Origin: an uncultured Methanobrevibacter sp.
GTDB taxonomy: Archaea > Methanobacteriota > Methanobacteria > Methanobacteriales > Methanobacteriaceae
Reading direction: 5' to 3'
Assembly: GCF_902774605.1 (NCBI RefSeq)
Contig: NZ_CACYJE010000008.1
Coordinates: forward strand, 1 to 58,495
DNA: 58,495 nucleotides
The translations under genes and the position numbers were made by a program. Each line of letters starts with the position of its first letter. Positions within the stretch are counted from its first letter, which is position 1. Positions 1 to 58,495 of this stretch are shown here, piece by piece. The notes under the pieces were generated by a model, which was not told where the DNA came from, searched no databases, and saw nothing but the letters and a program-made list of their open reading frames with translations.

Positions 1-22
1 TTTTTCCTTTCTCCATCCACAT

Positions 23-67
23 TTGGTTAATATATTGTGTGTAAGTTAAACACAACTTAATAACCAA
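23..67. promoter_or_regulatory. Nested inverted repeat in the leader of the VWA gene
   Basis: The outer arms TTGGTTA (23-29) and TAACCAA (61-67) are perfectly complementary. An inner pair AAGTT/AACTT flanks AAACAC, so the region could form a nested hairpin or serve as a dyad operator. It ends about 10 bases before the likely ribosome binding site GGAAGTG of the gene starting at 90. No function is known; the role in control is inferred from position only. Confidence 0.35.
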
Positions 68-89
68 CACATTTTTGGAAGTGAAAAAC

Positions 90-701
90 ATGAAAACAGC
101 ACCTAAAGACGAAAAAATGGATTTGATATTCATATTGGACCGCAGCGGATCAATGATGGGATCCCAAAAAGACACAATCGGAGGATTCAACTCATTCATC
201 CAAAAGGAGATTAAAAAAGAACTGGACACCAGAGTCACAACAATACTCTTCGATGACCAATACGAAGTCCTCTACAAAAGAAAACCAATTCACGAAGTAG
301 GGGAATTGACCGAAAAGGAATACTGGGTAAGGGGAACAACAGCACTATTGGACGCAATAGGAAAAACAATAAACACTCTCGACAAGGAAATAGACAACAA
401 GACACTGGTCGTAATAATGACCGACGGATATGAGAACGCATCCCATGAATACACAAAGCAGCAAATCAAAAACCTGATATCAAACCACAGCTGGGAATTC
501 ATATACATCGGAGCCGACATAGACTCCTACGGGGAAGCCACAAAATTCGGATTTAAAAGGTCACGCATCGCAAACTACATGAAGTCAAAAGAAGGAGTGG
601 AAGATGCATATGTGTCAATAAACTGTGCAATGGATTCAATGAGAGAAGACATGGATTTGGATGACGCGAACTGGAAGAAAAGTCTGGAAAAATATGATTA
701 A
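90..701 (+). CDS. von Willebrand factor type A (VWA) domain protein
   Basis: A single-domain cytoplasmic VWA protein of about 203 residues with no signal peptide or membrane segment. The metal-ion-dependent adhesion site is complete: DxSxS in LDRSGSM (residues 17-21), a threonine in GTTALLDAI and the aspartate in MTDGYEN. VWA domains bind partner proteins through a divalent metal; the partner is not identifiable here. The ATG at 90 is preferred over the upstream TTG at 75 because GGAAGTG lies 6-7 bases before it. The gene is monocistronic, tail-to-tail with queC. Homologous stand-alone VWA proteins are common in prokaryotes without assigned function. Confidence 0.8.
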   Translation: MKTAPKDEKMDLIFILDRSGSMMGSQKDTIGGFNSFIQKEIKKELDTRVTTILFDDQYEVLYKRKPIHEVGELTEKEYWVRGTTALLDAIGKTINTLDKEIDNKTLVVIMTDGYENASHEYTKQQIKNLISNHSWEFIYIGADIDSYGEATKFGFKRSRIANYMKSKEGVEDAYVSINCAMDSMREDMDLDDANWKKSLEKYD

Positions 702-702
702 A

Positions 703-1356
703 TCATATTCCAACTTTTTCAAAAGCCCTTTTGCGTCTCACACAGCTTTCACAAACGCCACAGGGTTCATCCTCTCCCTTATAACAGGAATAGCTTAACC
801 TCATTGGAGCACCAACCTTAACGCCCAACTCAACCAGTTCCTCCTTATTCAAGTTGATGCATGGTGCTTCAATCCTAATTTTATCCGGCGAGCCGACACT
901 CACCAATTCATTGAACTCATCGAGAAACTCACGGGAATTGTCTGGAAATGTCGCACCCTCCTCATTATTCCAGCCAACAATGATTGCTTCAGCCCCCATG
1001 CTTTCGGCATAGGCCAGGCCTATTGATGTGAAGACTGTGTTTCTTGCAGGAACCCAAACGTTGCCGGCACTCTCGCTGGCTTTATCCAAATCATCCAGAT
1101 CATCAATGGAAATCTCAGGAATGTCATCATCAGTATTCAGGCTTGAATTGCTGATGTCTGCAAGCCAGGGAAGGTCAATCACCTCATGGCTCCAACCCAT
1201 CTTCTCACAGATTCTCCTTGAGGCCTTCAATTCCTGCCTGAATGCCTTTTGCCCATAATTGAAAGTAATTGCATGAATCTCATACTCATCGTCAAAGACG
1301 CTGGTGGCTACGGTACAGTCAAGCCCGCCTGAAAAGATGCTTATCGCCTTTTTCAT
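703..1356 (-). CDS. queC: 7-cyano-7-deazaguanine (preQ0) synthase QueC
   Basis: ATP-dependent enzyme that converts 7-carboxy-7-deazaguanine to preQ0, which in archaea is the precursor of archaeosine at tRNA position 15. The PP-loop SGGLDCT is at residues 9-15 and the four zinc cysteines lie near the C-terminus (C191, C199, C202, C205 in CYKGEDEPCGVCESC). The length of 217 residues is normal. The start codon overlaps the end of larC by 4 bases (ATGA) with an AAGGAG ribosome binding site inside larC, so the two are co-transcribed and probably translationally coupled. Confidence 0.95.
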   Translation of the reverse strand: MKKAISIFSGGLDCTVATSVFDDEYEIHAITFNYGQKAFRQELKASRRICEKMGWSHEVIDLPWLADISNSSLNTDDDIPEISIDDLDDLDKASESAGNVWVPARNTVFTSIGLAYAESMGAEAIIVGWNNEEGATFPDNSREFLDEFNELVSVGSPDKIRIEAPCINLNKEELVELGVKVGAPMRLSYSCYKGEDEPCGVCESCVRRKRAFEKVGI

Positions 1357-2522
1357 CCAACCAACTCCTTAACGTCCTTTAAAGCCAAACCGGTATCCTT
1401 AGCTATTTTTTTCAAATCCTCAAACTCGGGACGCCTTGAAATGACCTTGCCGTTGACGTATCCAATCTTGAAGGTCACATCATAATCCTTGCCCTCAACA
1501 TTAACTGTCACGGTTTCAAATTCCCTTTTGGCAATTCCTCGATGCATGTTCGGTGCAATCCTAATGCCTAAACTGCCAGTCTCCTTGAATATTGTGTCAA
1601 TAATCCTTTCACGATTGTCCCTTCGGGAAATGACCTTAAGAAGGCTTCCCTGACGATTCTTCTTCATGATGATTGGTGTGACAGAAACGTCACTGGCTCC
1701 GGCATCCAAGAGCACGTCAAACAGATAACCGATTTCTTCGCCGGTCAGATGGTCAAGGTTGGTTTCAATGACATCGATTCTGTCGCTTTCGCTCATGTCA
1801 AGGGTTTCAATGATTCTTAAAACATTCGGATGGTCAAAGTCCTTGCGACCCGCACCGTAACCCACATTTGCCGGTTTGACTGAAGGAATGAATTCCTTGA
1901 TTTCGTCGCACAATTCCATATATATGGCTGAGCCTGTTGGCGTTGCAAGCTCACTGTCCACCGGACCTCCAAGCATCAGTGCACCCTTTAAAATCTCAAC
2001 AACTGCAGGTGCGGGAACGGGTATTGTTCCATGAGCTGTCTTCACCCTGCCTCCGCCGACGGCTATAGGAAGCCCTATTATCTTCTGTGAATCATATCCT
2101 AAACTGTAGTATGCGTAAACAGAACCTATCACGTCGGCGACAGCATCGCTGGCACCAACCTCATGGAAATGAACCTCTTCAAGGCTTTTGCCGTGAACCC
2201 GGCTTTCAGCCACAGCTATCCTTTCAAATATTTTACAGGCTGTGTCGATGACCTTTTCATCCAAATCCAATTCCCTGATTTTTGAAATGAAATCCTTAAA
2301 GTGAACCGAATGCTTGTGCTCCAGCATTTCAACATGGCAGAATGTGGAGTCGATGCCATGCTTTGACACTTTGGTGAATGTCACCTCAACTTCCCCGAAA
2401 TCATGTGCTGATTTTTCCATGACTTCCTTCAGTTCGCTGGCATCTGCTCCCAAATCAACAAATGCTCCTATTAACATGTTTCCGGCTATTCCGCTGGATT
2501 GCGGGTCGATAATGATTGTCAT
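1353..2522 (-). CDS. larC: LarC family nickel-insertion protein
   Basis: A 389-residue member of the LarC (DUF111) family. In lactobacilli LarC is a CTP-dependent cyclometallase that inserts nickel into the pincer cofactor of lactate racemase. Family hallmarks visible are the N-terminal DPQSSGIAGNMLIGA, the histidine-rich HFHEVGASDAVADVIG and SELATPTGSAI. It is one continuous frame, unlike species where larC is split into two frames. No larA, larB or larE is nearby, so the substrate is open; in methanogens a role in another nickel or cofactor process is possible. It is divergent from cbiS over a 62-base AT-rich gap that must hold both promoters. Confidence 0.85.
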   Translation of the reverse strand: MTIIIDPQSSGIAGNMLIGAFVDLGADASELKEVMEKSAHDFGEVEVTFTKVSKHGIDSTFCHVEMLEHKHSVHFKDFISKIRELDLDEKVIDTACKIFERIAVAESRVHGKSLEEVHFHEVGASDAVADVIGSVYAYYSLGYDSQKIIGLPIAVGGGRVKTAHGTIPVPAPAVVEILKGALMLGGPVDSELATPTGSAIYMELCDEIKEFIPSVKPANVGYGAGRKDFDHPNVLRIIETLDMSESDRIDVIETNLDHLTGEEIGYLFDVLLDAGASDVSVTPIIMKKNRQGSLLKVISRRDNRERIIDTIFKETGSLGIRIAPNMHRGIAKREFETVTVNVEGKDYDVTFKIGYVNGKVISRRPEFEDLKKIAKDTGLALKDVKELVG

Positions 2523-2584
2523 AATGATAAGTCCTATTGTATTATAATATAAGTTTAAATTAAATAATTAATATATATTATCAC

Positions 2585-3658
2585 ATGAAATTAAATATCA
2601 TCGAGAAGGATTATGGCATTTGCATCAATAATGCGAATCATTTCCTGGCGTTCAGCGATTTCACCGTAAGCGATGGAATCGACATTGTTGAAAACGTCAA
2701 TGTCATAAACGCCAAGGATGAATTCAACGCAACCGCTAAAAGGGCCGAGACATTCAACCAGTCTCAAGGCTCATACATTGCACAGGCAACCTCGAGCCTT
2801 GATTATTTCGCCAATGCATATGATGATTTGACAATTTTCACATTCATGAACAATGACGTTGTTCTCGAGCAGTTCACAGACAAGCTCCTTGTTGCAAACT
2901 CCCCTAAGGGATTTGTTGACGCCAGAATCAGCATAAGTCATGTGGTCTGCATCGACAAGGCAATCTCGCCAGGGGATTTGCTTAAAATATTCAAGCTGAT
3001 ATCATCCACAAAAGCAAATGCAATCGCCGACATGCGCCTGCCTCTGCATATCCGGAATATCCTTAACACTAATGATTTTCTGGCAGTACTGGCCAATATT
3101 CCTGAAAGCGATGATGAATCATTGGACATTAACAATTCGGAGTTTGATGATATTGATTTTGAAGAGCTGAAAACAAGAATCGGCGAAGCGATTGAGATAA
3201 GCATTGAAGACGCATTCGACAAGATGAATCTGACATTCGGCATTCTTGATTACCTGGTGGCTGAAGGAATCCTTATAGGTGACCTTGTCGAGGCGGGATT
3301 GGACATTCTTGCTGATGTTGACGTGACACAAAAGCTGAAGGACAGCATGGAAGCTGAAATACTCAACGCTTTGGCAGACGTCAATGTGGCGTCACTCATC
3401 ATGTCGGCATTAAGGATGGGTGAGGACATGGCCTGCAATGCCGTTCGTGAATTCAATGGGGATGGCTCAACCCAGTTCACAAGTGCCAAGGCTTTGGGGA
3501 TGGCAGTTGCAAATCAGATAGCCGGAACTAAGGCGATATTCAATTTCAACAAGTATGATGAATTAAAACCTGGAATAATATTTGGCCTGCCGCCAATGCT
3601 CAGCGAAGCGTTCGCAGGCTTGATTGCAGGTTGCGTATCAAAAATATTAGAGGAATAG
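2585..3658 (+). CDS. cbiS: CbiS-like bifunctional adenosylcobinamide amidohydrolase / alpha-ribazole phosphatase
   Basis: A two-domain protein of 357 residues. The C-terminal part (about 210-357) is a CobZ/phosphatidylglycerophosphatase A-like domain, with [17 protein letters not shown] and [14 protein letters not shown]; in archaea this family dephosphorylates alpha-ribazole phosphate. The N-terminal part (about 1-190) resembles CbiZ, which cleaves adenosylcobinamide to adenosylcobyric acid for corrinoid salvage, but it is divergent and I could not verify its key residues. The fusion matches the CbiS arrangement known from Methanopyrus. The cobS gene follows after 3 bases, which supports a cobamide role. 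The ATG at 2585 has no obvious ribosome binding site and a TATA-like stretch lies about 25 bases upstream, suggesting a nearly leaderless message. Confidence 0.75.
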
Positions 3659-3661
3659 ACA

Positions 3662-4444
3662 ATGGAAGATGACAGTTACTTTGAAGATGAGGAATTCTCA
3701 CCTACACGTTCGCTTTTAGGGCTTTTGACATTCTCGACAATACTGCCGATCAATGTATTCACATCAATCGAGTACATGACCAAGCTTACATGGGCATGGC
3801 CGTTCCTGCACATATTCATCGGTATTTTGGCGGCCGTCTGCGGTTATGTGTCACTTGAATTCCTGCACTTGAACTCATTTTTCACAGCAGCAATCGTTTA
3901 CGCGTTTCTAATGATAATAACTGGATACAATCACCTTGACGGCGTGATGGACATGGCTGACGGTGTCATGGTTCACGGAGAACCTGAACGCAAGATTATG
4001 GTGATGAAGGATTCAAGCGTGGGCGCCGGAGGAATGGCAACATTGTTCCTTGTGGCAAGCCTCACAATAGCCGGAATATATAACATACTTGATTATCACT
4101 TCATAGTTGGAATAATAATCTGTGAAATGACTGCAAAAACCTCCCTTGTAACAACAGCATTGCTGTCAAAACCATTGACACCGGGAATAGGCAGCTATTT
4201 CATAAACGAGATGAAAATACCTAATTATTTCGCATCAACAGTGGTTGTTGGCATCATCGCATACCTTCTTGGAGGATTCGTTGGAATCTGCGGAGTTCTT
4301 GGTGCAATAGTTTCAGGAATCATAATAGCCCATATCGCCAAGCGCAATTTCGTCCTTGCCAACGGGGATGTTCTTGGAATGAGCAATGAGGTTGGACGAT
4401 TGCTGTCATTGCTGTTCATGGCTGTAGCGCTATACTTCATTTAA
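3662..4444 (+). CDS. cobS: Adenosylcobinamide-GDP ribazoletransferase (cobalamin-5'-phosphate synthase)
   Basis: Integral membrane enzyme that joins activated cobinamide to the lower-ligand nucleotide, a late step of cobamide synthesis. The metal-binding signature NHLDGVMDMADGVM occurs about residues 92-105, and about six hydrophobic helices are visible. The length of 260 residues is typical. It follows cbiS with a 3-base gap and both act on the nucleotide-loop assembly stage, so the pair forms one operon. A methanogen needs cobamides for the Mtr complex. Confidence 0.95.
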   Translation: MEDDSYFEDEEFSPTRSLLGLLTFSTILPINVFTSIEYMTKLTWAWPFLHIFIGILAAVCGYVSLEFLHLNSFFTAAIVYAFLMIITGYNHLDGVMDMADGVMVHGEPERKIMVMKDSSVGAGGMATLFLVASLTIAGIYNILDYHFIVGIIICEMTAKTSLVTTALLSKPLTPGIGSYFINEMKIPNYFASTVVVGIIAYLLGGFVGICGVLGAIVSGIIIAHIAKRNFVLANGDVLGMSNEVGRLLSLLFMAVALYFI

Positions 4445-4459
4445 TCATTTTAATAAGTC

Positions 4460-4473
4460 AAAAGCAATATTGC
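4460..4473. repeat. Intergenic palindrome AAAAGCAATATTGC (copy 1)
   Basis: This 14-base element contains the perfect palindrome GCAATATTGC and matches the longer copy at 13567-13584. It lies just after cobS and before the candidate small RNA. It may be a protein-binding site; that is inference from its repetition in two intergenic regions. Confidence 0.35.
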
Positions 4474-4519
4474 AGTCGCCTGATGCATTGTTTTAAATAC
4501 TATTAGCGTTAAACATGGT

Positions 4520-4611
4520 GTTGTGAGAGAAAACCGCCATGCATGCATTTATATATTTGATTTACCATGAATGATGGTATCACCTCCTTCAATTTCCGGT
4601 GGTTTTTTCTC
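4520..4611 (+). ncRNA. Candidate small RNA with 14-bp closing stem and an exposed anti-Shine-Dalgarno sequence
   Basis: GAGAGAAAACCGCC (4525-4538) pairs with GGTGGTTTTTTCTC (4598-4611) over 14 base pairs including two G-U pairs. Inside are a small hairpin ACCAT-GAATG-ATGGT (4564-4578) and then ATCACCTCCTT (4579-4589), identical to the 3' tail of 16S rRNA. A TATA-like TTTTAAATAC ends at 4500, about 25 bases before the inferred 5' end, and the TTTTTT in the 3' arm could terminate transcription, giving an RNA of about 90 bases. The opposite strand instead offers a ribosome binding site AAGGAGGTGAT and a 19-codon reading frame (4509-4568), so strand and nature are uncertain. No Rfam family was recognised. 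Confidence 0.45.
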
Positions 4612-4653
4612 ATCAAATTTAAATATTCCAAGATTTAATAGTAAAATGATAAT

Positions 4654-5193
4654 ATGAAAGTAAATGTTTTAAGACTAGACCACAGATTGAAAAGGGACAC
4701 CCGTATCACCACCCATGTATGCCTGACCGCAAGAGCATTCGGAGCAAGCAAAATATACCTTGCCGGCGAACGCGATAACGGATTGATGGATAATGTGCGC
4801 GACACATCGTCAAGATTCGGAGGCAATTTCGAGATAGAGTACACTGAAAGCGCAATGGGCGTAATCAACAAGTGGAAGGCAGATGGCGGAAAAGTGGTTC
4901 ACCTGACCATGTACGGGTCACAGGCACATGAAATCGCACCTGAAGTGCGCGAGGACGGTTCAGACATTCTAATAATCGTCGGAGGATCCAAGGTTCCGGG
5001 CAAAATCTACAAGGCAGCCGACTGGAACGTGTCAGTGACAACACAGCCTCACTCAGAAGTGTCCTCATTGGCGGTATTCCAGCACCTGCTGATGGACGGC
5101 AAGGAATTCGAGTTGGAATTCGAAAACCCCGTGCTTGAAGTGATACCGACCGCTCATGGAAAAACCGTCAACATCCATGATGAGAACCGTTAG
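4654..5193 (+). CDS. trm56: tRNA (cytidine(56)-2'-O)-methyltransferase aTrm56
   Basis: A SPOUT-class archaeal enzyme that methylates the ribose of C56 in the T-loop of tRNA. The N-terminus MKVNVLRLDHRLKRDTRITT and the cofactor-knot region GGSKVPGKIYKAADWNVSVT followed by PHSEVSSLAVF are characteristic, and the length of 179 residues is normal. TTTAAAT at about 4617-4623 is a plausible TATA box placing the transcript start a few bases before the ATG, so the message would be almost leaderless. The gene overlaps DUF763 tail-to-tail by 4 bases. Confidence 0.93.
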   Translation: MKVNVLRLDHRLKRDTRITTHVCLTARAFGASKIYLAGERDNGLMDNVRDTSSRFGGNFEIEYTESAMGVINKWKADGGKVVHLTMYGSQAHEIAPEVREDGSDILIIVGGSKVPGKIYKAADWNVSVTTQPHSEVSSLAVFQHLLMDGKEFELEFENPVLEVIPTAHGKTVNIHDENR

Positions 5194-6284
5194 GATATGA
5201 AGTCATCAAGTCTTTTAATGGCTTTTAACTTATCATCTTTTTTTATTCGAGCCATTTCCAAAGCGTCGCGAATGGTTTCAATCGAATTGTCATAAACCTC
5301 ACGGTCAACAGGATAAGGAAAACCGTCCTTGCCACCGTGGGTGAAACTGTACTTGACAGGGTCCTTCCAGCTTGCAGGTTCACCGTAAACCAGATCGGAT
5401 ATCAATGCCAATGCCCTTATTTTCTTGGGGCCGATGCCCTGAAGGAGAATCAGCTCCTCATAGTTTTCAGGCTGTATCTCATAGGCCTTTGTCAGGACTT
5501 CAAACTCCTTGTCGCTGATGTCCATATCTAGTACTGGATGGTGGGGCGGCAAAGTGAAGTCATCCAGCAGCAGCTGATTGTCCTTTCTTTTGAAGTATTG
5601 TCTTAAATGGGTGGGATTGTCATTAATCAAATCCACGCTGATTTTCTGCGCTTCCTTGCTTTCCTCAGATGGCATGTTCAGGGTATTGGGGGTCGTCATG
5701 TCGCAGGATATTCCGCTGTGGGGGTCGTTTAGAAGGTCATCCACTTCAGACCCCAGCCAATGGTATCTTCTTGCGTACTTGTTTTCAGTGTTGAGGCCCT
5801 GCTGCACAACCGCCCAGTCTCCTTTTTCGGTTATGAAGAAGTTGTGCTGGTATAATGTGTAGCCGTCCTGAATGCAGGAATTGTCGATTTTAGCGGACAG
5901 TCTACTTGTCTCAATCAGCTTCTCAGTGGTTTTTGTCTTTAGATTGAACACTTCACCTGCATGCTCAATTCCCATTGGGGTTTTGCGTGACTTGGCACCC
6001 TTGCCCCCGGTCAGGTATATTCCATGCTCTTCGGGCGATAGTGATGCCTTGAGGGCTCCCAGTGTGGTGGTGGTTGTTCCGGAGGAGTGCCAGTCAAAGC
6101 CCAGTACACAGGAGAATGCCTGGAACCAGTATGGATTGGAGATTCGGTTCAGAAATTCGTTTAGACTGTACTCTTCAATGATTACTGATGCCAATGCTCC
6201 GGATAATTTGACCATTCTTGAAAACAGCCAGCTTGGAGGTTGGCCCCCATGCAGTGGCAGGTTGACGGCTCCTCTTCTTTTCAT
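5190..6284 (-). CDS. DUF763 domain-containing protein
   Basis: A 364-residue protein matching the DUF763 family of archaea and some thermophilic bacteria, function unknown. The typical N-terminus RRGAVNLPLHGGQPPSWLF is present, followed by TGGKGAKSRKTP, and near residue 285 LLQGIGPKKIRALALIS looks like a helix-hairpin-helix, suggesting nucleic acid binding. A TATA-like element CATATAAATA lies about 20 bases upstream of the ATG, so translation is probably leaderless. The family has been suggested to act in DNA metabolism, but nothing in this neighbourhood confirms that. Confidence 0.85.
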   Translation of the reverse strand: MKRRGAVNLPLHGGQPPSWLFSRMVKLSGALASVIIEEYSLNEFLNRISNPYWFQAFSCVLGFDWHSSGTTTTTLGALKASLSPEEHGIYLTGGKGAKSRKTPMGIEHAGEVFNLKTKTTEKLIETSRLSAKIDNSCIQDGYTLYQHNFFITEKGDWAVVQQGLNTENKYARRYHWLGSEVDDLLNDPHSGISCDMTTPNTLNMPSEESKEAQKISVDLINDNPTHLRQYFKRKDNQLLLDDFTLPPHHPVLDMDISDKEFEVLTKAYEIQPENYEELILLQGIGPKKIRALALISDLVYGEPASWKDPVKYSFTHGGKDGFPYPVDREVYDNSIETIRDALEMARIKKDDKLKAIKRLDDFIS

Positions 6285-6436
6285 GAATACTATTTATATG
6301 ATTAATGGATATTAGCCTTTTTACCAAGAGCGTGTGATGACTATTATTATTAAGAATTTAATTTTTTTTAATATCAAATATTTTCGACATGAAAGTCCCC
6401 ATAAACAAAACTTTAATAAGTAATGGTTACTAAAAC

Positions 6437-6486
6437 TTTATATGTTATATTTATTAACAAATTATTTAATCAAAATTATTAAGGAG
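6437..6486 (+). promoter_or_regulatory. Promoter and ribosome binding site of the FKBP gene
   Basis: The TATA box TTTATAT (6437-6443) should give a start near 6465. The leader then carries AAGGAG at 6481-6486, 10 bases before the ATG at 6497. The rest of the 212-base gap before this gene is AT-rich, and I see nothing else in it. Confidence 0.55.
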
Positions 6487-6496
6487 CGTAATTTTT

Positions 6497-7234
6497 ATGG
6501 CTATAGATAACGGAGATTTTGTAAGAGTAAACTTTACTGGTAAAATAAAAGAAACTGATGACGTATTTGACACCACTTACGATGAAGTTGCACAAGAAGC
6601 AGGCATCTACGAAGAAAACAAAACCTACAAACCAATCCCAATCGTTGTAGGAGGAAACCACTTATTACCAGCTATCGAAGAAGAAATCATAGGATTAGAA
6701 GCTGGAGATAAAAAAACCATCGAAGTGGATTCCGAAAAAGGTTTCGGTCAAAGAGACCCTTCATTAATCCAATTAGTGCCAATGAAAGAATTCAAAAAAC
6801 AAGGAATGACTCCATACCCAGGTATGAAAATCCAATCCGAAGGCGCAACCGGTAAAATCTTAACCGTAAACGGCGGAAGAGTAAAAGTTGATTTCAACCA
6901 TGAATTAGCAGGAAAAGACTTAATCTACGATGTTGAAGTATGTGAAGTAATCGAAGACGAAGAAGAAAAAATCAAAAGCATGATCGAATTGCACTACTCC
7001 AACCCTAACGTTGACATCGACAAGACCGAAATCACAATCGAAGACGGTGTAGCAAACATCAAATTAGATGATATGGCTAAATTCGACCAACAATCCTACA
7101 TGGACATTACCTTCGCAAGATTCAGAATAGCTAAAGACATTTGGGACAACATTGACGAAATCACCAAAGTCAACTTTGTAGACGCATTCGAGAAAAACGA
7201 AGAAGCTGAAGACGAAGAAGAAGCTGAAGAATAA
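6497..7234 (+). CDS. FKBP-type peptidyl-prolyl cis-trans isomerase, long archaeal type
   Basis: A cytosolic protein-folding enzyme of 245 residues. The N-terminal FKBP domain (MAIDNGDFVRVNFTGKIK, IPIVVGGNHLLPAIEEEIIG) is interrupted by an insert-in-flap chaperone domain that contains GFGQRDPSLIQLVPMKEF, as in SlyD-like and archaeal 26-kDa FKBPs. A C-terminal alpha/beta extension of about 95 residues ends in an acidic tail. Codon choice is strongly A/T-ended (leucine nearly always TTA or TTG), like the elongation factors here, which implies high expression. It is monocistronic, with its own promoter and terminator. Confidence 0.93.
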   Translation: MAIDNGDFVRVNFTGKIKETDDVFDTTYDEVAQEAGIYEENKTYKPIPIVVGGNHLLPAIEEEIIGLEAGDKKTIEVDSEKGFGQRDPSLIQLVPMKEFKKQGMTPYPGMKIQSEGATGKILTVNGGRVKVDFNHELAGKDLIYDVEVCEVIEDEEEKIKSMIELHYSNPNVDIDKTEITIEDGVANIKLDDMAKFDQQSYMDITFARFRIAKDIWDNIDEITKVNFVDAFEKNEEAEDEEEAEE

Positions 7235-7245
7235 GTAAAATCAAG

Positions 7246-7283
7246 GAGTTATAATAAAATAACTCTTTTCAACTCTTTTTTTT
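7246..7283 (+). terminator. Hairpin plus T-run terminator after the FKBP gene
   Basis: GAGTTAT (7246-7252) and ATAACTC (7259-7265) form a perfect 7-bp stem with a 6-base loop. Two T-rich runs follow, the second with eight consecutive T residues (7276-7283). Confidence 0.7.
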
Positions 7284-7330
7284 ATTAATTAAACATCATT
7301 TTATATACTATTTTTAACATAATTCTACCC

Positions 7331-7903
7331 ATGATGGAATTAGATGAACTTTTAAAAATATTCAATGAAGGCAAGGAGCTGGTGATGGATGAGGATGCTG
7401 CACTGGCCTGCAATTATTATTCTCAAGAGGCTCAAAGGATCACCTGCGAGATAAACTACAGTTATCATGATTTCGATGAGATGCGCGAACTCTTCTCAAA
7501 ATTAATCGGTGAAGATGTCAGTGATGATTTCAGGCTTTTCCCGCCGTTCACAACAGACTTCGGAAAAAACATTCACCTTGGACGAAACGTGTTCATAAAC
7601 TCAGGATGCCGGTTCCAGGACCAGGGTGGAATATACATTGGCGATAACGTGCTGATCGGCCATAATGTCGTTCTTGCAACATTGAACCATAATGAGGATC
7701 CGGAAAAAAGAGGAAATTTAATACCTGCGCCAATCAGAATAGGCAATGACGTTTGGATAGGATCCAATGTTACAGTGACTCCAGGCGTTACAATCGGGGA
7801 CAATGCCATTGTCGGAGCAGGTGCAGTGGTTACTAAAGATGTGAAGGAAAACACTATTGTTGCGGGCGTTCCTGCAAGATACATCAGGGATATCAAGCTT
7901 TAA
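7331..7903 (+). CDS. Sugar O-acetyltransferase of the maltose/galactoside acetyltransferase family
   Basis: A 190-residue left-handed beta-helix acyltransferase that transfers acetyl from acetyl-CoA to a sugar hydroxyl. The N-terminal Mac domain (about residues 5-60) is followed by hexapeptide repeats. The catalytic histidine is expected in [11 protein letters not shown], and the C-terminal coil has [20 protein letters not shown] then [10 protein letters not shown] and AGVPAR, the acetyl-CoA site. A TATA-like TTTTATATACTA lies about 25 bases upstream, so the message is probably leaderless; the ATG at 7334 is an alternative start. It overlaps the fumarase gene by 4 bases tail-to-tail. The physiological substrate is unknown. 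Confidence 0.88.
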
Positions 7904-8391
7904 ATCCTTTCACCATCTTTTATTGCAACAATTCCGGGGATTTCATGAACTTTCAGTTCAAACATTGCTTCCATTCCCTCATTTTCAAAAAGGACACATT
8001 TTCTCTCTTGAACCTTGCTGGTCAATAATGCCGCCACAGGTGGGGTTATCACAAATATGGAGTTGCTCTCATTCAAATCATCAACCGTTTCATCGCTGAG
8101 CATCCCTTTGCCGATGTGTATTTTAACCCCTTTTTCGCTTAACGGCTTGATGGAGGATTCAATCTCGACTTTGCTGCTTGTTGTCGGAGCAATTCCTGCC
8201 TCGCTGAATGCGGTGTGCATTATAACAGTGCCCTTTAACTCAAAAGGCACTCTGTCTTCTTCAAGGAGTTTAACCAGCTGTGGTAGTGCAGCGTCACGGC
8301 CGGTGTAGATGGTTCCTGAAATTGTAATCTTGTCGCCGACCTTAAGCATGGAGATGTCCTCGTCGCTTATTGGTGTAGTCAAGTTTAACAT
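7900..8391 (-). CDS. Class I fumarate hydratase, beta subunit
   Basis: The small subunit of the two-subunit iron-sulfur fumarase, 163 residues, which interconverts fumarate and malate in the incomplete reductive TCA route used for 2-oxoglutarate synthesis. Visible motifs are [31 protein letters not shown] (substrate loop), [13 protein letters not shown] and [13 protein letters not shown]. The alpha subunit is not in the window. The histidine often seen after RDxA is a leucine here (RDAALPQL). I start at the ATG of MLNLTTP; the frame extends upstream without a usable start signal. It is divergent from the kor-suc operon, which encodes later steps of the same route. Confidence 0.88.
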
Positions 8392-8527
8392 GATTATTAT
8401 TTTATTTTTAATTTTTAATAAATTTTTAATTTTTTCACGATTTCGCATAAGATATTTAAATGTTTATTAACATAAATATAATACATTCTAGATTTATTTA
8501 TCATAGAATTTATGAGGAGATTTTAAA

Positions 8528-8794
8528 TTGATTATTATTGACGAAGAACTATGTAAAGGATGTCATCTTTGCTTATTCATGTGTTATAAAAACGTATATG
8601 CAATATCTCCTGATGTAAACAAGAAAGGAGTGCAATTACCATATGTCAACTTTGAAGACAGATGCACAAAATGCGGTACCTGTGAAATTGCATGCCCAGA
8701 CCAGGCAATCACAGTGGACCTGCCTGAAAACTGGTGGATGAGCGATGACAATGAGATGAATTTCAATCCTAATTTCACAAAGGGGAAAAAGTAG
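8528..8794 (+). CDS. korD: 2-oxoglutarate:ferredoxin oxidoreductase, delta subunit
   Basis: A small ferredoxin-like subunit of 88 residues with two CxxCxxCxxxC-type cluster motifs (CKGCHLCLFMC at 8-18 and CTKCGTCEIAC at about 47-57) that pass electrons between ferredoxin and the catalytic subunits. The start is TTG at 8528, preceded by GAGGAG. It is the first gene of korDABC-sucC; the AT-rich stretch CATAAATATAATA near 8471-8483 is the likely TATA region. Confidence 0.93.
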   Translation: MIIIDEELCKGCHLCLFMCYKNVYAISPDVNKKGVQLPYVNFEDRCTKCGTCEIACPDQAITVDLPENWWMSDDNEMNFNPNFTKGKK

Positions 8795-8803
8795 GTGTAT
8801 AAC

Positions 8804-9934
8804 ATGGCTGAAGAATTTTTTATTCAAGGAAACGAAGCATGCGCTAAAGGAGCAATAACTGCAGGATGCAGATTCTTTGCAGGCTATCCTATCACTCCAT
8901 CAACTGAAGTGGCGGAAACCTTGGCTCGTGACTTGCCAAAAGTCGGAGGGTCATTTATCCAGATGGAAGATGAAATCGCATCCGCAGGAGCAATCATTGG
9001 AGGATCATGGGGAGGAGCCAAATCAATGACTGCAACATCCGGACCGGGTATTTCACTGATGCAGGAAAACATAGGCTATGCATTCATGACAGAAACTCCA
9101 ATCGTTATAGTTGATGTTCAAAGAGGCTCACCATCCACAGCACAACCGACAATGGTCGCACAGGGGGACATGATGCAGGCACGCTGGGGATCACACGGTG
9201 ACTACGAGCCAATCGCATTGTCACCATCAAGCGTTCAGGAATTCTTTGATTTCACAATCAGGGCATTCAACCTCGCAGAGGAATACAGGTGCCCGGTATT
9301 CGTCATGGCCGATGAGGTCATAGGCCACATGAGGGAAAAGATAGTGGTGGATGACGATATTGAAATCGTTCCAAGAAAAAGACCTGAAAAAACAGATGAC
9401 TACCTGCCGTTTGAGAATGTTGAAAACGGAACAACCCCGATGCCGGCATTCGGCGACGGATTCAACATACACGTGACCGGACTCACTCACGATGAAAGGG
9501 GATACCCTGACACCAATAATCCTGAAACTCATGATAAGCTCATACAAAGAATCTGTGATAAAGTATTAAATAATAAGGATAAAATCTGCTCAGTGAGAAG
9601 TGAAGAATGTGAAGACGCAGACATTATCATAGTTTCATACGGTGCCCCTGTAAGGTCAGCCACAGAAGCTGTCAGAAAGGCAAGGGCGAACGGTCAAAAG
9701 GTTGGTTACGTTAAAATCGACACTCCATGGCCATTCCCAGATGAGCAATTGAAGGAAATAACCAAAAACGCAAGCGACATACTCGTGGTTGAAATGAACC
9801 TCGGTCAAATGTACTATGAGGTCGACCGTGTCCTTAGAAGGCAGGCCAACGTTCACTTGATGGGAGTTATTGGAGGATTGCTGCCGACTCCTGATGAGAT
9901 ATTGGATGCAATTGCAAGAATAGGAGGTAAATAG
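8804..9934 (+). CDS. korA: 2-oxoglutarate:ferredoxin oxidoreductase, alpha subunit
   Basis: The 376-residue catalytic subunit of the complex that reductively carboxylates succinyl-CoA to 2-oxoglutarate with reduced ferredoxin. It contains the KorA/PorA pyrimidine-binding fold (GNEACAKGAITAGCRFFAGYPITPS, TSGPGISLMQENIGYA) and the transketolase C-terminal-like domain at about residues 255-370. The ATG at 8804 is chosen over the GTG at 8795 because GGTG precedes it at normal spacing. It starts 9 bases after korD and ends one base before korB. Confidence 0.95.
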   Translation: MAEEFFIQGNEACAKGAITAGCRFFAGYPITPSTEVAETLARDLPKVGGSFIQMEDEIASAGAIIGGSWGGAKSMTATSGPGISLMQENIGYAFMTETPIVIVDVQRGSPSTAQPTMVAQGDMMQARWGSHGDYEPIALSPSSVQEFFDFTIRAFNLAEEYRCPVFVMADEVIGHMREKIVVDDDIEIVPRKRPEKTDDYLPFENVENGTTPMPAFGDGFNIHVTGLTHDERGYPDTNNPETHDKLIQRICDKVLNNKDKICSVRSEECEDADIIIVSYGAPVRSATEAVRKARANGQKVGYVKIDTPWPFPDEQLKEITKNASDILVVEMNLGQMYYEVDRVLRRQANVHLMGVIGGLLPTPDEILDAIARIGGK

Positions 9935-9935
9935 A

Positions 9936-10799
9936 ATGTCAGAACATAAACAAAACAGGTTTCTCCCATACTTGAGGGAAGACAGATTGCCTCATATCTT
10001 CTGTCCGGGATGTGGAAACGGAGCAATCATCAATGCATTTCTGGCCGCAATGGAAAAGGCTGAAATGGACTTTGACAATATTGCGATGGTTTCAGGAATC
10101 GGATGTTCTTCAAGGATTCCAGGATACCTGAAATGCGATTCCCTGCACACCACACACGGAAGGGCTTTGAGTTTCGCAACCGGATTGAAAACCGCCAACA
10201 AGGACTTGGACGTTGTGGTGTTCACAGGAGACGGTGATGCGGCATCCATCGGAGGTAACCATTTGATTCATGCGGCAAGAAGAAACATCAACCTTACTGT
10301 AATCTGTATCAACAACAACATTTACGGAATGACCGGCGGCCAGATCAGTCCGACATCCCCTAAGGGCAGTTTCGGAACAACCGCACCATACGGAAATCAG
10401 GACGCGCCGTTCAAGTTGGCCGAGCTCGTTGCAGCTGCAGGCGCAACATACTCCGCAAGATGGACTACAGTGCAGATTGAAAACCTGGTAACCTCCATAA
10501 AGGACGGATTAAAAAACCCTGGTTTCTCATTCATCGAAGTTGCAACCCAATGCCCAACATACTTCGGCCGTAAAAACAGGCTCAAAACCCCGACCGCAAT
10601 GGCTGCAGTCATGAAGGCGAATACAGTGTTCAAATCCGCAGCAGACAATATGCGCGCAAGGGACTTGGAAGGCAAGATTGTAGTGGGCGAGTTTGCAAAC
10701 TACACTAAGGACGAATTTACTGACAATATAGACAAGATCAGTGTGGAAAAATCAGGTAAGAAAACTCTTATCAATTCTGCATATGAAACAGAATTTTAG
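9936..10799 (+). CDS. korB: 2-oxoglutarate:ferredoxin oxidoreductase, beta subunit (TPP-binding)
   Basis: This 287-residue subunit binds thiamine diphosphate. CPGCGNGAIINAF (about residues 23-35) and the magnesium/TPP motif GDGDAASIGGNH, with NNNIYGMTGGQ further on, are complete. The ribosome binding site GGAGG precedes the ATG by 8 bases inside the korA end. The neighbouring thiM/thiE genes make the cofactor's precursor, though they are a separate unit. Confidence 0.95.
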   Translation: MSEHKQNRFLPYLREDRLPHIFCPGCGNGAIINAFLAAMEKAEMDFDNIAMVSGIGCSSRIPGYLKCDSLHTTHGRALSFATGLKTANKDLDVVVFTGDGDAASIGGNHLIHAARRNINLTVICINNNIYGMTGGQISPTSPKGSFGTTAPYGNQDAPFKLAELVAAAGATYSARWTTVQIENLVTSIKDGLKNPGFSFIEVATQCPTYFGRKNRLKTPTAMAAVMKANTVFKSAADNMRARDLEGKIVVGEFANYTKDEFTDNIDKISVEKSGKKTLINSAYETEF

Positions 10800-10808
10800 G
10801 TGGATAAT

Positions 10809-11357
10809 ATGAGAACTGAAATTAGAATATGTGGGTTCGGCGGTCAAGGTGTGATTCTTGCAGGAATCATCTTAGGCAAGTCTGCAAGTCTTTTCGACAA
10901 TAAGGAAGCTGTCCAGACCCAATCCTATGGTCCTGAAGCTCGTGGAGGAGCTTCCAAATGTGAAGTTGTTATAAGCGACACTGAAGTCGATTATCCTAAG
11001 GTTCAAAATCCTGATATTTTAGTGGCAATGTCAAATGAAGCATTAATCAAATACATAGTGGATTTGAAGGATAATGGTACTTTAATCGTTGATCCTGACA
11101 CAACCGATGTTGAAGATGTTCGCGAGTTCATCGACGAGCATAACATTAAAGTTTACAAGGCTGCTGCAACCAAAACAGCCACCGATGAGATTGGACTTAA
11201 GATAGTGGCCAATATTGTCATGGTTGGAGCAATTACAAAAATAACCGGAGTCATATCCAAGGAAGCTGCAATGAAAGCTATTGAAGCAAGTGTTCCGGCA
11301 GGAACCGAAAAGAAAAACATTAGCGCTTTTGAAGCGGGATATGCTTTGGTTGAATAG
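10809..11357 (+). CDS. korC: 2-oxoglutarate:ferredoxin oxidoreductase, gamma subunit
   Basis: The 182-residue gamma subunit with the family start MRTEIRICGFGGQGVILAG and QTQSYGPEARGGASKCEV. It completes the KorDABC complex. The ATG at 10809 is preferred over the GTG at 10800, with AGGTGG overlapping the korB stop as ribosome binding site. The operon continues into sucC after 12 bases. Confidence 0.94.
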   Translation: MRTEIRICGFGGQGVILAGIILGKSASLFDNKEAVQTQSYGPEARGGASKCEVVISDTEVDYPKVQNPDILVAMSNEALIKYIVDLKDNGTLIVDPDTTDVEDVREFIDEHNIKVYKAAATKTATDEIGLKIVANIVMVGAITKITGVISKEAAMKAIEASVPAGTEKKNISAFEAGYALVE

Positions 11358-11369
11358 AAGGGTGTTATA

Positions 11370-12488
11370 ATGAGATTTTTCGAAAATGTAGCAAAACAAA
11401 TTTTTAATGATGAGGGAATTCCAATTCTCGAAGGTCACGTTGCATACTCTCCGGAAGAGGCAATGACAATCTCTTCAGAAATGGATGTTCCAGTAGTTAT
11501 CAAGGCACAAGTGCTGACCGGTGGAAGAGGTAAGGCTGGTGGTGTTAAATTCGCCAACAACCCTGGTGAAGCCTTAAAAGTATCTGAAGAAATTCTTGGA
11601 ATGGAGATTAAGGGTGAAAAGGTAAAGCATCTTTTAATCGAGAAGAAAGCTGAAATCCTAAACGAGTTTTTCGTAACCGTATCCGTTGACAGGGGAGCTA
11701 GAAGGCCTGTTATCCTTGCAAGTAAGGAAGGAGGTATAGAAATCGAAAACCTCGCAAAGACCAATCCTGAAAAAATCATCAAGTACTATCCAAACCCATT
11801 GATTGAATTCCTGCCATATGAGGCACGTGAAATCGCACGCAAGATGGGCGTTCCATCCGAATTGATCTCACCTATGGGTGACATAATCTGGAAACTGTAC
11901 AAGGTGTTCACCAAGTATGACGCAGACACCGCTGAAATCAACCCATTGGTATTGACCCCTAACGGTCTGATTGCGGCTGACGCAAAGATGGTCGTTGAAA
12001 ATGATTCACTATACAGGCATCAGGAGCTTGTTGAAAGAATGCACTATAAGAAAAAGGCCGTTGACTTCGTTCAGTTGGATGGTGACATTGCCGTTATCGG
12101 TAACGGTGCAGGATTGACCCTGACCGCTATGGACATGATTAAGTTGAACGGCGGCGAGCCGGCAACTTTCCTGGATATCGGTGGTGGAGCATCAGAGCAA
12201 ATCATCAATCAGGCCTTGAACATTGTTTTAAACTATGATCCTGTTAAAGTGGTGTTCCTGAACGTTTTGGGAGGTATCACTAAGGCTGATGATGTTGCCC
12301 GTGGAGTAATCAAGGCATTGCAGCAGGCTGAACGCAAGGTCCATATTGTCATCAGATTGACCGGTACCAATGAGGAGGAAGGCCAAAGGCTTCTTGAGGA
12401 AGCGGGCATTCCGTTCGAGACCTCCATGGAAAAGGCCGCTAAAAAGGCTGTCGAACTTTGTGAAGAATTAAAAGCCGAAGGCAAATAA
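11370..12488 (+). CDS. sucC: Succinyl-CoA synthetase, beta subunit (ADP-forming type)
   Basis: The ATP-grasp subunit, 372 residues, which with SucD makes succinyl-CoA, the substrate of the Kor complex encoded just upstream. ATP-grasp features VVIKAQVLTGGRGKAGGV and AEINPLVLTPNG and the CoA-ligase part GGGASEQIINQAL and NVLGGITKADDVARG are visible. The alpha subunit gene is not in this window. Last gene of the korDABC-sucC operon. Confidence 0.94.
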   Translation: MRFFENVAKQIFNDEGIPILEGHVAYSPEEAMTISSEMDVPVVIKAQVLTGGRGKAGGVKFANNPGEALKVSEEILGMEIKGEKVKHLLIEKKAEILNEFFVTVSVDRGARRPVILASKEGGIEIENLAKTNPEKIIKYYPNPLIEFLPYEAREIARKMGVPSELISPMGDIIWKLYKVFTKYDADTAEINPLVLTPNGLIAADAKMVVENDSLYRHQELVERMHYKKKAVDFVQLDGDIAVIGNGAGLTLTAMDMIKLNGGEPATFLDIGGGASEQIINQALNIVLNYDPVKVVFLNVLGGITKADDVARGVIKALQQAERKVHIVIRLTGTNEEEGQRLLEEAGIPFETSMEKAAKKAVELCEELKAEGK

Positions 12489-12518
12489 ACCTATTTGCTA
12501 ATTTAGATGAATCTCTTG

Positions 12519-12600
12519 AAGGAATCAATAAATCTAATCTTTAACGGGATTAGATTATCCTACATTCCTTTTGAGGGTTAACTATTTTTTAAAAAAAGTA
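12519..12600. terminator. Structured convergent terminator region between sucC and taw1
   Basis: AATCTAATC (12531-12539) and GATTAGATT (12548-12556) form a perfect 9-bp hairpin, enclosed by AAGGAAT (12519-12525) and ATTCCTT (12564-12570). A TTTTTT-AAAAAAA junction (12585-12597) can supply a T-run to transcripts from either side, fitting a bidirectional terminator. Confidence 0.55.
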
Positions 12601-13518
12601 TTATTCGAGCAGGACAACTCGACTTATTTCGGATTCGTTTACTATTTCTTTTCCGCATGCATCCCCGATTTGCTGTGCGAAATCCTTGACCTCATTGAAT
12701 GTTGGCATGTTGTCAAGTGTCAGGCGTTCGCGTGATGAGCCTACGCACATGTATGCCTTGACCTCGACATAGTCAGGGTCCGCCTTTTTGATTAGCTTGG
12801 CGTATCCCTCAGGGTTTTCCATGTTTTTCCCCTTGACGCATGTGTTTCGTATGCATGTGCGTGAGTTGAAACTGGATAATGTTTCAAGTGATTCGTTTAA
12901 ATTGCTCCAAGCATCATTTATTCTTGGTCTGCAGACGGCATCGAATATTTTCTTTGAAGGTGCATCCAAGGAGAGGTACAGTTGGTAGGGATCGTTTTCC
13001 AGATTTCTCAACCTGTCGACGCACTGGCCGTTGCTCACGACAAATGTGGTGAAGTCACGACGGTTGAACTCGCCGATGAGCTCATCGATTTTCGGGTATA
13101 GCGTAGGCTCCCCGGCAAGGGATATTGCCGCATTGGTCGGCCGGCTCATCTCCTCAAGTTTTTTCCTGTTTGCCTTGTCATTTCCATAATAACCGCATAA
13201 TAGGTTGTTCTGCGCCTTTATCGCTTCGTCGACAATGGTTTTTGGGTCATCATATTCCTCATCCTCCCAGCTGGTTTGGGTGTATGTCAGGTCCCTCCAG
13301 CAGAACTCGCATTCCTGCTGGCAGTTCGGCACCGCTGGAGACATCTGCAGGCACCTGTGTGACTGGATGCCGTAGAATTTTTCCTTATAGCAGACTCCCT
13401 TGTCCACGATGCTATGACGGGTCCAGTGGCAGGTTTTCACTGCTGCATGGCCGTGTGTTCCGACGAATCTGTATCCACTTTTCTCTAGTTTTTCTATTTG
13501 GTTTTTATTGAATGACAT
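12601..13518 (-). CDS. taw1: 4-demethylwyosine synthase Taw1 (TYW1-like radical SAM)
   Basis: A radical SAM enzyme that condenses N1-methylguanosine-37 of tRNA-Phe with pyruvate to give 4-demethylwyosine. The protein is 305 residues. The cluster cysteines lie in CQQECEFCWRDL (about residues 66-77), and CHWTRHSIVDKGVCYKEKFYGI upstream is typical of the archaeal short form, which lacks the flavodoxin domain of eukaryotic TYW1. A minus-strand TATA-like element around 13545-13552 lies about 30 bases before the ATG, implying a very short leader. Confidence 0.93.
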   Translation of the reverse strand: MSFNKNQIEKLEKSGYRFVGTHGHAAVKTCHWTRHSIVDKGVCYKEKFYGIQSHRCLQMSPAVPNCQQECEFCWRDLTYTQTSWEDEEYDDPKTIVDEAIKAQNNLLCGYYGNDKANRKKLEEMSRPTNAAISLAGEPTLYPKIDELIGEFNRRDFTTFVVSNGQCVDRLRNLENDPYQLYLSLDAPSKKIFDAVCRPRINDAWSNLNESLETLSSFNSRTCIRNTCVKGKNMENPEGYAKLIKKADPDYVEVKAYMCVGSSRERLTLDNMPTFNEVKDFAQQIGDACGKEIVNESEISRVVLLE

Positions 13519-13566
13519 GAAATCAAAGTTATTTTTAGTTTTTGTACTATATAATTTTTACACACC

Positions 13567-13584
13567 AAAAGCAATATTGCTTTT
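13567..13584. repeat. 18-bp perfect palindrome AAAAGCAATATTGCTTTT
   Basis: A perfect dyad in the 132-base divergent gap between taw1 and the restriction-modification operon. Its left 14 bases recur at 4460-4473. It could be an operator for either gene; there is no separate controller gene in the restriction-modification pair. Confidence 0.5.
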
Positions 13585-13650
13585 TGTTGAACAAATTGTT
13601 ATAATAAATTCTAAAATATATTTATATGTTTAATAATAATAGTATTTAGT

Positions 13651-14517
13651 ATGAGATTATGGAGCAAAAAACAGGAAAAATTATTCTTTGACAAATCAAG
13701 AAATTTCGCAACACACCAGCAGCTCTTCTACCGCACCGATGACGGAAGGTATGTCGCCTACTGGCCGAAAGGATACGACGGGGCCAAAACCACGCTGCAG
13801 GCAAGAAACTCACTCATAGGAAACTACACGGAAAAATGGGTCAACGACCTTCTCAAGCACATTCTCGAGGATACGGGACTTCATGTAATACAGCAGGCGC
13901 AAATCCCGGCAATCGGAATAACCCACAAGTCTCCGGCCGACATAGCCATCGCCACCAGGGGAAAGAAGGTCCTCATGCCCGAAGAGGTGAAGCTCATATT
14001 TGAGGTTAAAATGTCTCTTGTATGGAACTGGCAATACGATGAGTCAACAGGACACATCCGGGAAATCGGAGACTACCGTACACACCAGGGAAGGCCAAGC
14101 TTCACACGCTCCGATTCTGTCCTAAAGGCAATAGGAAAATGCATAGACATCAGGGTGTCAAGCTTCAAGTCCTCAAGAATACCATTGATAATCCTTGGAA
14201 ACGCGCCATTGTCCAACGGATTCTGCAAAAAGGCCGATTACCTAAAGCAAGCCGGAATAATCCAGGGCTTCTGGTCACTGAACCCCTTCCCATTGAATCA
14301 CGGCAACACCCGAAAGAGAAGCCACCAGGACGGCTTCATCAGATTCGACAATATAAGGGAATTAAATATTACTTTGAACCAATTATTTAAACAGGAACTG
14401 AATTTTTTCTCAAGCATGGAAACACCAGAAACACTAGGACAAATGATAGAAATCGCCAACAGGGAAAACACATATGAGGAAAAAGGATTGAAATTCATAA
14501 AACTCATAAAGAGGTAA
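13651..14517 (+). CDS. Putative type II restriction endonuclease (PD-(D/E)XK type)
   Basis: A 288-residue protein with no family I can name, but with a PD-(D/E)XK-like nuclease signature: PAD (95-97, D97) followed by FEVK (117-120, E118 and K120), with a possible acidic helix residue in EKWVNDLLKHIL (61-72). It sits immediately upstream of an N4/N6-type DNA methyltransferase gene, touching it, which is the classic layout of a type II restriction-modification pair. The recognition site cannot be read from sequence. ATATATTTATATG at about 13615-13628 is the probable TATA box. Confidence 0.7.
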   Translation: MRLWSKKQEKLFFDKSRNFATHQQLFYRTDDGRYVAYWPKGYDGAKTTLQARNSLIGNYTEKWVNDLLKHILEDTGLHVIQQAQIPAIGITHKSPADIAIATRGKKVLMPEEVKLIFEVKMSLVWNWQYDESTGHIREIGDYRTHQGRPSFTRSDSVLKAIGKCIDIRVSSFKSSRIPLIILGNAPLSNGFCKKADYLKQAGIIQGFWSLNPFPLNHGNTRKRSHQDGFIRFDNIRELNITLNQLFKQELNFFSSMETPETLGQMIEIANRENTYEEKGLKFIKLIKR

Positions 14518-14522
14518 TGCAA

Positions 14523-15401
14523 TTGGCAAGAAAAACCCAGACAACAAACTTTGGCTCAATAGTGAGGGAATCCCACAGTTCAAAAAAATTCTACAGCTCA
14601 AAACTGTTCAGGGACTTTCAGATACCCGAAAACATCCAGTATAGGCACACAGACATTGACGAGAAAGACCTCAATAGGCTATACTGCAAGTCCAGCGAAT
14701 CCATGGACGAGATTCCGGACAACAGCGTTCACCTGATGATAACCTCCCCGCCCTACAATGTGGGAAAGGAATACGACAGCGACCTGACGCTGGACGAATA
14801 CCTTGACCTCCTGACAAGGGTGTTCGGCCAAACCTACCGCAAGCTCGTCACAGGAGGCAGGGCATGCATAAACATCGCAAACATCGGCAGAAAACCCTAC
14901 ATTCCACTGCATGCAATGGTAATTGAGATAATGCTTGACTTGGGATACCTGATGAGGGGGGAGGTAATATGGGACAAGTCGGCAAGCGCCGGAGGCTCAT
15001 GCGCATGGGGAAGCTGGATGTCCGCCTCAAACCCTGTGCTGAGGGACTTCCACGAGTACATACTGATATTTTCAAAGGAATCATACTCCAAGGACAAGAA
15101 ACAGGAAAAGCGCGACACAATCGAGCATGACGAGTTCATACAATGGACAAAAAGCATATGGACATTCCCAGCTGTCAACGCCAAAAAGATTGGCCACCCG
15201 GCACCCTTTCCAGTGGAGCTGCCTCACAGGCTCATCAAGCTCTACAGCTATGAGGGGGATGTTGTTTTGGACCCTTTTGTTGGCAGCGGAACCACATGCC
15301 TGGCGGCAATCCAGAACAACCGAAAATACATAGGATATGACATAAAAAAGGAATACATTGAACTTGCCGAAAAAAGGATTTCCAATCAAAAATTTATTTA
15401 A
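14523..15401 (+). CDS. Beta-class DNA methyltransferase (probably N4-cytosine)
   Basis: The modification half of the restriction-modification pair. Motif IV TSPPYN (around residues 75-79) precedes the target recognition region, and the SAM-binding motif I DPFVGSGTT comes near residue 250, an order that defines the beta class; SPPY is most common in N4-cytosine enzymes. About 292 residues. I prefer the TTG at 14523, 7 bases after GAGGT, over the ATG at 14517 that overlaps the endonuclease stop and leaves almost no spacing. It would protect the cognate site from the upstream nuclease. Specificity is not determined. Confidence 0.88.
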   Translation: MARKTQTTNFGSIVRESHSSKKFYSSKLFRDFQIPENIQYRHTDIDEKDLNRLYCKSSESMDEIPDNSVHLMITSPPYNVGKEYDSDLTLDEYLDLLTRVFGQTYRKLVTGGRACINIANIGRKPYIPLHAMVIEIMLDLGYLMRGEVIWDKSASAGGSCAWGSWMSASNPVLRDFHEYILIFSKESYSKDKKQEKRDTIEHDEFIQWTKSIWTFPAVNAKKIGHPAPFPVELPHRLIKLYSYEGDVVLDPFVGSGTTCLAAIQNNRKYIGYDIKKEYIELAEKRISNQKFI

Positions 15402-15448
15402 TAGTGTTAAATAAATATTAATATTAAAAGGTTATTGTGGGATTAATT

Positions 15449-16117
15449 ATGGACAGTCCAATAGTAATATTAAATTATAAAACTTATTTAGAATCAAGTG
15501 GTGCAAACGCTTTGAAGCTTGCACATGACTTAGAAAGCGCCGCCAGCGAATCTGGAATCACAATGGTTGCAGCTCCACAGGCAGCGGACATTTACAGGAT
15601 AAGCCAAGAGGCTTCCCTGCCTATTTTTGCACAGCACATCGACCCAATCACTCCGGGAGGCCACACAGGCTCAAACCTGATTGACACCCTGATCGAGGCG
15701 GGAGTGAGCGGATCACTCATCAACCACTCAGAGCAAAGGATGAAGCTCGCAGATATCGATGAGGTCGTGAAGATGTGCAAGGCCAATGACATTGAATCAT
15801 GCGTATGCACCAACAACATAGAAACTTCAAAGGCAGTGGCTACACTTGCCCCAACCGCAGTGGCAGTCGAACCGCCTGAACTCATAGGAACAGGAATACC
15901 AGTATCACAGGCACAACCTGAAGTCGTAGAGGACACAGTCAGTGAAGTTAAGGCAATAAACAGTGACATCAAGGTTTTATGCGGTGCAGGAATAACCACA
16001 GGCGACGACATGAAGGCAGCTATGGACCTCGGGGCAGATGGAGTGTTGCTCGCATCAGGCATAATCAAGGCCGAAAGTCCAAAAGATGCCTTGCTTGATT
16101 TAGTAAGTAAATTATAG
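15449..16117 (+). CDS. tpiA: Triosephosphate isomerase (archaeal short form)
   Basis: Interconverts dihydroxyacetone phosphate and glyceraldehyde 3-phosphate in gluconeogenesis. NYKTY carries the N and K substrate residues, NHSEQR the catalytic histidine and AVEPPELIG the catalytic glutamate. At 222-226 residues it is the archaeal type, about 25 shorter than bacterial forms. The ATG at 15449 gives the usual archaeal N-terminus; a GTG at 15437 is possible. It is followed after 9 bases by pgk, an operon of adjacent steps. Confidence 0.95.
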   Translation: MDSPIVILNYKTYLESSGANALKLAHDLESAASESGITMVAAPQAADIYRISQEASLPIFAQHIDPITPGGHTGSNLIDTLIEAGVSGSLINHSEQRMKLADIDEVVKMCKANDIESCVCTNNIETSKAVATLAPTAVAVEPPELIGTGIPVSQAQPEVVEDTVSEVKAINSDIKVLCGAGITTGDDMKAAMDLGADGVLLASGIIKAESPKDALLDLVSKL

Positions 16118-16126
16118 AGTGAGAAA

Positions 16127-17344
16127 ATGGCTAAGGAATTTAACACTATTGATGATTTTGACATTGAAGATAAGACAGTTCTTGTAAGAATCGACGTTAA
16201 CTCACCAGTTGACCCCGGGTCTGGAATAATCCTGGACGATACAAGGCTGAAGCTGCATGCCCAAACAATAAAGGAATTGTCAAACAAGGGCGCCAAGGTA
16301 GTGCTTCTGGCACACCAATCCCGTCCCGGCAAAAAGGATTTCACAACATTGGAACAGCACGCCGAAGCATTGTCCGATATTCTCAACCTAAGGGTGAAAT
16401 ACATTGACTCATTATTCTCAGCTTCCGCAAAAGAAGCTATCAAATCATTAAAGCCTCATGAGATACTCCTTCTTGAAAACGTAAGGTTCTTCTCAGAGGA
16501 GACACTATCAAGAACTCCATTGGAGCAATCAAAGACAATCCTTGTAAGGGAATTGTCCCCATTAATCGATTACTATATAAACGATGCTTTCGCAGCGGCC
16601 CACCGTTCACAGGCGTCACTGGTCGGATTCACCGTCAACACTCCTTCCGCAGCGGGAAGGGTGATGGAAAAGGAACTGACCGTTATCCAGAATGCGCTTG
16701 ACAATGTGGAACACCCATGCGTATTCCTCCTAGGTGGAATGAAGCCTGACGATTCAATCGATGTTATGGAAAACGTTTTAAGCAACGGCACAGCTGATTC
16801 AATCTTGACAACAGGTATTGTAGGAAACATTGTGCTGTGGGCATCCGGCGCAGACATCGGAGAAGTCAACAGGAACTTCATAGCAAGCAGGGGCTACGAG
16901 TCCATGGTGGATAAGGCAAAAGACCTGATTGAAAGGTTTGGGGATAAGGTGAAATACCCGATTGACGTTGCTTGTGAAATCGACGGTGAACGTGTGGACA
17001 TTGATTACACTGAAATTCCGAATGAGGCAATCTTTGACATTGGAGTTAAAACAATCAACTACTATGCTAAAGAAATCAGGGATGCAAAGGCAATATTTGC
17101 AAACGGCCCTGCAGGAGTGTTCGAAGACCCTAAATTCGCAATGGGCACAGAGGATTTGATCAATGCTATAGCCAAGTCCGAAGGATTTTCACTCATAGGC
17201 GGAGGCCACATTGCAGCGGCTACTGCAGGTCTTGGTCTTGAAGATCAAATGAGCCATTTAAGCAGTGGCGGAGGCGCATGTATCAGCATGCTTGCAAGCA
17301 AAGACTTGGCTGCTGTTGAGGCTTTAAAAAATAGTAAAAATTAG
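16127..17344 (+). CDS. pgk: Phosphoglycerate kinase
   Basis: A 405-residue glycolytic/gluconeogenic kinase. It has the N-terminal substrate loop VLVRIDVNSPVD, the archaeal-type HQSRPGKKDF and the C-terminal nucleotide site GGGHIAAATAGLG. It follows tpiA by 9 bases with GAG-type spacing and overlaps thiE by 4 bases tail-to-tail. Length and order match the archaeal family. Confidence 0.96.
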   Translation: MAKEFNTIDDFDIEDKTVLVRIDVNSPVDPGSGIILDDTRLKLHAQTIKELSNKGAKVVLLAHQSRPGKKDFTTLEQHAEALSDILNLRVKYIDSLFSASAKEAIKSLKPHEILLLENVRFFSEETLSRTPLEQSKTILVRELSPLIDYYINDAFAAAHRSQASLVGFTVNTPSAAGRVMEKELTVIQNALDNVEHPCVFLLGGMKPDDSIDVMENVLSNGTADSILTTGIVGNIVLWASGADIGEVNRNFIASRGYESMVDKAKDLIERFGDKVKYPIDVACEIDGERVDIDYTEIPNEAIFDIGVKTINYYAKEIRDAKAIFANGPAGVFEDPKFAMGTEDLINAIAKSEGFSLIGGGHIAAATAGLGLEDQMSHLSSGGGACISMLASKDLAAVEALKNSKN

Positions 17345-17961
17345 CTATTAAATATTTTTAATAGCTTTTTTGAAGATTCTTTTGGATTATCTGAGCTCAT
17401 GATTGCGCTGACAACAGATAATCCTGCGATTCCAGTATTGGTCAACTCGCTTGCATTGTCCAAGGTAATTCCCCCAATAGCTACGACTGGTATGTCAATG
17501 GAATCCACAACTTCTTTTAATTCTTTTTTTGTAATGCTTGGAGCATCATCCTTAGTGGAGGTTGGGAAAACCGCTCCGGTACCTATGTAGTCGGCACCGT
17601 CCCTTTCAGCTTTTTGAGCTTCCTCAATGGTTGCTGCTGAAACTCCCACGATTTTATCGTCTCCGACCAGTTTTCTTGTAACGTCGCATGGCATGTCGGA
17701 TTGGCCAACATGGACTCCGTCCGCATCTATTGCCAAAGCCACATCGACACGGTCGTTGATTATTAATGGGACATTGTACCTGGTTGTTATCTCCTTCACT
17801 TTTAGTGCGAGATTATAGAAGTCTAATGTGTCTGCGGTCTTTTCACGTATCTGAACTACGCTAACTCCGCCTTGTATGGCTTCCTCAATGGTTTTCAGGA
17901 ATTTCTCCACATCATCGCTTTTATCTGTAACGAGATATAATGATAGGTCTAGTTTATTCAT
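17341..17961 (-). CDS. thiE: Thiamine-phosphate synthase
   Basis: A 206-residue TIM barrel that joins hydroxymethylpyrimidine diphosphate and thiazole phosphate to thiamine phosphate. Motifs VQIREKTADTLDFY, DGVHVGQSDMP, GTGAVFPTSTKDDAP and VAIGGITLDN are all present. The start overlaps the thiM stop by 4 bases (ATGA), so the two are coupled. Confidence 0.96.
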   Translation of the reverse strand: MNKLDLSLYLVTDKSDDVEKFLKTIEEAIQGGVSVVQIREKTADTLDFYNLALKVKEITTRYNVPLIINDRVDVALAIDADGVHVGQSDMPCDVTRKLVGDDKIVGVSAATIEEAQKAERDGADYIGTGAVFPTSTKDDAPSITKKELKEVVDSIDIPVVAIGGITLDNASELTNTGIAGLSVVSAIMSSDNPKESSKKLLKIFNS

Positions 17962-18824
17962 ATTATCTTGATGTTTGATTCGTTGATTAAAGTTTCGCTG
18001 TCTGTCTTGTAGAGGTAATCGATAAGGTATCCTCTGAATGAACCGGTTCCCTCATCCCTTTCATCCACTTTTGCCCTTGCCCTTTCTCCTGCAATGTTCA
18101 TTGCAAGAATTGCAACAAGTGTTCCGTCAAAGGGATTTGATCCTCCAATGCAGCTTCCAACGATGGATGACAGCATGCATCCGCTTCCGGTTATTAGTGG
18201 CATCATGTCGTCACCGTTGTCTATTGCAACGGTTGTTTTTCCATCGGTCAGTATGTCTATTGGGCCGCTTGCAAGGATTACTGTATCCAGTTTGCGTGCC
18301 AGTGTGCTGATCAGTTCGCCGTTTGCCTGCAGGTTTTCCTCGGTTATTATGTCATCGGCATTAACGTCAACGCCTTTTGCGGTGTTGCTTTCATCTAGAA
18401 CTCCGAAAAGTTTTGCAATTGCCTTGATTTCACTGATGTTTCCTCTGATTGCTGTGATATTGTAGTTTTCAATGAGGTCCATTGTTGTTTTGTTTCTAAG
18501 TTCGGTAACTCCAACTCCCACGGGGTCAAGGATTATTGGGGTGTTGGTTTCGTTTGCTGTTTTTGAGCTGATGTGCATTGATTCAATTTGGTTTTTGCTT
18601 AATTTTCCGATATTGATTACTAAAACATCTGCTATTGTCACTACTTCTTCTAGTTCTTCTGCGTCTTCTGCCATGAATGGTGATCCTCCGATTGCCAGGA
18701 CTGCATTTGCACAGTCGTTTATTGTCACGGAATTGGTTATGCAGTGGGTTAATGCATTTTTTTCTCGAATATCATTTAAGGTTTCGTCGATGCGATTTAG
18801 TAAATCGGTTTCTTTATCTGTCAT
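17958..18824 (-). CDS. thiM: Hydroxyethylthiazole kinase
   Basis: A ribokinase-fold salvage enzyme that phosphorylates 4-methyl-5-(2-hydroxyethyl)thiazole to feed ThiE. ALTHCITNSVTINDCAN and GGSPFMAEDAEEL (substrate site), ILDPVGVGVTELRN and the anion-hole TGSGCMLSSIVGS mark it. At 288 residues it is slightly longer than usual, mainly from an N-terminal helix. It leads the thiM-thiE operon and is divergent from the tRNA cluster. Confidence 0.95.
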   Translation of the reverse strand: MTDKETDLLNRIDETLNDIREKNALTHCITNSVTINDCANAVLAIGGSPFMAEDAEELEEVVTIADVLVINIGKLSKNQIESMHISSKTANETNTPIILDPVGVGVTELRNKTTMDLIENYNITAIRGNISEIKAIAKLFGVLDESNTAKGVDVNADDIITEENLQANGELISTLARKLDTVILASGPIDILTDGKTTVAIDNGDDMMPLITGSGCMLSSIVGSCIGGSNPFDGTLVAILAMNIAGERARAKVDERDEGTGSFRGYLIDYLYKTDSETLINESNIKII

Positions 18825-18938
18825 GATTGTTAATATAATTTTATTATTATTTAAATTTTAATAATATCAAGTGATTTATAGTAAAGTATATAAATAAGTT
18901 TTAATATACTTATTATTGTTCTATAAATTTAACATTGT

Positions 18939-19012
<74 letters not shown>

Positions 19013-19128
19013 TTTAATTTATAGTGTTGCTATAAATTTTTGCATATTATGTTAAGATTATAGAAACATTTATATACTTGTAAATGTATATTATTATTAG
19101 TATGTTATCTGCATACATTATTGTGTGT

Positions 19129-19203
<75 letters not shown>

Positions 19204-19207
19204 TTGT

Positions 19208-19281
<74 letters not shown>

Positions 19282-19403
19282 TTTCAACTTAATTGTTTGA
19301 AATCATATGTAAATTTGTGAAATTAGTATGAATTTCCATAACCTTTATATATGATAAAAATTATATTAATTAAATAGTGTATTACTTACTGTTTAGGTCG
19401 TAA

Positions 19404-19475
19404 GCCCTGGTGGTGTAGGGGCTATCATGTGGGCCTGTCGAGCCCGCGACTCGGGTTCAAATCCCGGCCAGGGCG
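19404..19475 (+). tRNA. tRNA-Asp (anticodon GTC)
   Basis: The acceptor GCCCTGG/CCAGGGC is perfect and the anticodon loop is CTGTCGA with discriminator G. The TATA-like CCTTTATATATGA lies about 60 bases upstream. Confidence 0.95.
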
Positions 19476-19505
19476 CTCATTACTTAAATGGTATATAATT
19501 CATGT

Positions 19506-19579
19506 AGGCCTGTAGCTCAGTCTGGCAGAGCGCCTGGCTTTTAACCAGGCGGCCGCGGGTTCAATTCCCGTCAGGCCTG
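19506..19579 (+). tRNA. tRNA-Lys (anticodon TTT)
   Basis: The acceptor AGGCCTG/CAGGCCT is perfect, and the anticodon stem CCTGG/CCAGG encloses loop CTTTTAA. It lies 30 bases after tRNA-Asp and 43 bases before rpoH. Compare the irregular tRNA-Lys(CTT) at 45062. Confidence 0.95.
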
Positions 19580-19622
19580 TTTCTAATTTTATATTTTAAC
19601 TTTTCTATCTGGAGGAAAAAAT

Positions 19623-19856
19623 TTGAAAATTGATATTCAAGACCATATGCTCGTACCAAAGCATGAAATCATGACTGAAGAAGAGATTTCTGATGAATTT
19701 AGTGAAGTTGATTATGACATTAAAGACCTTCCTAAAATAAAATCTACTGATCCAGTCGTCAAAACTATAGGTGCAGAACCTGGAAACGTTTTAAGAATAA
19801 CTCGTGAAAGTCAAACTGCTGGGGTATTTGTGACTTATAGGATTGTGGAAGATTAA
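19623..19856 (+). CDS. rpoH: DNA-directed RNA polymerase subunit H
   Basis: The small archaeal counterpart of the C-terminal part of eukaryotic Rpb5, 77 residues, located at the jaw of the polymerase. The N-terminus DHMLVPKHEIM and the end VLRITRESQTAGVFVTYRIV are diagnostic. The start is TTG at 19623 after a GGAGG ribosome binding site. It heads the rpoH-B''-B'-A'-A'' block. Confidence 0.96.
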   Translation: MKIDIQDHMLVPKHEIMTEEEISDEFSEVDYDIKDLPKIKSTDPVVKTIGAEPGNVLRITRESQTAGVFVTYRIVED

Positions 19857-20077
19857 TCGTTTTTAATATAATTTTAGATGTGTGAAATTTATAATAGTAT
19901 AATTTCTGTATTTTTTTGTTTTTTAAGAAATTCATATAATAAATTGAACTTAGTTTGAGAGGAATTATCTTAATGGAGATAGTTATGAGTAAATTAAGAA
20001 TAATGATTAAATGAATTGGTAATTGTTAGGCTTAGCCCTAGCTATGTTTTATTTTTATTTAGTTAATTATTTTTATT

Positions 20078-20091
20078 GCGTTACGTAATGC
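20078..20091. promoter_or_regulatory. Dyad GCGTTACGTAATGC in front of rpoB''
   Basis: A near-perfect 14-base palindrome (one mismatched pair) that ends 1 base before the GGAGG ribosome binding site of rpoB''. The 247-base gap also has a 13-codon reading frame (19973-20014) and a short TAGG/CCTA hairpin followed by T-rich sequence near 20026-20060. Control of rpoB'' expression is possible but unproven. Confidence 0.35.
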
Positions 20092-20103
20092 TGGAGGATA
20101 TCC

Positions 20104-21648
20104 ATGACAGTGAATAATTGGAAATTAGTTGATGCATTTTTTGACAAATATGATTTAGTGGATCACCATATCAAATCATACAATGATTTCGTGAACAATA
20201 GGATTCAAAATATCATTGATATTACAGAACCTATCACCTTGGATGATGGTAAATACACTTTAAAAACTGGTAAAGTACGTATTGAAAAACCTTCAAATAA
20301 GGAAGCAGACGGTTCACGTAGTGAAATCGATCCTACTGAAGCAAGACTTAGAAATTTAAATTATTCTGCAGACATGTACCTTGAAATGGCCTTAAATGAA
20401 GAAGGAGAAGATAATGAATTGGAAGAAGTCTACATCGGTGAGCTGCCGGTTATGCTCAAATCCGACATCTGCCATCTCAACGGTTTAAGCGCTGAAGAAT
20501 TGATTGAAAAGCATGAGGACCCTCAAGACTTAGGAGGATACTTCATTGTAAACGGTTCTGAAAGGGCTGTTGTGACAATGGAAGAGATTGCTCCAAACAA
20601 AATCATCCTTGAACGTTTAGGAGAACCTGAAGAAAGACATGCAAAAGCAGTCGTAACTTCAATCAAAAGTGGTTTCAGGGCAAGGATCACCTTGGAATAT
20701 AAGAAGCCACGTAAAAACGGTGTGTTCTTAAGGATTTCATTCCCATACCTTCCTGGGGAAATACCATTAGTTATCCTGTTAAGGGCTCTTGGATTGTCTA
20801 CAGACCAAGACATCATTACTGCCATTTCTGATGATAATAATTTCCAGATGATGGTTGCAGACGACCTGCAGGTTTCAGCTGAATCATTGAAATTGGATCA
20901 AAGCGAAATGGATGGAATGACTTTGGATGAAAGGAGAGTGTACTTGCAGGAAGCTGCTATAAAATACATCGGTAATCGTGTAGCTAAGAACATGCCTAAC
21001 GAATATCGTTTCAAACGTGCTAAGGATGTCGTAAATCGTTACCTATTGCCTCATATGGGTACTGATGAAGACAGATGTTATGATAAAGCGATTTATTTAG
21101 CAGAAATGACTGAAATGTTACTTGAAGTCATTGAACAGAAAAGAGAACCTCACGACAAGGACCACTACACTAACAAAAGACTCAGAGTATCTGGAGACTT
21201 AATGGAAGACTTGTTCAGAGTGGCTTTCACAAACCTGACAAGGGATATGAGCTATCAGCTTGAAAGAAGCTTGTCCCGTGGTAAGGAATTATCCATTAAG
21301 CAGGCAGTTCGTAGTGATGTTTTAACCGAAAACATCAAGCACGCAATTGCGACAGGTAACTGGGTTGGTGGAAGAGCAGGTGTAAGCCAATTGCTGGACC
21401 GTACCAGTTACATGGGTACACTTTCTCACTTAAGACGTGTCGTATCTCCATTAACAAGAAGTCAACCTCACTTTGAAGCAAGAGATTTGCACCCAACCCA
21501 ATTCGGTAAAATATGTCCTAACGAAACTCCGGAAGGACCAAACTGTGGATTGGTAAAGAACCTAGCTTTATTGTGTAATATTTCAGAAGGTTCAGACGAA
21601 CAGGAAATTATTGACGTTATTGAAAACATGGATGTTGAGTTGATTTAA
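20104..21648 (+). CDS. rpoB2: DNA-directed RNA polymerase subunit B''
   Basis: The N-terminal half of the split second-largest subunit, 514 residues, forming the protrusion, lobe and fork. Marks are FIVNGSERAVVTMEEIAPNKI, the fork region RDLHPTQFGKICPNETPEGPNCGLVKNLAL near the end, and the expected stop shortly after. It is followed 9 bases later by B'. Splitting of B is typical of methanogens and related euryarchaea. Confidence 0.97.
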   Translation: MTVNNWKLVDAFFDKYDLVDHHIKSYNDFVNNRIQNIIDITEPITLDDGKYTLKTGKVRIEKPSNKEADGSRSEIDPTEARLRNLNYSADMYLEMALNEEGEDNELEEVYIGELPVMLKSDICHLNGLSAEELIEKHEDPQDLGGYFIVNGSERAVVTMEEIAPNKIILERLGEPEERHAKAVVTSIKSGFRARITLEYKKPRKNGVFLRISFPYLPGEIPLVILLRALGLSTDQDIITAISDDNNFQMMVADDLQVSAESLKLDQSEMDGMTLDERRVYLQEAAIKYIGNRVAKNMPNEYRFKRAKDVVNRYLLPHMGTDEDRCYDKAIYLAEMTEMLLEVIEQKREPHDKDHYTNKRLRVSGDLMEDLFRVAFTNLTRDMSYQLERSLSRGKELSIKQAVRSDVLTENIKHAIATGNWVGGRAGVSQLLDRTSYMGTLSHLRRVVSPLTRSQPHFEARDLHPTQFGKICPNETPEGPNCGLVKNLALLCNISEGSDEQEIIDVIENMDVELI

Positions 21649-21657
21649 GGAGGTGAG

Positions 21658-24015
21658 ATGTTGGCTAAGAAAATTAATGCAAAATTGAAAAGAGCTTATT
21701 ACTATTTTGGTTTTAATGAAGTAGTTTCCTATGATGAAGTAATGGAACACGCGAATTTATTGAAAAGCTTGCCTAATGATGAATCTTTAGCAGCTAAAAT
21801 AAACGGTTATGCTGATGACATTGAAGCATTCTTCAAGAATGATGATGAGAAAAAGGCCGATTCTGAATTCTCAGCTGATTTCGCTAAGGATGAACCAAGA
21901 AAAAGTTGGGAACATTACACAGAAAATTTCCCTGAAGACATCTTTGAAGGCGGTCTAGAGCCGGTTGATGATGAACTGGAAGAAGCAACCGAAATTGAAC
22001 CTGTTGTAGATGATGATGAATTGGATGATGCTTCCGAAATTGCATCTGTTGAAGAGGATGACCTTGAAGATGTAGGTGAAATTGAAGCTATTGATGAGGA
22101 AGATATAGGTGAGATTGAAGCCGTTGATGATGAGGACGGTGAGATTGAAATAGTGGAAATCGAAGAGGAAGAACCAGTTGTTCCTGCTCCGCCAATCCAA
22201 CCGAAACCAAACAAAACCAAAATCTATCTCAACGGTGAACTTAAGGGATACTGCGACGACCCTGTTAATTTCACAAGGGAAATGAGGGAAAAAAGAAGAA
22301 GCGGCGGAATCTCACATGAAATGAATATCACATACTATGAGGATAATGATGAGATATACATATTCAATGATCCTGGAAGAGCAAGAAGACCATTAATCAT
22401 TGTTGAAAATGGTGCTCCTCTCTTAAAAGATGAACATTTAAATAAAATCGCTAACGGCAAATTGAAATGGGATGATTTAATCGACGGCGGACTTATCGAA
22501 TATTTGGATGCTGAAGAAGAGGAAAACTCCTATATTGCAATGAATCTGGCTGATTTGAATGAAGACCACACTCACCTGGAAATCGACCCTGCTACAATGC
22601 TCGGTATCTGTGCAGGTATTATTCCATTCTCCGATCACAACTCATCTCCAAGGAACACCATGGAAGCGGGTATGACAAAGCAGGCATTAGGATTATATGT
22701 ATCTAACTATGCATTACGTACCGATACAAGGGCTCACCTATTGCATCACCCTCAAACTCCTATTGTTAAAACACGTATCATCGATTCAACCAATTATGAC
22801 TTAAGGCCATCCGGTCAGAACTTCGTTGTGGCATTGATGTCCTATGAAGGGTACAACATGGAAGACGCAATGGTAATCAACAAGGGTTCCCTTGAAAGGG
22901 GATTAGCTAGGTCTTCATTCTTCAGGGCATACGACACCTCCGAGAAAAGATACGCCGGTGGTCAAGTGGACAAGTTCGAGGTCCCTGACAAGAACATTAA
23001 GGGATACCGCTCAGAAGAGGCATACAGAAACCTTGATGAGGACGGTGTAGTCAACCCTGAATCCTATGTGGAATCAGGTGATGTGCTCATCGGTAAGACT
23101 TCACCTCCAAGATTCCTTGAAGAGACAGGTTTCGGCACTGTTGCAGATAAGAGAAGGGAAACTTCCGTTACTGTAAGGCACGGTGAAAAAGGTATTGTCG
23201 ATGCGGTATTGTTATCCGAAACAGTTGAAGGTTCAAGACTTGCTAAAATCAGGGTAAGGGACACCAGGCAACCCGAATTTGGTGACAAGTTCGCATCAAG
23301 ACACGGTCAGAAAGGGGTTGTCGGTTTAATATTGTCCCCTGAAGACGTACCGTTCACAGAATTCGGTGTTGTGCCTGATTTGATAGTTAACCCTCACGCG
23401 ATTCCATCCAGGATGTCCATCGGACAGGTATTGGAGATGGTTGCTGGTAAGGCAGGTTGTCTTGAAGGTGAACGTGTTGACGCAACCCCGTTCAACCAGA
23501 CTCTTGAAGATGAAATCAAGCAGCAGCTCATCAACAACGGATTTGAATCTGCAGGATGTGAATCCCTATACAGCGGTGTAACCGGTGAAAGAATCGACGC
23601 CGAGATTTTCGTAGGTGTTGCATATTACCAGAAATTACATCACATGACCACTGATAAGGTTTACGCTCGTTCAAGAGGTCCAGTGCAAGTGCTTACACGT
23701 CAGCCTACAGAAGGTAGGGCTCGTGAAGGTGGTTTAAGGTTTGGAGAAATGGAAAGGGATTGTCTCATTGCACACGGTGCAGCATTGACCTTAAAAGAAA
23801 GACTTCTTGATGAATCAGATAAGTATCAAGCGATTGTTTGTGATAACTGTGGTATGTTGGCGGTATTCGATAAGAACAAGAACAAGAAATACTGTCCGAT
23901 ATGTGGAGACGTTGAAACTTACCCAGTGGAAATTTCATACGCATTTAAATTATTATTAGACGAACTTAAGAGTTTATGTATTTTCCCTAAATTAGAATTA
24001 GGAGACAAAGCATAA
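21658..24015 (+). CDS. rpoB1: DNA-directed RNA polymerase subunit B' with a long acidic N-terminal extension
   Basis: The C-terminal half of the split B subunit. The conserved core begins near residue 188 ([15 protein letters not shown]) and has the hybrid-binding region [19 protein letters not shown] and a zinc motif CDNCGM...CPICGD near the C-terminus. The protein is 785 residues, whereas archaeal B' is about 600. The extra part is N-terminal: residues 1-100 start [23 protein letters not shown] and are unfamiliar, residues 101-173 are a D/E/I repeat ([20 protein letters not shown]) and 174-185 a proline hinge. AAGGAGGTGA precedes the ATG closely; TTG at 21661 has better spacing. The extension is in frame with a strong ribosome binding site, so it should be translated. 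Confidence 0.95.
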
Positions 24016-24041
24016 TTACAGTTATTAAAGGAGCCAATACA

Positions 24042-27000
24042 TTGAAAGGATTTATTAAAAAAATTGAAAAAATTAACTTTGGACTAATGTCTCCTGATGA
24101 TATTCGTGCCATGTCTGTTGTGACTGTTGAAACTCCGGACACCTACGAGGATGATGGTTTCCCTATTGATAAAGGTTTGATGGATCTTCGTTTAGGTGTT
24201 ATTGACCCAAGTCTTATCTGCAGAACCTGCGGATTTAGAGGCGGAGAGTGCCAAGGGCATTTCGGTAGCATTGAACTTGCAAGGCCTGTTATTCACATCG
24301 GTTTTGGTGATGTCATCCATAAGATCTTACGCGCAACCTGTAACGAGTGCGGTCGCATTCTTTTGGACCAGGAAAAAATTGAGGAATACAGGGAAAAGAT
24401 CACTGAAGCCAAGCAAAACAAGGAAAACATTTCAGATATCCTTAAAAAGTTCATGGACGACATTAAAGGAATTGGCATGAAAGAGGATAAGCAGGAAGAT
24501 ATCGTCAAGAAGGTCATGTCCGAATATTTCCTTAAGGATATTGATGACATGGAGTATGATGAAATCAGAGCCAGCTTAATGGCGATTTCAAGAGAACTTT
24601 TCACTGAAGCTTATGTTGCTGAAGGTGAAGGTGTTGAAAGAAAATACCTTGACGCCAAATATCTCTGTCCTCACTGTAAAAAGAATTCCACCATGGAAGA
24701 CATCGACAGGACTTTTGACAACATTGAGTCCAAAATCGCTGAAAAGGACATTGAGGACATCTTCGACTTCAGGCATTTCGTCACTGCAAGGAATATCGAG
24801 TTGAACAAGGAACTCGACAAGATTGTTAGAAGGCTTAAAAAATTATGCACTTTGGAGTCCCCTCTCGCAGATTCTGAAGAGGAATCCGAAGCTGAAAATG
24901 AAGAGGATTATTTAAGTTCATTTAACACTTTCAAGAATGACAATATTTCCGGTTACAAATCTCAAATCAGTGACTGCAAGGACCTTAACGATTCCCTTGA
25001 AATTTACAGGAAAGCTGTGGCAGAGTTCAATGACAATCTTCTCAAGAAGCTGAACATCTCTAAAAATGACAATAACGAAGCCGAATTTGAGAAATACAAT
25101 GACTCAATAATCAACGCTAATGTTCTCGGCGATGGAATATTGGACAGTTTAGAGGAGGACAAGGCTAGACAAGTCAACAATGAGACTGTAAATTATGTTA
25201 GAACCTATCTCAGGAAACTTGTTCAGGAAGTAATCAGCCTAGACAAACCTGTTACAATCCGTCAAGGCGATTACAAGTTGACCGCTTCAGAAGTGCGTGA
25301 AAGACTTGAAAGAATCAGTGATGAGGATTCATACGTACTTGGAATCAACCCTGAAGTGGCAAGGCCTGAATGGCTGGTTTTAACCGTATTGCCTGTACCT
25401 CCGGTAACCGTAAGACCTTCCATTACATTGGATACTGGGGAAAGGTCAGAAGACGACTTAACCCACAAATTAGTGGATATCCTGCGTATCAATCAGCGTC
25501 TGCTTGAAAACATGGAAGCCGGTGCCCCACAACTGATCGTTGAGGACTTATGGGAATTATTACAATATCACGTTACCACTTACTTTGACAATGAGGCAAG
25601 TGGAGTGCCACCTGCAAGACACAGGTCCGGCAGACCGCTTAAAACCTTGACCCAAAGGTTGAAAGGTAAAGAAGGACGTTTCCGTTCCAACCTATCCGGT
25701 AAGCGTGTAAACTTCTCCGCACGTACAGTAATCTCACCTGACCCAAACATCTCAATCAACGAGGTCGGTGTGCCTGAAATGATTGCAAAGGAAGTTACCG
25801 TGCCGGTTTATGTTAACGAATGGAACATGGATGAAATGATCAAATACATTGAAAACGGTCCTGACATTCACCCTGGCGCAAACTACGTAATCAGAAAAGA
25901 CGGAAGAAAAATCAGGGTGCGCAATGAGGAAACCAAGGAACTGATCCTTGAACAGCTCGAACCGGGCTTCATCATCGAAAGGCACTTGAAAGATGGTGAC
26001 ATGGTACTGTTCAACCGTCAGCCATCCCTTCACAGAATGAGTATGATGGCACACGAGGTAAGGGTATTGCCTTACAAGACCTTCAGGTTGAACCTTTGCG
26101 TATGTCCTCCATACAATGCAGACTTCGATGGGGACGAAATGAACATGCACGTGTTCCAGACCGACGAGTCCCGTGCAGAAGCTAAATCATTGATGCGTGT
26201 GCAGGAACACATCCTATCCCCAAGGTTCGGGGGACCAATTATCGGTGCTATTCACGACCACATTAGTGGAGCATACCTTTTAACCCGTGACGGCGTCGAA
26301 TTCACTGAAGAGCAAGCTTTACAAATCATAAGGAAATCCCACTTGAAACTCCCAACCCTTAAGGGAGGACAATGGGTGCTTAAAGAGGATCCGGATTACC
26401 CAGAATCATCCTACATATTCAAGGATGAGGGGGCAATGTGGACCGGTAAGGAACTGTTCTCATTATTATTACCTAATGACTTAAACTTATCATACAGTGC
26501 TGAGATTTCCAAATGTCCTGTGGTATACCCTGCAGAAGACGCTACCGTTGTAATCAAGGACGGTATTCTCGTTCAAGGGGTAATTGATGAGTCCGCTTAC
26601 GGATCATTTTCAGGTAAGATTTTGGATAAGATCGTTAAGGAGTATGGTCCTGGAAGAGCTAAAGAATTCTTAGACCGTTCCACTGACCTTGCAATCTGTG
26701 GAATCATGAAGACAGGAATCACCACATCCCTGAACGATGAGGAAATTCCTGAAGAGGCTCAGGACCGTATTAACGAGCACTTGGATAAAAAGATGGCTGA
26801 AGTAGATAAACTTGTAGAATCCTACGAGGAAGGATACCTCCAGGCTTTACCGGGCAGAAGTCTCGAAGAGACTTTAGAGATGAAGATCATGCAAGTTCTC
26901 GGGGAAGCTAGGGACATGTCCGGTAGCATCGCTGAAAACTACCTTACCATGGGTAAGCAATCAGATGACGACCCATATGACCATGTGATGGCTGTTGAAA

Positions 27001-27485
27001 ACCACTCTGTAGTAATGGCACGTACAGGTGCTAGGGCATCCATGTTGAACCTTACTCAGATTACCGCTTGTGTAGGACAACAGGCGGTTAGGGGTGGACG
27101 TATCGAAAGGGGATACCTCAACCGTACATTGCCTCACTTCAAGAAAGGTGAGTTAGGGGCTAAAGCGAAAGGATTTGTGCACTCCAGTTACAAGTCCGGT
27201 CTTGACCCAATCGAGTTCTTCTTCCACGCAATGGGAGGAAGGGAAGGTCTTGTAGATACAGCGATCCGTACCGCACAATCCGGTTACATGCAGAGAAGAC
27301 TCGTAAACGCGCTGCAAGATTTACAAGTTAAACCTTCAGGACTGGTTACTGACAACCAAGGTAATGTTATCCAAACTATGTTTGGTGAAGATGGAGTAGA
27401 TCCTGCGAAATCCGACTTTGGTAAACCAGCAGATTTAAATAAACTTATCGACGAGATAAGAATGGAAAGTATGGCAGGTAAGTAG
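24042..27485 (+). CDS. rpoA1: DNA-directed RNA polymerase subunit A' with an enlarged zinc/clamp region
   Basis: The N-terminal part of the split largest subunit, containing the active site NADFDGDEM (D694, D696, D698). The first zinc site [16 protein letters not shown] (60-74) and CNEC (100-103) are normal, and [20 protein letters not shown] (442-461) resumes the core. Between about residues 120 and 400 lies roughly 280 residues, of which only about 70 are usual; it includes CPHC (209-212) and long K/E/D/N-rich, probably helical or coiled-coil stretches, with a Ser/Glu acidic patch at 278-290. Total length is 1147 against about 870 usually. No intein signals are seen. Start TTG at 24042 after AAAGGAG. 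Confidence 0.95.
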
Positions 27486-27493
27486 GTGTAACT

Positions 27494-28684
27494 ATGGATG
27501 ATATTGAAATGAAGGTAATGGAAACTATTACTCAACTCAATGAGGAAGAAAACCTCGACATTGATTTTCCAGAAAGTTATATTGATGATTTATCAAAAGC
27601 TTATGTCGGCAAAGACTTGAGCGATGATGAATTGAAGGAACTTATCAGGAAACTCAAGCAGGCCTATGACCGAGCTCACGTTGAAGCTGGCGAGGCTGTT
27701 GGAACAGTAGCTGCACAATCTGTAGGTGAACCTGGTACACAGATGACCATGCGTACTTTTCACTATGCAGGGGTAACTGAGTTAAACGTAACATTAGGTC
27801 TTCCAAGGCTTATTGAAATCGTTGACGCAAGAAAAGACATTGCTACTCCAACAATGGATATTTATTTTGATGAGGAAAGACGTAACGATGAGGAATTTGT
27901 TAGAACCTTAGCTAACCAAATCGGTAAGAGTACCATTAACGATATCCTCAAGGACTTCAACTTGAACTATGGTACAATGGAAGTTGAAGCCGTCTTGGAT
28001 TCTAAAAAGATTGAGGAGAAAAGGCTTGACAGGGAAGAAATCAACGCCGTCATTGAAAAGACTTTCAAGAAATCAATCATCAATGGCGATGAGCTTATCA
28101 TCTCTTCAGCTAAATCCGATAAGTCAGAATCCAAGTTCGAGATTCGTGAACTTCGTTTGTTAGCGGACAAGGTTCGTGACTTACAGATCAGTGGTATAAA
28201 AGGAATAGGTAAAGTTATTATCCGTAAAGATGATAAGGAATGGATTATACACACTGAAGGATCAAACCTTAAGGAAATCCTTGACATGGACGGTATTGAT
28301 CATGTAAGGACCACTACCAACAACATTCATGAAATCGGTGAAGTTTTAGGTATTGAGGCCGCTCGTCAATCAATCATTAACGAGGCTCAAAACACCCTTT
28401 CCGAACAGGGTCTTAGCGTAGACGTAAGACATATCATGTTGGTTGCAGATATCATGACTTCCGAGGGACATGTGAAATCCATCGGTAGACACGGTATCAG
28501 TGGTGAAAAATCAAGTGTATTAGCTCGTGCAGCTTTTGAAGAAACTGGTAAACATTTGCTTAACGCAAGTATTCGCGGAGAAGTGGATGATTTAACAGGT
28601 ATCATCGAAAATATTATTATTGGACAACCAATACCTCTTGGTACCGGTTCAGTCGGTGTCAAAATGGATTATAAAAAAGAATAG
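27494..28684 (+). CDS. rpoA2: DNA-directed RNA polymerase subunit A''
   Basis: The C-terminal part of the largest subunit, 396 residues. It carries the trigger loop region [22 protein letters not shown] and the jaw and C-terminal clamp elements, ending [18 protein letters not shown]-like (here [22 protein letters not shown]). It starts 8 bases after A' and is followed by rpl30e after a GGAGG site. Confidence 0.97.
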
Positions 28685-28695
28685 GAGGCTAGATG

Positions 28696-28992
28696 ATGGA
28701 CGTAGATAGAGGAATCAGGGTTGCTGTTGACACTGGTGATGTGACATTAGGCTCTGAAAAATCAATTCAATCTTTAAAATTAGGAAAAGGACAACTTGCA
28801 GTTGTTGCTGAAAACGCTCCTAAAGACATTATTGAAGATGTTGAATATTATGCAAATCTTTCCGAAATTCCATTCATCGTATATGATGGAACTAGTGTAG
28901 ATTTGGGTTCTGTTTGTGGTAAACCTTTCACTGTTGCTACATTAATCGTAAACGATCCAGGAGATTCTACAATATTAGACGATTTGAGGTAG
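28696..28992 (+). CDS. rpl30e: Ribosomal protein L30e
   Basis: A 98-residue L7Ae/L30e-family RNA-binding protein of the large subunit. VDRGIRVAVDTGDVTLGSEKS at the N-terminus and PFIVYDGTSVDLGSVCGKPF are typical. The second ATG (28696) is 7 bases after GGAGG and gives the usual MDV start; the first ATG is at 28693. It is in its conserved archaeal place between rpoA'' and nusA. Confidence 0.95.
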   Translation: MDVDRGIRVAVDTGDVTLGSEKSIQSLKLGKGQLAVVAENAPKDIIEDVEYYANLSEIPFIVYDGTSVDLGSVCGKPFTVATLIVNDPGDSTILDDLR

Positions 28993-28998
28993 ATTTAA

Positions 28999-29430
28999 GT
29001 GTCTATTAAATTTAGTGCAAATGAAATTAGATACATAGCTCTTTTCGAAAATATGACTGGAGCAATGGTAAAAGATTGCATTATCGATGATGAACATGGT
29101 AAGGTTACTTTTGTTGTGAAAAACGGGGACATGGGACTCGCTATCGGTAAGGGCGGAAGTTCCGTTTCTAAAGTTCAAAGAGCCGTTGATAAAGGTGTTG
29201 AAATCATCGAATTGGATGATGATCCAATACAGTTTATTAAAAATTCTTTATCTCCTGCTAAATTACAATCAGTTAAAATCAGTCAAAAGCAATCTGGCGA
29301 GAAAATAGCTATTGTTACAGCAGATAATACCAACAAACGTATTGCTATCGGTAAAAACGGAATCAATATTGAAAGGGCTAAACTATTAGCAGATAGACAA
29401 CATAATATTGACAATATAATTTTAAAATAG
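28999..29430 (+). CDS. nusA: NusA-like transcription factor (archaeal KH-domain form)
   Basis: The short archaeal NusA, 143 residues, with two KH domains and no S1 or N-terminal polymerase-binding domain. IGKGGSSVSKVQRAVDKG and IGKNGINIERAKLLADRQH are the two GXXG RNA-binding loops. The start is GTG at 28999. The stop codon lies within the terminator hairpin at 29424, which closes the rpo operon. Confidence 0.94.
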   Translation: MSIKFSANEIRYIALFENMTGAMVKDCIIDDEHGKVTFVVKNGDMGLAIGKGGSSVSKVQRAVDKGVEIIELDDDPIQFIKNSLSPAKLQSVKISQKQSGEKIAIVTADNTNKRIAIGKNGINIERAKLLADRQHNIDNIILK

Positions 29431-29462
29431 CTTTCGGGCTATTTTATAAATTTTATTTTTTT
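29424..29462 (+). terminator. Terminator of the rpoH-nusA block
   Basis: AAAATAGC (29424-29431) and GCTATTTT (29438-29445) form a perfect 8-bp stem with loop TTTCGG, overlapping the nusA stop and followed by a run of seven T residues at about 29455-29463. Confidence 0.7.
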
Positions 29463-29766
29463 CATTTGTTTTTTGAAATTTTTCTTTTTTTATTATTTTT
29501 GACCCTGAAAATAAATACCTTTATAAAGGTGTATGTATATAAATTATCATAAGATATCTGTACTTTTTTATAACTTGACTATGTGTGCTTTTTGTCAATG
29601 TTTTTAATTTCATTTCAAGATATCTTCTTTTAGATAAAGCATTTTATCTAATTAATTATTATTACTGATTGTATCTCAGAATTTAGATTGTACTATTAGT
29701 TTATAGTATAAATCGCAGCGGTGGATTCTAAGATATATTTTTAACAAAAAATTCGAGGAATAAATT
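29463..29766 (+). promoter_or_regulatory. Non-coding leader/promoter region of rps12 with several palindromes
   Basis: About 300 bases with no gene. It has ACCTTTATAAAGGT (29517-29530, perfect 14-bp palindrome), a TATA-like TATATAAAT just after it, AAGATATCT at about 29551 and again at about 29617, a hairpin TAGATAAA-GCAT-TTTATCTA (29631-29650), and a second TATA-like TTTATAGTATAAAT (29700-29713) closer to rps12. This suggests two promoters and dyad binding sites, or an untranslated RNA between them. Confidence 0.45.
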
Positions 29767-30192
29767 ATGCCAGGACTTTTTGCTGCAAAAAAACTTAAAA
29801 AGAATAGACAAAATTTTAAGTGGAAAGATGTAGATTACAAAAGAAGAGCTTTAAGGTTAGACGTTAAGGCTGACCCTCTAGAAGGGGCTCCTCAAGCAAG
29901 AGGAATTGTAATCGAAAAAGTAGGGATAGAAGCAAAGCAACCTAACTCTGCTATTCGTAAATGTGTACGTGTTCAATTAATCAAGAACGGTAAACAATTA
30001 ACTGCTTTCGCACCAGGTGACGGAGCTATCGGATTTATCGATGAACACGATGAAGTGATGATTGAAGGAATCGGAGGACCATCCGGAAGATCCATGGGTG
30101 ACATTCCTGGGGTCCGTTGGAAAGTTTCCAAAGTTAACAACGTAGCTTTATCAGAAATGGTAAGTGGAAAAATAGAAAAACCTGTAAGATAA
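29767..30192 (+). CDS. rps12: Ribosomal protein S12
   Basis: A 141-residue small-subunit protein at the decoding centre. [19 protein letters not shown] is the universal S12 signature and [20 protein letters not shown] the archaeal end. GAGG precedes the ATG by about 7 bases. First gene of the rps12-rps7-EF-2 string, with A/T-ended codon choice typical of high expression. Confidence 0.97.
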
Positions 30193-30204
30193 GGAGTTAT
30201 ATTT

Positions 30205-30765
30205 ATGAGTAAATTATTCGATAAATGGGATCTCGATGAAGTAAAAGTTGAGGACTTAGGTTTAGTCAAATATATCTGCTTAGACGAGACTTTAGTTCCA
30301 CATACTTCTGGAAGACACGTAAAAAGACAATTCGCAAAATCTAAAGTATCAATTGTTGAAAGGTTAATGAACAAGATCATGAGAACCCACCTCAACTCAG
30401 GTAAGAAAAACAAGGCTTACAATATCGTTAAGGATGCTTTAGAAATCATTAACAAAAGGACTAAAAAGAATCCTGTTCAAGTTTTAGTTACTGCAGTTGA
30501 AAACACTGCACCTCGTGAAGAAACCACCCGTATCAAATACGGTGGTATCGGTTACCAAGTGGCAGTTGACATTTCTCCACAAAGAAGGGTTGACTTATCC
30601 TTAGGTTTCCTGACCAGAGGTACTTTACAATCTTCATTCAAAAACAGGAAATCTGTTGCTGAATGTTTAGCTGACGAATTAATCCTTGCATCTGAAGAAG
30701 ATTCAAGAAGTTTCGCTTTACAAAAAGCTGAAGAGAAAGAAAGAGTTGCTAAAGCAGCACACTAA
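30205..30765 (+). CDS. rps7: Ribosomal protein S7
   Basis: A 186-residue primary 16S rRNA-binding protein of the 30S head. The archaeal core VPHTSGRHVKRQFAKSKVSI, ERLMNKIMRTHLNSGKKNKA and YQVAVDISPQRRVDLSLGFL is present. It starts 12 bases after rps12 with GGAG. Confidence 0.97.
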   Translation: MSKLFDKWDLDEVKVEDLGLVKYICLDETLVPHTSGRHVKRQFAKSKVSIVERLMNKIMRTHLNSGKKNKAYNIVKDALEIINKRTKKNPVQVLVTAVENTAPREETTRIKYGGIGYQVAVDISPQRRVDLSLGFLTRGTLQSSFKNRKSVAECLADELILASEEDSRSFALQKAEEKERVAKAAH

Positions 30766-30800
30766 TCATATATAATATATTTGTTATTTAGGTGGTTATT

Positions 30801-32999
30801 TTGAGTAGAAGAGACAAAATGATTGCAAAAATCAAAGAATTGATGTACGAACCTGAACAAATCAGAAACATTGGTATCTGTGCTCACATCGATCACGGTA
30901 AAACCACTTTATCCGACAACCTCTTAGCAGGTGCGGGAATGATTTCCGAAGAACTTGCAGGTGACCAAAGATTCTTAGATTTCGACGAACAAGAACAAGC
31001 TCGTGGTATTACTATTGATGCAGCTAACGTATCCATGGTACACGATTACAAAGAAAAAGAATACCTGATCAACTTGATCGATACTCCAGGTCACGTTGAC
31101 TTCGGTGGGGACGTAACTCGTGCAATGAGGGCTGTAGACGGTGCAGTAGTTGTAGTTTGTGCTGTAGAAGGTATCATGCCACAAACCGAAACCGTATTCA
31201 GACAAGCATTGAAGGAAAACGTAAAACCAGTTTTATTCATCAACAAGGTTGACAGATTAATCAACGAGTTAAAACTTGAACCAGAAGAGTTACAAAACAG
31301 ATTCTTAAAAATCTTCATGGAAGCAAACAAGTTAATCAGGAACATGGCTCCTGAAGACAAAAAAGAAGAATGGAAACTCGACTTCACTGACGGTAGTGTA
31401 GCATTCGGTTCAGCATACCACAACTGGGCTATCAACGTTCCAACCATGCAAGAAACCGGTATCAACTTCAAAGATATTATTGATTACTGTAACGCTGACA
31501 ATGAAAAAGAATTAGCACAAAAAGTACCTTTATCCGACGTATTATTAGGTATGGTAGTAGAACACTTGCCTTCCCCTAAAGAAGCTCAGGAATACAGGGT
31601 ACCTAACATCTGGGACGGAGACATCGACTCCCCAGCAGGTGAATGTATGATCAACACCTCCCCTGACGGACCTTTAGCAGTGATGGTTACCAACGTATCC
31701 GTAGACAAGCACGCTGGTGAAATCGCTACCGGTAGGGTATATGGTGGAGCAATCGAAAAAGGTACAGAAGTATACCTCGTAGGATCCCACGGTAAATCCA
31801 GGGTACAGCAAGTAGGTGTATACTTCGGTCCTGAAAGGGTTAACACCGACAAGGTTCCTGCAGGTAACATCGTATACGTTGCAGGTGCAAAAGGAGCTAT
31901 CGCTGGTGAAACCTTATGTGACCCTGAACACAAAATCAAGGAGTTCGAAGGATTAGAACACATTTCAGAACCAGTTGTTACCGTTGCTGTAGAAGCTAAA
32001 AATACCAAAGACTTACCAAAACTCATTGAAGTATTAAGACAAACCGGTAAGGAAGACCCTACCGTTAAAATCGATATTAACGAGGAAACCGGTGAACACT
32101 TAGTATCCGGTATGGGAGAACTTCACTTAGAAGTTATCGGTTACAGGATCAGTGAAAAAGGTGTGGACATCACCACATCCGAACCTATTGTTGTATACAG
32201 GGAAACCGTAAGGCAATTATCTCCACAAGTTGAAGGTAAATCCCCTAACAAACACAACAGATTCTACATCACTGTTGAACCTATCGAACCTTCCCTCTAC
32301 GATGCAATCGCTGACGGTAAAATCAAAGAAGGCAGAGTCAAAGGTAAAGAAGCAGCTAACGACTTCATGGAAGCTGGACTTGAAAAAGAAGAAGCAAGAA
32401 GAGTATGGGCTGTACACAACAGAAGCATATTCCTCAACATGACCCGTGGTATTCAATACTTGGATGAAGTAAAAGAATTGTTACTCGAAGGATTTGAAAA
32501 CACCCTGAAAAACGGTCCTTTAGGAGAAGAAATCGCCATGGGATTAAAATTCAAACTCCACGATGCAAAACTTCACGAAGACGCAGTTCACAGAGGACCT
32601 GCACAAGTATTACCTGCTATCAGGAACGCTATCTTAGGTTCCATGATGCTTGCAGAACCTGCATTACTCGAACCAATGCAAAAAGTAGTTATTGACACTC
32701 CAAACGATTACATGGGAGCATGTACCCGTGAAATCCAAAACAGAAGAGGTCAAATTGTCAACATGGGTCAAGAAGGAGACATGGCAAGGATCGAATCCAA
32801 AGTGCCTGTAGCTGAAATGTTTGGTTTCGCTGGAGACATCAGGTCCGCAGCTGAAGGTAGATGTTTATGGTCTACTGAAATCGCAGGATTTGAACCACTC
32901 CCAAGAGAAATGCAAAATCAAATTGTAAGGGAAATCAGACAAAGGAAAGGCTTATCCGCAGAACCATTCCCTGCAAGCCACTACTTAGGTGATTTATAA
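30801..32999 (+). CDS. fusA: Translation elongation factor 2
   Basis: The ribosomal translocase GTPase, 732 residues. GTPase motifs are [10 protein letters not shown] (P-loop), [17 protein letters not shown] and NKVDRL, and the C-terminal domain IV tip has the histidine loop [16 protein letters not shown], whose final histidine is expected to become diphthamide. The TTG at 30801 is chosen over GTG at 30792 because GGTGG lies 5 bases before it and the protein then begins [15 protein letters not shown] as in relatives. Confidence 0.97.
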
Positions 33000-33000
33000 A

Positions 33001-33048
33001 ATTAAAATTTAAATTTAAAATTTTTAATTTTTTATTTTTTATTAAAAA
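33001..33048 (+). terminator. AT-only terminator after EF-2
   Basis: A long self-complementary A/T stretch (ATTAAAATTT with a matching downstream arm) runs into TTTTTTATTTTTTATT. Imperfect, but typical of archaeal T-run termination. Confidence 0.45.
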
Positions 33049-33157
33049 TTCATGAGAAAAACATTAGCTTTTTATATGTTGAAAAATATATAATAAATTT
33101 AAGCTATCTTTAAGCTTATAAAATAATGTTTGTTAATATTACAAAAGAGGTTATATA

Positions 33158-34399
<1,242 letters not shown>

Positions 34400-34416
34400 G
34401 TTTGTAAACAATAATT

Positions 34417-34454
34417 AGAAAGTAATATTTCTTACTTTCTTTCTTTTTGTTTTT
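34417..34454 (+). terminator. Hairpin terminator between EF-1alpha and rps10
   Basis: AGAAAGTAA (34417-34425) pairs perfectly with TTACTTTCT (34432-34440) around TATTTC, followed by TTCTTTTTGTTTTT. It may attenuate read-through into rps10, whose GGAGG begins right after. Confidence 0.65.
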
Positions 34455-34466
34455 GGAGGTTAATAA

Positions 34467-34775
34467 ATGAATCAAGCAAGAATTAAACTTACTGGAACTG
34501 ACCCAGAAAAATTAGCATACGTATGCGATCAACTCAAGAAAATCGCTGAAAGAACTGGTGTTGACTTATCTGGTCCTATTCCATTACCTACTAAAAAGTT
34601 AGTAGTGCCAACAAGAAAATCCCCAGATGGAGAAGGTAAAGCTTCTTGGGAAAAATGGGAACTTAGGATTCACAAACGTTTAATCGGCATTGGCGCTGAC
34701 GAACGTGCAATGAGACAAGTCATGAAAGTTAATGTTCCTGATAATGTAAGTATTGAAATTGAACTTAAAGGATAA
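34467..34775 (+). CDS. rps10: Ribosomal protein S10
   Basis: A 102-residue small-subunit head protein. [43 protein letters not shown] and the C-terminal [15 protein letters not shown] are typical of the archaeal family. GGAGG precedes the ATG by 8 bases. Conserved neighbour of EF-1alpha. Confidence 0.97.
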
Positions 34776-34799
34776 ATATTTAGAATCCTTCTAAATATT
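34775..34799 (+). terminator. 11-bp hairpin between rps10 and tRNA-Ser
   Basis: AATATTTAGAA (34775-34785) and TTCTAAATATT (34789-34799) form a perfect 11-bp stem with the 3-base loop TCC, overlapping the rps10 stop region and ending 12 bases before tRNA-Ser. It may terminate rps10 or mark a processing site of a joint transcript. Confidence 0.6.
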
Positions 34800-34810
34800 C
34801 CTTTTCACAT

Positions 34811-34894
34811 GCCGAGATAGTCTAGTCTGGTAAGGCGCAGGACTTGAAATCCTGTGAGGTTTCCCTCGCCTGGGTTCAAATCCCAGTCTCGGCG
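34811..34894 (+). tRNA. tRNA-Ser (anticodon TGA)
   Basis: A class II tRNA of 84 bases with acceptor GCCGAGA/TCTCGGC, anticodon stem CAGGA/TCCTG around CTTGAAA, a long variable arm (GTGAGGTTTCCCTCGC region) and discriminator G. It could be co-transcribed with rps10. Confidence 0.95.
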
Positions 34895-34904
34895 TTCAAT
34901 ATCT

Positions 34905-35690
34905 TTAAAAAAAGTTTTTCAGTTTAATATCTAATTCCTCAAGATTGGACACTATGTCGTTTTCATCCAATCCGTCTATTTTTGGCCTTTGAATCATCAC
35001 GATTGCAACATTCTTCTCGTTTGCAGCCTGGATCTTTTCAATCACGCCTCCGACTTCTCCGCTTTCCTTGGTTATCATCACGCCTGCATCATATTTTTCT
35101 ATCAGCTCAAGATTCTCTTCAAGGCTTGCGGCACCGGTCATGGGTATTATGTGTGACGGGTCGACTCCCAGCCTTTCGCATTTTTCTATGGAGCTTTCCA
35201 CCTTAAGGATTCTAGGGTAGAACCTCTCCACCGCAACGTGGTTGAGGATGTCCTCCATGGTGTTCGCTCCTGCAAAGTGCAGGACATTTCCTTCACTGAA
35301 ATCATCAGCAATCATTTTTCCCGCATCGTCAAATGAATCTGCATAGTGGATGTTTGATGTGTCGACGCCTTCAAGGTTTGTGCTGGGTCTTTCGAAGCGG
35401 ATGTATGGTAAGTCCAGTTCCCTGGATATGCTTGAGCTGGTCTGTGTTATGTGTGACGCGAACGGGTGGGTTGCGTCAATCAGCAGGTCATAATTCTCAT
35501 TGATGATTATTTCCTTTATCTCCTCTTTCGGAAGGGGTCTTGCTATTGTCTCGTCGCTTCCGCCTTCCTGTGCGAGCTTTGCACCGTACTCGGTGGTGGT
35601 GGTTGTCAGGATGTGGCAGTCGAGCGTTTCTTTTAGGTGCTGTATGATGTTTATGGAATCCTTGGTTCCCCCAAGCAATATTATCTTCAT
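34905..35690 (-). CDS. cobK: Cobalt-precorrin-6A reductase
   Basis: A 261-residue NAD(P)H-dependent reductase of the corrin ring (CobK/CbiJ family), in the anaerobic cobamide pathway. The N-terminal MKIILLGGTKDSINI is the nucleotide-binding glycine loop, and LIDATHPFASHITQTSS, IRFERP and ITKESGEVGGV are family motifs. The start overlaps the P-type ATPase stop by 4 bases. Other ring-synthesis genes are not in the window. Confidence 0.93.
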   Translation of the reverse strand: MKIILLGGTKDSINIIQHLKETLDCHILTTTTTEYGAKLAQEGGSDETIARPLPKEEIKEIIINENYDLLIDATHPFASHITQTSSSISRELDLPYIRFERPSTNLEGVDTSNIHYADSFDDAGKMIADDFSEGNVLHFAGANTMEDILNHVAVERFYPRILKVESSIEKCERLGVDPSHIIPMTGAASLEENLELIEKYDAGVMITKESGEVGGVIEKIQAANEKNVAIVMIQRPKIDGLDENDIVSNLEELDIKLKNFF

Positions 35691-38089
35691 TTTATTGCCT
35701 TCCTCATTAGTTTTTCCGCTATGATTATGGTGAATGCAACGATTACAATAATCGCCCAGTCAACTAGATTGATCGGTGCTGTTCTGAATATGACCTGCAG
35801 CTGTGGAATGTATATGATCAGCAGCTGAAGCAGGAATGAAAGTGCAATTGCAATGTAGAGGTACTTGCTTGAGCTTTCAGAATCCGCCTTCCTGTTGTAA
35901 GCGTTGAATAGTTGATACATTACAAAGAGTGTGAATGCCACAGTCATTGCCTTTCTCTCGCCTGTGACGCCCAGCTCGTACCAGAACACGATTATTGTTC
36001 CGATGGCCATCACGATGCCTGTCAGGAGTATTTCAAGCAGTGTTTTTCTTGTAAGGATGTCTCCGGTTTCAGGCGGCCTTTCCATTACGTCCCTTTCGGC
36101 GCCCTCTATTCCCAGGGTCTGTGCAGGCGGACCGTCCATCACGATGTTCAGCCATAATAGCTGGACAGGGTTGAACGGCAGCGGCAGTGCCAGGAGTGAT
36201 GTTCCGACTATTGTCAGTATGGCTCCCACGTTGGTTGATACCTGGAATTTGACGAATCTCTTGATGTTGTCATAGATTTTACGCCCTTCCCTCACTGCCT
36301 TGACGATTGTTGCAAAGTCATTGTTCTGCAGGATCATGTCGGCTGATTCCTTTGCAACGTCTGTTCCGTCGCCCATTGCAACGCCGATGGATGCCTTTTT
36401 AAGTGCCGGTGCATCATTGACTCCGTCACCGGTCATTGCAACGATGTTATTGGAGTTCTTCAATGCTTCAACAATCATCATTTTCTGTGTTGGCTTGACC
36501 CTTGCATAGACCTGGATTTCATCGGCGATTTCATAGTATTCCTCCAGGCTCATTTTTTCAAGCTCGTCGCCGGTGATTTCCCTTCCGGTTGTGAGTATTC
36601 CAAGTTGCCTTGCAATTGCGCAGGCCGTTTTCTCATGGTCTCCGGTTATCATCTTGACCTTGATGCCTGCCTTTATGCAGTCCTCCACTGCCTTTTTGGC
36701 ATCCTTTTTAGGAGGGTCTATCAATCCGAGTAGTCCTGTGAATGTGAGGTTTTCCTCAGCTTCCTGTCCGTCCTCGAGCTTGTATGCAAATCCGATTACC
36801 CTCAATGCATTCCCGCTCATTTCGTCAATTTTTTTAATTATGATTTCCTTTGTTTCAGCGTTAAGGATTTCAATACTTCCATCATAATCTACATATTTGC
36901 ACTTGTCTAGAATTATTTCTGGAGCACCTTTTGTCAAGATGAGATTCTTTTCACTGTTTAGGCTATGTATAGTAGTCATCATTTTACGATTGCTGTCAAG
37001 TGGAATTTCATCAACACGCTCAAGGTCGATATCAGCATCCTTGCAGTATTTAAGGATGGCTCCGTCGGTCTGATCACCGATAACCTCTCCGTCACGGATA
37101 ACGGCATTGTTGCATAATTTTCCGATTTCCAATGTGGTTTTTTCATTGGTGAAGTAGCTGTCAACCACTGTCATCCTGTTTTCGGTCAGTGTACCTGTCT
37201 TGTCACTGCAGATAATTGTGCATGACCCGAGGGTTTCAACGGACAGTAATTTGCGCACGATGGCGTCGGATTTGGCCATCTGTGACATTCCAAGAGCCAG
37301 TGTCAATGTCAGCACGGCAGGCAATCCTTCAGGTATCGCCGCAACAGCCAGTGAAACGGCTGTCATGAATGTTTCAACAAGAGGGATTCCCTTCAGTATT
37401 TCCATGATGAAAATCGCTATACATACGATGATTGCAATGATTGACAGGGTCTTTCCGAGATTTCCCACTTTTGTCTTGAGGGGAGTGTCCTCATCATCCT
37501 CCTGGACAATCTGGGCGATTTGCCCTATTTCGGTTTTCATCCCAATGCTTTCAACGACTCCGACGGCGTTTCCGGAAAGTATGTTGGAATCCATGTACAC
37601 AATGTCATCCGCCTCCTTTCTTATCGCTTCGGACTCTCCGGTAAGTGATGACTCGTCACAGCTCAAGTCATTGACGTCAATTAGCCTAACGTCTGCAGGC
37701 ACCTTGCCTCCCTCGTCAAGAATGACAATGTCTCCAACCGTCAATTCCTCCGCGTTGATTTCCTGGACTTCCCCATCCCTTTTGACGATGGCTGTCTTCA
37801 CTATGAGGTTTTTAAGACTGTCCATTGCCTTCTGGGAGCGGTACTCCTGAATGAATCCCATGATGACGTTGAGCAAAACCGCCAGGACAATGACTCCGGC
37901 ATCGATAACGTCTCCAATGGCAAATGCGGCAACTGCTGCAATCAGTAGCAGTCCGATCAGGATGTCGACAAATTGCGAAAAGAATAACACGATCAATGGG
38001 GTTGGCTTTTTCTCATCCAGCTTGTTCAAGCCATATTTTCCTTGTCTTTCAATAACTTCCGATTTTGTTAATCCAGGATTGTTCATCAT
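35687..38089 (-). CDS. Cation-translocating P-type ATPase (calcium-type, P2)
   Basis: An ATP-driven membrane cation pump of about 800 residues. Visible are the actuator loop LTGESEA, the phosphorylation site SDKTGTLTENR (D near residue 296), the hinge TGDGVNDAPALKKA and ten likely membrane helices. M4 has AAIPEGLPAVLT and M6 has NIVMDGPPAQ; the PEGLP plus N..MD pattern resembles plasma-membrane Ca2+-ATPases with a single transport site, so calcium (or manganese) is the likely ion. The ATG at 38089 overlaps nothing and follows GTGAT, which also includes the stop of the UPF0146 gene. Confidence 0.9.
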   Translation of the reverse strand: MMNNPGLTKSEVIERQGKYGLNKLDEKKPTPLIVLFFSQFVDILIGLLLIAAVAAFAIGDVIDAGVIVLAVLLNVIMGFIQEYRSQKAMDSLKNLIVKTAIVKRDGEVQEINAEELTVGDIVILDEGGKVPADVRLIDVNDLSCDESSLTGESEAIRKEADDIVYMDSNILSGNAVGVVESIGMKTEIGQIAQIVQEDDEDTPLKTKVGNLGKTLSIIAIIVCIAIFIMEILKGIPLVETFMTAVSLAVAAIPEGLPAVLTLTLALGMSQMAKSDAIVRKLLSVETLGSCTIICSDKTGTLTENRMTVVDSYFTNEKTTLEIGKLCNNAVIRDGEVIGDQTDGAILKYCKDADIDLERVDEIPLDSNRKMMTTIHSLNSEKNLILTKGAPEIILDKCKYVDYDGSIEILNAETKEIIIKKIDEMSGNALRVIGFAYKLEDGQEAEENLTFTGLLGLIDPPKKDAKKAVEDCIKAGIKVKMITGDHEKTACAIARQLGILTTGREITGDELEKMSLEEYYEIADEIQVYARVKPTQKMMIVEALKNSNNIVAMTGDGVNDAPALKKASIGVAMGDGTDVAKESADMILQNNDFATIVKAVREGRKIYDNIKRFVKFQVSTNVGAILTIVGTSLLALPLPFNPVQLLWLNIVMDGPPAQTLGIEGAERDVMERPPETGDILTRKTLLEILLTGIVMAIGTIIVFWYELGVTGERKAMTVAFTLFVMYQLFNAYNRKADSESSSKYLYIAIALSFLLQLLIIYIPQLQVIFRTAPINLVDWAIIVIVAFTIIIAEKLMRKAIK

Positions 38090-38091
38090 TA

Positions 38092-38481
38092 TCACTTTAA
38101 AATATAGAAACTTGCTCGATTATGATTTTTTAATTTCATTTTGACCCTGCCGGTATTTAAATCTTCGTTGGTCAAGGGTTTGATGATTAGCTGGGCACCG
38201 ATTTTCACGGCAAGGCGGACCAGGTGGGGCTGCAGTTCGCTTGGGGGCCTGATTGAATATATTATGTCGGTGCCCTCATACAATTTCATGTTTGGGTTGG
38301 TGATGTCGTCCCGAATCACTGTGGAGTCCTTCGGCAGGATGTCCGTCTTGATTAGTGTAATGTTTTTTCTGCATGATAGTTTTCGAGCAATCTGGTCAAA
38401 TTTCCCGATGCCCACTTCGGCAATCTTGACCTTTTCATCTCCAGCGGTCTCCATAATGTAGTCTGCAAAGTCGTCCCACAT
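38092..38481 (-). CDS. UPF0146 family protein
   Basis: A 129-residue archaeal protein with a Rossmann-like methyltransferase-type fold (IAEVGIGKFDQIARKL, ITLIKTDILPKD, DIIYSIRPPSELQPHLVRLA). The activity is not known. The ATG at 38481 follows GAGGAGA by 6 bases. It heads an operon with the P-type ATPase and cobK, but no functional link is evident. Confidence 0.85.
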   Translation of the reverse strand: MWDDFADYIMETAGDEKVKIAEVGIGKFDQIARKLSCRKNITLIKTDILPKDSTVIRDDITNPNMKLYEGTDIIYSIRPPSELQPHLVRLAVKIGAQLIIKPLTNEDLNTGRVKMKLKNHNRASFYILK

Positions 38482-38583
38482 AATATTTCTCCTCAAATTT
38501 ATTATTGTAATTGGAATTATTAAATATTTAGTTTGATTTTTAGAATAGATTTAAATAATTTGTTTTTTAAACTTTATCTTAGT

Positions 38584-39033
38584 ATGATTGTCAGGAAATT
38601 CAAACCCACAGATTTAAAAAGAGTTTTTGAAATCGAGAACATGTCCTTCAATCAATCCTATGGAATAAATATGTTCCAGAAGCTGTACGAGATGGGTGTT
38701 GGCTTTCTTGTGGCCGAAGAGGACGGATACGTTATCGGCTATGTCATCTTTTGGATCAAGTATGAAAATCAGGGCCACATTATATCAATCGCAGTTGACA
38801 AGAACCATCGCAGAAGCAAGGCAGGCACCGAGCTTCTCATAAGGGCCATCTCAATACTGTCAATGCTCAAGATCGATGCAATCTATCTGGAAGTCAACGA
38901 GAACAACACTGGGGCAATCGAGTTTTACAAGACATTCAACTTTAAGGTGGACCGCACGGTTCCGGGGTATTACGAGAATGGTGACGGGGCCAAGATAATG
39001 TATCTACCTTTGAAGAGAGGTAAGGTTGCCTGA
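38584..39033 (+). CDS. rimI: N-terminal acetyltransferase RimI/Ard1 type (GNAT)
   Basis: A 149-residue GNAT enzyme that acetylates protein N-termini. The acetyl-CoA site is SIAVDKNHRRSKAGTELL (Q/RxxGxG/A variant), and YLEVNENNTGAIEFYKTFNFKVDRTVPGYYENG is characteristic of the RimI/Naa10 group. Archaea have one broad-specificity enzyme of this kind. The ATG at 38584 is used; an upstream in-frame extension lacks start signals. The 3' end overlaps the next gene by 30 bases tail-to-tail. Confidence 0.88.
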   Translation: MIVRKFKPTDLKRVFEIENMSFNQSYGINMFQKLYEMGVGFLVAEEDGYVIGYVIFWIKYENQGHIISIAVDKNHRRSKAGTELLIRAISILSMLKIDAIYLEVNENNTGAIEFYKTFNFKVDRTVPGYYENGDGAKIMYLPLKRGKVA

Positions 39034-39525
39034 CATCATTTGCCTGTACTGTGTTAAGGCATCGGCAGGTATGTTTCCTGTCAGGAAGAGTATTGCTATC
39101 AGTATGATGTAAAATGCGAAAATCGCCAATTGGATGTGTCCATGCTTTCTTGCAACTGGATCCTTTCGTGTTGATAAATAGATTGCAATGATCAGTCCTA
39201 TGATTCCGCCCAGAATGGAGAATACGTAACCGAATATGATCAGCCATCTGCTTGTTCTGTTGGCACGGTATTCCTGCGCCTCTTTGACGACTTCCTTTTT
39301 AATGACAATGGGGTTCAGGGCAGTGTGGTCTCCCTCGAACTGGCTTTTGAAAACCAGTGGTGTGCCGCATTTCACGCAATAATCCGCTTCATCGGGATTC
39401 GGGTACCCGCATAATGGGCATGCGTTTTCGCCTTCGGGAATTTTCGGAAACTCATGTCCGCACTTTATACAAAAACCATACATATCATCTGTTGCCGTAC
39501 CGCATTGAGGACATCTTCTAATCAT
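39004..39525 (-). CDS. Double zinc-ribbon membrane protein
   Basis: A 173-residue protein with two zinc ribbons (CPQCGTATDDMYGFCIKCG at 4-22 and CPLCGYPNPDEADYCVKCG at about 36-54) followed by two hydrophobic helices (about 93-117 and 130-152). The ribbons face the cytoplasm by the usual topology. Proteins of this layout are frequent in Methanobacteriales and have no assigned role. Confidence 0.8.
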   Translation of the reverse strand: MIRRCPQCGTATDDMYGFCIKCGHEFPKIPEGENACPLCGYPNPDEADYCVKCGTPLVFKSQFEGDHTALNPIVIKKEVVKEAQEYRANRTSRWLIIFGYVFSILGGIIGLIIAIYLSTRKDPVARKHGHIQLAIFAFYIILIAILFLTGNIPADALTQYRQMMSGNLTSLQR

Positions 39526-39638
39526 ACTATCACTTACTTAATTAATTAAATGATGATTATTAATAAATGTTTGTTTTATATGTAATCATTTTTTTTCCTC
39601 GATAATTATATTACATAATTTGAACTAATGATAATATA

Positions 39639-40607
39639 ATGATTGAAAAAATAGAAATCACTCAACGGTTCAATTTCAAGCGATTAAATCGCCATTATGA
39701 ATGTTTCACAATCGATTTGGTTAACCGGAATGCATACTATAAAATCTCCGAGAGGGGAAGCGGAGATAAATATGTTAAGGAGAATCCTCTGTGCAATGAT
39801 GCATGGGTGGATATACTGGTTGACCTTAGAAAAAAGATGACCAGCGAGATTCATCACCTGAACGATTCGCAAATCGACAGGTTCCGTCATGATTTCGAGC
39901 AATTGGAACTGTTCAGGGATTTTGAATCGGAGGAGTTTTCCTATTTTGAAAAAATTGAGCTTGTCTACTCATGCAACGTGATAATCTACTCCATGGACAA
40001 CTATGAGGAGTACAGCTTCAAGAACAATTATCCCGATGGCTGGATCAGGTTCGGGGAGATTTTAATGGACCTGTTCAACTTCGATGTTCTCCACTTGAAC
40101 TATCAAAGGCAGCTTGCAACCCCCTTGTACTATGACATTCGCGAAGACGGAGTCTACATGGGTGATAGGTTGGACATTAAAAGCATCGAGTTCGGCCATT
40201 ACCAGACTTACCCCTATGAGCTTCCAAATCCACGTCTGATTGTTGACTTTGAGAAAAGCACCATCAACGGCTACATTGAAAAGGAGTTGACCATGCAGGA
40301 CAGGGAGCTGATTCTGGGATTGTTGGAGAGGTACCATGTCTACAAGTGGATTTTCGACGAGTACCACAATAAGTCAAATGCCCGTGACCCTGATGACTTG
40401 GAGGGCTATGACTGGTATCTTGAGATTGTTTTTGAAAATGACGTCATATGGCACATCTTTGGCTACAATGACTATCCTGACACATATGTTCATCTGGCCC
40501 GTGAAATAATGGATGTCACTGGGATGGACCTGCTTGAGGTTAACACCATTGCCGATGGTGATGTTGAACTCTTCGAGAAGTACGGCGGATTGAAGCTAGC
40601 TGATTAG
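39639..40607 (+). CDS. Uncharacterised protein with an internal duplication
   Basis: I do not recognise a family. The 322-residue, acidic, aromatic-rich protein appears to hold two related halves: NNYPDGWIRFGEILMDLFNFDVLHL (about 130-155) aligns with NDYPDTYVHLAREIMDVTGMDLLEV (about 276-301), and each is preceded by a beta strand ending in a short turn (VIIYSMDNYEEYSF and DVIWHIFG). There are no membrane segments and no signal peptide, so it is probably cytosolic. It overlaps the dihydrouridine synthase gene by 12 bases tail-to-tail. Confidence 0.75.
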   Translation: MIEKIEITQRFNFKRLNRHYECFTIDLVNRNAYYKISERGSGDKYVKENPLCNDAWVDILVDLRKKMTSEIHHLNDSQIDRFRHDFEQLELFRDFESEEFSYFEKIELVYSCNVIIYSMDNYEEYSFKNNYPDGWIRFGEILMDLFNFDVLHLNYQRQLATPLYYDIREDGVYMGDRLDIKSIEFGHYQTYPYELPNPRLIVDFEKSTINGYIEKELTMQDRELILGLLERYHVYKWIFDEYHNKSNARDPDDLEGYDWYLEIVFENDVIWHIFGYNDYPDTYVHLAREIMDVTGMDLLEVNTIADGDVELFEKYGGLKLAD

Positions 40608-41573
40608 CTCGACATATTCGTCAATCAGGTTGAACAGTTCCTCTTTCGTATTCATTTTGAATAGTTTTGGTTTTATTTCAACGCTGCGGTACTGTCCCTT
40701 CAGATAGTAGGCGGCATGGGTTCTCATCTTATGCATCGCCACCTTTTCAGGCTTGACTTCGCTTAAAAGTTCAGCATGCCTTTTTATCATTTCCAGTTTC
40801 TCTTCAAGGCTGATTCTTTCAGGCTCGATGCCGTCATCCAAATACTCGATGCACTGCTTGATGAGCCATGGGTTTCCAAGGACTCCTCGGCCCACCATTA
40901 TCGCGTCGCAGCCTGTCTCATCAATCATCCTCTTGCCGTCATGGCATGTGAAAATGTCCCCGTTTCCAATCACTGGTATGGATAATGTGTCCTTGACATC
41001 CTTGATTATTGACCAGTCCGCCTTGACGCCGTACCTGTCCTCCCGTGTGCGGGGATGGACTGTTATTGCAGATGCCCCGCAGTCTTCAACGATTTTCGCT
41101 ATCTCCAATGCGTTGATGCAGCGATTGTCCCATCCGCTGCGGATCTTGACTGTGACCGGAAGGTCGACCGTGTCGACCACAGCACTTACAATGTCCCTTA
41201 CCTTGTCGGGGTGTTTGAGAAGTGCGCTTCCTGCATTTGCCTTGACTGCAACCTTTGTCACCGGGCAGCCCATGTTGATGTCGATGATGTCGGGCTGCAT
41301 GTTCTCTTCAATGTATTTTGAGGCTATCTTGAAGGATTCAACCCCTGAACCGAATATCTGCTGGGAAATTGGCCTTTCTTCAGGTGTCATGTAGAGCATC
41401 TCCTTTGTTTTCCAGTTGTCATACATCAATGCCTTGTCCGACACCATCTCGGTGGACAATAGTCCGCAGCCCATCTCCTTGGCAATTCTTCTGAATGCCG
41501 AATCGGTTATTCCGGCCATTGGCGCTAGGACCACCTGATTGTCTATCCTGACATTTCCAATTTTCCATTTCAT
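40596..41573 (-). CDS. tRNA-dihydrouridine synthase
   Basis: A 325-residue FMN enzyme that reduces uridines in the D-loop of tRNA. It has VLAPMAGITDSAFRRI, the substrate-binding DINMGCPVTKV, the active-site cysteine in that motif, TVHPRTREDRYG and IMVGRGVLGNPWLI, all normal for Dus. The ribosome binding site is GTGAC-like before the ATG. Archaeal members of this family are not clearly assignable to DusA, B or C. Confidence 0.93.
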   Translation of the reverse strand: MKWKIGNVRIDNQVVLAPMAGITDSAFRRIAKEMGCGLLSTEMVSDKALMYDNWKTKEMLYMTPEERPISQQIFGSGVESFKIASKYIEENMQPDIIDINMGCPVTKVAVKANAGSALLKHPDKVRDIVSAVVDTVDLPVTVKIRSGWDNRCINALEIAKIVEDCGASAITVHPRTREDRYGVKADWSIIKDVKDTLSIPVIGNGDIFTCHDGKRMIDETGCDAIMVGRGVLGNPWLIKQCIEYLDDGIEPERISLEEKLEMIKRHAELLSEVKPEKVAMHKMRTHAAYYLKGQYRSVEIKPKLFKMNTKEELFNLIDEYVELIS

Positions 41574-41681
41574 AGTGTCACTTTAAATTATGCTGAATTT
41601 TCGTGTTTTTTTCATTACTTATTTATATTTGTAATTATATAATTATATCTATTATATTAATTTAATTATTATTGGGATAAC

Positions 41682-42926
41682 ATGGCTAGCGTATCATCAA
41701 AAGAATTATATGAATTTAAAAAGACATTAAAAGAATTGGCTAATAAGAGAGGCAGAGGTACCGAGCTTGTTTCCGTTTACATTCCACCAACCAAGCAATT
41801 GAGTGATGTTGGTAAGCACATGCGTGATGAAATGGGTCAGAGTGCTAACATCAAAAGTAAACAAACAAGGAAAAACGTGCAATCTGCTATTGCGGTTATT
41901 TTAGAAAGCATCAAGTTATACAGGCAGCCTCCTGAAAACGGTCTCGTGCTTTTTGTGGGCATGATTCCTAAAGGCGGTCCAGGCACAGAGAAGATGGAGA
42001 AATACATATTGGAGCCTCCGGAACCTGTTCAGACATACTGGTACAAGTGCAACAACGAGTTTTTCGTAGAGCCGTTGGAGTACATGATTGAGGAGCATGA
42101 CGTTTACGGAGTTGCGGTCATCGACAGAAACGAGGCCACCTACGGTACCTTGAAAGGCAAGAGGGAAAACATTCTTGGCCACTTGACAAGCGGCGTTCCG
42201 GGCAAGCATAAGGCTGGGGGTCAGTCCCAGAGAAGGTTTGACCGTGTAATCGAGGACCTTGCTCACCAGTTCCTGAAGCGTATCGGGGATCACATGAACG
42301 AGGCTTACCTTCCTTTGAAGGATGACCTTAAGGGAATCATTCTGGGGGGACCTGGTTTCACCAAGAAGGATTTCTACGACGGCGACTATCTCCAGTATGA
42401 GCTGAAGGATAAGGTCATCTCCATTGTGGACACTTCATACACCGGTGAGGAGGGCATCCGTGAGGTCATCACCAAGTCCGCTGATGATTTGGAAAACCTT
42501 GACGTTATGCATGAGAAAAAGCTTGTCCAAAGGTTCATCAAGGAACTGATCAAGACCAAGGGGCTTGCTTCCTATGGTGAGGATGAGGTTAGGAGAAACT
42601 TGACCATGGGTGCGGTTGATGTGTTGCTTTTGTCTGAGGACTTGGGCAGCATGCGCAAGAAGTTCACATGTTCCGGTTGCGGCAATGAGGAGTTCATAAC
42701 CGTCAAGTCACAGGCTGAGGCGGATAATCTTCACAAGAAATGTCCTAATTGTGGTGAGAACTTAAAAGAATCTGGATCTGTTGATTTGGATGATGAATTT
42801 GTTGAATTGGCTGAAGAGATGAACACTGATGTTGAGTTCATTTCCACTGAAACTGAAGAGGGCATGCAGATTTTCAGGGCGTTCGGTGGTATTGCAGCGA
42901 TTCTCAGGTATTATGTTGATTACTAG
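41682..42926 (+). CDS. prf1: Peptide chain release factor aRF1
   Basis: A 414-residue archaeal/eukaryotic-type class 1 release factor that reads all three stop codons. NIKS (56-59) is the stop-decoding motif and GGQ (179-181, KHKAGGQSQ) the hydrolysis motif; domain 3 has a zinc motif CSGCGNEEF...CPNCGEN. Preceded by a TATA-rich AT stretch. Tail-to-tail with a small gene, overlapping it by 4 bases. Confidence 0.97.
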
Positions 42927-43159
42927 TTGTAGCATTTTGGAGACTTGTCCAAGTGTGTTATGACTTTACTTTTTCTTTTCTCTTTTTTTGTATAGAACTT
43001 GCTTAATCCCTCTTCCTGTCTTATCTGGTTTATGAGGTTGAAGAATGTGTGTTTTGGAACTTCCTTTTCCTTGTTGAGCTCCACGTATAGTGAGTGCATG
43101 GACCTGTTTTTGTTTAGGTAGTTTTCCTTCAGGCTTTCGTATTGATTTTTGCTTATCAT
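42923..43159 (-). CDS. Small basic protein with a possible helix-turn-helix
   Basis: A 78-residue lysine-rich protein of unknown family. Residues about 10-50 ([22 protein letters not shown], then [18 protein letters not shown]) could form three helices of a helix-turn-helix, suggesting DNA binding. The ATG at 43159 is 4 bases after GTGAT. It shares its stop region with aRF1. Confidence 0.55.
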
Positions 43160-43353
43160 TTTTATCACTTTGTCTATTAAAATTTAATTTTTACTGTATT
43201 TTCAATATTATTTTATTGATTATAGTATATAAAGGAATATGCTTTTTAAAATTGTATATTATTTTGTTTAAAATTTTTTTTGTATTTGTTGTTTTTGTTC
43301 GGATTTTGATGGGGTAACCTTGTGATATTAGAACATTTTATTTTTGGTTGTCC

Positions 43354-43385
43354 TCGGAAACTTTTGGGTGGAAGATGCTTTCCGA
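43354..43385. other. Hairpin in the 476-base gap before gdhA
   Basis: TCGGAAA (43354-43360) and TTTCCGA (43379-43385) form a 7-bp stem around an 18-base G-rich loop. The gap is otherwise very AT-rich. The gdhA TATA box ATTTAAATAT is at about 43547-43556. A small RNA or remnant gene is possible; I see no reading frame with start signals. Confidence 0.3.
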
Positions 43386-43605
43386 CATTTGTTTATGATT
43401 TGATAATTTTTATTGTTAATTGTAGACAAATTTTAAAAAACATTTAAAAATATGATAAATAGTTATGATTTTTTTTATAATATGTATAATATTTTTCTTA
43501 ATTTTTATGAATAATATTGATTAATTTTTACTAAAAATTGAATAATATTTAAATATGAGAAGATGCAAATAATTAACTATATTGTTAAAAAATTTAATGA
43601 TATAA

Positions 43606-44970
<1,365 letters not shown>

Positions 44971-45061
44971 ATTTCTTTGTTTATTTTTTCTTTTTTCATT
45001 GTCAAAACAAAATATTTAAATATGATTAAGTACAAATAACTATTTTTATATAATAATCAAT

Positions 45062-45135
45062 GGGTCCGTAGCTCAGTCTGGCAGAGCGCTTGGCTCTTAA
45101 CCTTGAGGTCGCGGGTTCAATTCCCGTCGGTCCCA
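45062..45135 (+). tRNA. tRNA-Lys (anticodon CTT) with stem mismatches
   Basis: The D and T arms are canonical and nearly identical to tRNA-Lys(TTT), and the anticodon loop is CTCTTAA. However, the acceptor GGGTCCG/CGGTCCC has one T-T mismatch, and the anticodon stem CTTGG/CCTTG has two adjacent T-T mismatches where CCAAG would be expected. A TATA-like AAATATTTAAATATG lies about 50 bases upstream. It may be functional but unstable, or a decaying copy. Confidence 0.8.
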
Positions 45136-45412
45136 TTTTCTTACTATTTTTATAATCTCAAAGATGACTTATAATAACATGATATTTAATTTTATGGTTT
45201 CATTTTCTTGAAAACTCTTATTCAAAGAAAATAAGTTAAAAATAAGGTTGGATAATAATTTAAACAACCATATAGTAAAATTTAAAGATTTTTGCTTGTT
45301 GCACAAAAAGAAAATGGTTAATGCTCTTATCAAAACCTCATATTTTCAAGTTGAGGTTGTCTCATGTTTTTAGAACAATTACTGTTTAGATTTCATTGTT
45401 TATTCTTTTTTT

Positions 45413-45889
45413 TTACTCATTAACGAATTTCTCTAAAGAGTCGCCTTTAAAATGGAACAGTTCCCACTCCTTCATCTCGGCACCTATTTTCAGGTAAAAA
45501 TCAATGCTCGGCTTGTTCCAGGACAGGCAGGTCCACTCCATTCTCCCGTAACCTCTTTCAATGACAATGTTTCCAAGTTCTTTTAAAAGCGCCTTTCCAT
45601 AACCGTTTCCGCGATGCTCGGGTTCGATGAAGAGATCCTCCAGGTGCATGTTCACGTTCCCGATATAAGTTGAAAAGCTTAAAAAGTACAATGCAAAGCC
45701 AATGACTTCATCATTTAAATAGGTGAATATCACTTCAGCCTGTTTTTCATCAAAGACCCATTTTTCAATATCATTTTCAGTTGCAATGACCTCGTCAAGG
45801 CGATGTTCGTAATCGGCGAGTTTCTTGATGTATTCCAGGATTAACGGAGAGTCGGTTCTTTCAGCTATCTTGAATGTTAAGTCTTTCAT
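45413..45889 (-). CDS. GNAT N-acetyltransferase, diamine acetyltransferase-like
   Basis: A 158-residue acetyltransferase. DLFIEPEHRGNGYGKALLKEL is the acetyl-CoA motif A, and MEWTCLSWNKPSIDFYLKIGAE resembles spermidine/spermine N-acetyltransferases, so a polyamine or amino acid amine may be the substrate. A minus-strand TATA-like AGCATAAATAA is about 20 bases before the ATG, so the message is probably leaderless. The 277-base gap upstream to tRNA-Lys has only weak short inverted repeats. Confidence 0.85.
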   Translation of the reverse strand: MKDLTFKIAERTDSPLILEYIKKLADYEHRLDEVIATENDIEKWVFDEKQAEVIFTYLNDEVIGFALYFLSFSTYIGNVNMHLEDLFIEPEHRGNGYGKALLKELGNIVIERGYGRMEWTCLSWNKPSIDFYLKIGAEMKEWELFHFKGDSLEKFVNE

Positions 45890-46029
45890 GGGATTATTTA
45901 TGCTTTTTGATTGTAATATGTTTAATTGTATTTTTCAGTAATTATTTAAATGAATGATTTTCTAATTTATTCTCAAAATTTTTTAAAACTTATTAACCAT
46001 GATATTTAAACTATTAGTTAGGTGAAAAA

Positions 46030-46428
46030 ATGGCTAACTTTGACGATATCGAAAGTGCAAGGGAATTTTTCTATAAGGATAAATTCGCAGTAAATACAGG
46101 AATAACATTGGATGAGATTACAGAAGACAGGGCAGTCTGCAGTCTGGAATTGACTGACGAGCATAAGAACGCTTACGGTGGAGTGATGGGTGGTGTGATA
46201 TTCACATTGTCTGATTTTGCCTTTGCAGTATTGTCAAATCAAATACACCAGCTGACAGTGGCTCAGCAGGTAAGCATCAACTACCTCTCAGCTCCGAAAG
46301 GGGAAAAGCTCATAGCCGAGGCAACCTGCCGCAAGAGCGGGCGCACATCATCAATTGTCATTGTGAACGTGTCAGATGATGTTGGCCGTGATGTTGCGCA
46401 ATTCGTAGGAACTGGCTTTAAACTCTAG
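46030..46428 (+). CDS. PaaI-type hotdog thioesterase
   Basis: A 132-residue single hotdog domain. NAYGGVMGGVIFTLSDFAFAV matches the hydroxyphenylacetyl-CoA-type thioesterase active region (NxxGxxHGG-like with D as catalytic acid, though the usual histidine before GG is a methionine), followed by SINYLSAPKGEKLIAEA. AGGTGA precedes the ATG by 5 bases. The acyl-CoA substrate is unknown. Confidence 0.85.
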   Translation: MANFDDIESAREFFYKDKFAVNTGITLDEITEDRAVCSLELTDEHKNAYGGVMGGVIFTLSDFAFAVLSNQIHQLTVAQQVSINYLSAPKGEKLIAEATCRKSGRTSSIVIVNVSDDVGRDVAQFVGTGFKL

Positions 46429-46437
46429 TTCCCATAC

Positions 46438-47334
46438 TCATTTTTTTTCAAGTCCCAGGACAGTATTGACTTTTTTCATGACATTGAGCATCCTATAGAA
46501 TGATTTTTTCTTGGATATTCCGCCACTGTTTGGATTCAGCTCGAAGGCCCTGTTGAATGAGTTTATGGCTTTTGTGAGCTGTCCTGTTCGTATGAAGAGC
46601 TCTCCCTGTGCAAACCATATCTCGTCATGGTCTGGGTCGGTTTCTAATGCCTTTTTAAAGTGTTCCTCTGAGGATTCGAAGTCTTTCATGTCCCATGCTT
46701 CAACGGCTTCAAGCATGAGGTCATGGGCGGTGACTGTGCAATTGTCCCTTTTTTTGATCAGTTCGGATTTCAGGTTGATTGCAGCCTTGTTTTTTGTTTC
46801 TAGCTTGAAGACAAAATCATAGCAGTTTTCAGCCCTTTTATACTCTTCCATTTCAACCAGTATCCTGCCCTTTGACAGGAGTGCCGGAATGTTGGCGGAG
46901 TTCTGATTCAGGACTTGGTTTATGTATCTCAACGCTTCAGGGTAGTTCCCGTTCAATTCATGATACTGTGCCTTGTGGAACAGTCCCAAAACATTGTCGG
47001 GGTTTTCTTCAAGCAGTTCCGTTATAACCTCGTTTGCCTCATCATTCCTTTTAAGTGAAATGAGCGCATTTGACTTGAGAATCAGCAATTGTTCTGTTTT
47101 ACCGTATTTCAGCTGCTTATCGCATTCCTTGAGAAGTATCTCATTGTAGCCGTTGGCCTTCCCGTAGTCGCCTATGATGCTGCATAGCTGGGCAAGGTTA
47201 TTCAGGACTCCAATGTCGTCCGGCTCTAGGGATAGGCATTCAAGGTACTCGTCCTTTGCCTTTATGTATTCATGGTTTTTAAGGTATTCCTGTCCCTTGA
47301 TGTAGTGCTTTTCGAATTCGTCTCTCTTAAACAT
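46438..47334 (-). CDS. Tetratricopeptide repeat protein
   Basis: A 298-residue protein made of about seven TPR units (for example YEEYIKAKDEYLECLSLEPDD-type, NGNYPEALRYINQVLNQNSAN, KDFESSEEHFKKALETDPDH and GQLTKAINSFNRAFELNPNS). TPRs mediate protein contacts; partners are unknown. The ATG at 47334 lies inside the end of the upstream TPR gene (ATGTTTAA overlap), with GAGG 6 bases before it, so the two are translationally coupled. Confidence 0.85.
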   Translation of the reverse strand: MFKRDEFEKHYIKGQEYLKNHEYIKAKDEYLECLSLEPDDIGVLNNLAQLCSIIGDYGKANGYNEILLKECDKQLKYGKTEQLLILKSNALISLKRNDEANEVITELLEENPDNVLGLFHKAQYHELNGNYPEALRYINQVLNQNSANIPALLSKGRILVEMEEYKRAENCYDFVFKLETKNKAAINLKSELIKKRDNCTVTAHDLMLEAVEAWDMKDFESSEEHFKKALETDPDHDEIWFAQGELFIRTGQLTKAINSFNRAFELNPNSGGISKKKSFYRMLNVMKKVNTVLGLEKK

Positions 47335-47626
47335 GTTCCGCCTCATTGATGTGGTTTGCAATATTGATCAGGGCATCGATATTGTATGGGTTCAGGCTCA
47401 ATAGCTCATTGGTGGTTTCCAGTGATTTGTATGTCTTTTTCAGATAGTTCAGTGAGTTGATTTTCAGCATGAGCATCATCTCGTTTTTAGGGTGCTTCTC
47501 GCATATTTCAATGATTCCCTTATGGTACCTTCTGGATTTTCCGTATTGTCCGGTGGCATTGTAGATGTCTGCTATCTCTTTCATACGAAGTATATTTTCA
47601 AGGTCATTATTGCTTTTACATTGCAT
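47327..47626 (-). CDS. Short TPR-like protein, coupled to the downstream TPR protein
   Basis: A 99-residue protein with about two TPR-like helix pairs (IADIYNATGQYGKSRRYHKGI and SLNYLKKTYKSLETTNELLSLNPYN). It overlaps the next TPR gene by 8 bases in another frame and looks like the detached N-terminal part of a longer ancestral TPR protein, or a natural partner. AGGTGA precedes the ATG. Confidence 0.7.
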   Translation of the reverse strand: MQCKSNNDLENILRMKEIADIYNATGQYGKSRRYHKGIIEICEKHPKNEMMLMLKINSLNYLKKTYKSLETTNELLSLNPYNIDALINIANHINEAEHV

Positions 47627-47730
47627 GTTTTTTCACCTGTTCTATTTGGTGATTACTTCTTATTTCATTATTCCTTTTTAAATGTATGTACTAGGTAAAT
47701 GCAATATTTATGTTAGCGTATAATTAATTT

Positions 47731-47789
47731 CAAGCCTAAATCAATATTGTTTTCAACTTGTAAAATGTGGCTATTTTGAAGTGGGCTTG
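47731..47789. other. Nested inverted repeat in the 574-base gap 47627-48200
   Basis: CAAGCC (47731-47736) pairs with GGCTTG (47784-47789), enclosing ACTT/AAGT (47756-47759, 47779-47782) and AAAAT/ATTTT (47762-47766, 47773-47777). A structured transcript is possible, but the stems are short and AT-rich. The stretch from about 47790 to 48040 shows nothing I can name. Confidence 0.3.
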
Positions 47790-48069
47790 GATTGTTTGAT
47801 TTTTCTCGATTTGAGGTCTTTGTCCCATGCCGGCTTGAAGATTTTGATTAAGTCATTGCTTAAAAAATCGGGTCTTTCATGAATGTTTTGAGCATATTTT
47901 GATTGTTCGGGAAGTGTTATAATTTCATAAAGTCATTGTTTTGTTAATTTGCTTGCTTATAATTGATTAGAATTGTTTGTTTGTGATAATGTCTTTTTCT
48001 AGGGATTTTTGTATTTTTTCGGTTTTCGTTTAAACCATTTACTTTATAAATAATGAATTCAATAATTAT

Positions 48070-48140
48070 TAAGTGACTAATTAACAAGTCGTGAAAAATC
48101 ATGATTCGAAGTTGCACTGCCGCAGCTTCGAATTTTTTTT
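48070..48140 (+). ncRNA. Candidate small RNA with its own promoter and a strong terminator
   Basis: TTTATAAAT (48043-48051) is a good TATA box, predicting a start near 48070-48076. About 30 bases later TTCGAAGTTGC (48105-48115) pairs with GCAGCTTCGAA (48122-48132) over 11 bp (one G-U), loop ACTGCC, followed by eight T residues (48133-48140). No open reading frame fits, so a roughly 65-70-base RNA is likely. ATCATGAT occurs on both sides of the hairpin (48099 and 48146). No known RNA family was recognised. Confidence 0.55.
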
Positions 48141-48200
48141 ATAAGATCATGATTGTTGTGAATGTAAACATTTATATTTCATGAACTCCTATTTTTAAGC

Positions 48201-48623
48201 ATGTCAGAAAATTTTGAAAAGGAAAATATTTTTGGAAAAGGCAATCCGAACGACGCATTTGCACAATACTTCATTGGAAACTCATTTTTAAACCCGTTGG
48301 TTGATTTTGAGGATAATTTGCTCTTCGTTGCAAATGTCACATTTGAGCCTGGCTGCAGAAACAATTGGCACATCCATCATGCGGAATCCGGCGGGGGCCA
48401 GATACTCTTGTGCATTGCCGGAAAGGGATGGTATCAGGAAGAGGGATGTGACCCGGTTGAGCTGAATCCTGGAATGGTTGTGGAAATCAAGCCCAATGTC
48501 AAGCATTGGCACGGGGCCCAGAAGGACTCCTGGTTCAGCCATATAGCAATCGAGGTTGACGGAACCAACACCTCAAACGAGTGGCTCGAAGAGGTGGGTG
48601 ACGAGCATTACAATGAGCTCTAA
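48201..48623 (+). CDS. Cupin domain protein
   Basis: A 140-residue single cupin barrel. The metal site is suggested by NNWHIHHAESGGGQ (cupin motif 1) and the histidines in NVKHWHGA (motif 2). It resembles small cupins linked to carboxymuconolactone decarboxylases or quercetinase-like proteins, but the reaction is unknown. TATA-like CATTTATATTT (about 48168-48178) lies 25-30 bases before the ATG, indicating a leaderless message. Confidence 0.85.
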   Translation: MSENFEKENIFGKGNPNDAFAQYFIGNSFLNPLVDFEDNLLFVANVTFEPGCRNNWHIHHAESGGGQILLCIAGKGWYQEEGCDPVELNPGMVVEIKPNVKHWHGAQKDSWFSHIAIEVDGTNTSNEWLEEVGDEHYNEL

Positions 48624-48824
48624 TCCCAACCTTTTTTTCAATCGATTATTTGATAAAACCATTCATTTAAATCAATAGTAATCACAAGAACTATTGATTT
48701 AATTCAACAATATTTCACATATTTCATAACAATCAATCAATGTAAAATATTTTCACGGCACAGTCTATATCACCACACTATTTTTTAAATATTTCCTGAA
48801 ACATAATTATTATAAGTGATTAAA

Positions 48825-49343
48825 ATGGAACTTTTAGACGTGATGCTTAAAAGAAGAAGCACAAGAAAATTCAATGACGAACCCGTAACCAAGGATGAGC
48901 TGGACAAGATATTGACATCAGCGCTCTTGGCTCCCACCAGCATGAACAGAAAGCCATGCAACTTCATGGTTGTCGAAAGAAAGGAAACTCTTGAGGAGCT
49001 GTCAAAATCCAAGGACCATGGTGCTGACCTGATCAGAGGCGCCGACAAGGCAATAGTTGTCGTGGCGGATACATTAGTTGCGGACACATGGATTGAGGAC
49101 TCATCAATCGCGCTGACCTACATGCACTTGATGGCGAGTGAACTCGATATCGGAAGCTGCTGGGTTCAGATACACTTGAGAAGCAGAAATGGGGAGGATT
49201 CAGAGAAAATCGTAAGGGAAATCCTTAAAATCGATGACCATTATCGCATAGTGGGAATCCTTGCCCTCGGCCATTCCAATGACATTCCGGATGCACATGA
49301 GTTGGGCGACATTGACAAGAGCAAGATCCACTTTCTGGTTTAG
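48825..49343 (+). CDS. Nitroreductase family protein
   Basis: A 172-residue FMN-dependent oxidoreductase. LDVMLKRRSTRKFNDEPVTKDELDKIL is the family N-terminus that binds FMN phosphate through the Arg-rich loop, and LAPTSMNRKPCNFMVV and HLMASELDIGSCWVQI follow. The physiological electron acceptor is unknown. The ATG at 48825 is 4 bases after GTGAT; a GTG at 48816 is also possible. Confidence 0.9.
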   Translation: MELLDVMLKRRSTRKFNDEPVTKDELDKILTSALLAPTSMNRKPCNFMVVERKETLEELSKSKDHGADLIRGADKAIVVVADTLVADTWIEDSSIALTYMHLMASELDIGSCWVQIHLRSRNGEDSEKIVREILKIDDHYRIVGILALGHSNDIPDAHELGDIDKSKIHFLV

Positions 49344-49431
49344 TCACTTATTAACCCTTGAATAGTGACAAAATCTTTAAATATTTTCTTAATAAATTAC
49401 TTATATATAAATGAATTGAGAGGGAATACAA

Positions 49432-49722
49432 ATGCACGTAAAAGATTTATTGGACAGCTTGGACATTAGGGTGAAATTGCCTCAGCACTGGTATTCAACA
49501 GACATAAGCGATGACTTTGAAGATGCTGAAATCCTGCAGAATGATGAAATAATTAAAATAGAAACGGTTGGGGAGAAAAACACTAAATTGATTCTCATCG
49601 ACGTGAATGATGGGATGAGCGTAGTGACAAAATTCCCTGATGGAAAAGTCATTGGGGTAAAGTACCTTGATAACAAGGACGACTTTGAATACATTGGAAA
49701 GCCGTCAGAATTATATTACTAA
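49432..49722 (+). CDS. Small hypothetical protein
   Basis: A 96-residue acidic protein of unknown family, probably all-beta in its second half (KLILIDVNDGMSVVTKF, KVIGVKYLDNKDDFEYIG). No motif for catalysis or membrane insertion. GAGAGGGA precedes the ATG at normal spacing, supporting translation. It lies between the nitroreductase and the MtrA-like gene, each with its own signals. Confidence 0.65.
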   Translation: MHVKDLLDSLDIRVKLPQHWYSTDISDDFEDAEILQNDEIIKIETVGEKNTKLILIDVNDGMSVVTKFPDGKVIGVKYLDNKDDFEYIGKPSELYY

Positions 49723-49779
49723 ATATTTAAATATGCTTTCAAATATAATTTAAATTAACTAAAATTAGGAGGAATTACT

Positions 49780-50343
49780 ATGGCTGATAAAAAAGCTCCT
49801 GCAGATGGCTGGCCTGTAATCAGTGGAGACTACATTGTAGGGGACCCGGAAAGTCCCGTGGCAGTAACCACTCTCGCTTCACACATCGAAGCGGAATTGT
49901 CCGGAGCAGCTATTGCAGGACCATGCAAGACAGAAAACCTTGGAATAGAAAAGGTGGTGGCAAACATCATATCCAACCCAAACATCAGATTCCTGATACT
50001 TGCGGGTGCGGAAGTGCAAGGCCACATCACCGGTCAAAGCTTCAAGGCATTGCACGAAAATGGTGCAGACCCTGACAAGAAGAAAATCATAGGAGCAACC
50101 GGAGCAATCCCATTCGTTGAAAACGTTCCTCTTGACGGTGTTGAAAGATTCCAGCAACAGCTTGAAATAGTTGACCTGATCGACACTGAAGACATAGGGG
50201 CAATACAATCAAAAATCAACGAATGCGTAGAGAAAGACCCTGGAGCTCTCGAAGCAGAACCGATTGTCATGGAAGTCGACGAGGAAAAAAAGAAATTAAG
50301 AATCGTCGATAAAAAAGAAGAAAAAGTTGAATCTGAGGCATAG
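49780..50343 (+). CDS. mtrA: Stand-alone soluble MtrA homologue (methyl-H4MPT:CoM methyltransferase subunit A-like)
   Basis: A 187-residue protein matching the corrinoid-binding cytoplasmic domain of MtrA, which carries the methyl group between tetrahydromethanopterin and coenzyme [48 protein letters not shown] and [20 protein letters not shown] are conserved, including the histidine (H82) expected to bind cobalt. Unlike canonical MtrA (about 240 residues), the C-terminal membrane helix is missing and replaced by a charged tail, and no other mtr genes are adjacent, so it is a soluble paralogue. TAGGAGG precedes the ATG. Possible roles are cobamide storage, repair or methyl transfer. Confidence 0.9.
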
Positions 50344-50372
50344 ATTATGCCTCAAATTATCTATTTTTAATA
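50334..50372 (+). terminator. Terminator of the MtrA-like gene
   Basis: TGAGGCATA (50334-50342) and TATGCCTCA (50346-50354) form a perfect 9-bp stem with loop GAT across the stop codon, followed by T-rich TTTTTAATATTTT. Confidence 0.7.
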
Positions 50373-50379
50373 TTTTACA

Positions 50380-52257
50380 CTAGAATAATCCAGTTTCACC
50401 TAAACGCTCTTCAAAGTAATGTGAAGCGTCATCCGCCTTTTCCTTAATGATGATTGCAATGATGATTGTTGCAATTGCAATGGCCATAAGGATAACGGCC
50501 GCAGGAATGTAATTGTGCCATACCACACCAAGCAATGACTCCCTTATCATATTGATTGCATATGTCATCGGCATGTATGGATAAATCACCTGGAAGAGGT
50601 CTCCCATAATCTCAATAGGGTAGATTCCTCCGGTTCCGGAAATCTGAAGCACTAATAGGACCACTCCTATTCCTTTTCCAACCTGGCCCAGTGCGGAAAT
50701 CAGGGAATACATGAAAACCATGAACGTCATGGACACGAGAAGCCCTGAGAATATGAACAATAAAGGTTCCACAATGTCTATTCCAAGTATGAACAATCCG
50801 GATATTGTAACTCCCGCCTGAAGCAAGCTCATTATGATGAACAACAGCAGCTTGCCGAAATACATTTCAAGAGGGGAGTATTTTGTGCCGGTACTTGTTC
50901 CCGGCTTGACCATGACGCATGTGATTACCGCTCCAACCCACATTGACAGGACGATATAGAATGCAGCAACGCTGGAGCCGTAATTGGATGCTGGATAAAT
51001 CTCCTCACGGTCCAACTTGACTGGGGAGTAAATGTAATCTCCAATCACTGACTCGTTCACTCCAGTCACACTGGACAGTGAATTTGATGCGCCGGACAAT
51101 GCTCCTGCAGCGGAGAATAATGCCTGTGCCGCTGAAGATGACAGGAGTTCTGAACCGGCTGCAAGGCTCAATGCACCCTTGGCCAATTGGCTGGAACCGT
51201 CAGCAACGTCGCTTGCACCATTGGCAACATCGCTGGCTCCACCTGCAACATCGCCTGCACCGTTGGCAAGCTTTGATGAACTGCTTGCAAGCTGAACTGA
51301 ACCCTCAGCCAATTCGCTGGAACCGCTTGCCAATTGTGAACTGGAATTTGCAAGCTGAACTGATCCTTCAACCACTTCCTTGACCGGGCTTGGAAGCGCT
51401 GACGGGTTTGCCTGTGACTCCAAGTCACTGGCGCCCTTTTGAACCTGTTCGGAACCTGACTTGATTTGGTCGGCTGAACCTGACACCTTGCTTGCGCCGT
51501 CATCAACTGCCTTTGAACCTGACTTGACCTTGTCAGCACCCTTATTCACGTCGGATGCTCCTGTTTTCACCTTGTCTGCACCGCTTGTCACCTTGTCTGC
51601 ACCTGAAGACACTTCGCCCGCTCCGGATGAAACCTGGCTTGCACCGCTTGACAGCTGTGTCGCTCCGGATGACAGTTGGCTTGACCCTGAAGCCAGGCTG
51701 CTTTGGAGCTCGCCAAGTTTGCCGTAGGCAGCAACGTTAATGAACTCCACGATTTTAGCGTTCATTGTCCTGTAGACTGAATTTGCGGCGCTGTCTGTTA
51801 ACTTGCTTGCAACGGGGTTTGCCTTGATGTTGACGATATACTTGATTTCAGCTGATTTCGGATTGTCGGAGGTTATTGAGATGACGTCCTTACTCAGGTC
51901 CTCGGGTATGATCATCCCTGCATAGTACTTGCCCGAATCAACGCCCTTTTTCAGCTCGTCCTCACTCACGAATACCCAGTCGAACTTGTCATTGTCCTTG
52001 AGCTCCTTTGTGAGTTCATTTCCCACATTGAGGGTCATGTTCTCGTATTTTGCGCCCTTGTCAAGGTTGGCTATGGCAAATTGGACCTCATTTGTATTTT
52101 CATACGGGTCCCAACATGCCTGTATGTTTAAAATCGCGTAAAGGGAAGGTAGGATTATAAGGGCAACCAATACAACAACGACGATTGGGTTTTGAAAGGC
52201 TGCCTTGAAATCGTTTTTCATTATTTCCACAATGTTGTGGATGTCTCTTCCGCTCAT
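50380..52257 (-). CDS. YhgE/Pip-type ABC-2-like membrane protein with long SSGA repeats
   Basis: A 625-residue membrane protein of the YhgE/Pip (phage infection protein) group. One N-terminal helix (about 20-45, ending near the family motif WDPYEN) anchors a long external part. Its middle (about 190-385) is a low-complexity heptad-like array of Ser/Gly/Ala/Leu units (ASGSSQLSSGATQLSSGASQ-type), predicted as an extended coiled coil. Five to six C-terminal helices (about 420-610) form the ABC-2-like domain. Family roles include phage receptor and secretion support in Gram-positive bacteria; in archaea it is uncharacterised. It overlaps the tetR gene by 4 bases. Confidence 0.88.
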   Translation of the reverse strand: MSGRDIHNIVEIMKNDFKAAFQNPIVVVVLVALIILPSLYAILNIQACWDPYENTNEVQFAIANLDKGAKYENMTLNVGNELTKELKDNDKFDWVFVSEDELKKGVDSGKYYAGMIIPEDLSKDVISITSDNPKSAEIKYIVNIKANPVASKLTDSAANSVYRTMNAKIVEFINVAAYGKLGELQSSLASGSSQLSSGATQLSSGASQVSSGAGEVSSGADKVTSGADKVKTGASDVNKGADKVKSGSKAVDDGASKVSGSADQIKSGSEQVQKGASDLESQANPSALPSPVKEVVEGSVQLANSSSQLASGSSELAEGSVQLASSSSKLANGAGDVAGGASDVANGASDVADGSSQLAKGALSLAAGSELLSSSAAQALFSAAGALSGASNSLSSVTGVNESVIGDYIYSPVKLDREEIYPASNYGSSVAAFYIVLSMWVGAVITCVMVKPGTSTGTKYSPLEMYFGKLLLFIIMSLLQAGVTISGLFILGIDIVEPLLFIFSGLLVSMTFMVFMYSLISALGQVGKGIGVVLLVLQISGTGGIYPIEIMGDLFQVIYPYMPMTYAINMIRESLLGVVWHNYIPAAVILMAIAIATIIIAIIIKEKADDASHYFEERLGETGLF

Positions 52258-52853
52258 TTGTTATCACTTTTTATTCCATTTAGGATAATGTCTAGGAAGT
52301 CTTCAGTATATTTTTCAATGCTGTATTTGGGTTTTTTTCCGTAAATTTTCCAAAGAATCATTGATTCAAAAAGGATACTGAACATATTTAAGGCTAATAT
52401 GTCTGGATTGATGTCTCTGATTTCGTTTTGTCTGATTTTCAAAGAAAAAAATTCGCTTAACTTGTTGATTATGGTTTCGCTTATTCGAAGGAATACTTTC
52501 TTTTCGCTTGGAATGTCTCTTACCTCTTCGATTCCAACTTTCAGTATTGTCATCTCATTGTCGGTTAGGTTGACCGTTCTCTCGAAGCTTCGGGTCAGGT
52601 ATTCCTCCACCTCCATTTCTGGAGTGTAGTCGAATATCTCATTTAGTTTTCCAATAAACCTTTCGCTGTAGTGTTCTTTTGCAATGTTTATTAGTTTTTC
52701 TTTGTTTTCGAATTTTCTGAATAGTGTTACTTCACTTACTCCAGCTTGATTAGCTATTTTTTTGGTTGTGGCTCCTGAAAAGCCTTCTTTTTCTAGAATA
52801 TGAAATGATGCGTTGATGATTTTCTCTTCAACGCTTCCATTTTTAACTTCCAT
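52254..52853 (-). CDS. TetR/AcrR family transcriptional regulator
   Basis: A 199-residue repressor. The N-terminal helix-turn-helix is clear (KIINASFHILEKEGFSGATTKKIANQAGVSEVTLFRKFENKEKL, about residues 11-55), and the C-terminal ligand domain is variable. It is co-transcribed with the YhgE/Pip gene through an ATGA overlap, so it most likely regulates that gene and itself. A perfect palindrome sits directly before its start. TATA at about 52876-52885 is 25-30 bases from the ATG, giving a leaderless message. Confidence 0.92.
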   Translation of the reverse strand: MEVKNGSVEEKIINASFHILEKEGFSGATTKKIANQAGVSEVTLFRKFENKEKLINIAKEHYSERFIGKLNEIFDYTPEMEVEEYLTRSFERTVNLTDNEMTILKVGIEEVRDIPSEKKVFLRISETIINKLSEFFSLKIRQNEIRDINPDILALNMFSILFESMILWKIYGKKPKYSIEKYTEDFLDIILNGIKSDNK

Positions 52854-52858
52854 AATGT

Positions 52859-52874
52859 AAGTAAGTACTTACTT
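52859..52874 (-). promoter_or_regulatory. Probable TetR operator AAGTAAGTACTTACTT
   Basis: A 16-bp perfect palindrome between the minus-strand TATA (TATATATG, about 52876-52883) and the tetR start codon at 52853. Binding here would block initiation, which is the usual autorepression arrangement. Confidence 0.65.
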
Positions 52875-53004
52875 TCATATATACGTATGCTTTTGCACGC
52901 ATATGCTTTTATGCCTTTTTCTAAAAAATGCAAAACCTTTATATATTAAGTCAAATATATAATTATTTGCAGTCGTGAAATATGTATTTTTCAAAAAAAT
53001 ATGG

Positions 53005-53035
53005 ATTAAATAGTAAAGCTTATATACTATTAAAT
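53005..53035 (+). promoter_or_regulatory. Inverted repeat around a TATA box upstream of 53138
   Basis: ATTAAATAGTA (53005-53015) and TACTATTAAAT (53025-53035) match in 10 of 11 pairs and flank CTTATATA, a TATA-like sequence. A second TATA-like CCTTTATATATTAAG is at about 52936-52950. The rest of the 284-base gap shows nothing else. An operator is inferred. Confidence 0.45.
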
Positions 53036-53137
53036 CTAAAATAAGATTGCAAAAGTGCATCATCTTTAAAAAAATGCATTAACTAAAATCCACACCATTG
53101 TTTTTTAAGGTGACAAAAAAATAAGTGAGGTAATAAT

Positions 53138-53482
53138 ATGAACCAAAAAATCAACTGGAGCGAAAAAGTAAAAGACCTAGACAAAACAATCAGAGAAGAA
53201 ATTGGTATAGAAGAAGAAAACGAAGCAAAGCACATCTTGATCAAAGTCCAGACAAAGTCTGCCGAAGCAATCGAACCGGCATTCATTGTTGGAGAAGATG
53301 AACTTTTCCTCGATTTATTCGTCCTTTCACCACAAGGACCAGGAATCACATCAACCGCTGTTCTAAAAGACAACATCCAAAGCGTAGGCGTAATCGGAGG
53401 AGTGTCAGCCGAAAAGGTCGACCCATCAGAAATCCCCGACGAGACTCACCTGCTCGATGACGTCTCAGGACTATACCAATAG
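53138..53482 (+). CDS. Small hypothetical protein at the start of the accessory island
   Basis: A 114-residue acidic soluble protein with no recognised family. The first 30 residues look helical, then beta-rich segments (HILIKVQTKSAEAIEPAFIVG, DELFLDLFVLSPQGPGITSTA, SVGVIGGVSAEKVDP). It has a ribosome binding site GTGAGG before the ATG. It is followed by a strong hairpin and then the HsdS-like gene, so it may be a separate unit. Function not assignable. Confidence 0.65.
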   Translation: MNQKINWSEKVKDLDKTIREEIGIEEENEAKHILIKVQTKSAEAIEPAFIVGEDELFLDLFVLSPQGPGITSTAVLKDNIQSVGVIGGVSAEKVDPSEIPDETHLLDDVSGLYQ

Positions 53483-53483
53483 C

Positions 53484-53510
53484 TAGTTTTTGGCACACCA
53501 CCAAAAACTA
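53484..53510. other. 10-bp perfect hairpin between 53138 gene and the HsdS-like gene
   Basis: TAGTTTTTGG (53484-53493) and CCAAAAACTA (53501-53510) pair perfectly around CACACCA. There is no T-run after it on the plus strand. CACCAAAAACT recurs at about 53551-53561, just before the HsdS-like gene, so it may be a binding site rather than a terminator. Confidence 0.45.
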
Positions 53511-53578
53511 ATGCTCATTCACCAACCATTGTCAAACATAACAATTGAACACCAAAAACTCATTTTAAAGTGATTAAA

Positions 53579-54148
53579 ATGAAAAAAGTGAAACTCGAAG
53601 ATATGGCAGAAATATTTTCAGGGCTCTCCTACAGGAGATACCTGGACGATGCCGGCGAAAGATTCCAGGTCATCGTTCAAAGATCAATCAAAAAGGACGG
53701 CGAACTATCAGACTTCGATGAGCTGGCACTCAAAAGCAACATCAAGGAAAGATACTTCACACGCCAAAACGACGTATTGATGAAAATGCCATATCCATAT
53801 GATGTAGTATGTGTAAAAGAGGAAGGATTAGTCATAAGCGACCGAATAGCCATCATCAGACTCAAAAAAGACTATGACCCTGACTTTATCACACACCTAC
53901 TCACCAATACCCATATAAAAAAGCAATTGCACGAACTGGGAAGCAGCGAAAAAATCCCACACACTTCCCTGAAAGAGATAAAACAGTTGGAACTGATCGT
54001 GCCTGACCTAGACACCCAAATCAAGTACGGCGAACTTCTAAACACAATCAATGACAAGATATATGCAGATCAGCGCCAACTTGAATATGACAGGAACCTG
54101 AAAGAGGCAATACTCAACGATTTATGGGGTGAAGACAATGAAGGCTAA
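53579..54148 (+). CDS. Half-length HsdS-like DNA specificity protein
   Basis: A 189-residue protein resembling one target-recognition half of a type I restriction specificity subunit. VKLEDMAEIFSGLSYRRYLDD is the typical TRD start, and IPHTSLKEIKQLELIVPDLDTQIKYGELLNTINDKIYADQRQL is the conserved end of the TRD plus the central helix. A normal HsdS (about 400 residues) has two TRDs, so this may act as a dimer, as known for half-subunits. The ATG at 53579 follows GTGAT. The next gene, an HsdM-like protein, starts inside its 3' end. Confidence 0.8.
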   Translation: MKKVKLEDMAEIFSGLSYRRYLDDAGERFQVIVQRSIKKDGELSDFDELALKSNIKERYFTRQNDVLMKMPYPYDVVCVKEEGLVISDRIAIIRLKKDYDPDFITHLLTNTHIKKQLHELGSSEKIPHTSLKEIKQLELIVPDLDTQIKYGELLNTINDKIYADQRQLEYDRNLKEAILNDLWGEDNEG

Positions 54149-55823
54149 CTCCAGAAAATCAAACAACTACTCAATTTTAAGAAACCTCACATCCAAGGCA
54201 AGAAGCTTCAAGCTGCCCGATGAGATAGACTACATCGTGATATACACCTTTTTATACAAGTACTGCTCAGACAGCCTGAAGGACCATTTCCTCATGACCC
54301 TGGAGGACAAGGAGATGACCCTGGATGAGGCATACGATTCCAATTACTATCAGGAAGTCTTGAAGGAAGACTCAATGCACTTATACGGATTTCACATTGA
54401 AAAGCCCGATGCATTCATAGATGAAGTGATAAACAACAGCTACTCCGACAGGTTCTTCCTTTCAGAATTCTTCACTGTATTTCCACGAAACATCACATTT
54501 AGCAAGGATTCAAAGGAGAAGGAATACTTCGACTTCCTCTTTAAAACAATCTCACAGGAGATAAAAATCGACAAGTACGAATTTGAAAGCGAGGTCAAAC
54601 TAGCCATCAAGGAAATAATCTATGCGATATCAAAACTTGACCTGTACGAGTCAGCATTCTCATTCGGCAAGGTCTTTGATGTGCTGTCATCATCAAGGAT
54701 GATGCATATCCAGCTGACACCAGACTACATTTCACAATTGCTCTCAGCACTGATCAGCTGCGACAAGACCTCCATCAAAAAAGCATATGACCCCTTCCTG
54801 AAGGATGGAAACACCCTGATGAAGCTGTCAGACGAATGCGAAATGGGAGTTACATATTACGGCAAGGAACTAGACAGGCTGACCTACTGCTACGCAATCA
54901 CAAGATTCCTGATCAATCACTTCAACCTGGATTATGTGGAATTCAGAAACGAGGATGCAACAGAATCCATAGACATTGACGGAGCATCATTTGATGTTAT
55001 AATGTCAAAAATCCCAGTGAAAATAAGGAATTACCACTCCTCCAAGCAAAACAGGAACAACTTTGAAATAATCCGGAGAAACAAGAGAACCGAACTCGAA
55101 AAGGTCCTGCTCAGCGAGTTCAACATGAACAGCGACTCATTCGCAAAGGACTCTGAACTGAACAGTGCACTGGAAAACCTGCTTGAAAAGATAGATGTTG
55201 AAGCGGCTTCAGATGTGGAATTCTCCGGCGAGTACGAATCCTTAAAGGACAGTGAATTTCTGTTTTTAATTAATCTGATAGAATCGCTTAAGGACGATGG
55301 GGTCATGGCAATAAGCATTTCGCAAAACTTCCTGTTTAAGAATTCCCTAAACACCCTTAGGAAATACTTGACCCTGGAGAAGAATTACATTGACACGATA
55401 ATAAGCGTTCCAGAGGAAATCGGAAGAAGAAGGCCTGAAGTCATCATTGTATTCAAGAAGAACAGAAGCACTCAGGGAATACTCTTCATTGACATTTCAA
55501 AAGAGTATGAAACACAAAAAAACAGGATATTGTTCCCGGGCCTCTTTAGGAGAAACCTGATTTTCGCCGATGAAACAATTGCTAAAATCAAGGATGTTTA
55601 TTCCAAAAAGCTCACAATAAACAAGTTTTCAAATCTCATCTCCGTCAGAGACATTATCAAGAACGATTTCAACCTCTCAGTGTCCCGCTATGTCGACACT
55701 TTTGAAGGCAAGTTCATAAGATTGGAGGATTTGAAACAGGAAAAAGCAGAAATAGAATCTAATGTCAAGGAATTGAACTTGAAAATAGAAAAAATGATGG
55801 ATGAGTTAAATATCCGTTTCTAG
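54138..55823 (+). CDS. HsdM-like N6-adenine methylase homologue with degenerate catalytic motifs
   Basis: A 561-residue protein with the HsdM layout: N-terminal helical domain (DYIVIYTFLYKYCSDSL), a segment matching the Y/FxTP region (MHIQLTPDYISQLLSALI), then the methylase core. The SAM motif I, usually DPxCGSG, reads DPFLKDG (about residues 218-224). Motif IV, usually NPPF/Y, reads SKIP in FDVIMSKIP (285-293). Both are lost, so methylation is unlikely, while YGKELDRLTYCYA still resembles the usual YGQE.. helix. The C-terminal helices (about 520-560) are coiled-coil-like, fit for HsdS contact. It overlaps the HsdS-like gene by 11 bases; no HsdR is nearby. GGTGA precedes the ATG at 54138. Confidence 0.8.
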   Translation: MKANSRKSNNYSILRNLTSKARSFKLPDEIDYIVIYTFLYKYCSDSLKDHFLMTLEDKEMTLDEAYDSNYYQEVLKEDSMHLYGFHIEKPDAFIDEVINNSYSDRFFLSEFFTVFPRNITFSKDSKEKEYFDFLFKTISQEIKIDKYEFESEVKLAIKEIIYAISKLDLYESAFSFGKVFDVLSSSRMMHIQLTPDYISQLLSALISCDKTSIKKAYDPFLKDGNTLMKLSDECEMGVTYYGKELDRLTYCYAITRFLINHFNLDYVEFRNEDATESIDIDGASFDVIMSKIPVKIRNYHSSKQNRNNFEIIRRNKRTELEKVLLSEFNMNSDSFAKDSELNSALENLLEKIDVEAASDVEFSGEYESLKDSEFLFLINLIESLKDDGVMAISISQNFLFKNSLNTLRKYLTLEKNYIDTIISVPEEIGRRRPEVIIVFKKNRSTQGILFIDISKEYETQKNRILFPGLFRRNLIFADETIAKIKDVYSKKLTINKFSNLISVRDIIKNDFNLSVSRYVDTFEGKFIRLEDLKQEKAEIESNVKELNLKIEKMMDELNIRF

Positions 55824-56762
55824 AGGGATGTTCCCAATGATTTCATCATTGATTTTTTCCTCATCCTTTTTGAAATATGACAGATGGACAATATTGTCCT
55901 TGAAAAGATACACCGTTCCAAGGCCGGCATCGTTTTCAAAAGTGAAGGAGTCTTCAATTCCGGTAGTGTCCTTTTTTTCAAAGGAGGAGTCAAAGGCATT
56001 GTTCATGACCTCTTTTGCAGCCTCAATGTTTACTGTGAAAACAGTATTCTTTATTTTTGAATCGATCAGGTAGCTTTTCAATATTTTCTCATGGAAATCC
56101 CTGTATATTCCACTGTTCAGGAACAGCTCAAAGCCACGGATTTCACCGTCAACCATTACCATAACGCCGGTTTGCCCGTCAAGGATCTTGAACTTCTTAA
56201 GTATTTCCTTATGGTTGGACTTGATGTTCTCGTAACTTTCCTCCATTGCACTGGTGGGGGAGGCGTAATCGTTTTCCGATTCGAGAGTGTCAATGGATGA
56301 CCAAATCACATCCTGGTATGATGTGGAAACCCTTGAGGCATACTCCTTGGCTTTTCGGGTATTGTAATTGGCCATGTACTCTGATTGCTTGAATTCGCTT
56401 TTATAGGCCCAGCGGTTTTTCTCGCTGCAGCTTACAGGAATCTTCATCTTGCTTTTGGCATCAATCAGGATGGTTGCGTTGACGATTCGGTTCTGGTCTC
56501 CTCCAACGACCTCTTCACCGTCGATTAGGATTAAGGGGGTCACGGCATGGTTTTCAACGATGAGCGTATTGACCTGGGAACTCTCGCATTCCTTGACTTC
56601 AACAAGGCCCAGTTCCAAACCCTTTTTAAGTGTCAACAGGTCAATGTAGTTCCTTTCACTTCTCAAGGGTATGACCGCAATGTTCTCATGCACTTGGGCG
56701 GGCAGCAATTCAACATGGGGGTTTAAGTTAACGTCCGGTTCAATGCTCATCATTTCAATCAT
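55806..56762 (-). CDS. ARPP-1 family domain protein (DUF6569)
   Basis: A 318-residue cytosolic protein. LILIDGEEVVGGDQNRIVNATILI (about 77-100), IPVSCSEKNRWAYKS (108-122) and the later GVMVMVDGEIRGFELF are the core of the ARPP-1 family, described by genome context as part of prokaryotic conflict-related gene sets; its biochemical activity is unknown. The start is the ATG at 56762 or the better conserved MSIEP nearby at 56750. The gene is downstream of and overlaps the HIRAN gene by 8 bases, and overlaps the HsdM-like gene by 18 bases tail-to-tail. Confidence 0.78.
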   Translation of the reverse strand: MIEMMSIEPDVNLNPHVELLPAQVHENIAVIPLRSERNYIDLLTLKKGLELGLVEVKECESSQVNTLIVENHAVTPLILIDGEEVVGGDQNRIVNATILIDAKSKMKIPVSCSEKNRWAYKSEFKQSEYMANYNTRKAKEYASRVSTSYQDVIWSSIDTLESENDYASPTSAMEESYENIKSNHKEILKKFKILDGQTGVMVMVDGEIRGFELFLNSGIYRDFHEKILKSYLIDSKIKNTVFTVNIEAAKEVMNNAFDSSFEKKDTTGIEDSFTFENDAGLGTVYLFKDNIVHLSYFKKDEEKINDEIIGNIPLETDI

Positions 56763-57153
56763 CCGCCGGATAATTCTTTTGAATGTAGGCTATGTCGATT
56801 TCAGTTGGGTTTTCACACATGTAATTGACGTCGCTTTCAGGATCTTCAACTTCCTTGACGAATTCATCGGCAGTCAACACTTTGGCTATTGTGATGTTGT
56901 TGTGTATGAATTTGATTTTGGCGAAGTACTCATCAGTGATCTTGTCAAAAATCCTGCCTGAACTCATGCATCCCTTGACAACTGTATTTGTGCTGTTTGC
57001 AACGTAACCGAACTTTCCGAAATACCTCATCTCGCAGGCTATCGCTTCGGTGTCGTACTTGTTGTCCGGTTCCTTTACAAGCTTCACCAGTCCGTTCAGC
57101 TTCAACGGCTTTTCACCGTGCATGTTTTGAAATGCGATTATTGTAATGTACAA
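56755..57153 (-). CDS. HIRAN domain protein
   Basis: A 132-residue stand-alone HIRAN domain. EPDNKYDTEAIACEMRYFGKFGYVANST matches the HIRAN core that in eukaryotic HLTF and similar helicases binds the 3' end of single-stranded DNA, and VKGCMSSGRIFDKI is the typical following part. The TTG at 57153 is chosen because AAGGTGA lies 5 bases before it; GTG at 57162 is an alternative. It forms a two-gene operon with ARPP-1. In bacteria, single HIRAN proteins occur in DNA-stress or defence contexts. Confidence 0.82.
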   Translation of the reverse strand: MYITIIAFQNMHGEKPLKLNGLVKLVKEPDNKYDTEAIACEMRYFGKFGYVANSTNTVVKGCMSSGRIFDKITDEYFAKIKFIHNNITIAKVLTADEFVKEVEDPESDVNYMCENPTEIDIAYIQKNYPADD

Positions 57154-57190
57154 AATTATCACCTTGTGTATATATTGTGTTTTGAAGTAT

Positions 57191-58495
57191 TTAAATGGAA
57201 TCGAAGAACCTGTTGATGTTCTCCCTATGTCCGATAAACAGTATCAGGTCATCCTCCAGGAATTTGAAATCGGATTTGACGTCAGTGAAAGTGTCCTCTC
57301 CACGAACGACACCGGTGACCTTCAAGTTATTCTCTTCAAAGGGGAAATCGTCAATGTGGGTGTTTTCACTGACCCTGAGGGAATCGATTTCCAAATCGGT
57401 GTACTTGTAGTTAAGGTAAGTGGAGATGTCCTCGGATGTGACTGTCCTGAACGCATCATAATTGTTTGACCTCAAGTCATTCACGGCGTCGGTGATCTCA
57501 TCAACATCCTTATTGTAATAGTCCATGATTCTGGTAAACATCATTATGCTTGTTTCAAACTCTTTAGGAATGATCTCATCTGCGCCGGCTTCAATGACAT
57601 CGTCAATGCTTTTCAGATACCTTGTGCGCACTATGATGTGAATGTCCGGGTTCAGGCGCCTGGCGGCATCGATTGTTTTCATTGTCTCCTCATAGGTTGA
57701 AGCGGATATCACGATGCATTGGGCTGAAGTGATGTTCAGTTCCTTCAGGACGCTTTCATTTGACGCCCTTCCATATATTATCGGCAATCCCAGTGCCTGC
57801 TGGTTCTCAACGATGGTGGGGTTCATGTCTACGATTCGTATTGGAATGTGGAATTGTCTGCAGGCCTTGGCAATGTGCTTGCCGTTGCGGCCCAAACCGA
57901 CAAGGATGACATGGTCCTCGACATCGCCTTTCTCTTCCAGTTCCTCAGGCAATGCTTTAAGCTCATCGTCAACCTGGAAATATGGGAATCTGGCGAATAC
58001 TTTCACTATTTGAGGGGTTGCCTTTTCCAAAAACGGCGTCAGTGACATTGTAAGAATGCTCACGCCCAGAAATACGCTGAAGAACTGGCTTGTCATCAAA
58101 CCGTAAGCCATTCCCTCTTTTGCAAGGACAAATGAGAACTCCCCAATTTGACTTAAAAGAATGGCTATGCTGACGGATACTTTTGTAGGCAGTTTCAAGG
58201 CCATTCCTGTGACGAATGTTGCTGAAAAGTTAATTATCACAATTATGACTGTCAGCATGACTATGATTCCGATGTTTGCAAGAAAGAGGTGCAGGTTAAC
58301 CATCAAACCGATACTTATAAAAAACAGGCTCATGAACACGTCCTGGAAAGGCTGTATGTATCCCAGGGTCTGGTGGGAATACTCTGTCCTTGAAATAAGC
58401 AGTCCCGCAATGAACGCCCCTAATTCGGGGCCTATGCCTATGAGGCTTGTTGCAAAGGTTGTTCCCATACAGATGAAAAGTGTCAAAAGTAAAAA
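57191..58495 (-). CDS. Kef-type cation:proton antiporter with TrkA-N and TrkA-C domains (5' end cut by the window)
   Basis: The C-terminal 434 residues of a CPA2-family antiporter; the reading frame is open to the window edge, so the N-terminus is missing. Hydrophobic helices (GPELGAFIAGLLISRTEYS, FMSLFFISIGLMV, LLSQIGEFSFVLAKEG) form the exchanger. A Rossmann TrkA-N domain begins at ILVGLGRNGKHIAKACRQF (about 193-211 in this part) and a TrkA-C domain occupies the last 80 residues. These bind nucleotide to gate potassium or sodium/proton exchange. Confidence 0.9.
   Translation of the reverse strand, partial: FLLLTLFICMGTTFATSLIGIGPELGAFIAGLLISRTEYSHQTLGYIQPFQDVFMSLFFISIGLMVNLHLFLANIGIIVMLTVIIVIINFSATFVTGMALKLPTKVSVSIAILLSQIGEFSFVLAKEGMAYGLMTSQFFSVFLGVSILTMSLTPFLEKATPQIVKVFARFPYFQVDDELKALPEELEEKGDVEDHVILVGLGRNGKHIAKACRQFHIPIRIVDMNPTIVENQQALGLPIIYGRASNESVLKELNITSAQCIVISASTYEETMKTIDAARRLNPDIHIIVRTRYLKSIDDVIEAGADEIIPKEFETSIMMFTRIMDYYNKDVDEITDAVNDLRSNNYDAFRTVTSEDISTYLNYKYTDLEIDSLRVSENTHIDDFPFEENNLKVTGVVRGEDTFTDVKSDFKFLEDDLILFIGHRENINRFFDSI

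Follow-up and report, generated by a model that had tools for sequence, protein, structure and literature searches.

Organization of the cobS–trm56 intergenic region

In the 58,495-nt stretch of DNA from an uncultured Methanobrevibacter sp. analysed here (the window), two plus-strand genes, cobS (3662–4444) and trm56 (4654–5193), are separated by a gap that holds, in this order, a palindrome, a TATA-like box, a stem-loop and a second TATA-like box. The gene names are those given in the original prediction, which was made from the sequence alone, and they fit the reading frames. The palindrome, GCAATATTGC (4464–4473, no strand assigned), lies upstream of the first TATA-like box and reads TCAATATTGA in most relatives; in the form (T/G)CAATATTG(A/C) it keeps a near-constant distance to that box in almost all loci that carry the stem-loop element, and it may be the site of a regulator. 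A regulon of this palindrome was considered and rejected: the 12-mer AATCAATATTGA is in excess when compared with a reversed control, yet its genomic copies lie mostly within coding sequence. The first TATA-like box, TTTTAAATA (4491–4499, plus strand), is located about 25 nt before the stem and would serve a putative RNA gene; in relatives, where it is conserved, it reads TTTATATA, TTTAAATA or TTTATTAA. The second, AAATTTAAATATT (4615–4627, plus strand), is found some 30 nt upstream of the ATG of trm56, at a position where a TATA box is conserved, and is probably the promoter of trm56 itself.

The stem-loop between the two boxes is closed by 14 pairs, two of which are G-U, formed on the plus strand by a 5' arm, GAGAGAAAACCGCC (4525–4538), and a 3' arm, GGTGGTTTTTTCTC (4598–4611), which includes a T-run (4603–4608). 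The arms enclose a large variable loop (4539–4597, plus strand) containing the anti-Shine–Dalgarno motif AUCACCUCCUU (4579–4589, plus strand) with its conserved core CCUCC, and a small hairpin, UACCAU-GAAUG-AUGGUA (4563–4579, plus strand), adjoins the motif on its 5' side. It had been proposed that a 14-bp stem around AUCACCUCCUU, bounded by a TATA-like box and a T-run, represents a small RNA gene, and each of these parts was recovered; moreover, relatives show compensatory changes that preserve the stem, and they keep the TATA box. The plus-strand fold is better than 200 of 200 shuffled sequences (z −3.35) and the minus-strand fold is weaker (z −2.0). In the predicted fold of the window element, ACCUCC has a mean unpaired probability of 0.84. 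A covariance model, R1, was built from 29 elements and matches the window at 4518–4620 on the plus strand (E 1.5e-6, 50.5 bits; coordinates are the model span), a match obtained by construction because the window element is one of the 29 building sequences.

Distribution and origin of the element

The DNA upstream of trm56 was surveyed across the genus, which gave 64 loci at which the start of trm56 could be read. The element is present between cobS and trm56 in 42 of these loci, and in 21 others, all of which lie outside the element-bearing clade, trm56 is found directly behind cobS with no gap. At the one remaining locus (L029, genome G008) a tRNA-Gln (CTG) gene (1335–1408, minus strand) replaces the element, with the last part of the 3' arm (TCTCATCA) retained ahead of trm56. 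A genome of the cultured species Methanobrevibacter thaueri (L126, the same as L009) is among those that have the element. Two subtypes can be distinguished by the place of the motif, which is on the 3' side of the loop in type A (31 elements) and on the 5' side, partly as GGUUCACCUCCAUU, in type B (11 elements). On a trm56 tree of 63 loci, presence and absence of the element are accounted for by a single change (support 99/89), though this is a locus tree rather than a full species tree because trm56 adjoins the element. Judged from this sequence comparison, the element arose once.

When searched with R1, the element was detected at the cobS–trm56 locus only, with one copy per genome; weak R1 matches elsewhere in the same genomes, which were inspected as possible second copies, proved to be coding sequence or chance. 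Across the order, a match was obtained in 1 of the 19 genera sampled; however, distant forms could be missed, since R1 represents type A of one genus and misses type B, and since stricter search filters were used. A search of the whole window against Rfam 15 at gathering thresholds returned tRNAs only, five of whose genes (Thr, Pro, Tyr, Asp and Lys) are clustered on the plus strand at 18939–19580. With the cut-off relaxed to E 10, nothing meaningful in Rfam matched the element, and ten relatives gave no match at E up to 1.

Evidence for a plus-strand RNA

Covariation of the closing stem was found among relatives in both subtypes. In type A, 91.7% of pair cells form standard pairs, 6 of the 15 pairs have changed on both sides, and the covariation score is 0.180 as compared with 0.116 in shuffled alignments (0 of 500; the shuffles ignore relatedness), a signal that is lost when the partners are slid against each other. 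The type B stem is paired in 97.2% of cells, with 5 of 13 pairs changed on both sides. The imperfect pairs also indicate the strand: read on the plus strand they comprise 23 G-U and 2 A-C, whereas an RNA made from the minus strand would show the reverse, and 6 of the 23 G-U cells come from a single column pair with uncertain alignment. Between species, identity is 92.5% in the arms, 47.7% in the loop and 48.3% at fourfold-degenerate trm56 sites; thus the arms are under selection, while the loop, the motif excepted, drifts as if it were neutral. Taken together, the conserved stem with its compensatory changes points to a real RNA gene on the plus strand, and from the conserved TATA box we infer that the RNA is transcribed separately, from its own promoter. 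We also considered a box C/D guide RNA, with its box C (RUGAUGA) and box D (CUGA), and rejected it: most relatives do carry UGAUGAG in the 5' arm, where it is base-paired, it is lost in the window (UGUGAGA), and no CUGA was seen near the 3' end when the sequences were read by eye.

The CCUCC motif

CCUCC is present in 38 of the 42 element loops and GGAGG in none. Other orders of the same letters occur in at most two loops, except for CTCCC (14 loops), which mostly overlaps CCTCCC. Folds were predicted for 33 CCUCC-holding elements, and in 31 of them ACCUCC is unpaired more often than the average of its loop; the position of the motif in the loop differs between the two subtypes. The core usually lies within (A)YYACCUCC, and the letters that precede it vary (AUCACC, AUUACC, UUUGCC, UUCACC). 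While AUCACCUCC, as found in the window and in many relatives, matches the 16S rRNA tail exactly, one subgroup carries UUACCUCCC in place of AUCACCUCCU, and UUUGCCUCC, GGUUCACCUCCAUU and UUCACCUCCA are found among further relatives. Because the letters before the core vary, it is the anti-Shine–Dalgarno core that is conserved and not the 16S tail. The motif is not essential, since 4 of the 42 elements do without CCUCC while having the stem, and the mismatch-free motif may simply be a C-rich single strand for a protein. The four loci in which the stem is kept and CCUCC is lost (L028, L031, L035 and L056) provide natural tests of the role of the motif.

These data also bear on the idea, put forward in the original prediction, that the RNA mimics the 3' end of 16S rRNA, that is, helix 45 followed by the anti-Shine–Dalgarno tail. 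The two do have AUCACCUCC in common, and in the window a hairpin precedes it. However, this hairpin, although real in the window, is not conserved (it beats shuffles at p < 0.05 in 5 of the 28 testable elements), the full AUCACCUCCU is not conserved and the motif is variable outside CCUCC; furthermore, the motif is internal in the loop and not at a 3' end. The prediction had thus picked out a real element on the right strand, and a plus-strand RNA gene, with a putative promoter of its own and an exposed anti-Shine–Dalgarno motif, is supported, but reading it as a 16S mimic goes further than the evidence.

Proposed function and alternative explanations

We favour, as a probable though by no means certain explanation, that the element encodes a small RNA whose loop masks the Shine–Dalgarno sequences of target mRNAs and thereby lowers their translation. 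According to this model, an RNA of about 90–105 nt would be transcribed from its own promoter, from the interval 4518–4620 on the plus strand. Its single long closing stem would present a large, mostly unstructured loop, in which the exposed CCUCC could pair with GGAGG-type Shine–Dalgarno sequences; this pairing would block binding of the 30S subunit, and the stem might stabilize the RNA or bind a protein. Comparison among relatives shows, at the level of sequence, a conserved single-locus element with its stem, strand, exposed motif and one origin, and because such a stem holds open a loop bearing an anti-Shine–Dalgarno motif, translation of other genes is probably switched off. A broader possibility, which we consider rather speculative, is that this new archaeal family, born once in the cobS–trm56 operon of gut Methanobrevibacter, is a general translational brake, in which one loop with its exposed core contends with ribosomes for a large number of mRNAs at once, or attaches to a protein recognizing the 16S tail, rather than acting on a single target.

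The position of the element, always directly upstream of trm56, together with the T-run within its 3' arm and the possibility of a read-through transcript, would be in keeping with a cis-acting leader, that is, a stem-loop in the trm56 5' untranslated region or at the 3' end of the cobS mRNA that controls trm56 by attenuation or mRNA stability. This explanation appears unlikely to us, mainly because a separate TATA box follows the element and precedes trm56 in every element-bearing locus that was read, and because the trm56 leader (TGATAATATG or similar) offers CCUCC no GGAGG to mask. In addition, trm56 lies directly behind cobS where the element is absent, and the loop varies more than a ligand-binding leader would allow.

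A different role for the same motif would be that of a protein decoy, in which the RNA imitates the 16S 3' tail for a binder (archaeal Pno1/Dim2, Nob1 or the like) and would in this way adjust initiation or the maturation of ribosomes. The GGAUCACCUCC end of 16S rRNA is bound by archaeal Dim2, and the identity of AUCACCUCC with the 16S tail, seen both in the window and in many relatives, would suit such a binder. We nevertheless regard a decoy as quite improbable, as variants such as UUACCUCCC, UUUGCCUCC and GGUUCACCUCCAUU keep CCUCC alone, and neither the GG that precedes the motif in the 16S tail nor the helix-45-like hairpin is conserved.

Inverted repeats that flank a variable middle, and that were inserted a single time between two genes which other species have side by side, could also be the remnant of a non-autonomous mobile element with the arms as its terminal inverted repeats. 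It is very doubtful that this explains the element, which is present as one copy per genome, always in the same place and with no convincing second copy by R1, and whose strongly constrained arms change in a compensatory manner, G-U pairs included, across many species; such a remnant may account for its origin and not for its present role. Finally, the suggestion that AAGGAGGTGAT on the minus strand is the Shine–Dalgarno sequence of a 19-codon gene (MVNQIYKCMHGGFLSQHHV, 4509–4568, minus strand), which would be a strong one in the window, can hardly be upheld and we judge the frame not to be a gene, because no frame is conserved: after GGAGG nearly all relatives have no frame or an unrelated one, mostly of fewer than 12 codons, type B has its motif next to the stem, which leaves too little space for a frame, and the stem changes track plus-strand RNA pairing. 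Conservation of the minus-strand frame alone, when looked for, gave way to the opposite result.

Relation to known regulatory RNAs

The element represents an RNA family that is new to Rfam 15 and, as a small RNA masking Shine–Dalgarno sequences, which we propose here, would be of a functional kind that is already known. In Methanosarcina mazei, loop 2 of sRNA154 masks the ribosome binding site of glnA2, and in polycistronic mRNAs such sites are masked by sRNA41; both RNAs have known targets and nitrogen-linked expression (PMC5867862). The element shares with these two RNAs the methanogen host, an intergenic location, its own promoter (here putative) and an anti-ribosome-binding-site sequence in a loop; however, they belong to a different archaeal order, and the likeness is one of mechanism and not of descent. 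The αr14 sRNAs carry CCUCCUCCC anti-Shine–Dalgarno motifs in unpaired regions, with stems that differ in sequence (PMC10746234). An unpaired and strongly conserved CCUCC-type motif in loops is common to this family (NfeR1 and its relatives) and to the element. The αr14 RNAs are alphaproteobacterial, with three hairpins and three copies of CCUCCUCCC, whereas the element has one long closing stem and one CCUCC, and its stem is the better conserved part; here too the similarity concerns mechanism and not descent.

The archaeal regulatory RNAs of known mechanism that turned up were few and came from Methanosarcina and haloarchaea; among the open papers searched, we found none from Methanobrevibacter and no description of the element. 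Methanobrevibacter is a main methane producer of the rumen and gut. As the family can be traced in about 40 species and has a dated single gain, its origin within an operon, its later drift and the fate of its motif are open to study, and it offers a ready means of testing whether Shine–Dalgarno sequences are blocked by archaeal RNAs through a generic motif.

Candidate targets

Motif complements were scanned for in the genome of the window and in type A2 and type B relatives, and no common target gene emerged; for this reason we infer, rather than report, the transcript and the repression step, including the pairing with Shine–Dalgarno sequences. In type B, complements of the long conserved motif were not in excess over the control. 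The complements in type A2 relatives were scattered, and among them were sites at the start of a BioY-like transporter and at that of an adhesin-like protein. The sequence AGGAGGTGAT occurs four times in the genome of the window, namely in the element itself, at the start of an adhesin-like protein, inside an ATP-synthase-like gene and at a 34-codon frame. At the adhesin-like protein (L160, 1501–1510) it constitutes the Shine–Dalgarno sequence, ahead of a TTG start. A similar adhesin-like protein in genome G070 (L195) has TTGGAGGTAA ahead of its start, and judging from these leader sequences the two adhesin-like proteins are possible targets of the RNA.

What the first reader, a model, noticed from the sequence alone, without database searches (positions are those of the whole stretch)
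53579..57153. Possible undescribed DNA-targeting system: half HsdS, catalytically dead HsdM-like protein, facing an ARPP-1/HIRAN pair
Four accessory genes lie head-on in 3.6 kb with only short overlaps: an HsdS half-subunit, an HsdM homologue whose SAM motif (DPFLKDG instead of DPxCGSG) and catalytic NPPF (SKIP) are lost, and a HIRAN-ARPP-1 operon. There is no HsdR. A dead methylase held by a specificity subunit would bind a DNA site without modifying it, so it could silence, sense or mark DNA. HIRAN binds 3' DNA ends and ARPP-1 appears in conflict gene sets. Together they may be a defence or DNA-stress module. That the two pairs act together is inference from adjacency.
Basis: partly seen in the sequence, partly recalled or inferred. 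Interest (0 to 1): 0.85.

Follow-up and report, generated by a model that had tools for sequence, protein, structure and literature searches.

The report
Dead methylase kept as DNA binder
Rumen methanogens carry a gene pair derived from a DNA-methylating enzyme whose chemical active site is gone but whose DNA-recognition part is kept unusually constant across species, so the pair is probably a DNA-binding complex for the cell's own chromosome and not a defence against foreign DNA.

Summary
The four genes are real (S 53579-54148, M 54138-55823, ARPP-1 55806-56762, HIRAN 56755-57162).

The half-HsdS plus HsdM-like pair is found in 40 of 67 genomes of the genus (Methanobrevibacter) at a fixed locus, without HsdR. 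All 40 M proteins lack DPxCGSG and NPPF, yet evolve under purifying selection (dN/dS about 0.04-0.14) and keep the HsdM fold in a model. Elsewhere in the family other R-less half-S/M pairs show the same loss: the catalytic Asn is gone in 71 of 74 M without HsdR nearby, but kept in 15 of 17 with HsdR nearby. Loss arose at least twice.

In three non-catalytic clades S is more conserved than M (139 of 141 pairs); in active half-S systems it is the reverse (21 of 21). That indicates a fixed target. I propose a non-catalytic M2S2 complex that binds one palindromic split site.

HIRAN-ARPP-1 is a separate module already described. It lies next to S-M in 27 of 40 genomes, elsewhere in 5, and is missing or a fragment in 8. 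A loose link is not excluded. Target and function are untested.

The parts
53579..54148 (+). half HsdS (189 aa): one target-recognition domain plus one about 40-residue dimerisation helix; ATG start (a GTG 9 bp upstream, 53570, is also possible)
   Evidence: Pfam Methylase_S and PADLOC Specificity_I; AF2 model pLDDT 91, helix 144-183; Foldseek to S subunits 7vs4, 1yf2, 3okg and half-S-like Esub1 8vsr; 40 orthologues 62-93% identical to the window
54138..55823 (+). non-catalytic HsdM-like subunit (561 aa); motif I DPFLKDG and motif IV SKIP in place of DPTCGSG and NPPF
   Evidence: Pfam N6_Mtase; 40 of 40 orthologues lack both motifs; dN/dS 0.04-0.14; AF2 pLDDT 82, best PDB match HsdM 3lkd, TM 0.76 by target
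55806..56762 (-). ARPP-1 domain protein (318 aa), partner of HIRAN; loosely linked to S-M
   Evidence: PF20208 E=7.7e-78; Cys112, Gln90 and others invariant in 28 sequences; adjacent to M in 27 of 40 neighbourhoods
56755..57162 (-). HIRAN domain protein (135 aa), directly upstream of ARPP-1
   Evidence: PF08797 E=2.5e-7; next to ARPP-1 also where S-M is absent
53480..53530 (+). conserved non-coding stem-loop (TAGTTTTTGG-CACACCA-CCAAAAACTA) plus ATGCTCATTCA block between the upstream ORF and S; role unknown
   Evidence: conserved in 17 genomes of the window's clade; no Rfam match
53138..53482 (+). conserved 114-aa ORF (Up114) of unknown family that marks the locus; not shown to be part of the system
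   Evidence: upstream of S-M in 40 of 40; also in 4 genomes without S-M at that place; no Pfam or NCBIfam match

Best explanation
The S-M pair is the type I methyltransferase core turned into a non-catalytic, sequence-specific DNA-binding complex. Two half-S subunits probably dimerise through their long helix and each holds one M, giving M2S2. The two identical recognition domains would read a palindromic split site. M is kept because in type I enzymes neither S nor M binds DNA alone, so M acts as clamp and scaffold and no longer as a methylase. Because the recognition domain is nearly constant across the genus, the site is probably a fixed set of chromosomal positions, and occupancy there, by blocking or shaping transcription or replication, is the most likely function. 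Shown by sequence: motif loss, conservation, selection, absence of HsdR, retained fold (by model), inverted S/M conservation. Inferred: complex formation, DNA binding, palindromic target, regulatory or architectural role.
For: 40 of 40 M lack motif I GxG and motif IV NPPF while nine genuine HsdM keep both. dN/dS of M is 0.04-0.14. M is best conserved in residues 367-561, including the C-terminal helix, 0.57-0.60 within the family against 0.40 for the catalytic region. S is more conserved than M in 60/60, 44/45 and 35/36 pairs of three non-catalytic clades, but less in 21/21 pairs of active half-S systems. Across the family the catalytic Asn is lost in 71 of 74 M with a half-S and no HsdR nearby and kept in 15 of 17 M with HsdR nearby. 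The locus is fixed: Up114-S-M in 40/40, KefB and MtrA-like flanks in many. 16 of 40 genomes have no HSDR_N match anywhere. No viral contig carries the S family. Models keep the HsdS and HsdM folds. Literature: neither S nor M binds DNA alone and NPP(Y/F/W) is the catalytic site (PMC3874165); half-HsdS dimers read palindromes such as ACCN5GGT, and a repressor resembling HsdS is noted (PMC6158711).
Against: No binding site was found: no split palindrome is shared by the region upstream of S in all 40 genomes, so autoregulation is not supported. No complex was modelled or tested. The altered catalytic region is itself partly conserved (P219, D286, S290, P293), so another activity or ligand is possible. 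The pair is absent in 27 of 67 genomes, so it is not essential to the genus. Recurrent proximity to ARPP-1 in two genera hints at conflict biology.
Confidence: 0.5

Rival explanations
1. A conflict module: S-M holds or senses a DNA site and HIRAN-ARPP-1 acts on DNA ends or ADP-ribose-like products when the site is disturbed by invading DNA.
For: Adjacent and convergent in 27 of 40 genomes. ARPP-1 in 32 of 40 genomes with S-M against 8 of 27 without (Fisher p=5e-5, not corrected for phylogeny). ARPP-1 near a different non-catalytic half-S/M in 4 of 9 g12 genomes. ARPP-1 occurs in conflict gene sets (PMC9503650).
Against: Eight S-M genomes have no ARPP-1 or only a fragment, and five have the pair at another locus. 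The pair occurs without S-M. In G038 it sits beside KefB without S-M, so both may merely share a neighbourhood. Not near S-M in g9. The recognition domain is constant.
Confidence: 0.15
2. The M is still an enzyme: it methylates DNA by unusual residues, or does another SAM- or nucleotide-dependent reaction.
For: The replaced motifs are themselves conserved ([DN]PF[LMI]x[DN][GA]; S[KR][IV]P) and the fold is kept. Other non-catalytic clades keep parts of motif I (GSAS in g9).
Against: The catalytic Asn is replaced mostly by Lys or Arg and the GxG glycines by bulky residues. Different clades replace the Asn by K, R, Q, V, H, I or C, which fits loss better than one new chemistry.
Confidence: 0.12
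3. The pair supplies specificity to an active HsdM or HsdR encoded elsewhere (a METTL14-like helper or alternative S for a trans system).
For: Some genomes, including the window's, hold an ordinary half-S type I system elsewhere. In G027 a non-catalytic pair abuts HsdR and an active M (L185).
Against: 30 of 40 S-M genomes have no other HsdM of this kind at E<=1e-3 (HsdM of other types could be missed) and 16 of 40 have no HSDR_N match.
Confidence: 0.08
4. A decoy or guard for phage anti-restriction proteins (Ocr, ArdA) that bind the M2S core.
For: The model keeps the M fold that such inhibitors bind; PDB matches include Ocr- and ArdA-bound complexes.
Against: A decoy does not need a constant recognition domain; no viral partner was seen.
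Confidence: 0.06
5. A decaying remnant of a restriction system.
For: Lost catalytic motifs and no HsdR.
Against: dN/dS 0.04-0.14, intact frames in 40 genomes down to 41% identity, new conserved motifs.
Confidence: 0.02

Closest known systems
M.AhdI-like 'Type 1 1/2' methyltransferases (2M+2S, separate M and half-S genes)
   Same: Separate M and single-TRD S; expected M2S2 with a palindromic split target (PMC3874165, PMC6158711).
   Different: M.AhdI is an active methylase with a cognate endonuclease. Here motif I and IV are lost, no endonuclease is nearby, and S is more conserved than M.
Type I restriction-modification (EcoR124I/EcoKI; HsdM 3lkd, 7bst)
   Same: HsdM and HsdS folds by sequence and model.
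   Different: No HsdR, no catalytic motifs, one TRD per S, constant TRD, fixed locus.
HIRAN-ARPP-1 two-gene neighbourhood (Iyer et al. 2022, PMC9503650)
   Same: HIRAN directly upstream of ARPP-1, ARPP-1 with its conserved Cys and Gln.
   Different: Nothing essential; here often next to S-M, and in G037 joined by a NAMPT-like gene.
Esub1, a half-S-like streptococcal protein bound by phage paratox (PDB 8vsr, 8vsq)
   Same: Best structural match of the half-S (TM 0.77).
   Different: 18% identity; whether it has a partner M could not be checked here (paper not in the library).

Membership tests
Type I restriction-modification system | HsdR subunit encoded with HsdM and HsdS | tested here: not met
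   No HsdR in the window or 39 neighbourhoods; 16 of 40 genomes have none anywhere
Type I restriction-modification system | HsdM with motif I DPxCGSG and catalytic NPP(F/Y/W) | tested here: not met
   0 of 40 orthologues
Type I restriction-modification system | HsdM and HsdS fold and homology | tested here: met
Type I restriction-modification system | Variable target-recognition domains relative to M | tested here: not met
   S more conserved than M in 139/141 pairs of three non-catalytic clades; reverse in 21/21 active pairs
Type 1 1/2 (M.AhdI-like) methyltransferase | Single-TRD S encoded beside M | tested here: met
   189-aa S, one TRD and one long helix, adjacent to M in 40/40
Type 1 1/2 (M.AhdI-like) methyltransferase | M2S2 assembly on a palindromic split site | not testable with these tools
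   No complex prediction or binding assay available
Type 1 1/2 (M.AhdI-like) methyltransferase | DNA methylation activity | tested here: not met
   By motif only; no methylome available
HIRAN-ARPP-1 two-gene module | HIRAN gene directly next to ARPP-1 gene | tested here: met
   27 of 27 S-M-linked cases and cases at other loci
Anti-phage defence system | Protection against phage or plasmid | not testable with these tools
   Needs experiments; indirect signs (fixed locus, constant TRD, no viral copies) point away

The most novel reading that the evidence does not exclude
Methanobacteriaceae have repeatedly converted R-less half-S type I methyltransferases into non-catalytic chromosomal DNA-binding complexes with fixed split-palindrome targets: a class of regulators or chromosome-organising proteins made from restriction-modification parts, present in several genera of the family.
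Probability: 0.4. Interest if true: 0.8.

Novelty: new variant of a known kind. Interest (0 to 1): 0.64.

Why it matters
R-less HsdM/HsdS genes are usually annotated as orphan methylases or restriction remnants. Here a whole family of archaea keeps such pairs after the active site is gone, with the recognition part under the strongest constraint. If binding is confirmed, it would show restriction-modification enzymes becoming sequence-specific chromosomal proteins, would explain misannotated 'type I methyltransferases' in methanogens, and would give a tractable system for asking what a methyltransferase core does once methylation is removed. The S-over-M conservation test is a simple screen for such conversions elsewhere.

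Tried and rejected
Pseudogene or frameshift artefact: rejected by dN/dS and 40 intact homologues. Mobile or viral origin: S family not in IMG/VR; the best plasmid matches to M are ordinary HsdM at 24-27% identity. Autoregulatory palindrome upstream of S: none common to all 40; the conserved TGG-N7-CCA stem-loop is clade-specific, replaced by other stems elsewhere, and its half-site orientation does not fit type I geometry as described in PMC3874165. Known RNA element there: none. Four-gene system as an obligate unit: rejected. Phylogeny-corrected test of S-M with ARPP-1: not done, since no marker tree for the M-less genomes was built. Papers on conserved non-catalytic HsdM/half-HsdS pairs: none found in five searches, which cover open-licence papers only.

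Full report
What is there. S is a half specificity subunit, M an HsdM relative, and the convergent pair is HIRAN then ARPP-1. The window is contig C8 of a 2.14-Mb genome. Named relatives from the genome collection are all Methanobrevibacter, many from rumen and other gut metagenomes, including M. thaueri.

M has lost its active site, and this is a conserved state. Forty of 67 genomes in the genus, the window's own included, encode a full-length member (the others 41-85% identical to it); ordinary HsdM match far more weakly. In all 40 motif I reads [DN]PF[LMI]x[DN][GA] or close to it and the motif IV region reads S[KR][IVLF]P or close variants, while nine genuine HsdM of the same family read DPTCGSG and NPPF. 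Motif IV is the catalytic site and motif I the SAM site (PMC3874165). Close pairs give dN/dS of 0.04-0.14 for M and 0.03-0.11 for S, so these are working proteins. The AF2 model (pLDDT 82) keeps the whole HsdM fold (3lkd, TM 0.76 by target). The half-S model (pLDDT 91) is one recognition domain and one 40-residue helix.

The pair is a unit at a fixed place. S lies directly before M in 40 of 40. A conserved 114-aa ORF is always upstream, an MtrA-like gene is usually before that, and a KefB-type antiporter gene often follows. Empty or altered versions of the site exist: G053 has the upstream ORF facing ARPP-1 directly with S-M absent; G036 and G074 have the upstream ORF without S-M. No HsdR is nearby, and 16 of 40 genomes have no HSDR_N match at all.

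It is not only this genus. A profile search with S found half-S genes across the Methanobacteriaceae. I read 52 further loci and aligned their M. M with an HsdR within 5 kb keep the catalytic Asn in 15 of 17. M with a half-S and no HsdR have lost it in 71 of 74, counting the 40 of the window's family; the kept cases are L188 (NPPF), L181 (NPPA) and L189 (NPTY), and L179 was left out because its contig is short. Replacements differ by clade: S-Q-I-P-F in g9, S-V-P-Y in g12, H-P-P-F, Q-P-P-F, K-P-P-F, V-P-P-F, I-P-P-F elsewhere. On the tree, starred branches force at least two separate changes; g8 (L082, L177) is nested among intact HsdM. Long branches limit finer claims. G041 (L081: DPFLGTG, VPPF) is an intermediate form within the genus. 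The counts are not independent events, so the Fisher value (2e-12) only describes the table.

The strongest functional clue is inverted conservation. In ordinary restriction systems S varies more than M. In seven active-type half-S loci (six with HsdR seen nearby, L179 on a short contig) S was less conserved than M in 21 of 21 pairs (mean 0.53 against 0.81). In the window's family, g9 and g12 non-catalytic clades, S was more conserved than M in 60/60, 44/45 and 35/36 pairs. Constraint has moved from chemistry to recognition. With the known rule that neither S nor M binds DNA alone (PMC3874165) and that half-S dimers read palindromes (PMC6158711), the simplest reading is a non-catalytic M2S2 that occupies fixed chromosomal sites. 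Complex, binding and role are inferred. I could not find the site: no palindrome upstream of S is shared by all 40.

HIRAN-ARPP-1. This pair is one of the two-gene neighbourhoods described by Iyer et al. 2022. It lies convergent to M in 27 of 40 S-M genomes, elsewhere in five, and is missing or only a fragment in eight. It stands without S-M in several genomes, and in G038 beside KefB without S-M, so a shared neighbourhood alone may explain adjacency. Yet in genus g12 ARPP-1 lies within 5 kb of a different non-catalytic pair in 4 of 9 genomes (G113, G116, G117, G121; HIRAN confirmed beside it in G113 and G121), far more than random placement would give (4e-8, ignoring shared ancestry). A loose functional or ecological link is therefore open; an obligate four-gene system is not supported.

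Verdict. Its interpretation is right about a dead methylase that probably binds DNA and unproven about a joint defence module. The general pattern, R-less half-S/M pairs turned non-catalytic across a family of archaea, appears undescribed in the open papers I could search.

Noticed in passing
window 53480-53530: A 45-nt non-coding block (stem-loop with loop CTCACCA-like, then TAATGCTCATTCAACCACC) is nearly invariant in 17 genomes right after the upstream ORF; other clades have different stems with similar 7-nt loops near S. No Rfam match.
   Followed up: partly
window 53138-53482: Conserved 114-aa ORF without Pfam or NCBIfam match, found in 44 of 67 genomes and always upstream of S-M where that pair exists.
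   Followed up: partly
L034, L036, L038-L043, L055, L061 and others, between the upstream ORF and S: An extra about 130-aa ORF (ending like HHLALWAKTIGANMVPGRVFGT) sits between the upstream ORF and S in one sub-clade; short relics of it (CATGCTTATTTCAACCA) seem to remain in others. Family unknown.
   Followed up: no
L111 (G037) 2302-6103: ARPP-1, a NAMPT-like gene (PF18127, PF04095), HIRAN and a second ARPP-1 lie in a row, tying HIRAN-ARPP-1 to NAD metabolism.
   Followed up: partly
L168-L170, L174, L176 (genus g12): Small ORFs of the MKYISNGFSPKML type lie next to the non-catalytic half-S/M pairs; the one tested (L168) matches STIV_B116-like (PF08960). Large ORFs of unknown family (565-827 aa) follow M in some.
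   Followed up: partly
L185 (G027:C198): A non-catalytic half-S/M pair (QPPF) directly abuts HsdR and an M with NPPF, a possible accessory specificity arrangement.
   Followed up: no
G000:C6:1-4143 (L073): The same genome carries a second half-S (33% identical) with a 908-aa HsdR and an M cut by the contig end, an apparently ordinary type I system.
   Followed up: partly
window 49780-50343: Stand-alone MtrA-like protein (PF04208), a frequent neighbour of this locus across the genus.
   Followed up: no
G079:C78 (L196) and G091:C25 (L197): A second kind of non-catalytic half-S/M pair in the same genus (DPFADEAT / SIPPFG), present besides the window type in these genomes.
   Followed up: partly
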